Of a stretch of 64,000 nt of DNA, positions 1 to 64,000 are shown in pieces. The stretch spans positions 6,386,001 through 6,450,000 of the forward strand of contig NC_035790.1 in assembly GCF_001653235.2 (NCBI RefSeq). Reading direction: 5' to 3'. The notes below the pieces were generated by a model, which ran no database searches, was not told the DNA's origin, and saw only the letters and a list, made by a program, of their open reading frames with translations. A program made the position numbers and the translations under genes. Numbering within the stretch: the first letter of the stretch is position 1; each line of letters begins with the position of its first letter. This DNA comes from Pochonia chlamydosporia 170 (Eukaryota; Ascomycota; Sordariomycetes; Hypocreales; Clavicipitaceae).

Positions 1-796
1 ACCAAAGTACTGTCGAAACCCCAAAAAGCAACGCGATCTTGAATGTCGCGATTTTAGCGGCATTTTGACAATGTCGTGGAACACCACGGCAGTCATCACG
101 GCCAATCATCGCCATGCAACGCAACCGGGGCTGCCAAAATCGGTCGAATGAGGATAGACTTATATTTTGCATTGTTCAAAAATACTCAGAGATACCCAGT
201 TTGGAAGTCTATTTGCCTGTTCTGGGAAATAAGAGTTTCTCCTGTCTGCAGAAGTTGGAGGTTATCCAGCCGTGGCATTACCAACAATGCAACTTACTCC
301 ATGCGTTCACGGTCGGCTTTTAATGATGTGCTGTCCGTCTCCTGTTCATGTGCTTGGAAACACATGAAATACATGCCCGAGGTCAGCATTACCTAGATGC
401 AGGGCCGGCGTTCCCAGTGTGCATTGCCCAGTCTCTCATGCTCTGCTCCTTTCCGGTTTCCCTTCTCGTGATTTTAGAACCCGGAATTAATACTTTTGAA
501 ACGATTTTGCTTGTAGCACAACAGTAAAGCATGCATATGCCAGGTTTTCATTATCTTTGCGAGACACGTGCAATTCCGGTAGAGGGACAGTTGCCCAATA
601 CATGTGATGCCTTGGAGAGCGGCAGCAGCATAGCTATCAGGGCTTTCCATTCATGACAAAGCACTGAAATGAGTATCTATCTATCTATGCGCCAAATACA
701 CTGGAGTCATTTATATCCCTCAACCTAAATCCCACCTCCTTGGAGGCACCTAGTCAACGAGGTGGGCAGATGCAGTCTCGCAATCCCACACATTCT
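1..796. other. Intergenic, no gene seen
   Basis: No open frame here resembles a protein and the frames present are short and carry no recognisable motif. A short (TATC)n run lies near 674-690. The right end is the 3' flank of the minus-strand NmrA-like gene. Confidence 0.6.
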
Positions 797-1966
797 TCAC
801 ACGCTGAAGTGTTTTTTGAGAAACTTCTCCAACGTCCAAAGCGGATGCTCCTCTATCGGTAGCCCTTTTGCAGCAATGGCTTTAGCCTTGAGTTCCTTGG
901 TTGACCCCAGGTTTGCAGGTACTCCAAAGTACTTCCCGTCCACATATTGACAAAACCCATACATGGTCTTGAGCGCTTCGATATCAGGGTTACCGTAGCT
1001 CTCAATAGCCCTCCAATCTTCCATCGCTACGTATCGCGATTTCTTCCCAGTAACTTTCGGAAATTAGCTTGGGTCCGTGTTCTTGGGGCTCGTATATGCG
1101 ATACTCACGTTTTTGAAACTCTTCCACGAGCTTTTCAGGTGTAGCCATTTCGCTAGCTGCCTGGATCAGTTGACCATTGTATGCTTCTGGCTGGAGAAGA
1201 ACCCCGTGAACCAAATCACCATAGTCGGCTTCGATTCCAATGAAAGGAATCTCGTTGTTGCCGCCCATACGGGGAATCTCCAAGGTGAGATAGCCCTCGG
1301 CATCAGGTGTCAACGGAAATCCTCCCATTAATTCTGCAAATTCTGGCAAAATGTGATTCTCCATGTACCAGCCAGCGGCGACAATGACAATGCTTTTGAA
1401 CCCTTTAGACTTGGCGTATTCTCCAATTGCATGCTTTTCTACACGGATGTCAGCCCCCAAGAAAACGTAAAACTGCCTCGAAGTCAATCGACAAACCATC
1501 AAAAGTAATGCAGGGCACTTCGCCATTCGTAGCTAGCTTGGCTGAAGTCAGGCCGCTGTAAACAAAATGCTGAACACCGGCTTCGAATGCGGCATCCACG
1601 ATAATTTTGCCCAGCTCTTCTTCAGTCATACCACCAGATTCGTGGAATAGCTATGGAGTTCATTAGCCATACCACGCCAATATGTATGCGAAACAAGGCT
1701 GAACTTACCGGATCGGAGCTATTTGTGTTGACGAACGCCGCCCAGCTTCCTTTAAATGCAGCCTCCATCTGGTCCTTGCGAAAGCCATCACCCTTGACAA
1801 CTTCGACTCCTCGCGAGGCCAATGCAGTACTCTTGTCGGATTCGGGATTCCTTGTGATGGCGCGAATGGCAAACTCTCCAGACTTGTTCTCCAATAGGGA
1901 GTTTATTACACTGCCGCCTTGTTGGCCAGTAGCGCCATATACAGTGACTAGTTTTGTGGACGACAT
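797..1966 (-). CDS. NmrA-like NAD(P)-binding Rossmann-fold protein
   Basis: Joined exons complement(797-1053, 1109-1438, 1497-1650, 1709-1966) give 332 residues. The N-terminus VTVYGATGQQGGSV carries the glycine-rich dinucleotide-binding loop (GxxGxxG) of the NmrA/atypical short-chain dehydrogenase family, followed by RAITRNP and a VVKGDGF segment typical of the fold. The C-terminal part EEFQKLTGKKSRYV, formed only after removing the 1054-1108 intron, matches the usual end of NmrA-like proteins. Members act as redox-sensing regulators (NmrA binds AreA) or as isoflavone-reductase-like enzymes; the sequence does not decide between these. The start is the ATG at 1966; an upstream in-frame extension lacks a good start. 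All introns have GT-AG ends with phases that restore the frame. It is divergent from the metalloprotease gene. Confidence 0.88.
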
Positions 1967-4015
1967 GTTGATGAATTGTGTGTAGACGCGATTGATTGAT
2001 CGGAGTGTATGATGAATAGAACCTGCCGAAATAAATGCCTTCAAGCTGTGCCTTTATATCAGTTTTCGTTTAACATTATTAAAACGCTCCAAGTACTTCA
2101 TAGTCCACTCCCAAATAGTTTGCTGACCAAACATCTCGATGATGTCCGCTCGCTCTGTGAACGATGTCCGCGTCAGGTCCAGGTGGTGACACGACCGATA
2201 CGGTTTACGATGGCGGGCATATAGTCCGCAATATTCCACTCGGCTCTCTGAAGCCTATCATCTTTATGGTACGACACGAGTTTCCGCCGTCCGCAGTCCC
2301 GCTCATGGAATGCTTATCCGCGGAAGTAATCCTGGGGAAGTATTCGGTACTGATACTGGGTACAACTTGAGATGTTTGATCGTAGCTATGGCCAACAACC
2401 AAATGCTAGGGTTGCAGTATTTCCTTTCGTTTCCACACTGCGCACGTCTAACCCAATCTTTAGTTAGGTCTACTTGAGAAGGATGGCCTTATCATGCTAC
2501 CCATGAAATCTTGTGTTGGGCAAGAGTCAATTTCTTGGCAACAGGGCGGAGAGTTGAAGCGCGGAGCGGACCGATTTCAGGCGGAGAACTTTTGGAAGTC
2601 CGCAGTTCCCTTGTCGAAACTGGAGTTGCCGTCCAAAACGTAGCTCAAACAACTCAGAATTGCGTCGGCATGAGGGAGAGAAGCTTAATAATAAGTCTAA
2701 AATTGTTTATGTAAGAGAGAATAGAAGACCATATCTATGTCTGCAACTAGTTCACAAGGAAGTGGGCAACCAGCATCTCACCAGCCACAACGTTCCGGAT
2801 ATCGCGCAGTGGGTTATTTTGTATGGTTGTATGGTATTTTATACGTATACATATACTTGGACGTGGACGAACATTGAATACCTTGCGCACAAATTATGTT
2901 CAGTCCCCGTGCCCGCATCGCCACTTTCTACTTGAAGCAGAAAGCTGTTGGCCGGACTGCTGCCACAATCTCTTGGACACTTCAAACACCTCACTCCTGC
3001 ATCTTATACTCCCTTCCCAATTGGCGGTGTTGTGTCAGTGCGTCAATGTAGGAATCAATGTTCCCCCTCACTTTCCACTTATGTGCTACTCTTGGCCTCG
3101 TTCGTTGGCAGGCCGCGTCGTACAAGCTCTTCCTTACAACCCACCACGACAATATAAGGGTCCAGTTTGGAAGGCAGATAAGCCAAAATATTGATTCCCT
3201 ATATCTAGAACGGGAAATAGAAACGCCTCTCGTAACCACACCGCGCTATTCATCATATCATCACAGGACACCCGGCAACCACGCCGATGCACTTTGCATT
3301 CGCTCGTCCAACCACCCTCTGCAGTGTTACCTTGTAAGAGCGGTTCGTTTTGTCTAATAAAAGAGAGCGCAAACAGTCATTGATTCAAATATAAACATGT
3401 CTTCCAATCATATATCCTTAAATGACAGGTCTCCAACGCCTGGGCTCCTCGTCTCATTCGCCAACATGCATCCAGACTTTTCGAATTGAATGAGAAGAGA
3501 GTCTCATATAGGCTTAAAATTGAAGCAGCTTCCAATCCTCTCACCAAAGTCAAATGATGTTAGAGGTCCACAATGGGAAGGTCATATTGATAGGCGATGT
3601 AATTCTCAGCAGTCTAACAACGGCCAAGCATGCGACAGCACTGCACCAACAAACGTGACACCTATCCCCTGTCAATGTGACATTCTTTGATCCTGATTTT
3701 CTGAAGAGTACTACCCTGAGCTAATTGTTTTGAAGGCAGATTCCTCAAAAAGCAGGTGATTAAGGCTTGCTCACGATGCTCAGAGACAGACGAGGAAGGT
3801 CAGCTTTGACTCTCAACAAGCTACGAAACCGGAAACGGAGTATCAAAAGATCTCTTTTATAGATGCTGACTTTGGCCATCCAATTCGGAGACTTGAATAT
3901 AAAGACTCGGAGAATCCTGAGCCGCCCTCACGCTGGGAGACTCGTGTCCAGAAAACCTCTTTAGCACCGAAATCTCACATTTTAAAGAGCATCTTAAAAG
4001 ATTGTTTTCAGTACA
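1967..4015. other. Intergenic between divergent NmrA-like and metalloprotease genes
   Basis: About 2 kb shared upstream region. Open frames are all short, without domains or plausible splice structure. The right end holds the TATA-like element of the protease gene. No repeat of note was seen. Confidence 0.6.
3898..3904 (+). promoter_or_regulatory. Putative TATA box of the metalloprotease gene
   Basis: TATAAAG lies 112 bp upstream of the ATG at 4016, a normal distance for a fungal TATA element with a short leader. No other such match is closer to the start. Confidence 0.45.
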
Positions 4016-4973
4016 ATGTTGCCTGAAGGTTTAGCTATCGCAGGCGCTCTCGTTGCTGCAGCCGTGGCAGGGCCACTTAGCGGTATAGAGAGATGCAGCG
4101 CTCCGGAAGTAACTGAAGAACAACGAGCATTGGCCAAGCAATTTGCCGTGCAAGAGGCCAGACTAAAAGCGGCCGGCGGAGGCCCTGTTCGGGCTGACAT
4201 TACTGTCAATGTGTACTTACATAGCGTTTCAGCAACTGAGAGTACCTTACTCAGCGTACGATCACAGCGTCTTCTCAGTATTCCGCAAGCACTTTTAACT
4301 GATATGATCGCTTAGGATGAAACCCTTAAGGCTCAGATGGACGCCCTCACTTCCCGATTCTCTGGGACTGGCTTCCACCTCGTTCATGCGAGTAACACTA
4401 AAACGGTCAATGCCACCTGGGCCGTAGATGGCGACGAGATGGGCATGAAGAAGGCGCTTCGCAAAGGGAATTACAGAGATCTTAATCTTTATTTCCTAGA
4501 TCAAATTAGTGGTCTAGGCTATTGCTACTATCCCACGGTTGCCCCCGTTGGATCGAATGAATTTTACCGAGATGGATGCACCAATCTTGCTAGTACAGTC
4601 CCTGGGGGTAAACCGCCATTTGGTATGGGCTTGACAGCGGTTCACGAGACAGGGCACTGGATGGGGTTGATGCATACTTTCAGCAACGGCTGTTATGCTC
4701 CAGGTGATGAAGTCGATGATACTCCTGCTCAAGCCTCTTCCACTCGTGGTTGTCCCACTGGCCGCGATAGTTGCCCTAAAGAACCCGGCTTGGATCCGAT
4801 TCACAACTACATGGACTACTCTGACGAGTAAGCAGCGCACCCTTCAAGCACAAATGCATATGACAAGGGACATTATATTAACGGGATCCTGCAGCGCTTG
4901 TTACACGGAATTTACCCCTGGTCAGAATGCTCGTATGTTGAGCAACTGGAAGAGATTCAGAGAGAACAAGTGA
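4016..4973 (+). CDS. Secreted pappalysin-type metalloprotease (M43B, Mep1-like)
   Basis: Exons 4016-4255, 4316-4827 and 4895-4973 give 276 residues. A hydrophobic N-terminus (about residues 1-20) reads as a signal peptide, followed by a short propeptide-like segment. The zinc motif HETGHWMGLMH (about residues 190-200) is the extended HExxHxxGxxH of metzincins, and HNYMDYS (around residue 246) supplies the Met-turn methionine. The segment GCPTGRDSCP, with its paired cysteines, is typical of the fungal extracellular M43 family. The third exon supplies the conserved end CYTEFTPGQ, and without it the protein would stop just after MDYSDE. The enzyme should cleave extracellular proteins. In fungal pathogens such proteases (Mep1 of Coccidioides) shed surface antigens, but that role is not shown here. 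The first intron was placed by reading frame and a TAACTGAT branch site. Confidence 0.92.
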
Positions 4974-5492
4974 CGAGCTCAAAGGCATCAACTTCTTAGG
5001 AGGTTTTGTTGGCTCGTAATGGGCAGTTTGGCTGCTGGCGATGTCCGTTTCCTCCATTAGTTTGACTTGTTGGTGATGTCAGTCGTTCAACAAGGCATCC
5101 AGGGCCAGAAGGTTCAGCGTTCTCGTTAAGGTGTTGTTAACTGGAACAAGAAAAAAAGATTTTATTCACGCTACGATGTACTCTATATTGGTTTCGTACG
5201 TATTGACCGTCATGGGTTGAGGGTCGAGTCGAGGATTGCAAGTGACTTCGTCGATCAAAACGTCCACAGGGTCTTGACGACACGACGACTCAAATAACTT
5301 CTACAGCTTGTTATGCAAGCTTCACAACTTGTTCACCAGATTTATTAGCACATTAATTATTTAACTGCACCCTTTCGGCGACAAACTCCAACCAGCAAGA
5401 GACGATTGACGAAGTTACCTTCACCATGTCTGTTTACAACACTAGGACATAGCAGTCACAACGACCACTCTAATTTAGCTTACTTAGGATAG
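4974..5492. other. Intergenic between convergent genes
   Basis: The shared 3' region of the metalloprotease and GMC oxidoreductase genes. It is AT-rich towards 5340-5370. No gene or structured repeat was seen. Confidence 0.6.
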
Positions 5493-7363
5493 CTAAATAC
5501 TAGACTTAATAATGGACGCTCCATGTTCAGCCACTGCATATACAGTAGCCTGCGGGTTCGCAGGAGGTGTAATCGGGATGATACTGGCATCGCAAACTCG
5601 CAGGTTTCGGCATCCATAAACGCGCATCTTCTCATCAACCACACCACCATATTCCTTCGCCATCATTGAGCATGTTCCAGTGTAATGATGAGCCCCTACG
5701 GATGTACGTCGAAGGTAGTCCTTGGCGGCTTCCAGATCGTTGAATCCTCCAACCATCGAAGCAGCTGGATTCCTTTTGCCTCCTTTCCTGATGCAACTTG
5801 CGAGTGGTGAGCTGGCAATGATTGTCTCCACTTGGCGAAGATGTCTACCAAAAACTTCGATATCCAAAGGATGAGAGAGAAGTCGTGGGTCTATTGCAAG
5901 GCCAGGACGTGCGGTCGATGTTGATGCTGATGCAGAGGTAATATGTGCTGATCCACGAGACAGCGGGTGAGGTAGGAGAAGGAGAATGGAAAAATATGTT
6001 TCGTCTCCTGGAGAGGGCGGTCCGCTTAGTGGAATGTAACTAGGTGATGAGACGTAATAACCCGATACGCCTGTTTTGTCCCGGAGAAGAGAGTGAACGA
6101 AATCCGCATGAAAGTCGTGAAAAAGCTTCTCTGCCTTGGAAATAGCTGGTTCTGCCTCGCTGCCAGGTTGAACGTTGGTTTGATGATGGGAACTGTGTTT
6201 TATGATGTTTTCCAGATCTGACACGCCGTCCGAAGTATTAATCGCTGGAAAGGGCAAGTAGGCTGCAACGTTGAGCCCTGTCCCTTCATACCTAGAAAGA
6301 CTCTCCTTGTTCTCCAACGTCGTGTTCTTGTCATTAGTTGCAAACTCGTCAAGCGAAGCCTCGTTGCTTTCAAAACTCACAGCACACATACTGTGGCACT
6401 GCAAATTCTCACCGACGAACGGATTTTCCGCCACTACATCAACGCCCAACTTGTTAAGTCGAGAGCTCGAGCCGATTCCTGATAGTTCTAGAAGCCGTGA
6501 AGAGTTGAAGGTACCTGCCGACAAGATAACCTCTTTGTTTGCCAGTGCTACTCTCAACTCATCTCCTTGTGTATATTCCACTCCAATGGCTGTGGGTTCT
6601 TCAGAATCATTCTTCTCGAAAAGAATCTTTTTGGCCATTACTCCCGTAATAACCGTTAAATTGTCTCGTTGTCGGGCTGAATCGAGATAAGCTGATACTG
6701 CATAACTTCGCTGACCAGAGACGGGATTCACCGTGTCCGCGTTGATAACGGTACCAACTTTGGGCCCCGGGAAGGCCGTCTCAACTGGACGAAATCCCAT
6801 ATTGTCTAACGCAGCATTCCATGCCTTGGACCATGGATTTTCGGCAACATCCGGTAACCAAACTTGGAGTGGCCCGTTACCTGTCGAGCTACCGTCGGCT
6901 GATGTTAGGGTACACGATTTCTCTATTGACCTTTCAAAGTTCTCCCATTCCCATCGTGGGTTGCCCAACTTAGCCCAAGCATCGATGATTGCTCGAGATG
7001 GGGGAGTATACACCAAGCCATGGATTGCGCTCGAGCCTCCGAGAATTTTGCCCTGAGAGAGCGGGAGTTCCTTGTCGCCGAGGCTTTTCTTCAGGACAGT
7101 TAGCTAGTCAACATCACCATATCCTATCCGCGAGGCTACCAGAAATGATGACTTGCCTGAGTTGTGCTTTTGAAGCTCCAATCAGCTGAACTACCCATAA
7201 AGGTAAACCACTGGGCCGGGTCGTTAACCTGTTCGTCCTGCGATCGATCGTCGCCGGCTTCGAGCACCAGAACGCGAATATTGGGAAGCTCGGATAATCT
7301 GGACGCTAACACCAACCCTGCGGTTCCTCCACCAACTATAACGAAATCATAGTTGGACGACAT
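5493..7363 (-). CDS. GMC-family FAD-dependent oxidoreductase
   Basis: Exons complement(5493-7088, 7157-7363) give 600 residues, normal for the glucose-methanol-choline family. The N-terminal [17 protein letters not shown] is the FAD-binding Rossmann motif (GGGTAG at 11-16). [12 protein letters not shown] is the first GMC signature, and the [18 protein letters not shown] region is the second. The C-terminus has GTCSM, DASIIP and a final [11 protein letters not shown] that supplies the conserved active-site region. Substrate could be an aliphatic or aromatic alcohol, choline or a sugar and is not deducible. There is no clear signal peptide, so it is probably intracellular. The only intron (7089-7156) begins CAG^GCAAGT, a GC-AG donor. 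Using it joins STTQ to KSLGDKELP, as the family requires, and no in-frame GT donor gives the same junction. Confidence 0.93.
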
Positions 7364-7858
7364 GACGGCAAAATAACGACTTTAACATCAACTTGTCGCC
7401 AAGTTCGCTTCACCTTGGATATGATATGATGTAAACACAAATAAAAAGTAGACTCATTCCCCTCATATGGAGGAGTAAATTGCTCAATAACATTTACCGT
7501 ACATAAGTGTCCTAGTATGCACGGGCTAATACTTGGTCTTGTTGGCGAGCAATTAGCTTCATCATAGAAGTGGCGCCGTATTGAACTAATGGATAGGGCT
7601 GGCGCAGAAAATTTCCCAACTTGGACAACCCCAGCAATGAGTTGACCAGTGAGAGTTTGCCCTCACGCCCCAAACACATAGTTCCCTCGATATCACGATT
7701 ACGGTATTAAGCGGTGTATTTGGACTTTTGTTTCGGGGCGGGCTCACATGAGGCCAGTATTCAAGATGCCATATGACGGCTGTCTTGTCTGCGTCTGGTT
7801 GTTGTTGCCAGAAAGCTCACAAAACAAACTCAGGCAAGTCGAATTACGTTCTTCAAAG

Positions 7859-8265
7859 TCAGTCCAATGCAATGAGCCTTGGCAATGAGCGCATACTAGC
7901 CCGTGACCAGTCACAAAAGTTGTTGCTCGTGTCGCATCTTGATGAGCAGAGCTCCGGAGAAAACAAGTTTGAAACAACGATCTCAAGCAAAGAACAATGG
8001 GAACAAATATTCTCATTGTATACCAGTTGATATATAAGGCGTGCGGAACTCGATGTGTGGTAAACCGGCCCAAGCCAGTGCCGGCATAGTCTAGCACCAT
8101 GTTGTGTTGAGCAGCAAGACCGGACACAACACCGCATCGCGACCCAACCAGGAATATCAAAGGACTAAAATGAGATGGATTTAGCAGACGAACTTCATTT
8201 ACCGGTTTAGCGTTAGCAATTATATTAGCCGCGATTGTTCCAAGAGTATACATAATGGGCCTCAT
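7859..8265 (-). CDS. Possible small cysteine-rich protein (weak candidate or relic)
   Basis: From ATG 8265 a frame reads MRPIMYTLGTIAANII, mildly hydrophobic like a weak signal peptide. A possible short intron (GTAAAT ... TGCTAAAT ... TTTTAG, about 8164-8200) would switch to a frame rich in cysteine ending at 7859. The predicted mature part has about a dozen cysteines. I recognise no family. The alternative unspliced frame is also open to 7744, so both may be chance. It is listed only because small secreted proteins of this size are easily missed in fungi. Confidence 0.18.
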
Positions 8266-9000
8266 CTTCTGCAGGTTTACACGGCATCACGCTGAAAAGA
8301 GCTACATCGTGTTTCAGTTAGCCGTCCCGGAATAAATCACGAGTCAATTGGAAAATAAGTATAGTTTGCATGTAAGTGGACTGTCCAAGGTTCTCGGTTG
8401 AGAGGCAGCGGACCGAATTTCCCATAGCTCTCACAACGAGAAACACTTACCTCGTTCTCCCTACGGAGTACTAGGCATACCATGATGTAATTCACAGCTG
8501 GCAAGAAGTACCCGAATCGCCCCTGACAATCAACATACTCATTCGTGTACAGAAAACGAGATACCACTACCCCCTGTAAACCCTATTCTATACGAGAACC
8601 CAAAGGCGGCTGTGGCTCATCCACCATGACTCGTTCGCATAACAACCGCCGGCAATGTTCCACAATAGAGGGAGCCAACTCAAATTCCAGCTTTCAAAAG
8701 GCTATAGGACCGAACTGGGGCTCAGACTTGATCCTTGTTCCCATCGCTTATCGGCAATGCCTAGTTACCTTCCGGCGAACTATTCCACTGCTGTCTATTC
8801 GTGCCAACGGGTCGCGTATGGAGTACACAGTTCGGACAACAAACAGAGATCAACGGACCGCATATAGGGTCGACTCCATAGTTCATCCCGGACCTCGTAT
8901 TAAAGGACCTTTTGACAAAATCGGAGATTTTTAAATGAAAGGTATAGTGAATATTTGTGAAGATCCTTCCAAAACCCCAAAGTTTGATGACGCAACTGCG

Positions 9001-9008
9001 TATATAAT
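9001..9008 (+). promoter_or_regulatory. Putative TATA box of the secreted hydrolase gene
   Basis: TATATAAT lies about 113 bp upstream of the ATG at 9121, the same spacing as for the metalloprotease gene. Confidence 0.45.
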
Positions 9009-9120
9009 ACCCCTTGTCGATTGCTTAAGTATCAACAATGACCTTCCAGCGCTAGCAGCCCAAAGTTCGGCTCTTGAATTAGTCGCTCTACATTGAATCG
9101 TCACCAAACGAGCCTTCAAA

Positions 9121-10080
9121 ATGCATCACCAACTTCTTTCCTTAGTATCCCTTGCGATACCAATCATGGCTGCTCCAGCAGCATGCAACAATGCCTCAAG
9201 CCTCCAACATTGGCTTTACAGCAGCCAAATCGACGACCAGGCTCTTAAACTGCTAGAGAATCCCGAACTCGTTGGTGTACAAGCACTCTACAGCTGGAAA
9301 TCCCTCGAACCTTCTCAGAACGAATACGACTTCTCCAATATCAAGAACGACATGGCTCGTGTTTCAGCAAAAGGCAAAAAGTTCTGGATCCAGCTCCAAG
9401 ACAGAACGTTCTCTCCCACCAACGACCCCGTACCCAAATACATGCACACGCCGCAATACAACAACGGCAGCGCACCAACTTGCGACGGAGAAACATGCGA
9501 TACCGACTTCAAAATCGATGGGTGGATGGCGCAGCAATGGAATCCTGAAGTGCGAAAGCGTTACCAGGCACTGCTGAGTGCGCTATCTAAAGAATTTGAT
9601 GGCCAAATCACCGGCCTCAATTTACCTGAAACGTCTATTGAAGTGAATGAGAAGGAAAACAATTTCACTAATGAAGCTTATTTCCGGGGTGAGCTTGAAA
9701 ATGCTGGACACGCTGTCTCGGTCTTCAAGAAGTCGTACGTTGTGCAGTACGTAAACTTTTGGCCGGATGGCTGGAATAATGCCAACAACCGGTTCACCGA
9801 TTCTTTCGACTATTACGCCGAGCATGGTGTTGGCGTTGGCGGACCGGATTTGATCCCCTACAAGGAAGGTCAAGTCAAGAATTCGTACCCATTTATTACC
9901 AAGTATCATGATAAGGTGCCCATCACAGTGGTAGCTGTTCAGGAACCAGATTTGAAGGCGATCAATCCTGTGACTAACACGAATTTTACAAAGGCAGAAT
10001 TTGTGGACTATGCCACGAATGTGTTAAAAGTTCGAATCATCTTTTGGGCTACATCTTCACCTTGGTTACAAAGCAGTTAG
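9121..10080 (+). CDS. Secreted TIM-barrel-like glycosidase or hypothetical hydrolase
   Basis: Single exon, 319 residues. The N-terminus MHHQLLSLVSLAIPIMAAPA is a convincing signal peptide. The mature protein opens with a segment of the kind seen in retaining glycoside hydrolases, in which a substrate-facing barrel begins after 'VGVQALYSWKSLEP' and 'YDFSNIKNDM'. GLNLPETSIEV offers a candidate acid/base glutamate (beta-strand 4 position) and TVVAVQEPDL a candidate nucleophile glutamate. Two cysteines in TCDGETCDTDF could form a disulfide. The overall pattern suggests a GH clan-A-like barrel, but I cannot assign a family or substrate. Several N-glycosylation sequons occur (for example NNGS, NFT). 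The gene is intronless and lies well apart from its neighbours. Confidence 0.8.
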   Translation: MHHQLLSLVSLAIPIMAAPAACNNASSLQHWLYSSQIDDQALKLLENPELVGVQALYSWKSLEPSQNEYDFSNIKNDMARVSAKGKKFWIQLQDRTFSPTNDPVPKYMHTPQYNNGSAPTCDGETCDTDFKIDGWMAQQWNPEVRKRYQALLSALSKEFDGQITGLNLPETSIEVNEKENNFTNEAYFRGELENAGHAVSVFKKSYVVQYVNFWPDGWNNANNRFTDSFDYYAEHGVGVGGPDLIPYKEGQVKNSYPFITKYHDKVPITVVAVQEPDLKAINPVTNTNFTKAEFVDYATNVLKVRIIFWATSSPWLQSS

Positions 10081-10824
10081 GCGATATCATCATGTAGTAT
10101 CGTAGTATTCCTACGGGAGCTGTTACCGCAATGGCTAGTACGTAAGAGTGAATACATGCGCCACGTCGCCAGGAAGCGGCCGGTATAATATTATTGTATG
10201 CGAATAAACCTTCTCTCGAAACCATATGACTGGTCGTGCCTCGAGCACAATTAAAGCGGCCGCCGACCGAATAACGTGTTCGAAACTGACAGAGCTAGCG
10301 TGATCAATCACCATACTGATGCGAGCTAGATTGCTTTACCTTTCGAAGGTGCAACTGTCTTATTCTTCAGATATAGAGCTATCTCTATCTGCCGTTTTGA
10401 TAAAGTGTAGTAAGCATTGCGCTTGTGAAGCATCGACATGTGTGGGTTAAAGAACGCAGCTTGTCCTTGGTGTATGTGAGCTGTGCTCGGCTCCGGCTTG
10501 AAAATGATGCACATTTTGAGAGTTCCGCACGATCTTTTGAATCGATGGCTGAAATCAAGGGACTGCATTCGCCACAAATTGCAATGTTCCACGAGAAATC
10601 GATTTCCGGTCACTGGCCTAACGGAATGTGTGTGGCTGATGCCACGGCATCGTCTGCCCTTCACATCTGAAGGTATTCAACTTTGCTTCTCAATGCTTAG
10701 ACAATCCGTCCGCGTAGCAATTGGTCCGAAGCAGTTCATTTAGCAGATCAATTGTCGAAGATTTTGCAACCCTTTACCAGCTCTCGGTGAAGGGATCCGG
10801 GCTCAAGGGCCGGGACCTAGTTCC
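10081..10824. other. Intergenic between convergent genes
   Basis: 3' flanks of the secreted hydrolase (plus) and the HsbA-like gene (minus). Two overlapping open frames around 10425-10743 have no family features. Nothing else was seen. Confidence 0.55.
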
Positions 10825-11482
10825 TCAGGCTCGTCGTTTCTTGGGTTTCAGATCCGCCAGAGCTCTGTGAAGAGTTGATTTAACAATATAGATATTTTCA
10901 ACGTGTGTTGGCGAGCAGTTCTCTGTAAGTGGGATCATATTGTTGGAGTAGTTGTCATATGCAGAGCTGAGCCTGACAACACTGTCTGCCACTTTCGTGC
11001 CGTCAACCGCATCGCGCATATTGTTTGCCTTGAAAACGAGAATGTCCGCCGTTTTCATCTGGGTGTTTGTAAACTAGTATCACTGTTAGAAAGCGTAATG
11101 TAGACCCCTTATGTTGTTATGTTCAACTCACTACGTCCATATCATCGCAAAAGGCAGCCACGACATCTGCTGGGTCATCGACGGTGGAATCTGACCCAAT
11201 TTTGTCAGAGGCGGCATTGAGAGCTTCCGTTGCACTGTCGACGAACTTGCGAACTTCCTACAAGACTATTAGTGGTTGGACAACCGTCGTTGTGTAATTA
11301 CCCACGATCATAGGCTGCGCATCATCTTTGCGAAAAACTTGTTGAGAGACGACACGGAAAATATCCCGGAAATCGTGATTAATGGTGCTGACTTCGTCAA
11401 AAATGGAGTCAAGATCGATAGCGTTACAGAAAGAAAGGCCAGAGAGTGTGAAAACTGCCGATAGAAAAATATTGAATTGCAT
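10825..11482 (-). CDS. HsbA-like small secreted protein
   Basis: Exons complement(10825-11073, 11135-11257, 11306-11482) give 182 residues. MQFNIFLSAVFTLSGLSFCNA is a clear signal peptide. The mature part is an all-helical-looking sequence with spaced hydrophobics (STINHDFRDIFRVVSQQ, then EVRKFVDSATEALN, then a C-terminal helix region), the layout of hydrophobic surface-binding protein A and related fungal cell-wall galactomannoproteins. Two cysteines lie in the middle and late part (AFCDDMD and ENCSPT). HsbA-type proteins coat hydrophobic surfaces such as polymers or insect cuticle and help recruit hydrolases. That role is inferred from the fold pattern only. Both introns are phase 0; the first is only 48 bp. 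The start at 11482 was preferred over frames further upstream because it opens the signal peptide. Confidence 0.72.
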
Positions 11483-13155
11483 GATTGCGACCACGGCTAT
11501 AGTTACGAACAGCAAGAGGCTGTAGAGAAAGTGGTGTTGGCGATATGAAGGCGAAGCCAGAGGAAAAGATAAAGAAAGAGAGCCTCGCGAGTCTGGCTTA
11601 AAAGGAGTGACAACAATTAGGATAAACTACCAGTTGCAAAGTTTAAGGGAAAGATAATTCACGGCTTGCATAGAGGTGCAAGTTGGTGTAAACCTTGTGG
11701 TGGGCAAGGCGTTTATGATAAGCGTTTGGGACTTCATTGAGTTGCGCGATTCGCTTCTTCCCGCTCTCAAGTGCTCACAACGCCCCTAGACAAAGTCAAG
11801 ATCACCATGTCTTCGAGTTAGATCGAGGTTAACCCAATTCGGGACCGCGAAGCCCTGCAAAGTCGAATCTCAGGGCTGCAGGGCGGTCGGGTACACAAAG
11901 TTGCCGTCCCATCAGAGATCATGACATGTGTTTTGGGGAGCAAAGACATCGCTGATTGGCCCAGAGTGGTGAGACTGCGACTGAATGTCATTTCGTGGGA
12001 AGGGAAGGGAGACAACAAGTTCAACGTTGTGTCTCAGGGGACAATAGCAGAGCTTCGGCGCTCCAAGGATGGTCTGGACGAGCACCAAATAGAAAGTCCT
12101 CGCTGAAAACGCCGACACCTTTTCCCGCGCTGTCTTACATCCTCCCTCGTCTCAATTCAGCGTTTTGTGCATTGGGCCTTTGTACGTGCAATTATCTGGG
12201 GAAGCCTCACAGTCTCCAGAACACACCACGCAAGTGGCGCACAGAATTGAGTGCTAGGTTCTGAAGGGGGACGGACACTGGTCCTATGCTGTCTGCTCGG
12301 GCCGCCTATGAAAACCTGTCCCCTTGAAGATCTTGCGTGCCTGCCCTATGTGCCTCAAAACGGGGCCGTCGATTTTAGTTTGCCTCGAGATAGTTTTCAT
12401 ATGCTGAGAATTTGGTCTCGTTGATGTCCCGCAGAGTTTAGCGTCAAGTTGGTTTCGGTCGCATGACTCTCTCTGAAGACTGACATAGAAGGTCTGGTCC
12501 TCGAGAATCGGTCTGGTTGGCAATTATGGGGCCATGAGCGTGGCATGTATTATTGGTCATCTTTGATGCGGACTAAATGACGACTCGAATGTTGAAGATG
12601 GAAGGATGAGAGATCAAACCAAGATGAGGATGATGATGGCCGGTTGATGTCTGGTGCAGTCACATGTTGATTGAGCCAGAGCAGACATCTGGACATCATG
12701 CATATGTCAAGTCAAGGACATTTGAGCACCAGACTTCAGTCTGGTCTGGTGCTGGCACCTGTAAGCGCCAGAGCCCTTCGCGCAGTCATTATTGGAGCGC
12801 AGGGTCGCACCTTCCCCCAATCACAAGGTCCGTCCTGGAGAGGCAACCGTGGGAGCATGTCCGCTCAACCAAACATTAATTGATTGAACAAATTCTGGCC
12901 TGGTTCCTGCTGTCACCAGCGCCAACCACCAACCACAAGCGCCCGTCTCAAGGCTATCCACCAGTTGACCCGTCCACCGCTACATGTCCACTTGCTTGTC
13001 GCCAAACCCCCACAGCCCCATCACCAACCTCACTTCGTAAGGACCAAACGCCTGATATACCCAGCTATATTCTATCCGGAGCTTATCGCACTACCACTCA
13101 CTATTCGCGCCCCTACACGTTTCTGCCGCACAGATTACAAGTAATATACAACCCG
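11483..13155. other. Divergent intergenic region
   Basis: This lies upstream of both the HsbA-like gene and the Whi2-like gene. It holds several GGTCTGG/CCAGACC-type words (for example 12491-12517 and 12741-12750). No supported gene was found; the small frames at 12880-13188 overlap the likely leader of the Whi2-like gene. Confidence 0.5.
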
Positions 13156-15009
13156 ATGCTGTCACTGATTTCCCGGCAACAGTGTTGATCTCCCCAGTCG
13201 AATCTGGATCAAGCTCCTTTGATCTGCCAGCCTCAACACCATCCTGAACTTTCAGGGTCGCACGTGTCGAAATCAAATCACTTCGGCATCGTTTGATTGA
13301 TTCGATTTCCCTTCTCCGAACCGTGACGCCCGGTATCCGCGATCAATCCGCCGCATTGTCCGGGTCACAAGACGCAGGTACCGGACCTCCTGAGTCCTCC
13401 CAGTTGGAGTTTGTCGAGCCTGTCGTGCATTGCGAGCACGAACACAACAAATCTTTTCAAGAACGCAACGATATCACCGCCGCAGCCACGGAGAACGAGA
13501 CCGAACAACCGCCTCCGCCGCAATATCCCGCCTCAGAGGCGTCCTCTTCCTCTCGTCCTCCACCCTTCTCGTCACTCTTTGCGCCGCTTAGTGACACAGC
13601 GGGCGAATCATCTAGCAAGTTTGTTAGCGCTGTACCAGTTGAAGCGTGTGCATCTGGATCTGTAGCTGCTCCTGCCTATTCAAGGAGCCCATCGTTCGAG
13701 CCTTCACCTTTCGATACCGACGGAACCCCTCCGAGAGCTTTCTACGACCCGGTTGGAGAAACCAAGCGAGCGCTTCCGCAAGATACTAAAGCAGAGTCTA
13801 GTCGCAAGGACGAAGACACAGAACCACCTCCAGCGTATTCAGAAGGCGACAGTCCTCTCCACGCATTCACATACGTCATGTCATCCGCTGGCGGCGCAGC
13901 GAGTATTATTACTCAGGTCCAACAAGGAGGTCCGCCCATCAATGCCATTGGAGGTAAGGCCAATTCCAATATGAATAGTACTTAGCACATCCTAAAACTG
14001 TCGTTTAGATGTCGGTGCCGACGAGACAATCGCAATGGACCTTCGGTAAGTCACTCCCAAGTCACCAATTGCCAGCTGCCAAGGCGCGGAACCTTTACTG
14101 ACAAGTAGCGAAAGCGGTACCAAATTCGTTCTCTCACGAGATGAACTTTTGACATTACCAGAATTCGTTTTGCTGTCACTGTTTCCTAATGGATTGTTTC
14201 CAGAGGGTCATTTGAATGGCTTTTCCGAGAACGATGCCGTGCAAGTCGACGTGAGTGCTTATTACCAATTGTACAATGCTAAGCGATGCCTTTTATCAGA
14301 GCTAACTCAGAAAATAGTATGACCCAGCATCACTGCAGTACATGTTGGACTTTTTCAGAAATGTGGCTCAGACAATACCTTCAGAGTCATCGCCCGGCGC
14401 TTCTCAGGACGGTGATGCGATGTCTGTAGAACCCCTTGGGTCACGAGACGACTCATCTAAGCGAGCAGGCATAATTGTTTTGAGAGAGGATTTGGATTTT
14501 TATGTTATACCTCCGAGGGCGGACATTAGCCAGCCAGAGATGATTGAGGTCAAGCGTGCGGCTGCCAAGGCTTTACAACAGCAAGACGGCATCTTTTCGG
14601 GACTGAAGCGTAGCGACGAGCCTGGTACGACCGAAGCGCATCTGATTGAAATGTTGACGGCAGGGTAAGTGGTTGGCAGATCCGTCATATTCACCTTGCA
14701 AAATGCTAACATAGAACTGCTAGTGGATTCAATCACGACGACACATGGGGTCACCGGGCGGGAGAGCCGAACAAGGCCGTCATTTGCAGTCTGGCATTGG
14801 CTCGTTTGCGCAGCGATATTAGGGGCAACGACATGGGCACGAGCGCCGTCGGCATGGCACAGAAGCTTTTGCTCTTCTGGAGAAAGCCTGCGCGAAGATG
14901 TTGGTGGGAAGGCGTCGAGTTGGACAATGTCGACGGTGTTAATGGGCAGCTGAAAGTCTGGATCCGACGCGTCTGGACACTGGAAATGAGCGTGATTGGA
15001 CTCCGCTGA
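13156..15009 (+). CDS. Whi2-like BTB/POZ-domain growth and stress regulator
   Basis: Exons 13256-13953, 14009-14045, 14109-14250, 14318-14664 and 14724-15009 are well supported. They share one frame through the sequence MDLRESGTKFVLSRDELL, then LPEFVLLSLFPNG and DYDPASLQYMLDFFR, which is the BTB/T1-like fold of fungal Whi2 homologues. IIVLREDLDFYVIPPR and GFNHDDTWGHRAGEPNKAV follow, with a very conserved end, VWTLEMSVIGLR. The N-terminal 230 residues are Pro/Ser/Glu-rich and disordered, with PPPPQYP and EPPPAYS. Yeast Whi2 partners with the phosphatase Psr1 in the stress response and in TORC1 and Ras signalling. The 5' end is uncertain: the large first frame has no ATG. The best proposal is ATG 13156 plus a 26-nt exon and an intron 13182-13255 with a weak GTGTTG donor, giving 511 residues. 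Confidence 0.8.
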
Positions 15010-16664
15010 GACGACTGCGGCGGCGACAAAATTGATGGTTGACATTGGCATACGAAAGGAGCAAGACCACTAGGAAGGAAGCTTGTACAAAGCCTAGAAC
15101 TTGTTTTGTGTGGTTGGTGTGGTTTGATTACGTTTGCAGGCGTCGTCAGGTTTTTTCAATGGATTGGTGTAATTTTCGAACACGAGCAACTCACATGGTA
15201 TGGCCGCTCGCTCTTTTTTTTTTTTTTTTTTGGCTTCTATTCTCATCTTTTACTTCTCCCCCAATTTTGCCATTGGTCTTCAAACAACCTGTAGGCGAAT
15301 TACGCCATTTTTCATTTGTTTCATTGCACATGTTAGTACTATTCCAGACGAGAAGGACAAGCAAACTAGAAGCTCGTGGCTCAGACACTGTTTATAACAA
15401 GAGAATTGTTGACACGTTTGATGTGCGTTAGGCTCCCTGGGTTTGGTATGGCGGATTGAAGACAGTAAGAGAGATTAATGGTCAGCATGTGGTAGTAAAA
15501 ATCAATAATATATACATGGCTTGTTCTTTGTCTCTCTCGATGCTGTCAACAGCCTTTGGTCGGATATCTTATTTTTTTTTTTTTTTTGTTGTGACACGGC
15601 CCCCACGTGGCGGACAATGGGCTTGCAATACTTCAGCCGAGACATGCACAACCTACTTGAATGTAAGTGATGTTGTCACATTGAACAGCTCGTCTGGTGT
15701 GCCGAGTGGTTTGGTCCAAGCTAACAATCTTGTAGCCGCGTTTGCCACAAGCCTCGTGGGGGCTGTTTTTCTTGGCGTAGCACACGTTGTGTTGGTGGAA
15801 TTCGATTTTCAAATTGATCAAGGCTTGCTTGAGGAACCAAAATTCATTAGATTTGTGTATCTGTAGACGTGTGACAGTACTCAGAGAGAGGCGTGGTTAC
15901 TTCCATGTTCCTTCGAAGATGAGCTGCAAACAAGTACGGATGTATGATCCTAAGGGTAGGGTGCAAACCACTAGGTGCAATGTGCTCGACCAGTACACAA
16001 GTCTTACTCTGAATGCATCAAATGGTATGTGCTTGATATCATCAAGTACCCGGCATCTAGACATGTTGAAGCAAGGCGAGACGCCGGCCGTGCTTGTTCC
16101 TCGCCCGTTTACTAGCCATGAATTCCATGCCTCAAATGGACAATTTTCCAGCCTCAGACTGGGAGAGTGCAACAACTACTTGACATATACAGGATAGGAC
16201 GGGACATCTGGACCCTGTAATAATTCTTCCGCCAGCTAACCAAAAACCATTATTCATTCTTGGCATGAGCATATTCCACCCGTGCTAGTTTAGCCCAGAG
16301 CCAGGCATTTTAGACTGACTCTTTGCGGTCAGTTTGACCCCTCCTTCCTTTCAAGGTTCAAATGTTCACCATTCACCATTCATCACCCCGCTTCGACCAA
16401 AAAAGTCCCCTGTCACTCAAAGCCGTCGCCACTTTGCACTTTTGATGCTGCAGAGAATCGGACCCTGCCAGTGGTTAGCTCAACGTGCTTCTTAGACCGA
16501 CTCTGCTTTCTCATATCCAGTCGTTGCTCCCCTGCTTTTTTTTTTCTTCTACTTTTATGGTTTGCGCAATGCTCTTATAGTTTTTCTATTTTCTACCTCT
16601 CCCGAAGCCCTTCTGCTTCAACTGTGCCTTTCCCAGACCCTGCGGCGCCGATCACCCGTCAGCC
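15010..16664. other. Intergenic with homopolymer T tracts
   Basis: It contains T18 at 15214-15231 and T16 at 15572-15587. A frame at 15456-15866 translates through the T tract into polyphenylalanine and is not a credible gene. Pyrimidine-rich sequence around 16490-16640 is the likely promoter/leader of the sorbosone dehydrogenase gene. Confidence 0.55.
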
Positions 16665-18283
16665 ATGTCTCTCAGATCGGCACTCATCGCCGGCCTCGCC
16701 ACTTCGGCGACAGCACAACTCGTGCCCGGCTTCTTAAGCCGTCGCGATGATTCCAGCTGTCCCAATACCTTGGCTGTTTCTTATCCTGCTCCCGTGGCAT
16801 CAAAGGGCTGGGCATATAGACTCGCGGCCAATGGCTTCAAGAAGCCGCGGAGCATTGCGTTTGACGACAATGGCGGACTTTTGGTTGTGGACGCTGGGGT
16901 TGGTGTGTATAGGTTGACGATTGATCAGGATAAAGGGGAGACTTGTGTGGTTATGAGTTCGCCCAAGACGCTCATTAACAGTACTGAGGTAAGATTTCCA
17001 AGATTTGTTTTATCGTTACGCATCTATTAGTCCTTTATCTTCCCTGCGACACCACCAACTAGATATTGGAATCTCGATAGCAAAAGCCACAATGTATTCA
17101 TATATTAACAACTCTCCAGCTAAACCATGGTCTCGCACTTTCAAACGACGGCAAAACCCTCTACGCATCCTCCTCCTCCAAAGTATACGCCTGGACCTAC
17201 GATAGCAAAGCCGCCACCGTCAGCAACACCAACTACACCGTCATAGCCAACATGAGCGACACCGACAAAACCACCCGCACCCTGCTCATGTCCCAAAAGA
17301 AACCAGGCATGCTGATCGTCTCCCGCGGCACCGTAAACGACCAAGACAAAGCAGCCCGCACCCTCAGCTCCGGCCATTCTCAAATTCGTGCGTTTGACGT
17401 ATCGGCCAAGAAGAACGGAAGCGAACCACACGACTTTATGGACGGTGTGTTGTTGGGCTCGGGTCTGCGCAACTCAGTTGGTGTGGCTGAAGACCCCACC
17501 AAGGGAGGCATATGGTCTGTTGAAAACTCAATCGATGAGTTGACTCGGAATGGGAAGGATATCCACGCGGATAACCCCGGAGAAGAGCTGAATTACCATG
17601 GTGTGTTGAACGATACGGCCACGGACAAGGACCGCGGCGGCAATTACGGATTTCCAATGTGCTATACGCTTTGGAATACGACGGGATTCCCGAACCTAGG
17701 TGATCTCAAACCCGGAGACCAGTTCCCCGGCCCTGATGCCCAGACGTTTACAGACGTAACATGTAACAAGGACTATGTCCCGCCGAAATTAGCCTTTCAG
17801 GCGCACACTGCCCCTCTGGATATCAAGTTCAACAAAGATGGCTCCAAGGCATTCATCACCTTCCACGGAAGCTGTAAGTTGCCAGTCCTCCATAAATCCC
17901 CCCCTCAAGCAGTGCAACTAACCACGAAACAAGGGTCAACAAAGAACCCAGTCGGCTACCGCATCTCATCCGTTGCCTTCGACACATCCAAGGGCGAGCC
18001 CTCGGCGCAAAAGTCCTCCACCGACGCCGCCGTCGATATCCTCTCCACCCCAGATCTGGCCAAATGTCCCGGCGGATGTTTCCGCCCCGTCGGCCTTGCA
18101 TGGGACTCCAAGGGCCGTCTGTGGTTCAGCTCCGACAGCACAGGCGAGATCTTTGTTCTCTACCAGAATGGAACGTCGAGCGGGGACGGCGGCAGCATTG
18201 GATCGCGGTCTGCTGTGGCAGATAGTGCGGCGGCGTGGGCTGTGGTTTTGGCAGCTGTTGTTGCGGGATTGTTTTTGGCGTAG
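16665..18283 (+). CDS. Secreted GPI-anchored sorbosone/pyranose dehydrogenase-like (PQQ-type beta-propeller)
   Basis: Exons 16665-16988, 17120-17873 and 17934-18283 give 475 residues. A signal peptide (MSLRSALIAGLATSATAQ) is followed by a six-bladed-propeller sequence: PRSIAFDDNGGLLVVDAG, LNHGLALSNDGKTLYAS, SGLRNSVGVAED, ELNYHG, GGNYGFPMCY, AFQAHTAPLDIKF, FHGSW and RPVGLAWDSKGRLWFSSD. These are the marks of L-sorbosone dehydrogenase and fungal AA12 PQQ-dependent pyranose dehydrogenases. The C-terminus is Gly/Ser-rich followed by a hydrophobic tail (AAAWAVVLAAVVAGLFLA), a GPI-anchor signal. It probably oxidises sugars at the cell surface and passes electrons to a partner; the cofactor is assumed from the family. 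The second intron restores the HGSW signature. Confidence 0.92.
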
Positions 18284-18706
18284 GACTACGAGAGATGGGA
18301 TGTGACGGCTAAAATGATGACGACGTTACGAATCTATATATATTCCAAAATATGAACATAGGAAGGGAGGGGGTTTGATATTCCCCCATCAAATTTTGCT
18401 AGTGATTTTGCTGCATGTCAGATGAGGCAGGTTTTGTAAATAGAAACACTTGCAGCGTTTACGTTGTATCCCAAAACTGCAAAATTTCACCATGGGTAAG
18501 AGGAAAACGCATAGCACATAAACATCACAGCAAGGTTTAGTACCGAGTATCAAGTGATGGTTCATTCACAGTATGTTACTGCAGCTCTTCGTTTTTGTAC
18601 CTTGAAACGCCTCGCAAGTTTGCCTCAAAGTAAACGTTTATCATCGTCACCCGTCGTCGCCTCATCCTGTGCAATCCTCTTAGACGACCTTGTTCATTAT
18701 TCTTTC
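18284..18706. other. Intergenic between convergent genes
   Basis: The 3' flanks of the sugar dehydrogenase and SEC13. It is AT-rich with a TATATAT stretch near 18337. No gene was seen. Confidence 0.6.
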
Positions 18707-19939
18707 TTACTCCTCAATCGACTTGACGCACTCCCACTCGCCTCTCAAATTCTCCTTCCATAATGACACTTTGTTGTCTGCGCCGCTAACTGCCAAAACA
18801 TTGCCGCTCAGGGACCAGCTGACTCTCCAGACTGGTGCGTCGAAGTTCAAAACCTTGGATTCCCATTGGCCGTTGCTAGAAGGGTCTGATGTCCAAATAC
18901 GGACAGTCTTGTCCTGAGACGCCGAGGCAATGTACGACTTTTGCAAAACCGTAGGCGACCAGGCAACATCGCGAACCCAGTCGCTGTGACCAGTCAGGGG
19001 TTCGCTCTCCTGCTTGTATGATTGCGAGGCAGGGTCGAAAGACCAGATCTTTAGCACATTATCGGAGCCGCCGGTGACAAATCGGCGGTTGCCCACAGAG
19101 CCAGGTCCAGGGGCGCTGCTCACGATGCTGCCGGGAGTCGTAGCCGGAGCCCACGAGACGGAGTTGACTCCAAGGCCGTGAGCAGGGAATGTGGCATGGT
19201 CGACCGCGGTGTCCTTGAACTCGAGAACGCTCACGTTGCCGTCGGAAGAGGCGGTGGCAAGGAGGCAGCCGGCTTCGTGAGGGGACCAAGAGACGACATT
19301 GACAGAAGCCTTGTGTAGGGGGAAATCGTAGATTCTTTGCCATTGGTTGTTCTGGCCCTGCTCCTTCCAGATGAATACTTTGCCGTCGTATCCCGCCGAT
19401 GCGAGAATGTTGCCGTATTTTGGATGTGCCCAAGAAACACACCAGACAGCACCTTCGTGACTACATTGGAAACACATAAGTTAGCTTGTAGTCATCGCGC
19501 GCATCGGCAGGTCGCGGCCGGTTCGTTTACAGCCCGTCAAGGGAAGTCCGTACCCTTTCAAAGTCTCAATCAACCGCTGTGACTCGCCATCAATTTCGAA
19601 AATCTTGATGGTGCGATCGCTAGAACAAGTGGCAAGCTTTCGACCGTAGTAATCGAGGACGGCATCGTGCTATCATCGTTTAGTCACTATTCGAAGGGAA
19701 CCAGGCTAGGTCAAATCTACGCCGGACTCACTTGCTCGAGAAGCAAGCAACCCGGGCAGGTGAAGTGCGTGGTTCGAAATCGAGGGCAGAGAACGTACAA
19801 TCATGTCATCGTGACCAGAGTTGGCAATGACTTGCGCCGCCTGTGCAAGTTCGTGTTAGCATGCTGCCAAGATCGGGACAGAAGAGCTCGAGCTCGAGCT
19901 TAAGCTCCATGCTTGAAGCTGAATAAGGTATCTTACCAT
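18707..19939 (-). CDS. SEC13: Sec13, COPII coat and nuclear-pore WD40 protein
   Basis: Exons complement(18707-19460, 19554-19669, 19799-19840, 19937-19939) give 304 residues, the usual Sec13 length. The joined N-terminus reads [14 protein letters not shown] then [18 protein letters not shown], followed by [17 protein letters not shown] and [11 protein letters not shown], unmistakably Sec13. Six WD40 blades can be followed, ending [22 protein letters not shown]. Sec13 pairs with Sec31 in the outer COPII cage and with Nup145C/Nup84 in the nuclear pore, and it also sits in the SEA complex. The first exon consists of the ATG alone (19937-19939) followed directly by GTAAGA. The second exon is 42 nt. 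The gene is divergent from PEX20. Confidence 0.97.
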
Positions 19940-21165
19940 GTTGAGATATTACAACGCCAAGTAGCGTGCGCCGTTGGATATAGGGAAATGAGAAGGGGTG
20001 TAAGTAAAACAATTAGGAAAGGTAACAGTCGTGATGCAAAAAGGACACGCTCGTCAACCAGCTCGTGGTGTGGCAGGTTCTGGTTTACACTCAATGTTGG
20101 CCTCTCCTATCTGGCTGTGCCTGTGGCGCCAGGCCAACTGTCACCAGGTGGAAGCTCAGAATTGGTGCACGTGACCTGGAACCCCGCTGGTGGGGTCAGG
20201 CTGAGGTCTTCAGTGGACATCTGGAGGCACTGGGGTGACCCGACATTGACCATGATGGAGGAACACCAGACACCACTGAACGTAAGGCTGGAATTTCTAT
20301 TTCCAGTGCGTTTGTTATAAATAAAAAAATATATAGAATAAGCAAACGAATTTGTCTTGATTGGGAGCATGTAACATCTACTTGACATGAATTGCACCAA
20401 GGTATACACAACAGCAAGCAGATTCTCTTCACTCTCAGGTCGCTGAGAATCACTTGTGTTCGTCTGCTCGGGAAAATAAGCTACAGCAACCACTCTCAAT
20501 CCGAGAGCAAGCGGAAAAGTTTAGAAGTCGTCTAATTTAGACAGCATGGCAGCATGACCCCCAGAGGATGCAGAAAATAACGAGGAACCCTTCGACTGCA
20601 AATGTCTGGTCCAGTCTTGTCTGGTCCTTGTTCCGTTGGTGTACCTCGGGAGGTGCCGAAAGAGGCAGCGGCTGCCCGCAATCACAAGCACAGGCAAGTC
20701 GCCGCCTCCGACATAGCGCACCACTGGCCTTCAAATGCCATGGCCGATTCCCCATGTCTTTGATCCGCCTCCGTGGCGCACCTCGGCCAGAAGACATCGG
20801 ATGGGACTCGCCTCTCCATTTCAAATCACAACAAGCGAACGGCACCTCGCACCGCCTTCCTTCATGATCACGTCGTCGATGCACTATTCATTTGTAAACG
20901 GCAACGAATAAAACATTTGCAGCTGCTTCGCTTGTTTGTCTGCCTCAACACTCTCCTCATCTAGTCCGCAACATCACTTCGTCGGCCAGCTCCATCGTTG
21001 CGCCGAGGCATCCCCAAACTGACAACGTTCTGCGCCTGGTGTACGAGACCACCGGATCACTGTAGTTGGTGTGCAGCCCTCGCTCTGCAGGTCTAACTCT
21101 CGATCGTTTCGTCCCTACCTAGATCGCTCTACATCGTCTCGAACCCAAGACACTTACTCTCCATC
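19940..21165. other. Divergent intergenic region between SEC13 and PEX20
   Basis: 1.2 kb without a supported gene. It has TGTCTGGTCCAGTC and related words around 20600-20635 and an AT-rich block near 20320-20345. The right part is the likely PEX20 promoter and leader. Confidence 0.55.
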
Positions 21166-22240
21166 ATGGCGGATGCCTCCTGCAGCGGTCCATCGCCATT
21201 CAAGCGCTTGGTTGATCACCAAGCCCGAGATGTCAGCCATCACCAGGATCGCCTGGTCGACCGATCTGCTGGTCAGCCTCATGGCGTACGTTTGAATCAG
21301 TATTTTCTCTCTCAGTCAAGTCAGGTAACTAATTCGTTTGTTTCAGTCCTTCCGATCTGCTCGTCACCAATCTCCAGGCCAAGAGGGCTTTGGCGCCTTC
21401 ATGGATGGAACACAGTCCGCCCTTCCCGGCATGCCTCACGACCCAGCAAACCGCTTAGCCGTTCACACAGCCGCTCTCCAACAACCAGGCGCCCCGATGC
21501 ATCATCCCGAACTATCACATCAGGCCAGGGCATCGCCAGTGCCAGATGTGAGCAACTGGGCCGCCGACTTCGCCCGGTTCTCCAACCAACCAATGCGGTC
21601 TACTCCCGTCGCAGCTCCTGCACCATCCATGCAGATGAATCAACAACCAATGCAGATGAATTTCCAATCAGCCTTTGGTCAGGCATTCGGCAGCCCCATG
21701 TACGGCCCTGGAGCAGCCGGCTTTATGGGTCCCCAAGCCCCTGTCGAAGCTGACTTCGACAAAGAAATGTCCCAGTGGATGTCATCCCACGGTGGCAACA
21801 TGTCCGAAGTCGACGCTGTAATGGAACAAATGGCCCGCGAACTAGAGCTCAACGAAGCTGCTCTCCCGGTTCAAGCCGAAGCCACATCAACAACAGAAAC
21901 GCAAGAAACTGAAGCAACCTCACGGTACACAGATCTGGAGACACCTGAGATTAGCAACCTATCCCTTCAAGAGAGGGCATTAGACCAGCTCCCTGCCACA
22001 GAAGTCGAACAAATAATGCACGACGAAGCCGAAGCCGCAACAAAGGGCAAGTCGGCCGTATCAGAAGCAGCAGAACGCCTTCTGGAATCAGTACAACACG
22101 AAAACGGAGAAAAGTGGCAAAACTCCGTCTTCCTTTCCCTCATGCGTGATTTCCGAGATGGCCGCAAAGACATTGTCGATAATGAGATTCGAGCAATGGA
22201 AGGTGAGGAGCAACCGTCGGAACAGCAGCCAACAACATGA
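21166..22240 (+). CDS. PEX20: Peroxin 20, PTS2 import co-receptor
   Basis: Exons 21166-21285 and 21347-22240 give 337 residues. The N-terminus MADASCSGPSPFKRLVDHQ carries the conserved near-terminal cysteine (C6), used for ubiquitin-dependent receptor recycling in Pex20/Pex18/Pex5. QDRLVDRSAG then follows as in Neurospora-type Pex20. A WxxxF-type Pex14/Pex13-binding motif is visible as WAADFARF (from W111), and a second candidate, WQNSVFLSLMRDFRDG, lies in the conserved C-terminal Pex7-interacting region. The middle is Gln/Met/Pro-rich and disordered. Pex20 works with Pex7 to bring PTS2-bearing enzymes such as thiolase to the peroxisome docking complex, which includes Pex14, encoded about 30 kb away in this window. 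The phase-0 intron has a GTACGT donor. Confidence 0.92.
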
Positions 22241-23357
22241 CTGGCTCCTAGACATTCTGAAACAGACTATACAATAAGCATACAGTGCGCAGGCCAAGGC
22301 GCAAATCATGCTCCGCTGGACATGGCCTCTGTCCAACCAAATGTGCGGCAAACCATTTATCCCCTCAAGCCACTCATGTGCTGCACACGGCATCTAGCTG
22401 AAACGGCATTATATTGATGACTTAATTCGCCTCTGTTTGCTGGCGCCCTGAGTCACCGTGGCTCCAAGCAGGAGAGTTATGACAGCATAAGTGACATTTG
22501 GCCCATGCAATGGAGGGCATTGGGGGCCAAAGGACAGAAATAGATGGGGCCGCGACGTTACAACTGCCGGTCTGGACTGGCTGTCACATGGATGGTGGCT
22601 CTATATGCCTCCTGGATAAAAATATTGTTGTAATATAGTTTAGGCCCAGCTTAGTAGTTAGAACATTACGAAATGACAAGCGTCCATGAACCGTTAGAGA
22701 AAGGATCGTATTATTCTTCTCGTTTTTAACCCGCTGCGCTGTGCTTCCTAACAGAACGCCATCTGTTCATATCCCATGTAGTCCCTCTTTTATCCGCCCT
22801 GCCTCTTGCTTTGCATCCCTCAATTCCATCAAAGATATGGCTCTGCTACAAGAAAAATCCCGCCCTTAGCAGATCTAGACAAGTAGAAAACGTCCAATTG
22901 CTCTGGCCACCTTATCCAGGGCAAAAACAAGAAAGAAGAAAATCGCATATCAAACCGCGTCGCGTTTGCGTGTTTGCAAGCCTGTACTAGTAATACGGGC
23001 GCCGCCAAAATGAACAAGTTGGAAGTCCTAGCGGCCGGTGGGACTTCAATCTGAGAGTCCGGATAACATTTTGCTAGCCTCCGGTATATAGTGTAGTGTA
23101 AAATCGTATCAATCAGGTGAAAGATAAAAACAGTGAAACAGGATCCGGAAAATCCGGCGTCGTAGCTCGTGACAGCTGAATGGCAAAAGACAACCAAAGG
23201 AAAGGAAATTCCAAGAAACAAATTATTACAAACGCCGCCAATGCATCCTCCCATTACAAAAAAAAAGCTTCTAGAAATCCAGTAATATGCTCATGTGCTT
23301 TTGGTAAATTATTGACCGAACAATAACCTAACCACAAATCCCAATCCCTCTTGATGA
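22241..23357. other. Intergenic between convergent genes
   Basis: About 1.1 kb between the ends of PEX20 and the membrane-protein gene. Frames on either strand are short and unrecognised. A TATAT-containing AT-rich block lies near 22615-22660. Confidence 0.55.
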
Positions 23358-25596
23358 TTATACAGACCACGAAAACGATACACATCCACAAGGAGTCAGG
23401 TCCATGCCCCTGCTCTCAAGGGACGAGAACGATGAAATATCCTCAGACATTGACTCAGCAGACCGCTGGGTGATTGTTCGCTTCGGATTTTTGATCACCT
23501 CGTCAATAGTGATTGTCACCGGCTTTCCATCCTGCATGACAGGTACTTTGTCCTGACCATCGTTGATGATCTTGTATTGTGTGCAGGTCGCTGGGGCAAA
23601 CAGGCCGGCACTGGGCGGGCGCTTCTCGACAAACTTGACAAGCTTTGGATACGGCTCCTTGAACTTTGGATCAGGCGGACCATCTGGTGTTGGTGTTGGA
23701 GTGGGATGATAGAACGGGCTGCGCATTGAAGGGCTAGGCACCGCAGAAGGTCTCGGTGGCGTAAAAGTCTGGTTTGGATAAATGAAAACCTGAAGCAGAA
23801 CATTGGGCCAGGTGCAAATCCACGGTCGATCTCCTTCGGTGGCAGCCATGCCCTTTCTCTGGAAGCGCGAGTTGGCGACAAAGGGAAATGGATCTTTGGA
23901 ATGTCCCCAGTCCCTCTTGGCATTCGGTTTGCCGGGGACTGTGAGCTGGTCTTCCCGAACCATAACAGTCTTGTTATATCTTAGCTGAAGAAACCACGCG
24001 GGGCCACGGTTCTTCTCCTCCAGGTCAGTTACAAGCCACATAGATCTAAAATCGGGAATATCTGGGGGCTGCGTTCCATAGATAAACTTAGAGGCCTTGG
24101 CATCAAATGGTGCGAGCTTCAAGGAATAGTTGCAAGTTCCAGCGCTGTTGAAGGGTTCTGTAATATTCATCGAATACCACCGGAAAGGCATATCGCAACT
24201 CCAAGCTGGGGTCTGTTCTGAATCCTTGAAGCAAGCCTTGGGTACTTGATACTTCTCCATAGTTGGGAGTGCAAAGCAACCTGTTGCAAGTGGGGGCAGT
24301 CCAGGCGGTGGTCGATCCAAATATTGGACATTACTATCCGAACCTTGTTGGTCTTTGTCAAATTGCCTAGGAAAAAGTTAGCGAACAAAGCAATGCAAAG
24401 TGAGATGTGACTCTCTGGGCTATGGCGTACTTATCACCCTTGCGCTTTGAGCCGCCGTGTCTAGACACTATCGTGCCGATTACCGTACCCATGACCACGC
24501 CCATGATAACAATGCCAGACAGCAATAGACATATTGCCCAGTATGGCACTACGCCCCATAGCTTCTTCTTGGCTCGTCGTTGCCACTTGCTCGGGCTTGG
24601 TTTTTCTGCAAAGTCTCGAGCCGCACCATTAATTTCATGGTAGCTCTCAAGAGAACTTCTGCTGCGTATCGAAGAACCAGATCTATGGGGCAGGCCAGCC
24701 AAGTCTTCTGTGGAGGCGAATTCGGGGTTTCGAGTAGCAAGGCCAATTCCACCGGCACCAGGAATGGGCTGAACTGGTGATGACTGGGAAAGCCCTACTG
24801 TTGTGGCTCGAGTCACATCGACCGTAACGACAGGGGGTGTATTGTTCTCACTCTCATTTTCCAGCTTGTCTTGAAAAGGATCTTGAGGATACCGTGTATA
24901 TGGCGGGAGTTCTTCCATATGACCCAGTGGCCCAATTAAATCTCCGGCATCCTCGCCATCCGGGCCAATTTGTCTTCGATAGCCATTGCCCATGCCATTG
25001 AAGCCAACAGGGATGTGGTGTTGTGTAGGATCCTCTGGAGTAGTCGTACTTTGCGAGTACAGGGTGTATGGGTGAGTCGGACCATGGCTCCCATCAGCCG
25101 TTTCGGAGGATGGGCCCGTCGAGGAAGTGGCATTGCTATATGTTCTCTGGGGATACATTTGATATGGGTGGGATGGCTGAGTCGAGCCCGGGTATAATCC
25201 ATCGTCTTGTAAAGAGCTGCTGGACGAAGAGGCCTGTCCAACTCGACTTGCTGTCAATCCGTCATTACGGAGCGTCAGGGAATCATGGAGGCGAGGAGGC
25301 TTCGACGTGCTGGAAGGTCGGTTGAAATCGGCGAGGCCTTTTAATGGGCTTGTTGCAACAGGTGGTGGTGATCGAGGAAAATTGGGCAGTTGGATCCGAG
25401 GTTGCATTGGTGATGGTGGTGAGGTCGGGCTTGGCACATTCGGCCTGTTGTTGGCTGACGGACGGAATCCATCTGGAACAGCACTTGCAGCCAAGTCGTA
25501 TTCGTCGTCGCTGCCAGCATTTTCTGTCGACAATCGTGCTGATCTCCTTGTCGATGACCTTCTCTCCGATCGCGAATTTCTATCGGTAGAATGCAT
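23358..25596 (-). CDS. Large single-pass membrane protein with conserved fungal C-terminal domain
   Basis: Exons complement(23358-24366, 24431-25596) give 724 residues. Residues 1-340 are low-complexity and Ser/Pro-rich with no fold visible. Around residues 350-380 lies one strong membrane segment (VVPYWAICLLLSGIVIMGVV) followed by SRHGGSKRKGDK. The C-terminal half is cysteine-containing and globular (ATGCFALP, WSCDMPFRWYSMNI, WICTWPNVLLQVFIY), resembling an uncharacterised fungal domain (I think the DUF7820 family, from memory and not checked). Several cysteines and sequons (NKT, NQT, NIT) suggest that this half is lumenal or extracellular, with the disordered half cytoplasmic. Function unknown. 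The intron was placed by frame: GDK joins QFDKDQQ. Confidence 0.85.
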
Positions 25597-26283
25597 GATT
25601 GCACCCGAAAGATTGGCCCCGACTTGGCCCAGTGTCGGTTGGGGATCTCGTCGAGCGTTTCGTACTCAGTGTTTGCCGTCGATGGGTGACGCGAGCCACG
25701 AGAGAGCCGCAAAGGCAGCGCTGCTTCGTGCTCGCCTAGTATGTCACCAAGAAACGTCGTCGAGACCTGTGGTCGTGGTGATTGGGGACGGGCGTATTAT
25801 TCGGGACTATGGTCGTCGGTCGGTGTTGGGCGAGGAGCGGTCCCCCAGTTCAATCAAGCGAGCGAGCGACCGAGCGAGTGAGGCGGGGAACGTACAGTCG
25901 CACGAACCAGAGGGTTAAAGGTCAACCGGGTGAATGAGCCTCCTCGATGGAATCGACAAATTCGATGCCAGTGCAGAATTGTTTCTTGTCCAAATGAATT
26001 TTCGTGAGGTGCTTGATGTGTCTGGTAGTGACAGTTTCTCTCTGGGCTCACGAAATGGGACTTTGGGGGGGAGGCGAAGCAGATTGTTCGCTGGCCCTGG
26101 TCAACTGGTACTAAGTGGGTTTCACCCAAGCAGTTGAGGACACCACATCCAGCGCTACTGCCGTCAGGTCAGAGTCAGCGGCTGCACAGACAACGAAGGT
26201 CTGGTTGGTTTCGGGCACCTGGCAGGGGCATGGAAGTGGGCATATGGCACTGGGTCGTGTTGGCGATGGAGCGCGAGAGACCG

Positions 26284-26322
26284 AGCATGGCTGCATGGCT
26301 GCATGGCTGTATGGCTGTATGT
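26284..26322. repeat. 8-bp microrepeat (ATGGCTGC/T)n
   Basis: About five imperfect tandem units of CATGGCTG / TATGGCTG. It accounts for the repetitive Ala/Met/Cys-rich frames found here on both strands. Confidence 0.8.
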
Positions 26323-27154
26323 CGAGGAGTCTGGCCGGGTCTGGTGCCATACATTTGGCGGCATGGGAGCAAGGGGGAAGAGGAGAAGACGGGCTGGGCG
26401 GAAGCGACGCCATTGGCTGATAGAGGTCCAGCTGGGGCCAGAAGGGGGCCTCCGAAAAGTCTACTCCATCCATGTCCTTGGCTTCAATGTTCTCATCACA
26501 GAGTCACAGCACCACCGTCCAGTTGCATCTCGCATTGTGGAAAGCGATCGGGTCTGGTTCCTTACCGGCTCGCCAGCCTGGTGCCATGTTGACATGGACG
26601 TTTGCAATCTTGCGTCGAGTGCCCTGGCGAGCCATTTGATTCAAATGCGGCGGCAGAGCCAAACAACTCCTCAACAAGACAACACCGACCAAAGGAGACG
26701 AGCTTTGGGCTTGATCGAAAGTCGCAGGTGCAAGGATGGACGGACCACTTTTCTCGTCTCAGCAGCCAGCCAACCAGTTGAGCAGCCTCTTCGCTTTTGC
26801 AAGTCGCAGATGGTGGAGCGTATCCTGAGCACTAGTCGGCACCGTCTTCCATCCAGGCGTTTCACCGGCGCTGATGTGAGACCGTTGCTCAGTGTTTGCA
26901 ACGTCGGTGGTGTCTGGTACAGCAAGATACATCCGGACTGGACTGGGTGGTCGATCTACCTGGGAGGATCGACCAGAAAGCGCTATTACAGTCCACTACA
27001 GCGTTGCTTCTGGCCACTGTTGTCACGATTACCGTGATGAATAGCGTCAAGTCTCCTCTGGGATCGCTCATGTCCAACCTCTATCCTCCCAGCCTGTTCA
27101 GTGTCACATTGAGGCGGGCTTCACCTCATTGCTGACTGACAAGGCAGTATGGAG

Positions 27155-27170
27155 TACGGAGTACGGAGTA
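27155..27170. repeat. Two overlapping TACGGAGTA 9-mers
   Basis: TACGGAGTA occurs at 27155-27163 and again at 27162-27170, sharing the last two bases. A degenerate ATGGAGTA precedes them. See the related finding for all copies. Confidence 0.9.
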
Positions 27171-29820
27171 AAGCAAACGAGACGAGCGGGACAGGTCCAG
27201 TTGACGCCTGCAATAATTACACAGCTGCCGTATTGGGTCCCCGTTTCCTGATCATTTCCTCCTCTGCCGCTCGCCATGGTCTTATTGGCACCTCACTGGC
27301 ATTATATTGCGGCTGGACCTTTTGCCCGCTGACACAGCAGACTTGACCGTTCTCAATGAGACGGTGGTTGGCTCCCTTGACCTCAATGCCCTGGTTTTAC
27401 TCCGTAATGCCTGCCTAGTTTGAGACCGGAACAGGCTCCCATTGCATTTCACGAGCGGCACTTGCTCAACTTGACGGGCAGCTACGGAGTATCCCGTGGT
27501 ATCTGTCTAAATGCGACGCTGGTCCGCTTTCAACGAAAGACTTGCCATGTTAAGACGCCTTTTTTTATTTTGTAGAAGCAAGTGTATTCGAATGGCGTAC
27601 AGAGCAAAGGTCCGCTATCCCATCAATATTCTCCTTTTCAATTACAATTACTGCCATGGAATGATGACAATTGAACCACGGACTCGGTACTCGGTACGCA
27701 CTCAGCCGCAAATCCAGCAAATTTCGTCGAAAAGAATGAGCCAAGGCCCTAGCCAACAGAGCGTTGAAAAGCAATTTGCAATGTACTTTTGACGCACAAA
27801 CTACCATATTATTGGCCCACATGCAACGAGGAGATGACTTGTGCCGTGATCCGACTTGCCGTTCAGCTGCTCCTCGGACCCAGCAACCACGCATCTCAGT
27901 TGGCTCAACAGTCAATCTGTTTGTGGCTGCGGTACAGTGTGTCCAGGGCTGGAATTAATGGCAATGGGGGCCGCGCACGGAGCAACTGAGCAAATTCGGT
28001 CGCTTCCCCCGGATTTTCCAACATCGAGTCAAGTCCCGTTCATTGGTTTTGTTCGGCAAGCTGATTTGGGACTCCATTAGCCTTGAGCTCAACAGAAATG
28101 CTGCGTGGTTCTCCTGACTTCCAACTTCCCTGCCTGGGACGCAGTGTTAACTACTGGCTCGACTCTTCGGTTCACTCCCGTTGGCTCAGGAGTGTAGTAT
28201 CTTTGCCGTGGCTCCAGGATTGCGACACCTGCTCGCCAAGGCAAGATGCAACACTTTCGACCCAAAACGCGGATTCCCAACCACTCTACGGAGTAATCCT
28301 AAGCCACAGTCGTTGGCCAAGAAGTCGCCAAGTCATGGCAATCCTGGCACTTCAAAAAGGAAAGGATGAAACGCGGTGGCATGACAAACAAGGCCCAAAT
28401 TTCAGTTTCCTGGTGAGTGAGCGGCTTGATTTGGCATTTCGTGCCTGATGATATCGAGATCTTTCCATCTTGCATGGAATGGATTTTGAACGTATTGGTT
28501 GATTGTCGAGCCACGTCCACCTCATGGGCAAGTGTTTTCTGCACTGCATCACAAACTTCTGGTGAAGCATATGCAATAGCGACGACTCGCCTCGCACGTT
28601 TGGTTGTGGATGGACGATTGTTCCTTGCCTGAGACTTACTACCTGACACACGGTACCCCCGGGTTTGCATGACGGAATCAAAAGTGCTGTGATCGGGAAC
28701 AGCTGGGTGAGGAAATATTACAAGTTGTGGGATGCCCCATTCATAATGATGATGATGACGACGATGGACACAGTAAATGAGATAACTGCTCATCCTTTCC
28801 GCTGAAGCTTGGCGTCTACCGTGATGCCACTATGCCGCTGAGGAGCAAACCCCAATATCTATCTATAATGGAAACCATGGTCCACAAGCACAAGCTCCTG
28901 ATGTGGCAACTTTCCTGGCCAACGCACGTCCAACCAATTTCTTGTGCAAGTATTTGATATTCTCAATCCTTCATTCGCGAATGGCCCAATAGCGATGCCT
29001 CGGCAGCTCGCCTATATTTGAGCCATTTGTTGGTCATCTGGAAGATTTGCTCAATACCAGTCGGCCAGACTGACATCTGGAGGCAGCTGGTGCTGGAAAT
29101 ATAGGCCAAGGCAACAGAAATCTAGGTGCAAAGTTCTAGAACACCAAGGGGACTTGACGATGCAACAATGTTTCAGGTTGGTGCACTGCAATGGCCAAGG
29201 AAAGGGCCAGCGTGGTTTCGTTTCCAGTTTTACCAGTTGACCTACTCTGTACTCTGTACAGTCCCTTGTGGTAAACAACGTCTGACGGTACCACACTTAC
29301 GGAGTATTTGTACCATCCAAAAATTCCTCTTCCTCACGGCTTTCCTGGGGCAACGGCGAATTTTGCCGTGATAGCCGAGTTAAGGGAAGGCAGTTGGCTG
29401 ATTTTGAATCATCAGCCAAACGGCAAGTCGGGTTGGCACAGGGTTGTGGAGATCCTTTCGATATACGAGAAACTCTGTTTTGCATCATGCCGTTTTAATG
29501 GTTGATCAAGAAGGAATTATTAGCGATGTTATTCTCCGCGACATATCCAACCAGACCTTCCGCCACATCGTATCCCAAGTGCCGTGATGGCCCATCGTGG
29601 AGCGGCAAATGCAGAATGCCAAAGGTGTCTGGTGGTGTGTTGGTGAGATCGTGTACTTGAGTAAACATCGAGGAATCTAGTGCCACATGCAAGTAGCTGG
29701 GATGACGGCAAGAGGATAGAATCTTGAGAGGATTTGCTGTCATATCTATTTGGTATTCTCGATCGGCCATCTGTCCTTTGTTTGTGACTTTTGCCGCTTC
29801 TTCGGCGGATCTACCCGTGG

Positions 29821-29848
29821 TCTCCAGAATCTGGTCTCCAGAATCTGG
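29821..29848. repeat. 14-bp tandem duplication
   Basis: TCTCCAGAATCTGG is present twice in direct tandem, followed by TCTGATCTGGTG. This is a simple local duplication inside the gene-poor region. Confidence 0.85.
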
Positions 29849-30618
29849 TCTGATCTGGTGTCATCATCCACAAGCACTTGAGCATTAGGCACCAGTTGAC
29901 CAGTTCCTGCATTGAAACTGGCATTAGCTCAACTTTTGTCTCGCAATAAAATGACCTGACATTATTTTCTTTTCTATTTTCACCGCTCACATTCTCCTTC
30001 ATTATGCTTTTGAAGCGAGCGGCAATACCTCGCGTTCTGCCCAGCCTTTGCAAATCCCAGACAAATTCGTTCCAAGTCAAGCAGCTGTTGGTACGCCAAG
30101 ACGTTGGTCACGGACTCATGATACTCTCGTCAAGGCATCACGTTCATAGCTCAACAATAGTAAACTAGTTCTCAAATGGGAGGTACCCATGACATTTGCG
30201 TCTGATTCCAACCAATGCCATGTGATAAGGCTCCGTGCCATCGTTACACAATTGTTGCCCAGGCCGCGCCCAAAGATCACCGCTCCTTGGGTATCTAGAC
30301 ATAACTCGACCCATGCGGCCGCCCGACCAAAGTCTACTACCTTCAACAGCGCATTGCGTCTCTATAATTACACATGTTGAAAATTGTGGTACTCATACGG
30401 AGACGTGTCCGATCGAAAGGGGACAGCGAACCAGAAAGAAAACGGCTTATTTCTGTGATGTTGGTCGGGTAGCTGCTCATGTTGCCCTATGCTGCGTGTC
30501 TCTCGTCTAATCCAGTCTGGTGAGTAAACAGCAAATCGCAGCTCCTTGAACGGGACCACCCCATTGACCTCGTTTTCTTGGTTAAAGACGTAGAATCCGC
30601 AGAATTTCTCCCAATTGA

Positions 30619-31239
30619 ATGGGCACAAGTCACATACAAGGCTTTTCTCAAAACACCAATACCAAATTCACATCTGGAGCCGCAATGACATCAACGTCGT
30701 TATCTTACTACGAGTCGGACTGGTCCGGGGGCGAAATGCAGGTCATGTACCCGGCATATCGAATGAGGACATTCGACTACATGTACACGATCTTACCGGT
30801 TCCCAAGCATCCCAGCATGGCGCTACGCTTCATGTTCTACGCAACAGGTGCGCCGACGAGCGCAACCCATATCGTGGGGAAGTTCCCCAGGTATCAGATT
30901 GAAGAGAGCCAGTACTCATACGACGAGCCTTATGAGACGAGATATACCGATCAGGGGGCAGATGTGTATTGGTCGACGGCGAGAGGCACTTACAACCTTC
31001 TTCGCTACTGGGGAGTTCAATTGGATCAATATGGACAGGAGGAGGGTCTGGAGGCTGAGATGGAGAGTGTTGTTGACGAAGCTGCCGGATATGGGACGAC
31101 GTATTTGTCGCCTCATGATGGACATTATGATCCGGTGCAGCAAGACGCTCAATATGATGTGGGTGATGAGAATGTTGATGAGGAGCCAGTGATGGCTGGA
31201 GGGCGGTCTGACGGCGGAGGTTCGCAGGCAGAAGGCTAG
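30619..31239 (+). CDS. Possible hypothetical protein, Tyr-rich with acidic tail
   Basis: One open frame of 206 residues from ATG 30619; an alternative start is ATG 30685 in the same frame. It contains a coherent central part, with PKHPSMALRFMFYATG then YDEPYETRYTDQGADVYWST and RGTYNLLRYWGVQLDQYG. The C-terminus is acidic and Gly-rich (GDENVDEEPVMAGG). It has no signal peptide or membrane segment and no family I recognise. It is the only long frame in the gene-poor region with protein-like composition. A T26 tract begins about 50 bp after the stop. It may be lineage-specific or a chance frame. Confidence 0.45.
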   Translation: MGTSHIQGFSQNTNTKFTSGAAMTSTSLSYYESDWSGGEMQVMYPAYRMRTFDYMYTILPVPKHPSMALRFMFYATGAPTSATHIVGKFPRYQIEESQYSYDEPYETRYTDQGADVYWSTARGTYNLLRYWGVQLDQYGQEEGLEAEMESVVDEAAGYGTTYLSPHDGHYDPVQQDAQYDVGDENVDEEPVMAGGRSDGGGSQAEG

Positions 31240-31286
31240 GCGGCAGAGGGTACTCTGAACATTTGGACTCTACGATTTATGTTTCC

Positions 31287-31312
31287 TTTTTTTTTTTTTT
31301 TTTTTTTTTTTT
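31287..31312. repeat. T26 homopolymer
   Basis: An uninterrupted run of 26 T, 47 bp past the stop of the possible gene at 30619-31239. Its length may be affected by sequencing or assembly error. Confidence 0.9.
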
Positions 31313-32450
31313 GGGTATCTTTTTTGGGGGAGAAATTTGGCATTGCCTGGCGTTTTTGCATCATGGACCGACACGCATTGAGGGCATAGAATGGGGAATA
31401 AGGAATAAATTGATACCCCCGGCCCAGCATCTTAGGTAGAAACAACAGATTGACTTATTTTGAGCAATGGCATGTGCAATGTAGCTAATTTTGGATCGCG
31501 AGTGCAGATGAACGCAATTGACGAGCATGCACCTCGCAAGGCGGAGTGGAAGGTCGATGACTTCACCAACGCCAGTTTCAGCCCAATGGTAAAGATTGAA
31601 GGAAGACGGAATATTGATGGCGTTTGCCTTCCGATAGCCGCCCTCACCCAGCGCCATGCTCGTCATATGATACGAGCCTAATGCGGAACGGAGAGGGAAC
31701 TTACGATGCCGTGAGTGCTTTTTACTGTACTATGCTCAGTGAGATTCCTTTCGATGAATAAAGGGCGATGGCGGTGTCATCTCCTAAGCCTGGGAAGCAA
31801 TCATCGCAGTACCAGAGTTGTACCGTTCCCATCATTGATGAAGCCACAATGGGAGGCAGAGCCCAACTCAGCCCGAATGTGAGAAGTAGTGATGTCGACT
31901 GGTCTGCTTCCTCAGGTCTGGTAAGTCAAGGTCAACTGGTTCGCATTGCACCAGGGCATGGGTATGGCTGAGGCTGAGTCGGGTCGAGTGCGGCATGAGT
32001 TGGCAGCAAACATCCAGATGTCATGTGAAGTTTCGGCAACTCCCCCAACATTGATGATGAAGGTTTTGACAGTCTCAGCGTCTCAAAATTCATCATCCAC
32101 CGGAGAGGTGACTGCGATTATTTGCCCGGACACTGTTCCCCCAAAGGGAGCGATTTTGCGAGTGTTGGCCGGCTTTGCCACAATTTGTCTCGGTCGACAA
32201 GCGTCAATCCATCGTTGGTTGCCTCTGGTTGAACTTTGAACCGGGCCAGACGCAATGCCCGCGTCGGACGACATGCTCCATGCAATCATCAATGTCAGAT
32301 AATTCGGCTCTTGCCCGACATCCAGGGGTTTCTCGATTCCCGGGATTGCGCCCGTCACGCGACTAGCTGCGTTTGGATAAGAAATTCACGGCGAGCCCTG
32401 ATGGTCAGAGGGTGGACCATGCTGACTGCCTGGCGTCTCTGGACACTGGG

Positions 32451-32478
32451 CTCTGGACTCTGGACTCTGGACTCTGGA
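32451..32478. repeat. 7-bp tandem repeat (CTCTGGA)4
   Basis: Four perfect units of CTCTGGA, preceded by a partial CTCTGGACACTGGG unit. The word is related to the TCTGG words scattered through this region. Confidence 0.9.
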
Positions 32479-33528
32479 GCTTGAGGTTATTGGATTAATT
32501 GATCCTTGGATGCTGTCTGGTCTGCTCGGTTGTGGCGTTTCTAGGCAGTACAGCACGGATTGATTGCTGATGTGACTCAGTTGGCCGCATGGAAGGGCGA
32601 AACGATGGGTGACATGGAGCAGAGTGAATGGTGAGTGACTGGTCGGTCAACATTGAATGTCAAATGAAGTGAGGCTGAGCAGTCTGGCTTCAATGTTCAA
32701 TGTTGGTTCAATGTGAAAATCACCAGTTACCACATGCACATGGTGAGAGCACGCCAAGACTTGAGGCCAGTCGATCTGGTGCATCAACTTTACACCCTGG
32801 AATTTCGAAAAAGGCCTCAACGGGTGTTGACATGCTTCGGCAGTTTGCCTCTTGTATCACAACCAGCCAACATTTGAAGCCTTGCTGCATGATGAATATC
32901 CACGCCCATTAGTTTGCTTTCCCGTCAAGGCTCGATGATGCAACATTGAAGATTGCAGATTTCGAGTTACGCAGAAAGCTGTCTCGCAGACTTGACTATC
33001 GCCCACCCCGAAACCTCTTGTCTCTCTACGTCTTGAATGCACTTGCAGCAACTCCCATCACATTTGATATCAATTTGACATTTCTTCGTCAATCGTCATC
33101 CTCCGCGGTGACGTCGTCCGGCACAGCACGACCGCACAGCACGACCGCACAGCTCGAGACAATAGCTTGTTCAATGTTTAAACGAAAGAGTCATCCCGCA
33201 GCCTTGGATCGTCAATGATCCACCTTGACTGCTTCACTCCATATTTTGCTTCCCTTGAATCCTTGAATCCTTGATCAAGTTGGAGTTTGTGAGCATGGGT
33301 CAAGTGCTGTATTGAATCCACACCACCACTCGTCATGCAGCCAGGAAGATCATGATTCCGGACTAGTGAGAATGAACCCTTGGGCAAACATTGACATCAA
33401 TTGATCTAGGCTGCAGCATCAGCCACACCACATATGCATCCCGTACATGTACCTACAGTACTTGACACTAAACTAACAGACTGAGGCCTCATTCGTGCTG
33501 ACTTCATCTTTGACTGCATGCATACATG

Positions 33529-33535
33529 TATAAAT
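33529..33535 (+). promoter_or_regulatory. TATA-like element upstream of the BCS1-like gene
   Basis: TATAAAT lies 246 bp before the ATG at 33781. It would imply a leader of roughly 200 nt, so its role is less certain than for the closer TATA elements in this window. Confidence 0.3.
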
Positions 33536-33780
33536 GAGGCTGTTCGTCCATTCCATCTCGCTAGACGCTTTGTCTGCTTGACACATTTTCACATCGTTGC
33601 CTCATCAGTCATCACTTGCCTCACGCAAGCAGAGCCTCACCGTTGCATGAGTAGAGGCAACACAGTTACAGTTTGAGCGCTTGATGCCTCCATGATTCTT
33701 TTCCTCTTTTAACATTTACAAAAAAGAATCTCCCACACTGCTCGACATTGCGCAACATCTTCTTTTCCGCCACCATCACC

Positions 33781-35790
33781 ATGGACTTCTTCCGTCAAGC
33801 CGGTGAGGCTCTAGAAGCCGGCCAACAAACTCATGAGCCTACCTTGACATCACAGCCGAGCAACACCGGCATCCCAGGCGCACCCTCACCCCAATTTGCG
33901 CTGCTCAATTTTCTCCTCCCCGGATACTCTGTCTTGATGTCTGTCGCACATTCCTACATGGGCACCGACATCAACGCCTATGTCCCGTTCCTCATCGTCG
34001 TCGCCGCGCTGTACGTGATTTGGATGTACGTCTGGGACACGCTGGGCGATTTCTTCCGCGATTACTTCACGTCTTCAGTCCTGATACCAGCCGATGACGA
34101 GATCTACAACATGGTCATGCTGTGGGTTTCGAAGCAGAAATTCGCCCACAGCTCTCGCAGTTTCGTTGCCAACACCAACATCAACTCTCGACACCACTTA
34201 TTCACCTACAGGTACTACGATAATGAATCTGACGCTGAAGACGAAGACGACGATGAAAGCCACGTTGATACCACTACCGGTCTGTCAAACAACCAGAAGC
34301 AGGCTCTGCATTATACGCCCGGCTTCAACGGCGCGCATTTCTTCTGGTACAAGAGCTGGCCGTTTACCATTACGCGAACCATTCGAGAGCGCGACTCGAA
34401 AAACTCCAATGGATGGCCCGAGAAGGAGGAGCTGACAATCACAACCATTGGCAGAAATCCTAGAATATTGAAGGAATTGCTGCTGGAAGCCAGGCAGATA
34501 CACATGACGAAAGATGATCGCAAGACCGCCATCTACCGCGCTAATTTTGTCGACACCTACTGGCAGCGATGCATGTCCCGATTGAATCGGCCATTTTCCA
34601 CCGTCATTCTAAACGAGGATGTCAAACAAGACCTTATTGATGATGCCGCTGATTATCTCGACCCCGTCACCCGTCGGTGGTACGCAAATCGCGGTATTCC
34701 CTACCGAAGAGGATATCTGCTCCACGGCCCTCCTGGCACGGGCAAGAGCTCTCTCAGTCTCGCACTGGCAGGGTATTTCCGTATGAAGATCTACATCGTG
34801 AGCTTGAGCTCCGCGGCCGCTACTGAGGAGAACCTCATGTCTCTTTTCCATGACCTGCCCACCCGCTGTGTCGTTCTCCTTGAGGACATTGACAGCGCTG
34901 GCTTGACACATAGCCGTGATACCCCTGAAACTCCTGCTTCGCCTGCCGACGCGGACTCCAAGACCTCTAATAGCCCATCTTCTGATTCCACATCGACTTC
35001 TGGCAGCCGTCTGAGCCTCTCTGGTCTGCTCAACATCCTCGATGGTGTGGCTTCCCAGGAAGGCCGCATTCTCATCATGACGACCAACCATATCGAGAAA
35101 CTCGACAAGGCCCTCATCCGCCCCGGCCGTGTCGACATGACCATCCACTTTGGCCTCGCCGACTCCAACATGATTGCCTCCATCTTCCGCTCCATCTATG
35201 CGCCGTACGAAAACGAAACTACGTCCATGGCCGAGGCTAAAGACCCTGACCAGGAGGCCATTCAGAAAAGGCTGGCTAAGAGGCGGGCCAAGATCAGTGA
35301 ACGCGTAGACGAGCAGGCGAAATTGTTCAGCCAGGAGATTCCAGAGTTGGAGTTCAGCCCCGCCGAGGTTCAGGGTTTGCTGTTGAGACACAAGCGTGAT
35401 CCTGCGAGCGCTTTGGCTGCCGCCGGGGCTTGGGTTGTGCAGATGAGAAAGGACAAGAAGGAGAAGGCGGAGGAGGACGAAAAGAAACAGAAGGAGGAGC
35501 AGGAGAAGAAGCAGAAGGAGAAGGAGAAGGAAAAGGAAAAAGAGGATGAGAAGGAAAAAGAAAAGGAGAAGGGTAAGGACAAGGAGAAAGAGAAAGAGAA
35601 AGAGCAGGCCAAGGGGAACAACGTGGACGGAGGAGAGGACAAGGCAGACCAAGGGAAGAATGATAAAGACAAAGAGCACAATTCTGGCACTGAAGAGGCG
35701 GCTACACACGACGCCTCTAATGGCCTGGCTCCAAAAGAGTCGGATACGCGGAAGAAGGGTTCGTCTGATTCCGGATATGAGACCCCATGA
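33781..35790 (+). CDS. BCS1-type AAA ATPase with charged C-terminal tail
   Basis: Single exon, 669 residues from ATG 33781. An N-terminal membrane segment (about 68-86) is followed by the BCS1 N-terminal domain, with an acidic insert (ESDAEDEDDDESH). Then come Walker A GPPGTGKSS (316-324), Walker B VVLLEDIDSA (364-373), sensor region ILIMTTNHIEKLDKALIRPGR, and arginine fingers in RPGRVDM. Bcs1 inserts the Rieske protein into mitochondrial complex III. Filamentous fungi have many BCS1-like paralogues of unknown role, and this one, with its Ser/Pro insert after Walker B and a long Lys/Glu tail (about 560-620), is more likely such a paralogue. No intron is needed. The long antisense frame here is a composition shadow. 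Confidence 0.93.
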   Translation: MDFFRQAGEALEAGQQTHEPTLTSQPSNTGIPGAPSPQFALLNFLLPGYSVLMSVAHSYMGTDINAYVPFLIVVAALYVIWMYVWDTLGDFFRDYFTSSVLIPADDEIYNMVMLWVSKQKFAHSSRSFVANTNINSRHHLFTYRYYDNESDAEDEDDDESHVDTTTGLSNNQKQALHYTPGFNGAHFFWYKSWPFTITRTIRERDSKNSNGWPEKEELTITTIGRNPRILKELLLEARQIHMTKDDRKTAIYRANFVDTYWQRCMSRLNRPFSTVILNEDVKQDLIDDAADYLDPVTRRWYANRGIPYRRGYLLHGPPGTGKSSLSLALAGYFRMKIYIVSLSSAAATEENLMSLFHDLPTRCVVLLEDIDSAGLTHSRDTPETPASPADADSKTSNSPSSDSTSTSGSRLSLSGLLNILDGVASQEGRILIMTTNHIEKLDKALIRPGRVDMTIHFGLADSNMIASIFRSIYAPYENETTSMAEAKDPDQEAIQKRLAKRRAKISERVDEQAKLFSQEIPELEFSPAEVQGLLLRHKRDPASALAAAGAWVVQMRKDKKEKAEEDEKKQKEEQEKKQKEKEKEKEKEDEKEKEKEKGKDKEKEKEKEQAKGNNVDGGEDKADQGKNDKDKEHNSGTEEAATHDASNGLAPKESDTRKKGSSDSGYETP

Positions 35791-36246
35791 TGTTTTTATT
35801 TATTTATCTTTCCATCTCTTTCTTTTCATAGCGAGGCGTTTGAAAATGCATAGAAAGCCATCATAGATTGTCTTTATATATACAACTTACAAGATTCTTG
35901 CGTGACTGTTGTATTTATTGCGATTATTGCCACACATTTCAAAATACGCAAATGCCTAAATGACTTTTTAATTGATGTGTATCAAATGCAGATGAGGCTC
36001 ACTTATAGGAATGATAGGCTTCACATAGAGCCACGGTATAAATATGATTCCCAACACCATGGAGCACTGCAGTTGTCTTCGTGGTGTGTATTTGCGCACT
36101 CAGCCTTTGCAAGTATACCTATTCCACCTCGTAACGTTTAAACGACATTGTCAGTCCTGCTTCTAGACCTTGACAACTCTGTTATTCATTACGTGTGGCC
36201 ATTTATCCAACCAACTTACTCTACACGTCTGTTGTCCCTAACTCTC
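35791..36246. other. Intergenic between convergent genes
   Basis: AT-rich 3' flanks of the BCS1-like gene and the flavoprotein gene. No gene was seen. Confidence 0.6.
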
Positions 36247-37821
36247 CTACCCGTAAAACGAGTTAACATATTGCGCCGCCGCCGTCCCAGCCCGTCTCCC
36301 AAACACAGTCCCCGAAGTCAGTCCGCTCCCACCCGGATAATTCTTGTAAAATAATCCACCCATCATTTCGCCGACACAGTACAATCCGGGACTTGGGGAC
36401 CCATTGGATGAACGTAGTATTTGCGCCGTGTCAGGATCAACCTTCAGCCCGCCAAACGTGAATGTGATTCCTGCGCTGACTTTGACTGCCAAGAACGGCC
36501 CTTTGTCCAGCGGCAACGCCCAATTGGATTTGGGAAGCTCGAGTTTCGTACTGGCTGATTGCGTCGAAAGACCGTCCTTTACGGATGGATCCCACTTCAC
36601 AGATGGATTCTCACGACGGTGAGCCAGCACGGCTTCGTTGTACTCCGTGACTGTATTGATAAAGGCATATTTGTTGCGAAGACCACCTGAGACACACTTT
36701 TCAGCTAGCTCCTCGATAGATTGAGCTTTAATATGCTCGACCCGCTCTGGCCGATACTCCTCTGACCGCAGCCAGGGTGTTGTTCGCGCATCGAATATCT
36801 GAAATGCCAAGTGGTCTGGTTGCTCGAGAATTGCCCGGCCGAACTTGGCGTACGTGAAGTTGCGCATGTCCACTCCTTCGTCTACAAACCGCTTTCCGTC
36901 GACATTGATCATAAGACCAAGCGGATATCCTGATTTTGTAAACTCATTGGACGCTTCGCGGTCGCCGCAGTTCGGGTCGGCATTGGCATCCCATGCCACG
37001 GAATGGCAGCCCGACCAGTTGCCCGCTGCTGTCGCATCACAGCATGCAATGCAGTGTTCCAGGCATTCTCCTGTGTTGTAAGGCGTTCCACGTACCATGG
37101 CCATGTCCCATCCTGGGCCCAGATACGCAGCTCTCATGCGAGGATTGGCCTCGAACCCACCGGCTGCAAATATGACGGCCTTTGTGGATATGGCTCGCCA
37201 CGTCTTGCCGCATATCGAAACATTGAGTATGCCCGTGTCACTTTCACTTTTCACTTCCTGGAAAGAGGTTGACCAAATGGTTTGCACGCCGGCATCCTGC
37301 GCGGCCTGTCGGAGATCTTGGATGAGGCTCTTCCCCCCGTCGGCGGTCTTCAGACACAAGCCACCCCAGAACTTGATCTTTCCATCAATCTCATACGCTT
37401 GTCTGTTAAAAGACAAATGGAATTTCACTCCCAAGTCAGCCAGCCATTTAACCGCGTCATTAGATTCAGATATGAGAGTTCTTGCTAGTCGTGGGTCACT
37501 TCGTCCCATGCACACACGGTTGAGGTCCTCCGTGAAGTGGTCAGCGGTATATGGTTCCAGTATGATGTTTTCCGCCTGTTCGTCCGATACATTGTTTACC
37601 AGTGGCAGAATGTCTTTCAAACCCTCGTGTACGGTTCGGTAAGCTCCCGCGGTGAAGTATGAGTTGCCTCCTGCCCATGACTCTGGGCATTTGTCAATGA
37701 GCACAACACTCCCTGCTCCCGCTTGCCTGGCAGCTATAGCAGCTGAGAGGCCGGCATTGCCGCTGCCGACAACGAGGACGTCGCATTCTGAAGGAACGGA
37801 ATCGTTTGCCCCGCTAGTCAT
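36247..37821 (-). CDS. FAD-dependent tricarballylate dehydrogenase-like (fumarate reductase flavoprotein family)
   Basis: Single exon, 524 residues from ATG 37821. The frame extends upstream only with a non-ATG start. DVLVVGSGNAGLSAAIAA is the FAD-binding motif (GSGNAG at 19-24). WAGGNSYFTAGAYR, TKAVIFAAGGFEANP and a C-terminal GLYCVGEMMGGLFYKNYPGG with GSGLTSGTVFGRRAG are signatures of the family that includes TcuA, 3-ketosteroid dehydrogenase and fumarate reductase. It resembles TcuA, which oxidises tricarballylate to cis-aconitate in bacteria, but the fungal substrate is unknown. There is no mitochondrial signal obvious at the N-terminus. The gene is isolated, with no TcuB-like partner nearby. 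A bacterial origin by ancient transfer is possible but not shown by composition. Confidence 0.9.
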   Translation of the reverse strand: MTSGANDSVPSECDVLVVGSGNAGLSAAIAARQAGAGSVVLIDKCPESWAGGNSYFTAGAYRTVHEGLKDILPLVNNVSDEQAENIILEPYTADHFTEDLNRVCMGRSDPRLARTLISESNDAVKWLADLGVKFHLSFNRQAYEIDGKIKFWGGLCLKTADGGKSLIQDLRQAAQDAGVQTIWSTSFQEVKSESDTGILNVSICGKTWRAISTKAVIFAAGGFEANPRMRAAYLGPGWDMAMVRGTPYNTGECLEHCIACCDATAAGNWSGCHSVAWDANADPNCGDREASNEFTKSGYPLGLMINVDGKRFVDEGVDMRNFTYAKFGRAILEQPDHLAFQIFDARTTPWLRSEEYRPERVEHIKAQSIEELAEKCVSGGLRNKYAFINTVTEYNEAVLAHRRENPSVKWDPSVKDGLSTQSASTKLELPKSNWALPLDKGPFLAVKVSAGITFTFGGLKVDPDTAQILRSSNGSPSPGLYCVGEMMGGLFYKNYPGGSGLTSGTVFGRRAGTAAAQYVNSFYG

Positions 37822-40749
37822 TTTCTTTATATCTAGCACCTTCAGTGTGTTGCAGATGTTTTTGGGGGCAAGGTGGTTGAAATTCTTGCGTCAGATGAAG
37901 ACTGTAGACCAATCGGCCAAACATCAATACATCCTAGTTGTCTCATAGGAGTAGGTATCATAAAAAGGCGTTGGAGACTTTCCAGAATGGGGAGTCCTGA
38001 GAGATGCGATGCCGACGTAACAACCGATGCCGGCTCGCTCATGTGGGCGTCGATCAACTCCCCGCATTTCCAAAAGTCAGAGGATGATTCCAATATTGGA
38101 ACCCTGATCGCCTAAGAGGAGGCGACGATTGCATTCTTTGCGGTATCTTGAAGTCGGGTGACTTGGTTCGTCGTGAGTTAACACGACGAACGAGTTTATA
38201 GAACTTTAAGACCCTGCATGCGCACCAACAGATAGTTGGGTTGCGTAAAAGCCATGGTAACTGGTCGAGTCACACCACCAAGCTCGGCGACATAGGCCGG
38301 GTAATGCGAATTCATTCCAATAGATAAATAAAATGGGACCTTTATTCCCCGATGACTACCGAGGACGGAGTAGAATAAAGAAAGCCTGGTTTGACTGAAC
38401 ACAGACTTCACACGGCAACTCCTTCATCTCAAAGTCGGGGGGACTGTAGGTTAGGTTCGTCTAGCTCTGGGAATTGTTCCGAATTTTGATGTAATTAAAC
38501 TATGGCGTCATAATGGCCTGTTTTTTGGGGGTCGTCATCCTCTGGGACGCGCCAGGGTCGAAAGAAGGAGACTCAGCCACCATGAGATGGCAATGTTCAA
38601 TCATTTGTTACAACTGAGCTGTGTTCCAGGCTGGCCGCAATTGATTGCTGCACAGCACGGTTTTGTGGGATGTCACACAGGAAGCAGACTCAGCCAAGTT
38701 GCGGCAAGACTGCGGAACATTGAACATTGACATGCCATGACCATAAATAAACAATTTCTGGCCAATTGTGGCCCCGATCCTAAACGCACCGGCCGAAATT
38801 CTAGGAGCTGAATGAGATTATCGGACTTCTCTTTCACCCCCTCCGTATTCAGTTGGCTCCCGTTTCAGACCAGATGACTTGTATGATGTTATAGACATGA
38901 GCTTGATGCTCACAATTGTTGATTGTTGGCCATTAGTACCTTCACTTGGGTCGGCCCCGTGTCTTTATATTGATTGCTCGCATGCATTGCTGGTTCTCAG
39001 TTGTCTGAGCATATTCTGGGTCCGCAAATTTGCTGAACAAGAGCGGAAGCCGTGATACCACGGTGACTGACTATGAAGCCACTGCTCAACGTAATACGGA
39101 GTACAGGTTACAGAACAGCAGGACGTCAACCTGATTTTGAACCGGAGGCAAAAGCCATCGCAACTTTTGTTCCACGGTTGTAACCACCGAAGCAAACATC
39201 CTGGCTCGGCGAACAAAGTGGTCTCCGAGCAGCATATGCCAATGGAATGAGCCAGAATCTGGCAACGAACAGAAACCGAAGAACACATGCCGGCCCACTA
39301 GCCAATTTGGCAGCTGGTCGCGATGACTCGCCTAGATCTTCCGTTATCAATCAGTAGATGATCAGGGATCCTGGTCCAAAAGCCATGAACATGTATAAGC
39401 CCAATGTATAATAGTACCCACCCACGCTCCGTAAATGGAGCTGAGATGGAGTCGATTGAGTGAATAACAAGAATGTGTCTGCGGGCGAGTAACAAAAATA
39501 CTGGACACCTTCTGCTCAGTGGGAAGGTTGCGGTCTTGTTCCTGGAATGGAAAGCTTGCAGCCACATTTTCCCTTGGGCTGTGTCTTGGCAAGTCCTGTC
39601 TTCGGTTGCTTGTCCTTGGACCCTGGGTACATCTGCACCACATGCACCACGAAAGTGTTAGCTTCATGCTCTCGCACCAGGTCTCAGAAGACGGTGAATA
39701 TCCAAGACAATTCCCCCAACAATAAAATCACTAGCACAGCCGGTGGTTCAACTGAACATCTAGCCAATGACTACTCCGTGGTATTCGGTAGGTAAGCCGC
39801 TACATCGTTTGCACGGTCCAAGCTTCTAGGGTGGTGCGATCTCGCCAGACGACCTGTGTGCTGGCTCGCACACGGGATGGATGATTGTTACAGTCCAACG
39901 ATACCTTTGTGGGGAAGCGACAATCCTTTGCCTTTGTGACGCCGGTGGTATTATGGAACCAGGGCCACAGGCTGCGTCGAACAGCACAGCAGGCATTGGC
40001 ACGTCGTTCGTTCGATGCTGCAACCAAGCCTAGAAGAGGTTTGGGGCGTTAGCATGTCAACCATGTCCACGTAAATAGGTGGTGTGGGGGCAGATTAAAA
40101 TGAGAACAGAGGGGACGTGGATGCCATCAAAATCGATGATGGCGGTGGCCTCTGAGGCTTGCTGAGAGCTTTTCGAGGGTCTTGAACTGGTCTTTGTGTG
40201 GTTTTTGGATGGCCTTTGGGTGGCGTTTCGCATCAAATCCCGCCCAAAGTCCCCAGCAAAAGCTCCACCCCCCCTGGCAGAATGATCCGCTCCTTGTTCA
40301 AGAAAAGTCCATGCCAGGACGGACCAGACCAGACCTATCCTATCTCGATTCTGCTGCTGGCCATTCACAAAAAGGGCGGTGAAAACCCTGAGTGTGATTG
40401 CACTGTGACAGTCTAGCGCGGCCTTGGTGCCAGTTGGGCCAAAAAAAAAAAGTTGAGCCTGGCCCTGGATGGTGTGTTGGCAGGAGGCGGGACGAGGTTT
40501 GTGTGGAAGTGAAAGTGGAAGTGGATTGATGGGAGCACCGAATTGCGTATTGGAGACATGGAAGCGTACTCCATAGCGTACCAGACCAACCAGTTCAGAG
40601 CAGCTTGATCATCTTTCCCTCGTGCTCTCGATTTGAGTCTTGACAAAACCTCCCCTCCACCCATTGTCTCCCAATTCCTGCTCCCTCTTCATTTCCCATT
40701 CTCTCCTCCGATTCTGTTTGAAGTAAGCGTACTTAATAATTTTTGCAAG
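37822..40749. other. Long divergent intergenic region upstream of ERG13
   Basis: 2.9 kb between the flavoprotein gene and ERG13. It contains one TACGGAGTA (39095-39103), CCAGACCAGACC at 40324-40335 and an A11 run at 40441-40451. Pyrimidine-rich sequence immediately before 40750 fits a strong housekeeping leader. No gene was found on either strand. Confidence 0.5.
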
Positions 40750-42424
40750 ATGGCTTCGCGTCCCCAGAACATTGGCATCAAGGCCATCGAGATCTACTTC
40801 CCCAGCCAGGTACTTATTTTGCCCCTCCTTCACAAAATCATTTGAAAATGTTGCTATATGCCCCTCGTCGCCGACATCGCTAACCACAACACCTTTGTTT
40901 CCACTTGTGCAGTATGTCGAACAGAGCGAACTCGAGAAGTTCGATGGCGTCTCCGCTGGAAAATACACCATTGGCCTCGGCCAGACCAAGATGAGCTTTT
41001 GCGATGATCGTGAGGGTGAGTCGTAGCCTCTACCCCTTTTGGACCACATCGAGGGCCCGCCAGCTTGTCAGCAGAAGGAACCAAGCACAAAATGACGCTG
41101 TACACGACCTGGCAGGTTGCTTTAGGATGTTTCATTAGCTAACAACTGTCCCCTTGTAGACATTTACTCGCTTGCTCTCACCGTCACTTCGAACTTGCTC
41201 AAGAAGTACAACATCGACCCCAACTCCATCGGTCGCCTGGAGGTTGGAACCGAGACCATTTTGGACAAGTCCAAGTCGGTCAAATCTGTCCTGATGCAGC
41301 TTTTTGGCGACAATGCCAATCTCGAAGGCGTCGACACCGTCAACGCTTGCTATGGCGGCACCAATGCTCTCTTCAACAGCGTGAACTGGGTGGAGTCGTC
41401 TGCCTGGGACGGCCGCGATGCCATCGTTGTGGCTGGCGATATTGCTCTGTACGCCAAGGGCAATGCTCGCCCAACTGGTGGTGCCGGTGCTGTTGCTATG
41501 CTCATCGGTCCTGATGCTCCTGTTGTCATGGAGCCAGGCCTGCGAGGCACCTACATGCAGCACGCATACGACTTTTACAAGCCTGACTTGACCAGCGAAT
41601 ACCCCTATGTTGATGGACACTACTCCATCAACTGCTACACCAAGGCTCTGGATGCTGCGTACCGCGACTACTGCAAGCGTGAGGCCAGGCTTGCCAATGG
41701 CCATGCCAACGGCACCGATGCTAGCAAGACTCCCCTCGACCGCTTCGACTATCTTGCTTTCCACGCTCCTACATGCAAGCTCGTGCAGAAGTCGTACGCT
41801 CGATTGCTGTACCACGACTACCTGGCCAACGCTGATGCTCCCGCCTTCGCTGAGGTCGCTCCCGAGCTGCGTGACATGGACTACGAGAAGTCCCTGACCG
41901 ACAAGGTCGTTGAGAAGACTTTCATGACCTTGACGAAGAAGAAGTTCCAGGAGCGTGTCCAGCCCGCTACTCAAGTTGCCACCATGTGTGGTAACATGTA
42001 CTGCGCCAGTGTCTGGGGTGGTGTCGCCAGCTTGCTGTCTTTCGCCGACCCCAAGAGCCTGGAGGGCAAGCGCATTGGCGTTTTCTCCTACGGATCTGGT
42101 CTGGCCTCGAGTTTCATGTCTTTCCGCGTCAACGGCAGTGTTGAGACCATTGCTAAGAACTTGGACATCCCCGCTCGCCTGGATGCACGACGGGCTGTGC
42201 CTCCCGAGACATTCGATTCCGTAAGTTTTACCGTACTTCTTGTTGACCTTGTGGGATAAGTATGCTAACCTTGATTGTCCTTTTAGATGTGCGAACTCCG
42301 TCACCAGGCCCACCTCAAGAAGGACTACACCCCCAAGGGCGAACCCTCGACCATCATCCCCGGCACCTACTACCTGGAGAAGGTTGACGACATGTTCAAG
42401 CGCGAGTACAAGGTCCAAGCATAA
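40750..42424 (+). CDS. ERG13: Hydroxymethylglutaryl-CoA synthase
   Basis: Exons 40750-40809, 40913-41015, 41160-42220 and 42287-42424 give 453 residues, normal for cytosolic HMG-CoA synthase. The sequence opens [14 protein letters not shown] then [20 protein letters not shown]. The active site is complete: GTET glutamate (E86), [13 protein letters not shown] cysteine (C118, acyl-enzyme nucleophile) and [14 protein letters not shown] histidine (H256). The enzyme condenses acetyl-CoA with acetoacetyl-CoA, the second step of the mevalonate pathway to sterols, dolichol and quinone side chains. The C-terminus is short and lacks a mitochondrial targeting extension. All introns are GT-AG with YAG acceptors; a 20-residue first exon precedes intron 1. 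Confidence 0.97.
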
Positions 42425-42972
42425 ACATGCCAACCAAAAAAGAACAAGATAGATCAGCCATGTTGTTTGGATTATATTTCGCATGACATAATGGGACCAG
42501 TAGAACCTCGCACATTTAGGTATCTTGAACCAATGTATGGACAGAACAGAGGAGACCGGACAACATGACTTATCATAACGAGAGTAGACGTATCAGGGAC
42601 GCATCACGCATGTCAATGGGAATATAGAAACTGGGCACACGGAAAGGTGCATATTACAGCAGAGCCCTTTAATTGAGTTACAGGGCAAATTGGGCGGAGG
42701 CTCTGTGGCTTGTGTAAATACCTTATTTGGGGCTCTTCAGGGTGGAAAGCTAGGTCAAACGTCTTATAGAGCGAAAGACAATACGACTTTAGATTCAAAC
42801 TTATATTTTTAAATCAGCCACTGTCTCTGGAAATATTTTGTTGAAATATAACTGTATATGGTATCTAGTCTTGTTGTACAGCCAGCCTCTAGCAACATAC
42901 AATGGGTTATAAAGTACATGACAAGTTTCACCACTCCATCTCACCACATAAACCGAGTTGTGGCCAACAATA
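42425..42972. other. Intergenic between convergent sterol-related genes
   Basis: 3' flanks of ERG13 and the Delta24-reductase-like gene. No open frame of note. Confidence 0.6.
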
Positions 42973-44622
42973 TTACTCGTCCCCTTTGTACTTCCACTCC
43001 GCGCGGCGATGCAAGTGGTAGTCTTTACTCTTGATGGACTGCCATATGCCATACAGGCCACCTATAGGCCACTTGCTCTTGAGTGATTGCCTTGTGCGCT
43101 TCCGCTCTTCTCGCGCAGCATCCACATCAATCTTGACCTTGTCGTGCACGCTAGGCAAGGTCGTGGCGTGATATTTCTCCCGCAGGCCCTCATACCAGTC
43201 CCTGTTCTTGTCGTACACCTTCCAAAACTCCTCCTGATTGTAGTATGTGTGTGCGTATAACCACTTTCGTCCGCCCAACTGAACGAGCTTATCCTCCAGG
43301 GCGCGGTTCTTGGTAACGAATTCCTCGTGGTCAGCGGGACCCCATCCCCATAGACCAATGTTCAGAATATCCTTTGGAGTCGTAGATCCGTCGGCGGCGG
43401 TCTCTGTCTCCCCCGTGTATGGGTGGAAAGTCGGTGGGAGGGTCTGCTTCAGCGGGCATAGCCAAAGCGGCCAGATGTCAAAGGTGTCGGTGGTGTAGTT
43501 GACAAACTCCTCTGCCTTGTCGTACGGCAGGCCAAGGTCTTGTACGACGAAGCGGGCCGACTCGCCGGAGGCATGCAGCGCACGATAGAGCATGCGCGTG
43601 TGCATAAAGTCGTCGAGGAACCAACGCGTGAAATTGTTAAAGGGCACGTATTTGAAATATGTCCAGCCTTGGGCGCCGACCCAGAATCCCGCACGGTCGT
43701 AGCGGAACAAGTATTCGGCCAGGGGGATGTAATCTACAACAGATGACGGACCAGACGTGGTGGCAGATGAAGGTGATGGGAGAGATTTGGTGCGATCTTT
43801 GACGTGTAAGTAGTACCAAGGGTCACGGGCACGGCTAAATGTTTGGACCTTGGTGTCCCCTGGTTTCTCGTCCGTCATGGTTCCTGTAATGACCACGCCA
43901 TGGTCCTTGGAGAAGAGAATACCGTCCACGTAGTCGTTTTCGGGGTTCTGTGTTTCCGCGCGCACCTTTTCTACAGCCTCCGCTACGCTGCCTGTGCGAT
44001 GATACGTCGTGCGTACATATTTCTTTGCCTCAATAAGTTGCAATTCCATGAGCGTGGTTGTTCCCAGTGTTCCCACTGATCCCGCGGCGCCCTGGAACAA
44101 GTCGGGCTTCTCTTCTTTCGAGGCTCGCACCACGTCGCCGTTCCCCAGCACCATTTCCACATAGTTGATCGTCTCGTTAAAGAAGCCATGCTTGAAGGAG
44201 CTGCTCTCGCCGGCTGTTCCGGCGTAGCCACCACCTGCAGTTATGCCCGGGAACTCCATCACCACGGGCGGAACAAGGCCATGGCGAAGTGTTGATTCGA
44301 CGAGCCTGTCCATGGGGACATTGGGCTCTACGAGGGCAGTTCGTTTCGATCGGTCGACACCAACAACGTTGGAGAGGGCACTGATGTCGACGATGCGTGC
44401 GCCTGGCCCGGGCCGGGGTCTAGTGCTGTTGGTTGAGCCATGGAAGATGCGGTAGGACTCTTTCTTGTCGAAGAAGCTCCGGACGGTGGAGGCTATCTTG
44501 GCCACAGCTTGTTTGTGGCGCTCCATGCTCGGCAATGGCTGCAATTCGAGTGTAACAAAGCTTAGACGGCTGCGCTGTGTAACGGGAAGCTCTGGACAAA
44601 GACTGGCGATGTTATTTTGCAT
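42973..44622 (-). CDS. Delta(24)-sterol reductase-like FAD-linked oxidoreductase
   Basis: Single exon. From ATG 44622 it has 549 residues; an in-frame extension to 44694 has no ATG, and a later ATG (MERHKQ) is also possible. It carries the FAD_binding_4 (VAO/PCMH) pattern: RIFHGSTNSTRP, then ISALSNVVGVDRSKRTALVEPNV, GLVPPVVMEFPGITAGGGYAGTAG and EMVLGNGDVV. The C-terminal half has WTYFKYVPFN and LGGRKWLYAHTYY, as in DHCR24/Diminuto-like proteins. Animals and plants use DHCR24 to reduce the side-chain double bond of sterols. Fungi make ergosterol by ERG4/ERG5 and do not need it, so the substrate here is uncertain. It faces ERG13 tail to tail across 548 bp. Many related fungal proteins exist, so the product may be a general sterol-like reductase. 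Confidence 0.87.
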   Translation of the reverse strand: MQNNIASLCPELPVTQRSRLSFVTLELQPLPSMERHKQAVAKIASTVRSFFDKKESYRIFHGSTNSTRPRPGPGARIVDISALSNVVGVDRSKRTALVEPNVPMDRLVESTLRHGLVPPVVMEFPGITAGGGYAGTAGESSSFKHGFFNETINYVEMVLGNGDVVRASKEEKPDLFQGAAGSVGTLGTTTLMELQLIEAKKYVRTTYHRTGSVAEAVEKVRAETQNPENDYVDGILFSKDHGVVITGTMTDEKPGDTKVQTFSRARDPWYYLHVKDRTKSLPSPSSATTSGPSSVVDYIPLAEYLFRYDRAGFWVGAQGWTYFKYVPFNNFTRWFLDDFMHTRMLYRALHASGESARFVVQDLGLPYDKAEEFVNYTTDTFDIWPLWLCPLKQTLPPTFHPYTGETETAADGSTTPKDILNIGLWGWGPADHEEFVTKNRALEDKLVQLGGRKWLYAHTYYNQEEFWKVYDKNRDWYEGLREKYHATTLPSVHDKVKIDVDAAREERKRTRQSLKSKWPIGGLYGIWQSIKSKDYHLHRRAEWKYKGDE

Positions 44623-44987
44623 GTGGGTCTCGGTTCGTGCCAAGAAGCTCCGAAGAGAGCGACGGATGTCGAGAATGTTGTGCTCCGGAGACACAGGCGA
44701 TCAATTGGGCGTATTTAGGCGTTGACTTCGTTTTAAAGACACTAAAGTATTCATTTTACCAACTCTTTAGACGGTGCGCATATTTGACAACGTGAATTGG
44801 AGTTAGAGAAGCATGTACACTACACTAGGCAGGCTACGACACAGTACGTATAGTACGAAACATCGCCATCACTCTCCTCATGGCGCAAAATAAAATAAAG
44901 ACCTGCCATGACGCAGCAAATCGCTCAATCGGTTATCACTTCAGTCAATGACGAAGACTTGACGTGCAAAACAAATAGGAAAAGTCC
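44623..44987. other. Intergenic upstream of the Delta24-reductase-like gene
   Basis: Promoter side of the minus-strand gene and 3' flank of the first tRNA-Asn. The short open frame up to 44694 is in frame with the reductase and lacks an ATG. Confidence 0.55.
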
Positions 44988-44995
44988 AAAAAAAA
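44988..44995 (-). terminator. Pol III terminator of interrupted tRNA-Asn copy 1
   Basis: On the minus strand this is T8, starting two bases after the last tRNA base at 44997, a strong RNA polymerase III terminator. Confidence 0.85.
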
Positions 44996-44996
44996 T

Positions 44997-45126
44997 CTCC
45001 CCCGGAAAGGCTCGAACTTTCAACCTTGACAATTTATTAGCATCTAATTCCCCATGTTGCATGTTTTGGGTATATCTTACCTCCTGATTAACAGTCAGAC
45101 GCGCTAGCCAATTGCGCCACGGAGGA
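44997..45126 (-). tRNA. tRNA-Asn(GTT): tRNA-Asn(GTT), interrupted by a 56-bp insert (copy 1)
   Basis: Minus strand. Without the insert (45025-45080) it is a standard 74-nt asparagine tRNA identical to copy 3: acceptor stem TCCTCCG paired with CGGGGGA, D arm GCGCAATTGGCTAGCGC, anticodon GTT at 45092-45090 in a perfect 7-nt loop, variable loop AGGTT, T arm GAAAGTTCGAGCCTTTC and discriminator G. The insert sits between nt 46 and 47 of the tRNA (variable loop AG^GTT), not at the canonical site one base 3' of the anticodon. The B box lies in the 3' half and is intact. A T8 terminator follows. An equivalent interrupted gene lies inverted at 45991-46120. Confidence 0.93.
45025..45080 (-). other. Intron-like 56-bp insert in tRNA-Asn copy 1
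   Basis: It starts GTAAGA, contains GCTAAT 12 nt before the end as a near-consensus branch site, and ends TCAAG. Flanks read AG before and GT after. It differs from the insert in copy 2 at two positions (a G/A change early and C/T in the branch-like box). Its length and signals match ordinary mRNA introns of this genome. Confidence 0.9.
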
Positions 45127-45990
45127 CGATTGCTTGTTGTCAATCCGGGCCTTAATTATCTATATGAGGGTTTACGATTTTTTCTGGTAGGTATGGAACT
45201 TGCTTATTTGGCCACGTCTTGGGGAGGGGCTCGAATTGAAGGCAAAGGGAGTATGAAGACATATCAAAATTGTGAGACTACCATTGGTGATGCTTCTGCG
45301 CTTGACTATTCGGACGCTGTATCTAGTCGCATCATAGATGCGGCGCCATTGACGGCATTGGGAGCATTTGCATTATTTTGGTGCATCAAAAGTTGGTGAT
45401 TTGGTGGGCCACATCTTACCCTACAATTTGGTCATAAATATCAATGGGAAACAGCTACGTCACTACTTTCTGGCATGCTAGAACAATTCGCAGATGAGTC
45501 TATGATGGTTTTGATTTGGATGTGCTTCTGCAGTCGGAGTTCATGGTCCCATTTTCGCCCAATAGTGGCGACTATCTTGACTTCCTTGGTCCTCCGATTT
45601 CAACACTCCTCAGCTCAAGCGAGCAGGACTTCCACAAAGATGCATATGCTGCCTTTTCACGGTGATGCTACCTAACACGTAACATAATTTGGCCATACCA
45701 ATTGAAATACTCAGGTCTCTCATGGGAGTGTGATATCATGAAAGCGAACATGCACTCCCAGATTTATCATCAAGTGGTTGAATCCCATGAAGTTTGAGTG
45801 TGCGGCGGGACATGCAATCGACGAACAGAAAAGTCCATGTGCCTTAGAGAGACGAGGGACCTCGTAGAACAACTGGTGAGATGAGAACATTCGCGATACT
45901 CCCCAATTGCTATCAATTCAATTTCCATACGGCAAGCTTCCCAGTCTGCGGTATTCCTAGGGTATAATAACATCGCGGCTCGATAACAAT
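45127..45990. other. Spacer between inverted interrupted tRNA-Asn genes
   Basis: 864 bp with no supported gene. It forms the loop of an inverted pair whose arms are the two 130-bp tRNA genes. The sequence next to the two genes shares no homology beyond the tRNA body. Confidence 0.6.
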
Positions 45991-46120
45991 TCCTCCGTGG
46001 CGCAATTGGCTAGCGCGTCTGACTGTTAATCAGGAGGTAAGATATACCCGAAACATGCAACATGGGGAATTAGATGCTAACAAATTGTCAAGGTTGAAAG
46101 TTCGAGCCTTTCCGGGGGAG
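45991..46120 (+). tRNA. tRNA-Asn(GTT): tRNA-Asn(GTT), interrupted by a 56-bp insert (copy 2)
   Basis: Plus strand, anticodon GTT at 46025-46027. Its 5' exon 45991-46036 (46 nt) and 3' exon 46093-46120 (28 nt) join to the exact 74-nt sequence of copy 3. All four stems pair. The A-box region and the B box (AGTTCGAGCC, 46099-46108) are intact, and a T9 run follows at 46128-46136. The insert lies in the variable loop and therefore cannot be the usual eukaryotic tRNA intron, which lies one base after the anticodon. The gene may be functional if the insert is removed, or a tRNA pseudogene if not. Confidence 0.93.
46037..46092 (+). other. Intron-like 56-bp insert in tRNA-Asn copy 2
   Basis: GTAAGA at the 5' edge, GCTAAC (46076-46081) with the branch adenine 12 nt from the 3' end, and CAAG at the 3' edge. 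These are full matches to the 5' splice site and branch-site consensus seen in the mRNA introns around it. AGGT is repeated at both edges, so the boundary is ambiguous by up to four bases, but the AG^GT placement gives a perfect GT-AG intron. Confidence 0.92.
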
Positions 46121-46718
46121 GTTGTAATTTTTTTTTGGTCGTGTGATTTTTTGCCGTGCTGTGAAGAGGCTGTTTGTTATCAGGGCAGTGAAAGATTGCA
46201 CTCCACTCAATGTGAACCTGGTTGCAAAACGGCCACCAAATGCAGGCACTTATAGTATAACTTGCGCATAAAATATGTCAGACAATAAAAAAGAACAATA
46301 CGCAGAATAATAGCAAGTAATTTATTCTAATAGTATTATACCTTTTGTCATTCTTTTTGTTATTAGGTCCTTGTTTTTGTATGTCGCCAGCAAACGGACG
46401 GGCACGTGGTGGATCTAGATTCACACATTCACAGCTGCTTTACCAGACCAATTCACTGATCCCATGCCAACTACATAAACCCGAGATAAACCCTTCGTAG
46501 CTTATGCTGGCTTTTCCCTTATTCATAATACAAGAATTGTCCTTTTGTCCCTTTCTTTACATGTACATGTTTGCTTCCCTCTTCCCTTTCTTCACACGAT
46601 TATCAACATCTCAACCCCAAAATTAGTGGAGCCTTTCTCCAATATTCTCCATTTTCACACTTTGAGCCTACCAAAATCGGCTATTTAGTAGCAAATTAGG
46701 TCTCCGTTTCGCAACAGT
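46121..46718. other. Intergenic between tRNA-Asn copies 2 and 3
   Basis: About 600 bp, AT-rich, no gene. It holds the T9 terminator of copy 2 at its left end. Confidence 0.6.
46128..46136 (+). terminator. Pol III terminator of interrupted tRNA-Asn copy 2
   Basis: T9 starting eight bases after the last tRNA base, a canonical Pol III stop. Confidence 0.85.
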
Positions 46719-46792
46719 TCCTCCGTGGCGCAATTGGCTAGCGCGTCTGACTGTTAATCAGGAGGTTGAAAGTTCGAGCCTTTCCGGGGGAG
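46719..46792 (+). tRNA. tRNA-Asn(GTT): tRNA-Asn(GTT), uninterrupted (copy 3)
   Basis: A complete 74-nt asparagine tRNA, anticodon GTT at 46753-46755, all stems paired (7, 4, 5 and 5 bp), variable loop AGGTT continuous. It serves as the intact reference for the two interrupted copies. T5 runs follow at 46805-46809 and 46815-46819. It has no intron at the canonical site either. Confidence 0.97.
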
Positions 46793-47839
46793 TAACATCG
46801 TCTATTTTTGACTCTTTTTGCTCTTGGCTTGTGAGTTCTGCCATTTGGCTTAATTTTTGCCAAAATACACAAATTTTGGGAGCGAATTGTGCGTATTTTT
46901 ACTATTTAGCGGTTAATTTAGTCGCTAGATTGCACAAACTAAACTATTACAGAGCCAGAATGTCCTTAACTCTGGTAATTATGCCAACATAAAAATGTTA
47001 ACGGGCGAATGTGCCATCATGTACCTAACGTAGAATAAGCATTAATAATAAGTAAGGCCAATGCCTTACAAAAATTACAGACTACGGCACAATATCGCAG
47101 CCCGGTTTGTATTGCGACAAGCGAGGTTGATAGCAGGGAAACATCACACGTACTGCTTAGTACAGAAGCCAGACAATCCCCACGGACAATCTCTTCTTTA
47201 CTAAAGTGTATCTTTATAAAAGTCAGATAAATTTAGCTTCTGTTTTGTGTGACGTATCTTACGTTTCTCGCGAACAGGATAAACGTCGCAGGTATCAATT
47301 GACCTGCCATCCTTCTTGGCTAATCATAAGTTCTCAATCATGCCACGCCCTACCTACTTCTGGCGCGCGTTTGAGCATCCCCTCGTAGTCAAGCCTAGAA
47401 ACAGAGTCAAGTTAGCAGACAAGAGGCTGGGATATTAAGAATAACATCAGATTTATAACCTGCCACTGCAAACGCTTCTCAATATAGCCAGTGCTAATTT
47501 CCTAGGTACTTCAGCAAATTGCTCTAGTAACACCATACATTATAACAACGAAAGAAAGGCGCAAATATCTTCTACTGTATTACATGCACAAGATTATAAT
47601 ATTTAAACTTTATAGCTACCTCTTATTCCATCGTCTGGTTATGACTAGCGTTAGGGGTGCTCGCTGTTGTCTGCTTGCTTGACTGACTGCAAGTGGTCAG
47701 ACCTATTCACCTGGATGTATCCGTGAGCGTTCACGTGGCCAAATACAAATTCAACCGGCGACATGATTAGTCCTCGACGTTCCATTTGATTCCAGACATC
47801 CTTCCATGTATCGACCAGTACCCTTACAAGCCTGGTTGC
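46793..47839. other. AT-rich intergenic region
   Basis: 1 kb, AT-rich, no supported gene. It includes the T5 stops of tRNA-Asn copy 3 and the 3' flank of the minus-strand hydrolase gene. Confidence 0.55.
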
Positions 47840-49430
47840 CTATAGCTTTGACTCCGCGGGTATCCATGCCTGGATCTCCGCCACCTTATTCACTACCCTC
47901 CTCCTCACTTCCTCCTCCGAAACATCAAACAAGTCCTTGAAATCAATGGGCACCTCCTTCAACGTCTTGGCGTGGATTGTCATCGCGCTGGATTTCAAGC
48001 CCCTGGGATTCTCTACTGCCTGTTGAATAAAACCCGCCCAAGCATCCATACATCTCCTTGCCTCCGGAATCTTGGGCAACACCAACGCGAAGCAATGCGC
48101 CATTGCCTCGTATTCCTCAAACACAACCGTCACACCATCTCGTTCAAGCTTTTGTGCCATAAACTTGTCTTCATACGCTAGCCTTTCCCACCCTGTGCAA
48201 ATGTATACTGGAGGGAAGCCACCCCAGTCCCGTCGCATCACAGGAGATACCAAGGGGTGCATCATCATGTCGTCGGCTGCGTACATGAATTTTCGCGGCG
48301 GACTAGCGGGCCAGATGTCGCAAGGTAAATGGCCTCTGCGGCCCATATCGTCCAATGGCCCCAGGAAATCGAACGCTTCTGGGACTTTCCCATAGTGCTC
48401 CCTCGAGCTGTGGGAGATGTCGAGCCAAGGTGAATTACAAGCGGCCCCGGCGGGGATAGGGATGCCGCGTGGTTCCCCATACCATGTAATTTGCTGACCA
48501 AGGCGATTTAACTCGACAATGACTTGAATCAGGGACATGGCCAAGTTGCCTCCGGCACTGCAAAGAAAATAGAGACCTTTAGTAACAACACAGGCATACT
48601 TTAGAGAGACAACTGTGGACCAAACAGGGAAGACTGCTGCCGAGGACTTACCTATCTCCTGCAATGACAATATGCTTTGGATCTACCGGCTCATGATAAG
48701 ATCCAGGGGGTGGATACAAAAGCGTCAAGTATGCCACCAAGCAGTCTAACAGTGATCCTGGGAAAGGGCTTTGAGGAACCAATCTATATCGTACTGAGAA
48801 AGCCCGACCACCAGTTATCTTTGCAAGCTTCTTAACCGTAGGCCGATGGCTAGCCGGATCCATAAATGCATGACCCCCTCCGTGGAGGTATAAAACTGTC
48901 GTTGACTTCTTGACCTCCTTCATCATTTCGATGTACTTGTCCTGGTCTGAGATTTTCGGAGCCGGCTCATCCTCCTTGGCCGCCGCCCTGTATCCCGTCC
49001 ATTCGCCAGACACTGGGACAACATCCGGCAGCTGTATCCTAGGTACAGGGACATCTGGATTGTTGAGAGTTTCGATCACTTTCCCCAGTGCTGCCGTGAT
49101 TGACTCGGGTTCTGGCGGGACGGGGGTAGTATAGGTGCTGATCCATATTCTGCCTCTGACAGGCAGTTTGTTCACTGTTCGTCGCTGGGCTTGCGAGAAG
49201 GTATGTGGATTTCCCTCCTTTGGCGCAATAAAGGCGCGGATGAAGGCAATAGTTACTGCACTTCTTAAATCCTGATATGGCGAAGAGTCGGCGAGATTCA
49301 GCGTGTGTGAAAGCGACACACGAGCTAGAAGTGGTGTGTAAGAAAGGCCGAGCCAGAATAATGCAGATGCTCCTGGTCGTTTGGGTGTCTGTGGCCGTGG
49401 TTGTTCTAGAGATGCTGATGGGTCTGCCAT
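47840..49430 (-). CDS. Alpha/beta-hydrolase (hormone-sensitive-lipase-like family)
   Basis: Exons complement(47840-48557, 48652-49430) give 498 residues. TVLYLHGGGHAFMDP carries the HGGG oxyanion motif. The nucleophile elbow GDSAGGN is split by the intron (GD and most of the Ser codon end exon 1). The final acid/base region appears as GWERLAYEDKFM and EEYEAMAHCFALVLP, with the candidate catalytic His in AHCF. The family includes steryl-acetate, arylacetamide and fungal lipid esterases; the substrate is not evident. The N-terminus (residues 1-60) has no clear signal peptide. The start is ATG 49430. The single intron (94 bp) is GT-AG. Confidence 0.9.
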
Positions 49431-50299
49431 GACGAAGGCTGGGGACGCAATCTGAAGATTCAGACTGAAGATGGGACCTTAGGGATCTTTCTATCTCGCT
49501 CGTCTTTGATTTGCTGAAAGAACAAAAACTAAGATGTACATAGACAAAAGAAGAATGTACACTTTATGGTATAGACTCGGTGTTTACATTTTGGGGGTCT
49601 GGAAACGGCAACGTCTTGGCGAGGCGAAAGCCGTCTCAATAAGTTGGATGCGACTTGGTGACATTGGATCTGGGACCAGACATGGACCAGACCTGGACGG
49701 GTTTGAGCGCTACGGTCGGGGATCGTGGGGGAACAACGCGCTGAGTCGCCCGCTGTGGGGAACCTGAGCTCCCTGACCGGGCCTGCGAAAGGTGCCGAAC
49801 CCCGACTTGCCACTCCCCGTCGAAAAGATGCCGAGGCAGATCTGATAGGACTGAGTCCATGGCTACGATGTTGCTCAAACCCGCCTCCTACGATTGCGTA
49901 GCTTTCACAAACGATTGTTGCGACAAGCAGACGGTATTCGCAGATTTGCGTCGTGCCAATAAATGCCAACATTTCCGCTGTTGAAGGTCGACGACCTCTC
50001 ACCCATCACGTACCAATGCAAGGTCAATTCTTGAGTCATAACCATTTCAACAACCTCAGGCTACTAGTACAATAACATAATTCCACAAAATTACAAAGTA
50101 TTTACCCAGTATCGGCTGGTAGTCATTCCACGTCCATATGCCCCTACTTTTCCCTAAATGCATAGGATGATGCACGACGCTAGAGCGCAACACTCCCAGC
50201 ACCACTGCCTATCAACCGAGATCCATTGCTCCTGATAATGCTTCATATTTAACCAGAACTGCCATAGTCGATGTAATGCATGGCCCGAGCCTGTCTTGA
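49431..50299. other. Intergenic between hydrolase start and PEX14 end
   Basis: About 870 bp with no recognised gene. A frame on the minus strand (50002-49529) is not supported. CCAGACC-type words occur at about 49673-49700. Confidence 0.55.
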
Positions 50300-51539
50300 T
50301 TAAGAGCTGGTACCAACTTCTTTGCTGCTGCCCTCAGTAGGAGTTGTGGTAGATGCGCTGGAGGCAGATTGGGCGGCCGCCATCTGCCAGGCGGGAATTG
50401 ATGCCTTGGTAGAGCTGCTACCGCCACTGGAAAACCCGGCGGGTCTGTTGAAGGAGCTTTGCGCGAGACTCTTTGGGGGTTCGGTGGCACTCGCAGTTGT
50501 CGCTGGGGTGCTTGGTGTCTCGGGAACACTCTCCACTGTCGCCGCTGGAGTTGAAGATCGGCCAGCAGCGAGGGTGCCGCCGGGTGAGCGTGGAAACGAG
50601 CTGGTGGTGGCAGGCGAGGAACTTGGCGCCATCCTCTGGGAAACCAACGTCTTGAGGCTGGTGAGCTCAGTATTGATTTCGGCCAATCGGTTGTCAGTCA
50701 GACTCTTCTGGTTATCCATAGCCTTGGGAATTGCGTCTTTCAAAGCCTGAACCTCGTCACGAATGCGCTGCGCATCGTCCTCCCGTCGGCGATTCGCAGA
50801 CTTGAGATCGGTCATGACCGTCTCAAGCTCGGAAATTGCAGAATCCAATTTCTCGGTTCTCTGCTGCTCGGCGTCTTTGAGAGCCTCAGTGTCCTTCGCC
50901 AACTGCTCAACCAAGGCAAAAGCTCTGTCGAATTGCTCTTCTATCGACTTCTTGTCCTGTTCCAGTCTTTCAGGTGTGGGGGGTGCGATGAGAGGATAGA
51001 CATATCGCTAACGTCGTGTGATTAGCCAAAGGCACCGAAATCATACTATTGTCAATAGGATCCTACCTTGCTCAACGAGTACAGACCGTAGCCGACCCCG
51101 CTGACAACCGTGGCCATAATAAACCAGTCTCGCCAATCTCGCCGGGGAACTTGTGGAGGAGGCTGCCATGCTTGTTGTGCATAAGGAGGATAGTATTGTT
51201 GTGGAGGACCGGCGGGAGGGCCGTATTGCGCAGCGGCGACTGGAGCTGCGTTGCCTGACCGAGCGAGGGCAGCATTGATCTCCTCTTGGGTCAGGTTCTT
51301 CGACCGTAGAAACTGGATTTTATTCTCGACGGAAGACGAGGCAACGCTAGGGTCCTGCAGAACTACATGAGATGTTAGCAACGTTGGGTCGAATGTAGAG
51401 ATGTATAGGTTGCTTTGTTGTAGGAACTAACATTGAGCCTGCAATAGAGTATCAGTCAGCGAGTGCTTGGAAGAGATTGATATGTGGACTTCTACGGGGA
51501 GCTTACCGCAGAGGCTACCAAGTCCTCGCGAATTGCCAT
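50300..51539 (-). CDS. PEX14: Peroxin 14, docking protein of peroxisomal import
   Basis: Exons complement(50300-51006, 51067-51362, 51432-51438, 51507-51539) give 347 residues. The conserved N-terminal domain (AAQFLQDPSV, then KIQFLRSKNLTQEEINAAL) is the Pex5/Pex20-binding module of Pex14. After a Pro/Gln-rich linker comes a membrane segment (about 92-111, WFIMATVVSGVGYGLYSL). A coiled coil follows (about 125-230), and the C-terminus is Ser/Thr/Pro-rich. The second exon is only seven nucleotides (GCTCAAT). Without it the frame is lost and the invariant Ala-Gln-Phe junction cannot form. The third intron joins SK to RYVYPLIAPPTPERL. Pex14 forms the docking complex with Pex13, and in fungi Pex33/Pex14/17. 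It is divergent from NDC80. Confidence 0.96.
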
Positions 51540-52193
51540 TATGCCGTTGTACAGATCGCACGTCTCACAGCCGCATCACCAAGCTGAGGTGAAAGGGATT
51601 GACGTGCAGCCGTAGATTGGCAGAATGAAATTGACAAGTGAATGCAGAAGGTGGAAAGATGACGACCCGACATGTGCTGTCTGGCGACCTGCGTTCGGCA
51701 TCTGTGGAGCTCTGGGGTTAGGAAATGGCCGATGAATGAATCAAATCAAAAGGATGAATGGAGTGGCTGGTTTGGTGGCGGCTCCATGAGCCGAGGCTGC
51801 TGGACTGCCCTTCTGCCACGCATCTTCAATCTCCAAGGCGTTGGTCAAGTCGAAGTAGAGTAGGTGACCCACTTTTGAGTGCGCGACCGAAAACCGCAAG
51901 ACAGTTGGACGCGTCACGTGATGATGCGACATGGTGTGGCGTGGCGCCACGGCCCGCTTTGTGAACATTTCTGGCACCAATCACAGCACGCTAGACGTGC
52001 TTTGTTTACTTTCTCACGGAGCAACAGCTTTTGACAACCTGCAGCAACCATTGTTTGCTTCGATATTCAGCGCATTTTGCACTGTTGCTTTCGGACATCG
52101 CACTTTGACCTCGCAGCGCTCGCACTTACTGCTACAGTTGTCAATTACCTTTCTTGATCCTCCGCACGAATATCGCAGTTGCGCATCTATATC
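51540..52193. other. Divergent promoter region of PEX14 and NDC80
   Basis: 654 bp shared upstream sequence. Frames inside it do not look like protein. No TATA near either start. Confidence 0.6.
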
Positions 52194-54503
52194 ATGTCCC
52201 AGGACACGGGTCTGTGGAGTGTCCGCAGGCCAAGAGAGGTAGGCTCGTCATGAACACTCTTGTGCTTGATCAACGAGACTGTCGCATAGAAAAGAAAAGA
52301 CAGGCGCTGACAATGGATTAGACACTTGGAGGCATAGGAACAAATACAGGAATACCTCCTCCAGGCTCAACCATGAAACGCACAAATTCCAACAACAATG
52401 GTCACGTCCGCTCAGCTTCGGGACCTAGGCAGTCCCTCGCCATGTCGAGACCGAGCCAGCCCATGTTTCAACGCACTTCTTCAGGGACAAATCTCGCGGA
52501 TATTGGTCTGTCTTCTGTAAAACGAGCTTCATTTCAGCCCAAAAATGTTCTCCAAACTCCCGGAATGACGAGGCAATCCTCCGATGCCGAGAGGCGAAGC
52601 AGTGTATACAGACCGAGGCAGTCGACCGTAGGAGGCGTGAATAATCACCAAGGCTTCTTCCAGACAATGCTGCAGCCCGCGGGTGTACCAAAGGACCCTC
52701 GTCCTTTGAAGGACAGATCGTTTCAAATGAAGATGGGCCAGGAGTTGATGGAGTATATGGCGCAAAACGATTTCGAAATGCAGATGAGCCACACCTTGTC
52801 ACCGAACGTTATGAAGTCTCCGACACAAAAGGATTTCAATTACATGTTTCAGTGGCTATATCATCGTATCGATCCCGGCCACAGATTTCTGAAAAATATT
52901 GACCAGGAAGTTCCACCCATCTTGAAACAACTGAGATATCCATTCGAAAGGAGCATCACGAAAAGTCAGCTGGCTGCTGTTGGTGGCCAAAACTGGAGCA
53001 CGTTTCTGGGACTTCTATATTGGATGATGCAATTAGTGCAAATGCTAGAGGGCTATGTTGCCAACAAGTACACAGATGCGTGTATGGCTGCTGGTGTGGA
53101 TGTTAGTGGTGACCACATCATCTTTGACTTTTTGAGCACAGCATACAAGGATTGGCTCGCTATGGACGAGGACATGGGCGATGATGATGCTGAGCGGGTT
53201 CTCGCACCACATATCGAGGGTATGGCAAGAGCTTTCGAGGACTCAAACGCCAAGTACGTTTCTGAACTTGAGATGCTTGAGGCTGAGAATGCGAGACTAC
53301 AAAAGGAAATCGAAGACTTGGAAAAAGCAACGCCAGACCCCGCTGTGCTAGATGACCACTTCAAAATCATGGAGGAGGACAAAGTCAAATTTGAAGAGTA
53401 CAACAACCTAGCGCTTCAACGATCCGAAAAGTACGAGCACCGTATCCAAGTGCTACAAGAAGAACTGGAAAAACTGGCGGATGAACTAAAAGAAGCCGAA
53501 GCGGAGCGAAGGAGCCTTCAAAAAGCAGTTGATGCACAGGGTATTAGTATGCAGGATATCGACCGCATGAACTCTGAGCGAGAACGTTTGCAGAAAGGCA
53601 TTGAATCTGCCAGCCAGAGACTTGATGAAATAAAGAAGAAGGTCTCGGAGAAGGAGTCTGAAGCAGGCCACAAGCTCGAAGAACTTGAGCGTATGGTGGA
53701 CAAGTACAACACTGTCGCCTACCAGATTGCTGTGATTCCCGCAACGGCTGCAAATGCTCGAGGCAGAGATTATGAACTGCAACTTATCATCAGCGATAGC
53801 TCCGATTTCACGTCAACCAACATAAACGCCTTCGGTAATACGTCACAATCGCCTGAACGTCTATTAGTCGATGCAACAACAGGATACCAACCAGGGCACA
53901 TTCTCAACCTCGATTTGCGAGGGCAGATCCGAAGCAACTTCCTTGTGCTACGAAAAGAGATTTCTGAACGACGTAGTGCCGCCATGGACGACATGATGAA
54001 GGATCATGATTTGCTGGATGGTATTAAGGAGGCCATTGAAGACAAGCGCAACGAAGTTGAAGCACTGGAACATCGGGTACGGGCTGCTGAAGAAGAGTAT
54101 GAAAAGACAAAAGAGGTTACGACGGCCCAGAAAATAGGTTCTGATGTGCAAATCGAGAAGATGGAGAAGGAATTGTCCAGAATGCGAGCTGGACTGTCTG
54201 AATCTGTGCAGCTCTTGGAGCAACGTGAAATTAACACAACGATTGAGTATGGCAACCTGATTGACCCTTTGCGGATTATTTGACTAACAGAAATGGCTTA
54301 GGTATGAGCAATTGGTTTTGAGAGCCAGCTCTCTGCGCGAGGAGCTACATACGGAAATCGATCGCATGCTCAACGATGTCATCAAGTTCAAGATACACAT
54401 CCAGAAAAACTTGGACGACTATGAAGGATTTGTGGCAGATGAGCTTGAGAAGGAACTAGGCGTCGACGATGGGAAAGATGATACCCGAGCCCTCGAACTG
54501 TAA
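52194..54503 (+). CDS. NDC80: Ndc80/Hec1 kinetochore protein
   Basis: Exons 52194-52238, 52322-54246 and 54302-54503 give 723 residues. I extended the start from ATG 52373 to ATG 52194: [15 protein letters not shown] splices to [10 protein letters not shown], in frame with the downstream MKRTNSNN, and fungal Ndc80 proteins begin in this way. The disordered N-tail is followed by the calponin-homology head ([21 protein letters not shown], then [14 protein letters not shown]) and [20 protein letters not shown] long coiled coil runs from about residue 290 to the end, and the last intron joins TTIE to YEQLVLR. Ndc80 with Nuf2, Spc24 and Spc25 holds the microtubule at the kinetochore. The head and tail contact the lattice and are Aurora B targets. 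Confidence 0.96.
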
Positions 54504-54884
54504 TGACGAGACCATTGAAGTTTATGCATCTATGTCATTTATACGAGTTTGGAGAACAAGATATATTTCTTCTACCCACATATAGCAAGCATTCGTTTGG
54601 AGAGTTTTGGTCTTTTGGGAGGGCGTTGGATTAGCATGGGAGTGTCGTTGATGAGATACCATTTGACTTTGAGACGATTCATGAATAAAAAACATAATTC
54701 CTTATGAGAAAAAGCATGCTGGCTACATGTGTTCACCAAGACACCAACTCCAAGGAACAGAGTCGTAAGAGCTGGTGGAACGTCAACACGCAGCCTTGCA
54801 ATGAATGTGCTGCGCATTGAACTTCTCTCGCGATAGTTTCTTCAATAATATAGACCAGTGTCTCTAATGCTTAGTGAAGAATAT
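54504..54884. other. Intergenic between convergent genes
   Basis: The 3' regions of NDC80 and the threonine aldolase gene. No gene was seen. Confidence 0.6.
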
Positions 54885-56082
54885 CTAGAGCCTGGCTTGC
54901 ATATGTGCTCGTCTATGACTGCCATTGGGATTTCCCGTGTTCCTTGCTCTTTGTAGACACTCGTCCATTACTTTACCCAAACGAAGCACAGCATCATCGC
55001 AAATCTGATGATGCAATACGACCCTTTTACCGTCCAACTTAATACCATGCCGTCTTCCAATTTCGTTCCAACGCTTTGTGTCGACACCAGAAGCTCCCAG
55101 ATCCAGCCATACCATATTGGTCTCTATTTCCCTTGATATATTACCTCCCCTCTCTGTCCACATGCTACCTACCCGCCTCGCGAGAACATGGCTCGCCTTG
55201 AGCACACCTCTTACGTCTGTCTGTCCGGGCCCGAAATTCTCCAAAACTGCCTCCCGAGCTGCTGCGGCTAGAACACCGGCCTGCCGCATGCCTCCGCCGA
55301 TGCTCTTTCGAATTCGTTTTAATCGTCGAATTAGTCCGGCGTCTCCAAGAACCATGGCCCCCATTGGAGCTCCCAGATTTTTGCTGAAATCTAATGTGAG
55401 CACATCGCAGCATTGCGCAAAGTCTATGAGCTGGTGACCCGTAGCTGCTACTGCTTCCCAGAGCCTGGCGCCGTCAATATGTACGGCGATCCCATTGTCA
55501 CTTGCCCACTCTTTGAGGAGGCGTAATTCTTGTAGTGGTATTATTGAACCGGATGTTGTGTTTTCAATACTTATTAGTCGAGTGGGGGCTTTGTGTACGT
55601 CGTCTGTAATAATGGCGTGTTTGATGGCATCGTGAACGGTGAGATGTTTGCCGTTTTGTGGTATTATGGCCTGGATCATTGCACCGCTTAAATGAGCTAC
55701 GCCGCCTGATTCCCAATGGATGAGGTGCGAGTGGGCATCTGTCAAAATTGAATAAGGTGGTTGAGCGAGTACTGATCTGATGGCGAGCTGGTTTGCCATT
55801 GTGCCTGTTATGACGAAGGCGGCCGCCTCGTGGCCGCAACGGTGTGCAATTTCTTTCTCGAATTTTGAAGTTGTTTCGTCTTCGTTATACACATCGTCAT
55901 TCAGTGTTGCTTTTGCTATGGCATCTAGCATCGTGAGTGATGGTGTTGTGACTACATCGCCTGGTGAGGTGCATGGTTAGCAGGTGTAGTTTCAAAGGAT
56001 CAACAAAGTTGTTACTTCTGAAATCGAAGGCAGCTCCTGTTTTCTTGGGGGAACCCCATTTAACAAAGTCGTCTTGGAACAT
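54885..56082 (-). CDS. Low-specificity L-threonine aldolase (PLP enzyme)
   Basis: Exons complement(54885-55960, 56016-56082) give 380 residues. After splicing, FDFRSDVVTTPSLTMLDAI and LNDDVYNEDETTSKFE match the N-terminus of the aldolase family (Gly1). ENTTSGSIIPLQEL, HIDGARLWEA and LTLDFSKNLGAPMG follow, the last with the PLP-binding lysine (about K216). The enzyme splits threonine or allo-threonine to glycine and acetaldehyde, a source of glycine in fungi, and may act on other beta-hydroxy amino acids. It is divergent from the MFS transporter gene, with 573 bp between starts, so shared control is possible. The start ATG 56082 precedes a 22-residue first exon. No mitochondrial signal is evident. 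Confidence 0.93.
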
Positions 56083-56655
56083 TTCCCTTTCTTTTGTGCT
56101 TGTAAATGGACAATGGTCACATAGTGCGAATGAGAGGAAGCTCGAGGTAAATGCAATATTATGCAACTCGGTGCGCCAAAATGGATTTAACAACGTCTGG
56201 TTTCTTTTGCTAACACAACAGCTGTGAGCATTTCAAAGCCCTGAAAAGTTCCGGAGCAAATTGCCATCTTGGCATAAGCTTGCGGACATAAAATGTATAT
56301 GCAGCCGGGCGAGAGTTTCCAGGAAGTGAAAGACTGCTAGTCCAATTAGAGTGAGAAGTTGCAGGATCTTACTTGCATCACCAATGCAACCTCACAGTTA
56401 ACCTATCAACTATTAGGGTTGATGAGGAGACAAGTAAACTATCGGCATGTCCTAGCTCATTTAGGAAGTACCCTGCGCAAGGGTTCGAAAGATATATGCT
56501 ATTTGATGGAAAAATTGTCACTGCAGGGATTGCAGACGGTTCGCACATTTCGCGGGGGCAGAATGATGGTCAGAAAATGATTGATGGTGAGTGACAAAAT
56601 TGGTCGAGTGGCCTTGAGTTTGACGCTGACTTTACACGAAATGCGATTACACAAT
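56083..56655. other. Divergent promoter region, threonine aldolase and MFS transporter
   Basis: 573 bp of shared upstream sequence. Frames from 56359 to 56580 are not supported. No obvious TATA box. Confidence 0.6.
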
Positions 56656-58471
56656 ATGATGGACAGCCTGTGTGAAGAACGAAGTGATGACGAGAAATGC
56701 AAACCGACCGTCGTCGAGGCAGAGGATGAGTCCATCTTGTTAGCTCAGTATGGCGTGGAGAGAAGATCTGATGGATTTATTTATTGGAGACGAGATTCCT
56801 CGCATCATCCGCGAAACTGGTCAAGCACTCGAAAGTTGTTCGATACATCGGTTATTGTTCTTTTGGAGTTTTACACGTGAGTCCAGGTTTCTCGCCATCA
56901 CCATCCATTCTTGTATCTAATATGGCGTAGGACTGTCATAAGCACCACCGGAGTAAGTATCAAGTCATCAATTTACAAGGGCGATATTGGCGCTTCCATG
57001 GCAGTACATATACCAACTTGAATCTCTCTGCTAATTGCAACACATCGCAGGCACATGTGGCTGACACTACAGCTCCCGAATATGGCTTCAACAGAAAGCA
57101 GGCACTAGTAGCCTTTACATTCATGTATACTTGAACTGAGTCAATACTTTCTATTTTAGAGATGAAACGTTCTTACCAGTTTTCAGGTACCAACTCGGGC
57201 AAGCCATCGGTGGCTGCTTAATACCACCCTTTTCCGAAGTCGTCGGCCGACGTCTACCATATCTTGTATCCTGCTTATTCTTCAGCATATTTTGCATCCT
57301 AATAAGCGCCGTGCCAACACTCCCGATGATATACATCGGCCGCTTTATAACAGGCTTTGCCTCCGCTGTCCCATCCGTTGTTATTGCAGGCAGCGTTGAA
57401 GACATGTTCAATGCCAAGAGAAGAATATGGATCGTCGTGTTGTGGAATGTCGGAACTACAATGGGATTGTGTTTTGGTCCTGTGTATGCCTCTTATATTA
57501 CTGCAGCCGCCGGCTGGAAATGGGTGTTTTACAGCGCTGGAATTGTCACTGGGGTGCTTTTTGTTGCGCTGATCGCAATCAAGGAGAGCAGGCCGAGTAT
57601 TTTACTTGGCCGGAAAATCGAGCAGATACAGAAGAACACGACAATCACCGACCTGGAGTGGCATAATCCAGACAACCTGCCTAGTATGAGATCTTTGGTT
57701 GATGTCGTTGTTGTGAGGCCATTCACTCTGCTGTTTACTGAGCCGTTGGTGATGATCATCGCAACGATATCGGCTATATCATGGGGCATCATTTACCTGT
57801 TCACAGAGTCTTTGACTCCAATTTTCAAGACTATGGGGCTCTCAAGAACGCAATCGACATTGACTTTTCTGGCCATTGCTCTTGGTACGCTGTTCACCAT
57901 GCTGCCGCGATTCTGGGACATGCGAGTCGCAAGAGCACGCAGACGCAAACAGGAAGCACTTCAGCCGTAAGTTCATTAATAATTTCTGCTACCACAATAT
58001 TCTGTATTAACTTTCATGTTCAGTGAAGACAAAATCATGGGATTTGCATTCGCAGCTCCCGCATTGGCAATAGGCTTGATTTGGTTCACGCTGACGATTC
58101 CGCCCTTCGCCAAGGGTCTGCACTGGATAGTTCCTACATTGTCTCTGGTACCCATTGGATTTGCAGTCAACGAGCTAGCTTACACTCTGAGTGGCTATCT
58201 CTCCGATTCTTACCTCTTGTACAGCGCATCCGCCTTTTCGGGGCTGGCGTTTGTGAGGGCCATTATCAGTGGCTTGATGCCATTGATTGCGAATGCAATG
58301 TATGAGGGCCTGAATGCAAACATAGCCAGTGGTATACTGGCTGCTCTTGCTACGGTGTTTTGTGTCGTGCCGTGGGTGTTCTTCAAGTATAGTCGGCGGT
58401 TGAGGCAGCGGAGTCCGTTTGCCCGTTTCAGTCTTGATGCTCATCAGCGGACGCAGGTAGAGCAAGATTAG
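56656..58471 (+). CDS. MFS transporter, drug:H+ antiporter-like
   Basis: Exons 56656-56876, 56931-56952, 57051-57124, 57187-57966 and 58024-58471 give 514 residues. The pattern is a fungal DHA1-type major facilitator. It has a hydrophilic N-tail ending YWRRDSSHHPRNWSSTRK, an early conserved TTAPEYGFN region after transmembrane segment 1, YQLGQAIGGCLIPPFSEVVGRR (loop 2-3 motif A-like), IYIGRFITGFASAVPSVV and NVGTTMGLCFGPVYASYI. A central cytoplasmic loop is followed by a second set of helices ending AALATVFCVVPWVFF. The second exon is only 22 nt. The substrate cannot be told; efflux of toxic compounds or nutrient uptake are both possible. It is divergent from the threonine aldolase gene and followed by the amidase gene on the same strand. 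Confidence 0.9.
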
Positions 58472-58882
58472 ACAGTTCGCAAGACGCATTGATGTACACT
58501 TGCAGCATGTATTCCTTTGATAGTCACAGAGATGGTCACAACAGACCTTTTATGAATGTATAAGAAGCAGCTCAATACAGCCAGATGCTTCAGGTACCCT
58601 GACAGGTATGGCAGCAATTGCAATACAGGAAGGGTGATTCGAAAGTAATATGTCAAAAACTAAATCAGTTATGAGGCATTCGTGTAATTCATTTACATCT
58701 GTCAAATAGTTCAATTACTGCCGTCCTTCTCTTAGACCTGTTCCTCTGTTCCTCCGTATCCCCGCCTCTTCCCCCGCAGCTATCGCCGGCCATCGGAAGG
58801 TCCACAACCGTGATCATACTTGGCTCTTCATTTACACTTACACGAACAGCAATCTGGTCGCTGAAATACACTGTCCGTTTAG
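58472..58882. other. Intergenic between MFS transporter and amidase genes
   Basis: 411 bp, tandem orientation. No separate gene. A frame at 58689-59018 on the minus strand is a shadow. Confidence 0.6.
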
Positions 58883-60916
58883 ATGACCAAAGAAAAGAAC
58901 ATGACCAACCCCGGACTAGGAACCAATATGGATTGGCGAGCGGTTGTCGAGAAGAAGAGGGCCATTCAGGCCAACAAAATTGACCAAGTGTCTCTCGACA
59001 AAGAAACACAGCCAACAAACAGATCGACTAATGTCCTGTCCTCTATCTCAACTACGAAGGGAATTGTAACAGCCATAGAAAGCGGAGATGTAACAGCTGT
59101 GGATGTGGCCAAGCATTTCATTCAAAGGTAACTTCACTCTGCAGGTAGATACCTTGGAGAGTATTCCTGCGCACTAAATTGAGAGCAAACCATCTAACAA
59201 TAATTGAATCCATGTCAGAACTATCAAGGAGCACCAACGTGTAAGTCTCAGATAACCCGTGAAACGTTGCGACATGACTGACTCCAATGACGACTTTAGT
59301 CCAATTGGTAAGTAAGATTCCGAATGTGACACGAAGCAGTCCGCTAACAACTCGTCCAAGCCTTACAGAAATCCTGTTTGACGATGCTCTAAAGCGTTCA
59401 GCAGAGCTAGACAGATACTTTCAGCAGACCGGGAAGACTATTGGTCCGCTTCATGGGGTTCCCGTCACCCTCAAGGATCAATTTAACGTCGAAGGGGTTG
59501 ACTCAACCCTTGGATACGTGGGGAGATGCTTCAAACCCGCCTCCGAAGACGCCGTATTGGTCAAAATGTTAAAGTCAATGGGGGCAGTTATAACAGCCAA
59601 GACTAATCTCCCACAAAGCATCATGGTGACGTCAAGACTCATGTGTCACTCCCATGAATGAAGACCATTCAGCTAACACGATTCACAACAGTGGTGTGAA
59701 ACAGAAAATCCGCTCTGGGGTAGAACCGACCATCCATTGAGTAAAGACTTTACACCCGGAGGCTCTACTGGTGGCGAGGCAGTCCTGTTATCATGCCAAG
59801 CCAGTATTCTCGGCTGGGGAACAGATCTCGGCGGGAGCATACGCATTCCAGCGCACATGACAGGCATATACGGGCTAAAACCAAGCGTGAGCCTCCCCGA
59901 CTTTCCGCTCAGAAATATATTAAGTACGGTGCTAGAGCTCGAGATTACCATATCGCGGAGTCCCTGTTTCAACAGAAGGCCAAGAGCATGTGCCGTCCTC
60001 TATTGGCCCGATGGCTCGTAGCTTGGACACTCTTCATGATGTAATGAAAGCTGTAGTTGGAGCGGAGCCGTGGACACTGGATGCGAGATGCGTGCCTATT
60101 CCGTGGCGAATTCACTTGTACAATGAGACTCTACATCGGCCCCTTACAATAGGCGTATTGGCTGACGATGGAGTGGTTGAACCTCATCCGCCTGTGACCC
60201 GTGTTTTCCATGAGGCTGTGGAAGCATGTCGCGCTGCCGGTCATGATGTGTTTGACTGGGACGCAGAACTGCATCGGGAGTGTATTGAAATAATGGTACG
60301 TTCGCTGTGAATACGAAAAACCCAAAGCCCCTATTGACGAAGCAAACGATAGGATCAATTCTATGTCGTGGATGGAGGCCAAGACATCCGCAATGCGGTT
60401 CAGGAGGGCGGCGAACCTTTCATACCACATGTAGAGAGACTCGTCAATGCAGCCAAGCCAATCTCGGTGCATGATTACTGGCAGCTTAACAAGAGAAAGT
60501 GGCAGCTCCAGCAAGCCTATGTCGACAAGTGGAATTCTCTGAGGTCTCCGAAGACAGGACGTCAGGCAGACGTTCTTCTCATGCCACCCATGCCTCATTC
60601 CGCGGTGCCTCATGGTAGATGCCGCTGGGTTGGGTACACCAAGATATGGAACTTCTTGGATTATCCAGCTTTGGTCATACCGGGAGGCAAGGTATCTCAG
60701 GTCGATGTTGGGACCGCCTTTGAAAAGAGCCCACGAAACGAGTTGGATGGATGGAACCGAACTGTGTGGGAGAGTCACAAGGATGAAATGGCCTCGCTTG
60801 AATTACCGGTTGGCGTGCAATTGATTTGTAGAAAGCTGGAGGAAGAGAAGCTGTTGGCGGCTGGGGAACAGCTGGATCGTCTACTGAGACTGGTTGCATC
60901 TCAGCATAAGAGGTAA
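58883..60916 (+). CDS. Amidase-signature family hydrolase
   Basis: Exons 58883-59127, 59219-59240, 59300-59307, 59361-59625, 59692-59886, 59936-60295 and 60353-60916 give 552 residues. The Ser-cisSer-Lys triad is visible: Lys130 in VTLKDQF, cis-Ser205 in GGSTGGE and nucleophile Ser229 in GTDLGGSIRIPA, with spacings of 75 and 24 as in FAAH. GPLHGVPVTLKD and YRGVPVSTEGQEHVPSSIGPMARS follow the family order. Exon 3 is eight nucleotides (TCCAATTG), joining HQR to SNCLTEI; HQ-x-x-NCLTEI is a family landmark. It may act on acetamide, indole-acetamide or fatty-acid amides. A short N-terminal extension without signal peptide suggests a cytosolic enzyme. The gene follows the transporter, which could supply a substrate, but this is speculative. 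Confidence 0.94.
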
Positions 60917-61631
60917 TTCGACGCATGGTATTGGGCGAAATATAGTAATCTGCTTTACTCTTTGCAGACCACAGCTGTTGAGGGGTGTGATATAGTGAAT
61001 CAACGATATGACAACTGATAAAGGGGAATTCATTTTCTTCTTGGAACATATTCCTCTGTTTTCTTGTCGACTTAAAAGTAGATCGGGAACTATATGATAA
61101 TAATAAGGACAATATCTGCAGCCGTGGGCTCTGATTCAAGGCTTAAAGGAGCAGCTAGCAAGCCCATGCAGCAAATGGTGCGATCAACACGTAAGCGGTC
61201 ATTGTGCGAGAAACTTGAACGAGCATGGCGATTATAGAGAGTTCTGATTGAATGAAGAGGCCTAAGACGCATTTATACGAGTCGTCATGTTGTTGGTTGC
61301 ATGCTTGCTTGAATCGTCCATGTTGATGGATGGTGTCTTGACAAGTGCAAAGCATCGCTTCAATTGGCTGGCTCAGAGACGGCATGGTGAACCCGTCTGT
61401 GAGCTAAGCCACATCACGTGATCTCCCAGATACTAACATTCCTTATCCGGCACGAGTGTGGCTTGACAGACGGTCTCTTATCGTGGGGTCGATTTTTTTT
61501 TTTCTTTGGCCGGCCGACAATTCTTCACCGATCTTCAATTGCAATAATTTTCAAAGGCAACCACCGCCTTATCTCTACCCTTCACCCCTAACGGCCGTGA
61601 ACCTTTCTCAGGCGAGCCTCTGTCGAAGACA
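60917..61631. other. Intergenic between amidase and SNU13 genes
   Basis: 715 bp, tandem. A T-rich tract (T11, 61495-61504 region) and pyrimidine-rich sequence before 61632 fit a housekeeping leader. No gene. Confidence 0.55.
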
Positions 61632-62189
61632 ATGGCGGAAGACGCGAATGCTGGTATGTGCACGCCCTGTCTGTTTGCCGGACACGAGCAGGACTTGATG
61701 GCGACCTGGTTTGCTAACAATCATGATTTCGCAGCTTGGCCCTTGGCCGACGCCGCTCTTACTCAGGAGATTCTCGATCTCCTGCAGTCGGCTACTCATC
61801 TGCGCCAGGCAAAGAAGGGCGCCAACGAAGGTACGGCTCCATTTGTGCATCAACATCCCGGCCGGCTTGGCAAGAGACCGAAGACGTTGATGGTGAGTGC
61901 GTGGCTATGGACTAACAATCTTATAGTGACCAAGGCTCTTAACCGTGGTACTTGCGAAATCGCTATCCTGGCCGCCGACACCGAACCGCTCGCTATTCTT
62001 CTGCACATCCCCCTCCTCTGCGAGGACAAGGGTACTCCTTACGTCTACGTTCCCAGCAAGACCCTCTTGGGCCGCGCCTGCGGTGTGAGCCGTGCCGTCA
62101 TTGCTGCTAGCATCAACTCCAACGAGGCTAGTGAGCTGGCTGGCCAGATCAAGGCCCTCCGCGACAAGGTCGAGCGTCTTGCCATCTAA
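61632..62189 (+). CDS. SNU13: Snu13/15.5K, L7Ae-family snRNP and snoRNP protein
   Basis: Exons 61632-61653, 61735-61830 and 61927-62189 give 126 residues, the exact length of Snu13. AWPLADAALTQEILDLLQ, then AANY-like KGANEVTKALNRGTCEIAILAADTEPL, and CGVSRAVIAASI are the L7Ae kink-turn-binding fold. It binds the U4 snRNA 5' stem-loop in the tri-snRNP and the C/D box snoRNA kink-turn. The closest relative, Nhp2, lacks this spacing and length. Short first exon (22 nt, MAEDANA plus one base). Two introns, both GT-AG. Confidence 0.97.
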   Translation: MAEDANAGMCTPCLFAGHEQDLMATWFANNHDFAAWPLADAALTQEILDLLQSATHLRQAKKGANEGTAPFVHQHPGRLGKRPKTLMVSAWLWTNNLIVTKALNRGTCEIAILAADTEPLAILLHIPLLCEDKGTPYVYVPSKTLLGRACGVSRAVIAASINSNEASELAGQIKALRDKVERLAI

Positions 62190-64000
62190 GGGATGGACTG
62201 GTTGCGATAACAAGGCTAGGATCTGCGATGTCATTGCGGGAGAGAGAAGCTCATCTGGTCTTGGGCAGGGATTTGGTTTATTTTTATCTTCAGGATGGAC
62301 TGGGTGCTCGATTTGCACTTGACGGTTGGGTTTGACTCTTGTCTGCGATGGATCAGATCTACAGCGTTGTTTTAAGCACGGGGGTGGTAACCAGCATCTT
62401 TAGACCAGTATGGTATAGGGAACGAGTACATTCTACGTTGGCTGTCTTAGCTAGATTAGTCAAATAGATGAGGAGCGGGATTGATTAAGATTTACCTTTG
62501 ATGTCGACATGTGAAGCGTTCGTGTCATGCAAGCAATGTTGAGCCGTGACTCGAGTGCAGCTGGGGAGGTAGCACAAGGTTATACAAGGTCGCATTGCAT
62601 CAAAAAGCAGCGGACACACGATGTCTCATCCTTCTTCGTGTCCGTTGTCTTGGTCCCGTCCTTCCAAGCAAAAGCGCCGCCGCATGAGAGATCACCACGC
62701 ACCGCCAAGGATAATGTCATTGCGTAAAAATGTGTATCAGCCCCCAAACACATCGTCACACCCTCTTGCAGTAAATACACGTGGCAGACCTCATGGCAAA
62801 TGGCAGGGATGCATGGGGGGTTGCAGTGAAATTGGCTGTAATTCGGGGCTTTGTGGCGGCACAAAATGCCCTCAACGTTGCGGTTTTTGCTTTTTGAGCT
62901 TTGATTCAGGGTCGTAGGCCGTCAAGTCAACGTGGCCGGGGAATCTGGAAGCTTGTCAAACGAGGCGTTTGGCTGGCGCTTGAGGGTACATTACTTGATG
63001 GGTTGTGAAACGGCTTGCGCCATGTGGACTGACATTAAACATACATGTCAAGTAACTACCTAGGTAGTCAATAATAGCTGACGAGGTGGCCAAACGGCGG
63101 TACGGTTAGTCTTGGCCAATATTGGCATGGTAACAAAGGGTCTGGTGTATTCAAACGGATCAACAGGCCAACGGTGTCTGCTGCATAAGCATGGACGTTC
63201 TTGGTGGCTCTGATGTACTTGATCAGCGAATGATTGCCTGGTGTTGGAAAAGAAGGATTTCGCGGATTCGGGCTTCAGCCGTTCTTTAACTCCGTTTGTG
63301 GATGCAGATGCAGATGCAGACGCAGACGCAGACACAAACGAAGCGGACATGGACAACTTGAATGTCCGCCGGATGGGCTAGAGTCCGCACCCAAACGAGG
63401 GACGGTAATGCAATTGATTTGAGTGACCAAGCCAACAATAGGCAGAAATATGATGATGATGATGGATAAAATGACAGGTTTGTCGATACATCGAGTCGTC
63501 GTCACTCCCGGATGTCGCGCAATCAAAGGGCTGGCTGATCCGGAGCCAGCGACGGGATAATATTGCTGCCACAAATTGCGAGGCTTTCATCTCAAGGGAG
63601 ACCTGTCAAAAAGTCAAGGGACATTCCACCCTGTGCCGTCTTTTACTTATTTAGATATTCTGGCTGAAGTAGAAGCAAGGTGTCTCAATATTCAAGCCCA
63701 AGATAGAAACATGTCCAATGGTCATAAACAGGGTCGCAGAACAAGGGGCGGGAAACTCGGACAATCCATTCACTGCCACGTCAAGTAACCATTATTACTC
63801 TCGAAATTGTGTAGTCCAACTCCGTACTGTACTACTCCATCAATGAATTAGTTAGTCCCCAGTTCCCACCCGTTCCCGTTCCCGGCCATGAAAAGCCACA
63901 CCACGAAATACCTTGTTCGTTTGCACGCCCCAAACTTTCAATAGTCTAGTTTACCTGTGAACCTTTCTTCCCCCTTCTCTTCCTGTACCCAAATAAACCC
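62190..64000. other. Intergenic up to window end
   Basis: 1.8 kb after SNU13. It holds a (GATGCA/GACGCA)n hexamer repeat at 63301-63333, and an AACTCCGTA word near 63818. No supported gene. Pyrimidine-rich sequence at the very end may be the start of another promoter. Confidence 0.5.
63301..63333. repeat. Hexamer microsatellite (GAYGCA)n
   Basis: About five to six units of GATGCA then GACGCA. It encodes Ser-Ala repeats on the minus strand in an otherwise unsupported frame. Confidence 0.85.

Follow-up and report, generated by a model that had tools for sequence, protein, structure and literature searches.

Two of the three tRNA-Asn(GUU) genes in the window, the whole 64,000-nucleotide stretch of DNA analysed here, are interrupted by a 56-nt insert that is probably a U2-type spliceosomal intron, gained in a Pol III-transcribed tRNA gene and removed by the spliceosome, with splicing deduced from the anatomy of the genes. 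That anatomy is best read as spliceosomal because excision of the insert restores an uninterrupted tRNA exactly, the insert carries splice signals and lacks a bulge-helix-bulge (BHB) core, and GT-AG inserts are also found in the U6 and U3 genes of the same genome. The AAG acceptor, the low rank of copy A, the isolation of the case and the non-cloverleaf folds count against it. The coordinates of the features are collected in Table 1.

Table 1. Positions of the three tRNA-Asn(GUU) genes, their inserts, branch sites and terminators in the window, and of the two U6 genes elsewhere in the genome.
Feature	Position	Strand	Remarks
tRNA-Asn(GUU) copy A, interrupted, 130 nt	45126-44997	-	Rfam RF00005 48.3 bits; exons identical to copy C
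tRNA-Asn(GUU) copy B, interrupted, 130 nt	45991-46120	+	RF00005 48.3 bits; exons 74/74 identical to copy C
tRNA-Asn(GUU) copy C, uninterrupted, 74 nt	46719-46792	+	RF00005 62.6 bits; ARAGORN Asn gtt
Copy A insert, 56 nt	45025-45080	-	54/56 bases as in copy B; score 16.6
Copy B insert, spliceosomal-type intron GTAAGA...AAG	46037-46092	+	Removal gives copy C exactly; score 18.5
Predicted branch site GCTAAT, copy A	45036-45041	-	Branch A at 45037
Predicted branch site GCTAAC, copy B	46076-46081	+	Branch A at 46080; best match
T8 Pol III terminator, copy A	44988-44995	-	
T9 Pol III terminator, copy B	46128-46136	+	
T5 Pol III terminator, copy C	46805-46809	+	
U6 gene 1	L035 1501-1669 (G000 C8:755833-756001)	-	68-nt or 71-nt GT-AG insert
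U6 gene 2	L036 1501-1675 (G000 C5:2556156-2556330)	-	68-nt or 71-nt GT-AG insert

All three genes lie within 1.8 kb, and a DNA search of the whole genome (44.2 Mb, 49 contigs) with the 130 nt of copy B, at E up to 10 and with very common words skipped, returned no further tRNA-Asn gene. The second interrupted gene, copy A on the minus strand, is absent from the sequence-only reading that had described copy B. The tRNA bodies of copies A, B and C are identical at 74/74 positions, and the similarity of their flanks is small and limited to short stretches; the trailers read GTTGTAATTT in copy B, ATTTTTTTT in copy A and TAACATCG in copy C, and the leaders end in ...AACAAT in copy B and ...GCAATCG in copy A. 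The DHCR24-like protein encoded beside the cluster is 91% identical to that of Metarhizium brunneum and 86% to that of M. rileyi; the nearest protein relatives of the window are those of Metarhizium and, judged by these proteins, the host is a Metarhizium-like clavicipitaceous fungus. Copy A is located ∼0.4-0.5 kb upstream of the DHCR24-like gene (42973-44619, minus strand) and on the same strand, and for this reason Pol II read-through is conceivable for copy A and not for copy B. A default run of ARAGORN misses both copies A and B, and with introns allowed the program calls copy B a tRNA-Asn and puts an intron of 40 nt into its anticodon loop, which is a false call.

Excision of the insert from copy B yields copy C exactly, as the sequence-only reading had claimed for the neighbouring 74-nt tRNA, and the same is true of copy A; the exon joint after removal is AATCAGGAG / GTTGAAAG. 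When the cloverleaf is counted by hand, the insert falls in the variable loop between tRNA positions 45 and 46. The splice motifs are also as that reading had described them, i.e. AG/GTAAGA at the 5′ end, GCTAAC with the branch A 12 nt before the final base of the intron, and AAG/G at the 3′ end, and the T9 terminator reported for copy B is present. A 4-nt direct repeat, AGGT, at both ends of the insert creates five equivalent placements that slide from 43/44 to 47/48, one of which gives GT...AG. Over their 130 positions copies A and B show two differences, both inside the insert: one in its middle and one in the final letter of the branch site (GCTAAC in copy B, GCTAAT in copy A). An RCTRAY branch site is thus found in both copies, at a distance of 12 nt from the end that is inside the range of 6-36 nt given in the available excerpt of PMC5832005. 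The 5′ site GTAAGA scores 7.1, where the leave-one-out scores of 20 mapped introns of the genome range from 2.8 to 9.6, and the length of the insert (56 nt) equals that of the shortest of these introns. The acceptor is AAG and not YAG; AAG also ends 1 of the 20 mapped introns.

These reference introns were taken from five protein genes (actin, 4; two beta-tubulin-like genes, 4 and 6; Sec13, 3; HMG-CoA synthase, 3) by spliced alignment of homologous proteins to the DNA, in which GT and AG were the only signals used and no RNA data entered; a sixth aligned gene, DHCR24, gave no introns. The likeness to mRNA introns of the window that had been pointed out earlier is borne out by the 6 introns in Sec13 and HMG-CoA synthase, which have these signals in common with the insert, and the same signals are seen in the 14 introns of actin and the two beta-tubulin-like genes outside that window set. 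In a position model built from the 20 introns, with leave-one-out scores as the yardstick, the copy B insert exceeds 9/20 mapped introns and the copy A insert only 2/20. Among 40,000 random sequences of the form GT plus 52 bases plus AG, 61 match or exceed the score of copy B and 252 that of copy A. For natural GT...AG 56-mers of the window, taken from both strands (n = 452), 2 reach the score of copy B, itself included, and 6 reach that of copy A, with copies A and B included. Finally, when random 56-mers of the window are placed at the insert spot (400,000 trials), GT-AG ends together with a good 5′ site and a branch site arise at a rate of 9.25e-5, a figure that counts once since copies A and B are not independent. 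The insert is real and stands well above chance.

The rate above is higher if an insertion obtains its GT and AG free of cost, and the alternative to be weighed first builds on this: a chance insertion with a 4-bp AGGT target duplication, after which copy C is left as the working gene and copies A and B are silent or give RNA of no use. We regard this as unlikely, though it has several facts on its side, as AGGT flanks the insert on both sides, an uninterrupted copy C exists, the 3′ site is AAG and copy A ranks low. Even with GT and AG supplied by the duplicated AGGT target, however, the combination of a good 5′ site and a branch site arises in only 0.0025 of such insertions. The exons of copies A, B and C, moreover, are identical at 74/74 positions, and long T-runs are retained (T8 and T9), such that both interrupted copies possess intact tRNA exons and a terminator; a run of T4 or longer within 40 nt is found at 27/30 tRNA loci examined, including that of copy C. 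A decaying insertion with broken stems, named in the sequence-only reading as one of the findings that would speak against an intron, is not what this genome contains, and a tRNA pseudogene was rejected for copies A and B, neither of which has an exon difference in 74 nt. A TATA box was dropped as a test of activity, as TATA occurs at -45 to -20 in just 4/30 tRNA loci, a set of 30 that includes copy C's. Gene dosage provides a further, circumstantial argument. Asn makes up 4.44% of 5,859 residues in 14 open reading frames of the window (stop-to-stop frames, some with non-coding ends), corresponding to 1.48% per gene if three genes work and to 4.44% if one does, against 1.16% per gene for Asp (5.82%, 5 genes) and 0.59% per gene for Cys (1.18%, 2 genes), all tRNA gene counts being lower bounds. 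The dosage therefore fits three working Asn genes, while copy C by itself could supply the cell.

Canonical introns of eukaryotic nuclear tRNAs lie between positions 37 and 38, one base 3′ of the anticodon, and are removed by the tRNA splicing endonuclease. Anticodon-loop introns of this ordinary kind exist in other tRNA genes of the genome, and the endonuclease pathway thus appears to be in use here. The tRNA-Asn insert resembles these introns in that its removal yields a normal tRNA, but differs from them in its position at 45/46, away from the canonical insertion point, in its GT-AG ends and branch site, and in the absence of a BHB core. The site is indeed outside the usual endonuclease geometry, as the sequence-only reading had it. 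In the available excerpt of PMC3978253, ectopic tRNA introns are described for archaea, the variable loop included, and for the nucleomorph of Guillardia theta, where many have no defined BHB motif; because of the latter, the missing BHB does not by itself exclude the endonuclease. An ectopic intron of this type, cut by the tRNA splicing endonuclease and sealed by a ligase as in archaea or the red alga Cyanidioschyzon, is nevertheless very unlikely for the tRNA-Asn genes. Over 20 combinations of placement and cut, the four pairs of a 4-bp BHB core form in none, with three pairs at best in 2/20, and the insert has no stable fold, as it folds no more stably than its shuffled versions (z +0.70 for copy B and +0.57 for copy A). 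The splice signals, on this view, would have to be a coincidence. So far as the excerpts of PMC3978253 and PMC8450103 go, the introns of archaea, Cyanidioschyzon merolae and Guillardia theta share with the tRNA-Asn insert a site off the anticodon loop, whereas those of archaea and Cyanidioschyzon are tied to BHB processing; by comparison of descriptions in these same excerpts, GT-branch-AG signals are not described for any of the three groups. Of the two options left by the sequence-only reading, the spliceosomal anatomy therefore stands, with signals held in common with the mapped introns and the U6 inserts, and the unusual endonuclease substrate is weakened by the lack of a 4-bp BHB core and of a stable fold.

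It is hardly credible that copies A and B contain no intron at all and that their product is a tRNA-like RNA, stable and with a variable arm of 61 nt; folding can be constrained to a cloverleaf from which the insert loops out, but no long arm helix forms and the splice signals are left unexplained. The minimum-free-energy folds of copies A, B and C are not cloverleaves, and the forced cloverleaf is less stable by 5.3 kcal/mol for copy B and by 3.2 kcal/mol for the intronless copy C. A short mobile intron (introner-like element) that is still spreading, with the tRNA as one target of many, has next to no likelihood and, unless diverged copies exist, is refuted here: the AGGT repeat at the ends and the GT-AG form of the insert would suit it, but the insert is unstructured and the whole-genome search with copy B, at E up to 10 and with very common words skipped, matches nothing outside the three tRNA-Asn genes.

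Spliceosomal introns in small structured RNAs have precedents in this genome. A U6 family search, in which 47/2,512 candidates were scored, located two U6 snRNA genes, both of which match over the full model with a long GT-AG insert. The 68-nt insert (AG/GT...AG/C cut) has GTATTT, ACTAAC and CAG and scores 18.8, which beats 9/20 mapped introns, and the 71-nt insert has GTTGGT, GCTTAC and TAG and scores 9.7, below all 20. A B-box-like motif is present inside both inserts (GTTCGAATC and ATTCGAATCC). Through the U6 inserts this genome offers its own precedent for introns in genes read by Pol III, a precedent that rests mainly on one U6 gene, since the second insert scores below all 20 mapped introns; in this second gene the 5′ site (GTTGGT) is poor and the 5′ end is unusual for U6, and the gene may have been damaged. 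A 66-nt GT-AG intron is also present in the only U3 gene found; it scores 19.9, higher than 13/20 mapped introns. Genes for RNase P RNA and for SRP RNA were also located in the genome. The U6 introns of Schizosaccharomyces pombe and other fungi are like the tRNA-Asn insert in being spliceosomal-type introns in a small Pol III RNA, and in fission yeast the spliceosome handles the intron-bearing U6, a Pol III transcript. U6 is itself a part of the spliceosome, however, and its intron is thought to originate by reverse splicing close to the U6 catalytic bases, whereas tRNAs are served by a splicing enzyme of their own and the tRNA-Asn insert sits in the variable loop, with the A box on one side and the B box on the other. 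According to the excerpt of PMC5832005 available, a GT-RCTRAC-AG intron is found in 138/310 fungal U3 snoRNA genes, with a YAG acceptor in all except one case; such introns, of which the U3 gene of this genome has one, are like the tRNA-Asn insert in form and in lying in a small structured RNA, and differ in that the host is a snoRNA and the tRNA-Asn acceptor is AAG.

On the preferred reading, a nuclear tRNA-Asn gene would have acquired the spliceosomal intron at an AG/GT site of its variable loop, and the intron would now occupy two of the three genes found. To our knowledge tRNA-Asn genes are usually without introns, and for this reason we infer that the direction was gain in copies A and B rather than loss from copy C. 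Reverse splicing may have placed the intron in the tRNA, or a short insertion may have duplicated AGGT as it entered; the data do not distinguish these two origins. Transcription of copy A or B by Pol III would be directed by the internal A and B boxes in the two exons and would end at the T-run, and the usual end-processing enzymes would work on this transcript. The spliceosome would then pair with AG/GUAAG and with the GCUAAC or GCUAAU branch site in the Pol III transcript, and the 56 nt would leave as a lariat. The expected product, the same tRNA-Asn that copy C gives, would presumably be used by the cell. Because the mature products are identical, reads joined across nt 40-60 cannot separate spliced copies A and B from copy C.

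The case is an isolated one. With 18 joined tRNA queries of this genome, 36 places were matched and all were whole, i.e. no other interrupted tRNA was found among them. In a tRNA family search, 63/1,274 candidates were scored and gave at least 60 matches, an incomplete inventory in which Phe, Tyr, Trp, His and Pro tRNAs were not seen among the matches listed. A pattern of branch site, AG and T-loop gave 30 matches vs 54 for the reversed-pattern control, and ARAGORN identified ordinary tRNA-Glu, tRNA-Gln and tRNA-Val at 12 of these 30 loci and no tRNA at 18; owing to the T-loop of tRNA-Asn, this pattern is unable to match tRNA-Asn. A CTGAC version gave 111 matches vs 237 for the control, with copy C and several known tRNA loci among the matches listed. 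Pattern scans of viral contigs (two) gave 0 matches, and 1 match in genome contigs, a tRNA-Asn-like fragment in a Flavobacterium MAG, was rejected, being a tRNA neither by ARAGORN nor by Rfam. Searches of open-licence literature listed no report of a nuclear tRNA gene with a spliceosomal intron. Separately, an Arg-like tRNA family with inserts of ∼24-29 nt in the anticodon loop was observed (L053, L058, L059, L060, L061, L062, L065, L067 and L072); its anticodon-loop letters vary, ARAGORN labels it mostly Ser(act) where ACG or ACA is read by hand, and it is possibly drifting or SINE-like. Four contigs (L083, L100, L101 and L102) share a near-identical stretch, CTAACGATTTAGT.TTTAGTATAACCTCAGTATAACCTCAG..., which is probably a repeat element.

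The two interrupted genes would also illustrate a blind spot in tRNA detection, as default ARAGORN overlooks both and its intron mode misplaces the insert of copy B, and more such genes could be unseen elsewhere; in the excerpt of PMC8450103 available, the search of tRNAscan-SE 2.0 for non-canonical introns is described for archaeal candidates. Among small Pol III RNAs, U6 is known to have spliceosomal introns, and its proximity to the spliceosome offers an explanation for their gain. We place somewhat better than an even chance on the wider proposition that a nuclear tRNA precursor made by Pol III has its intron removed by the spliceosome, in place of the tRNA endonuclease or alongside it, with two of the three tRNA-Asn genes dependent on it and the supply of this tRNA coupled to the spliceosome. 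If true, this case of a tRNA, an RNA with a dedicated splicing enzyme, would show that the spliceosome can act on Pol III transcripts other than U6 and that such transcripts can acquire introns, and these genes would offer a natural test of where tRNA precursors and the spliceosome meet.
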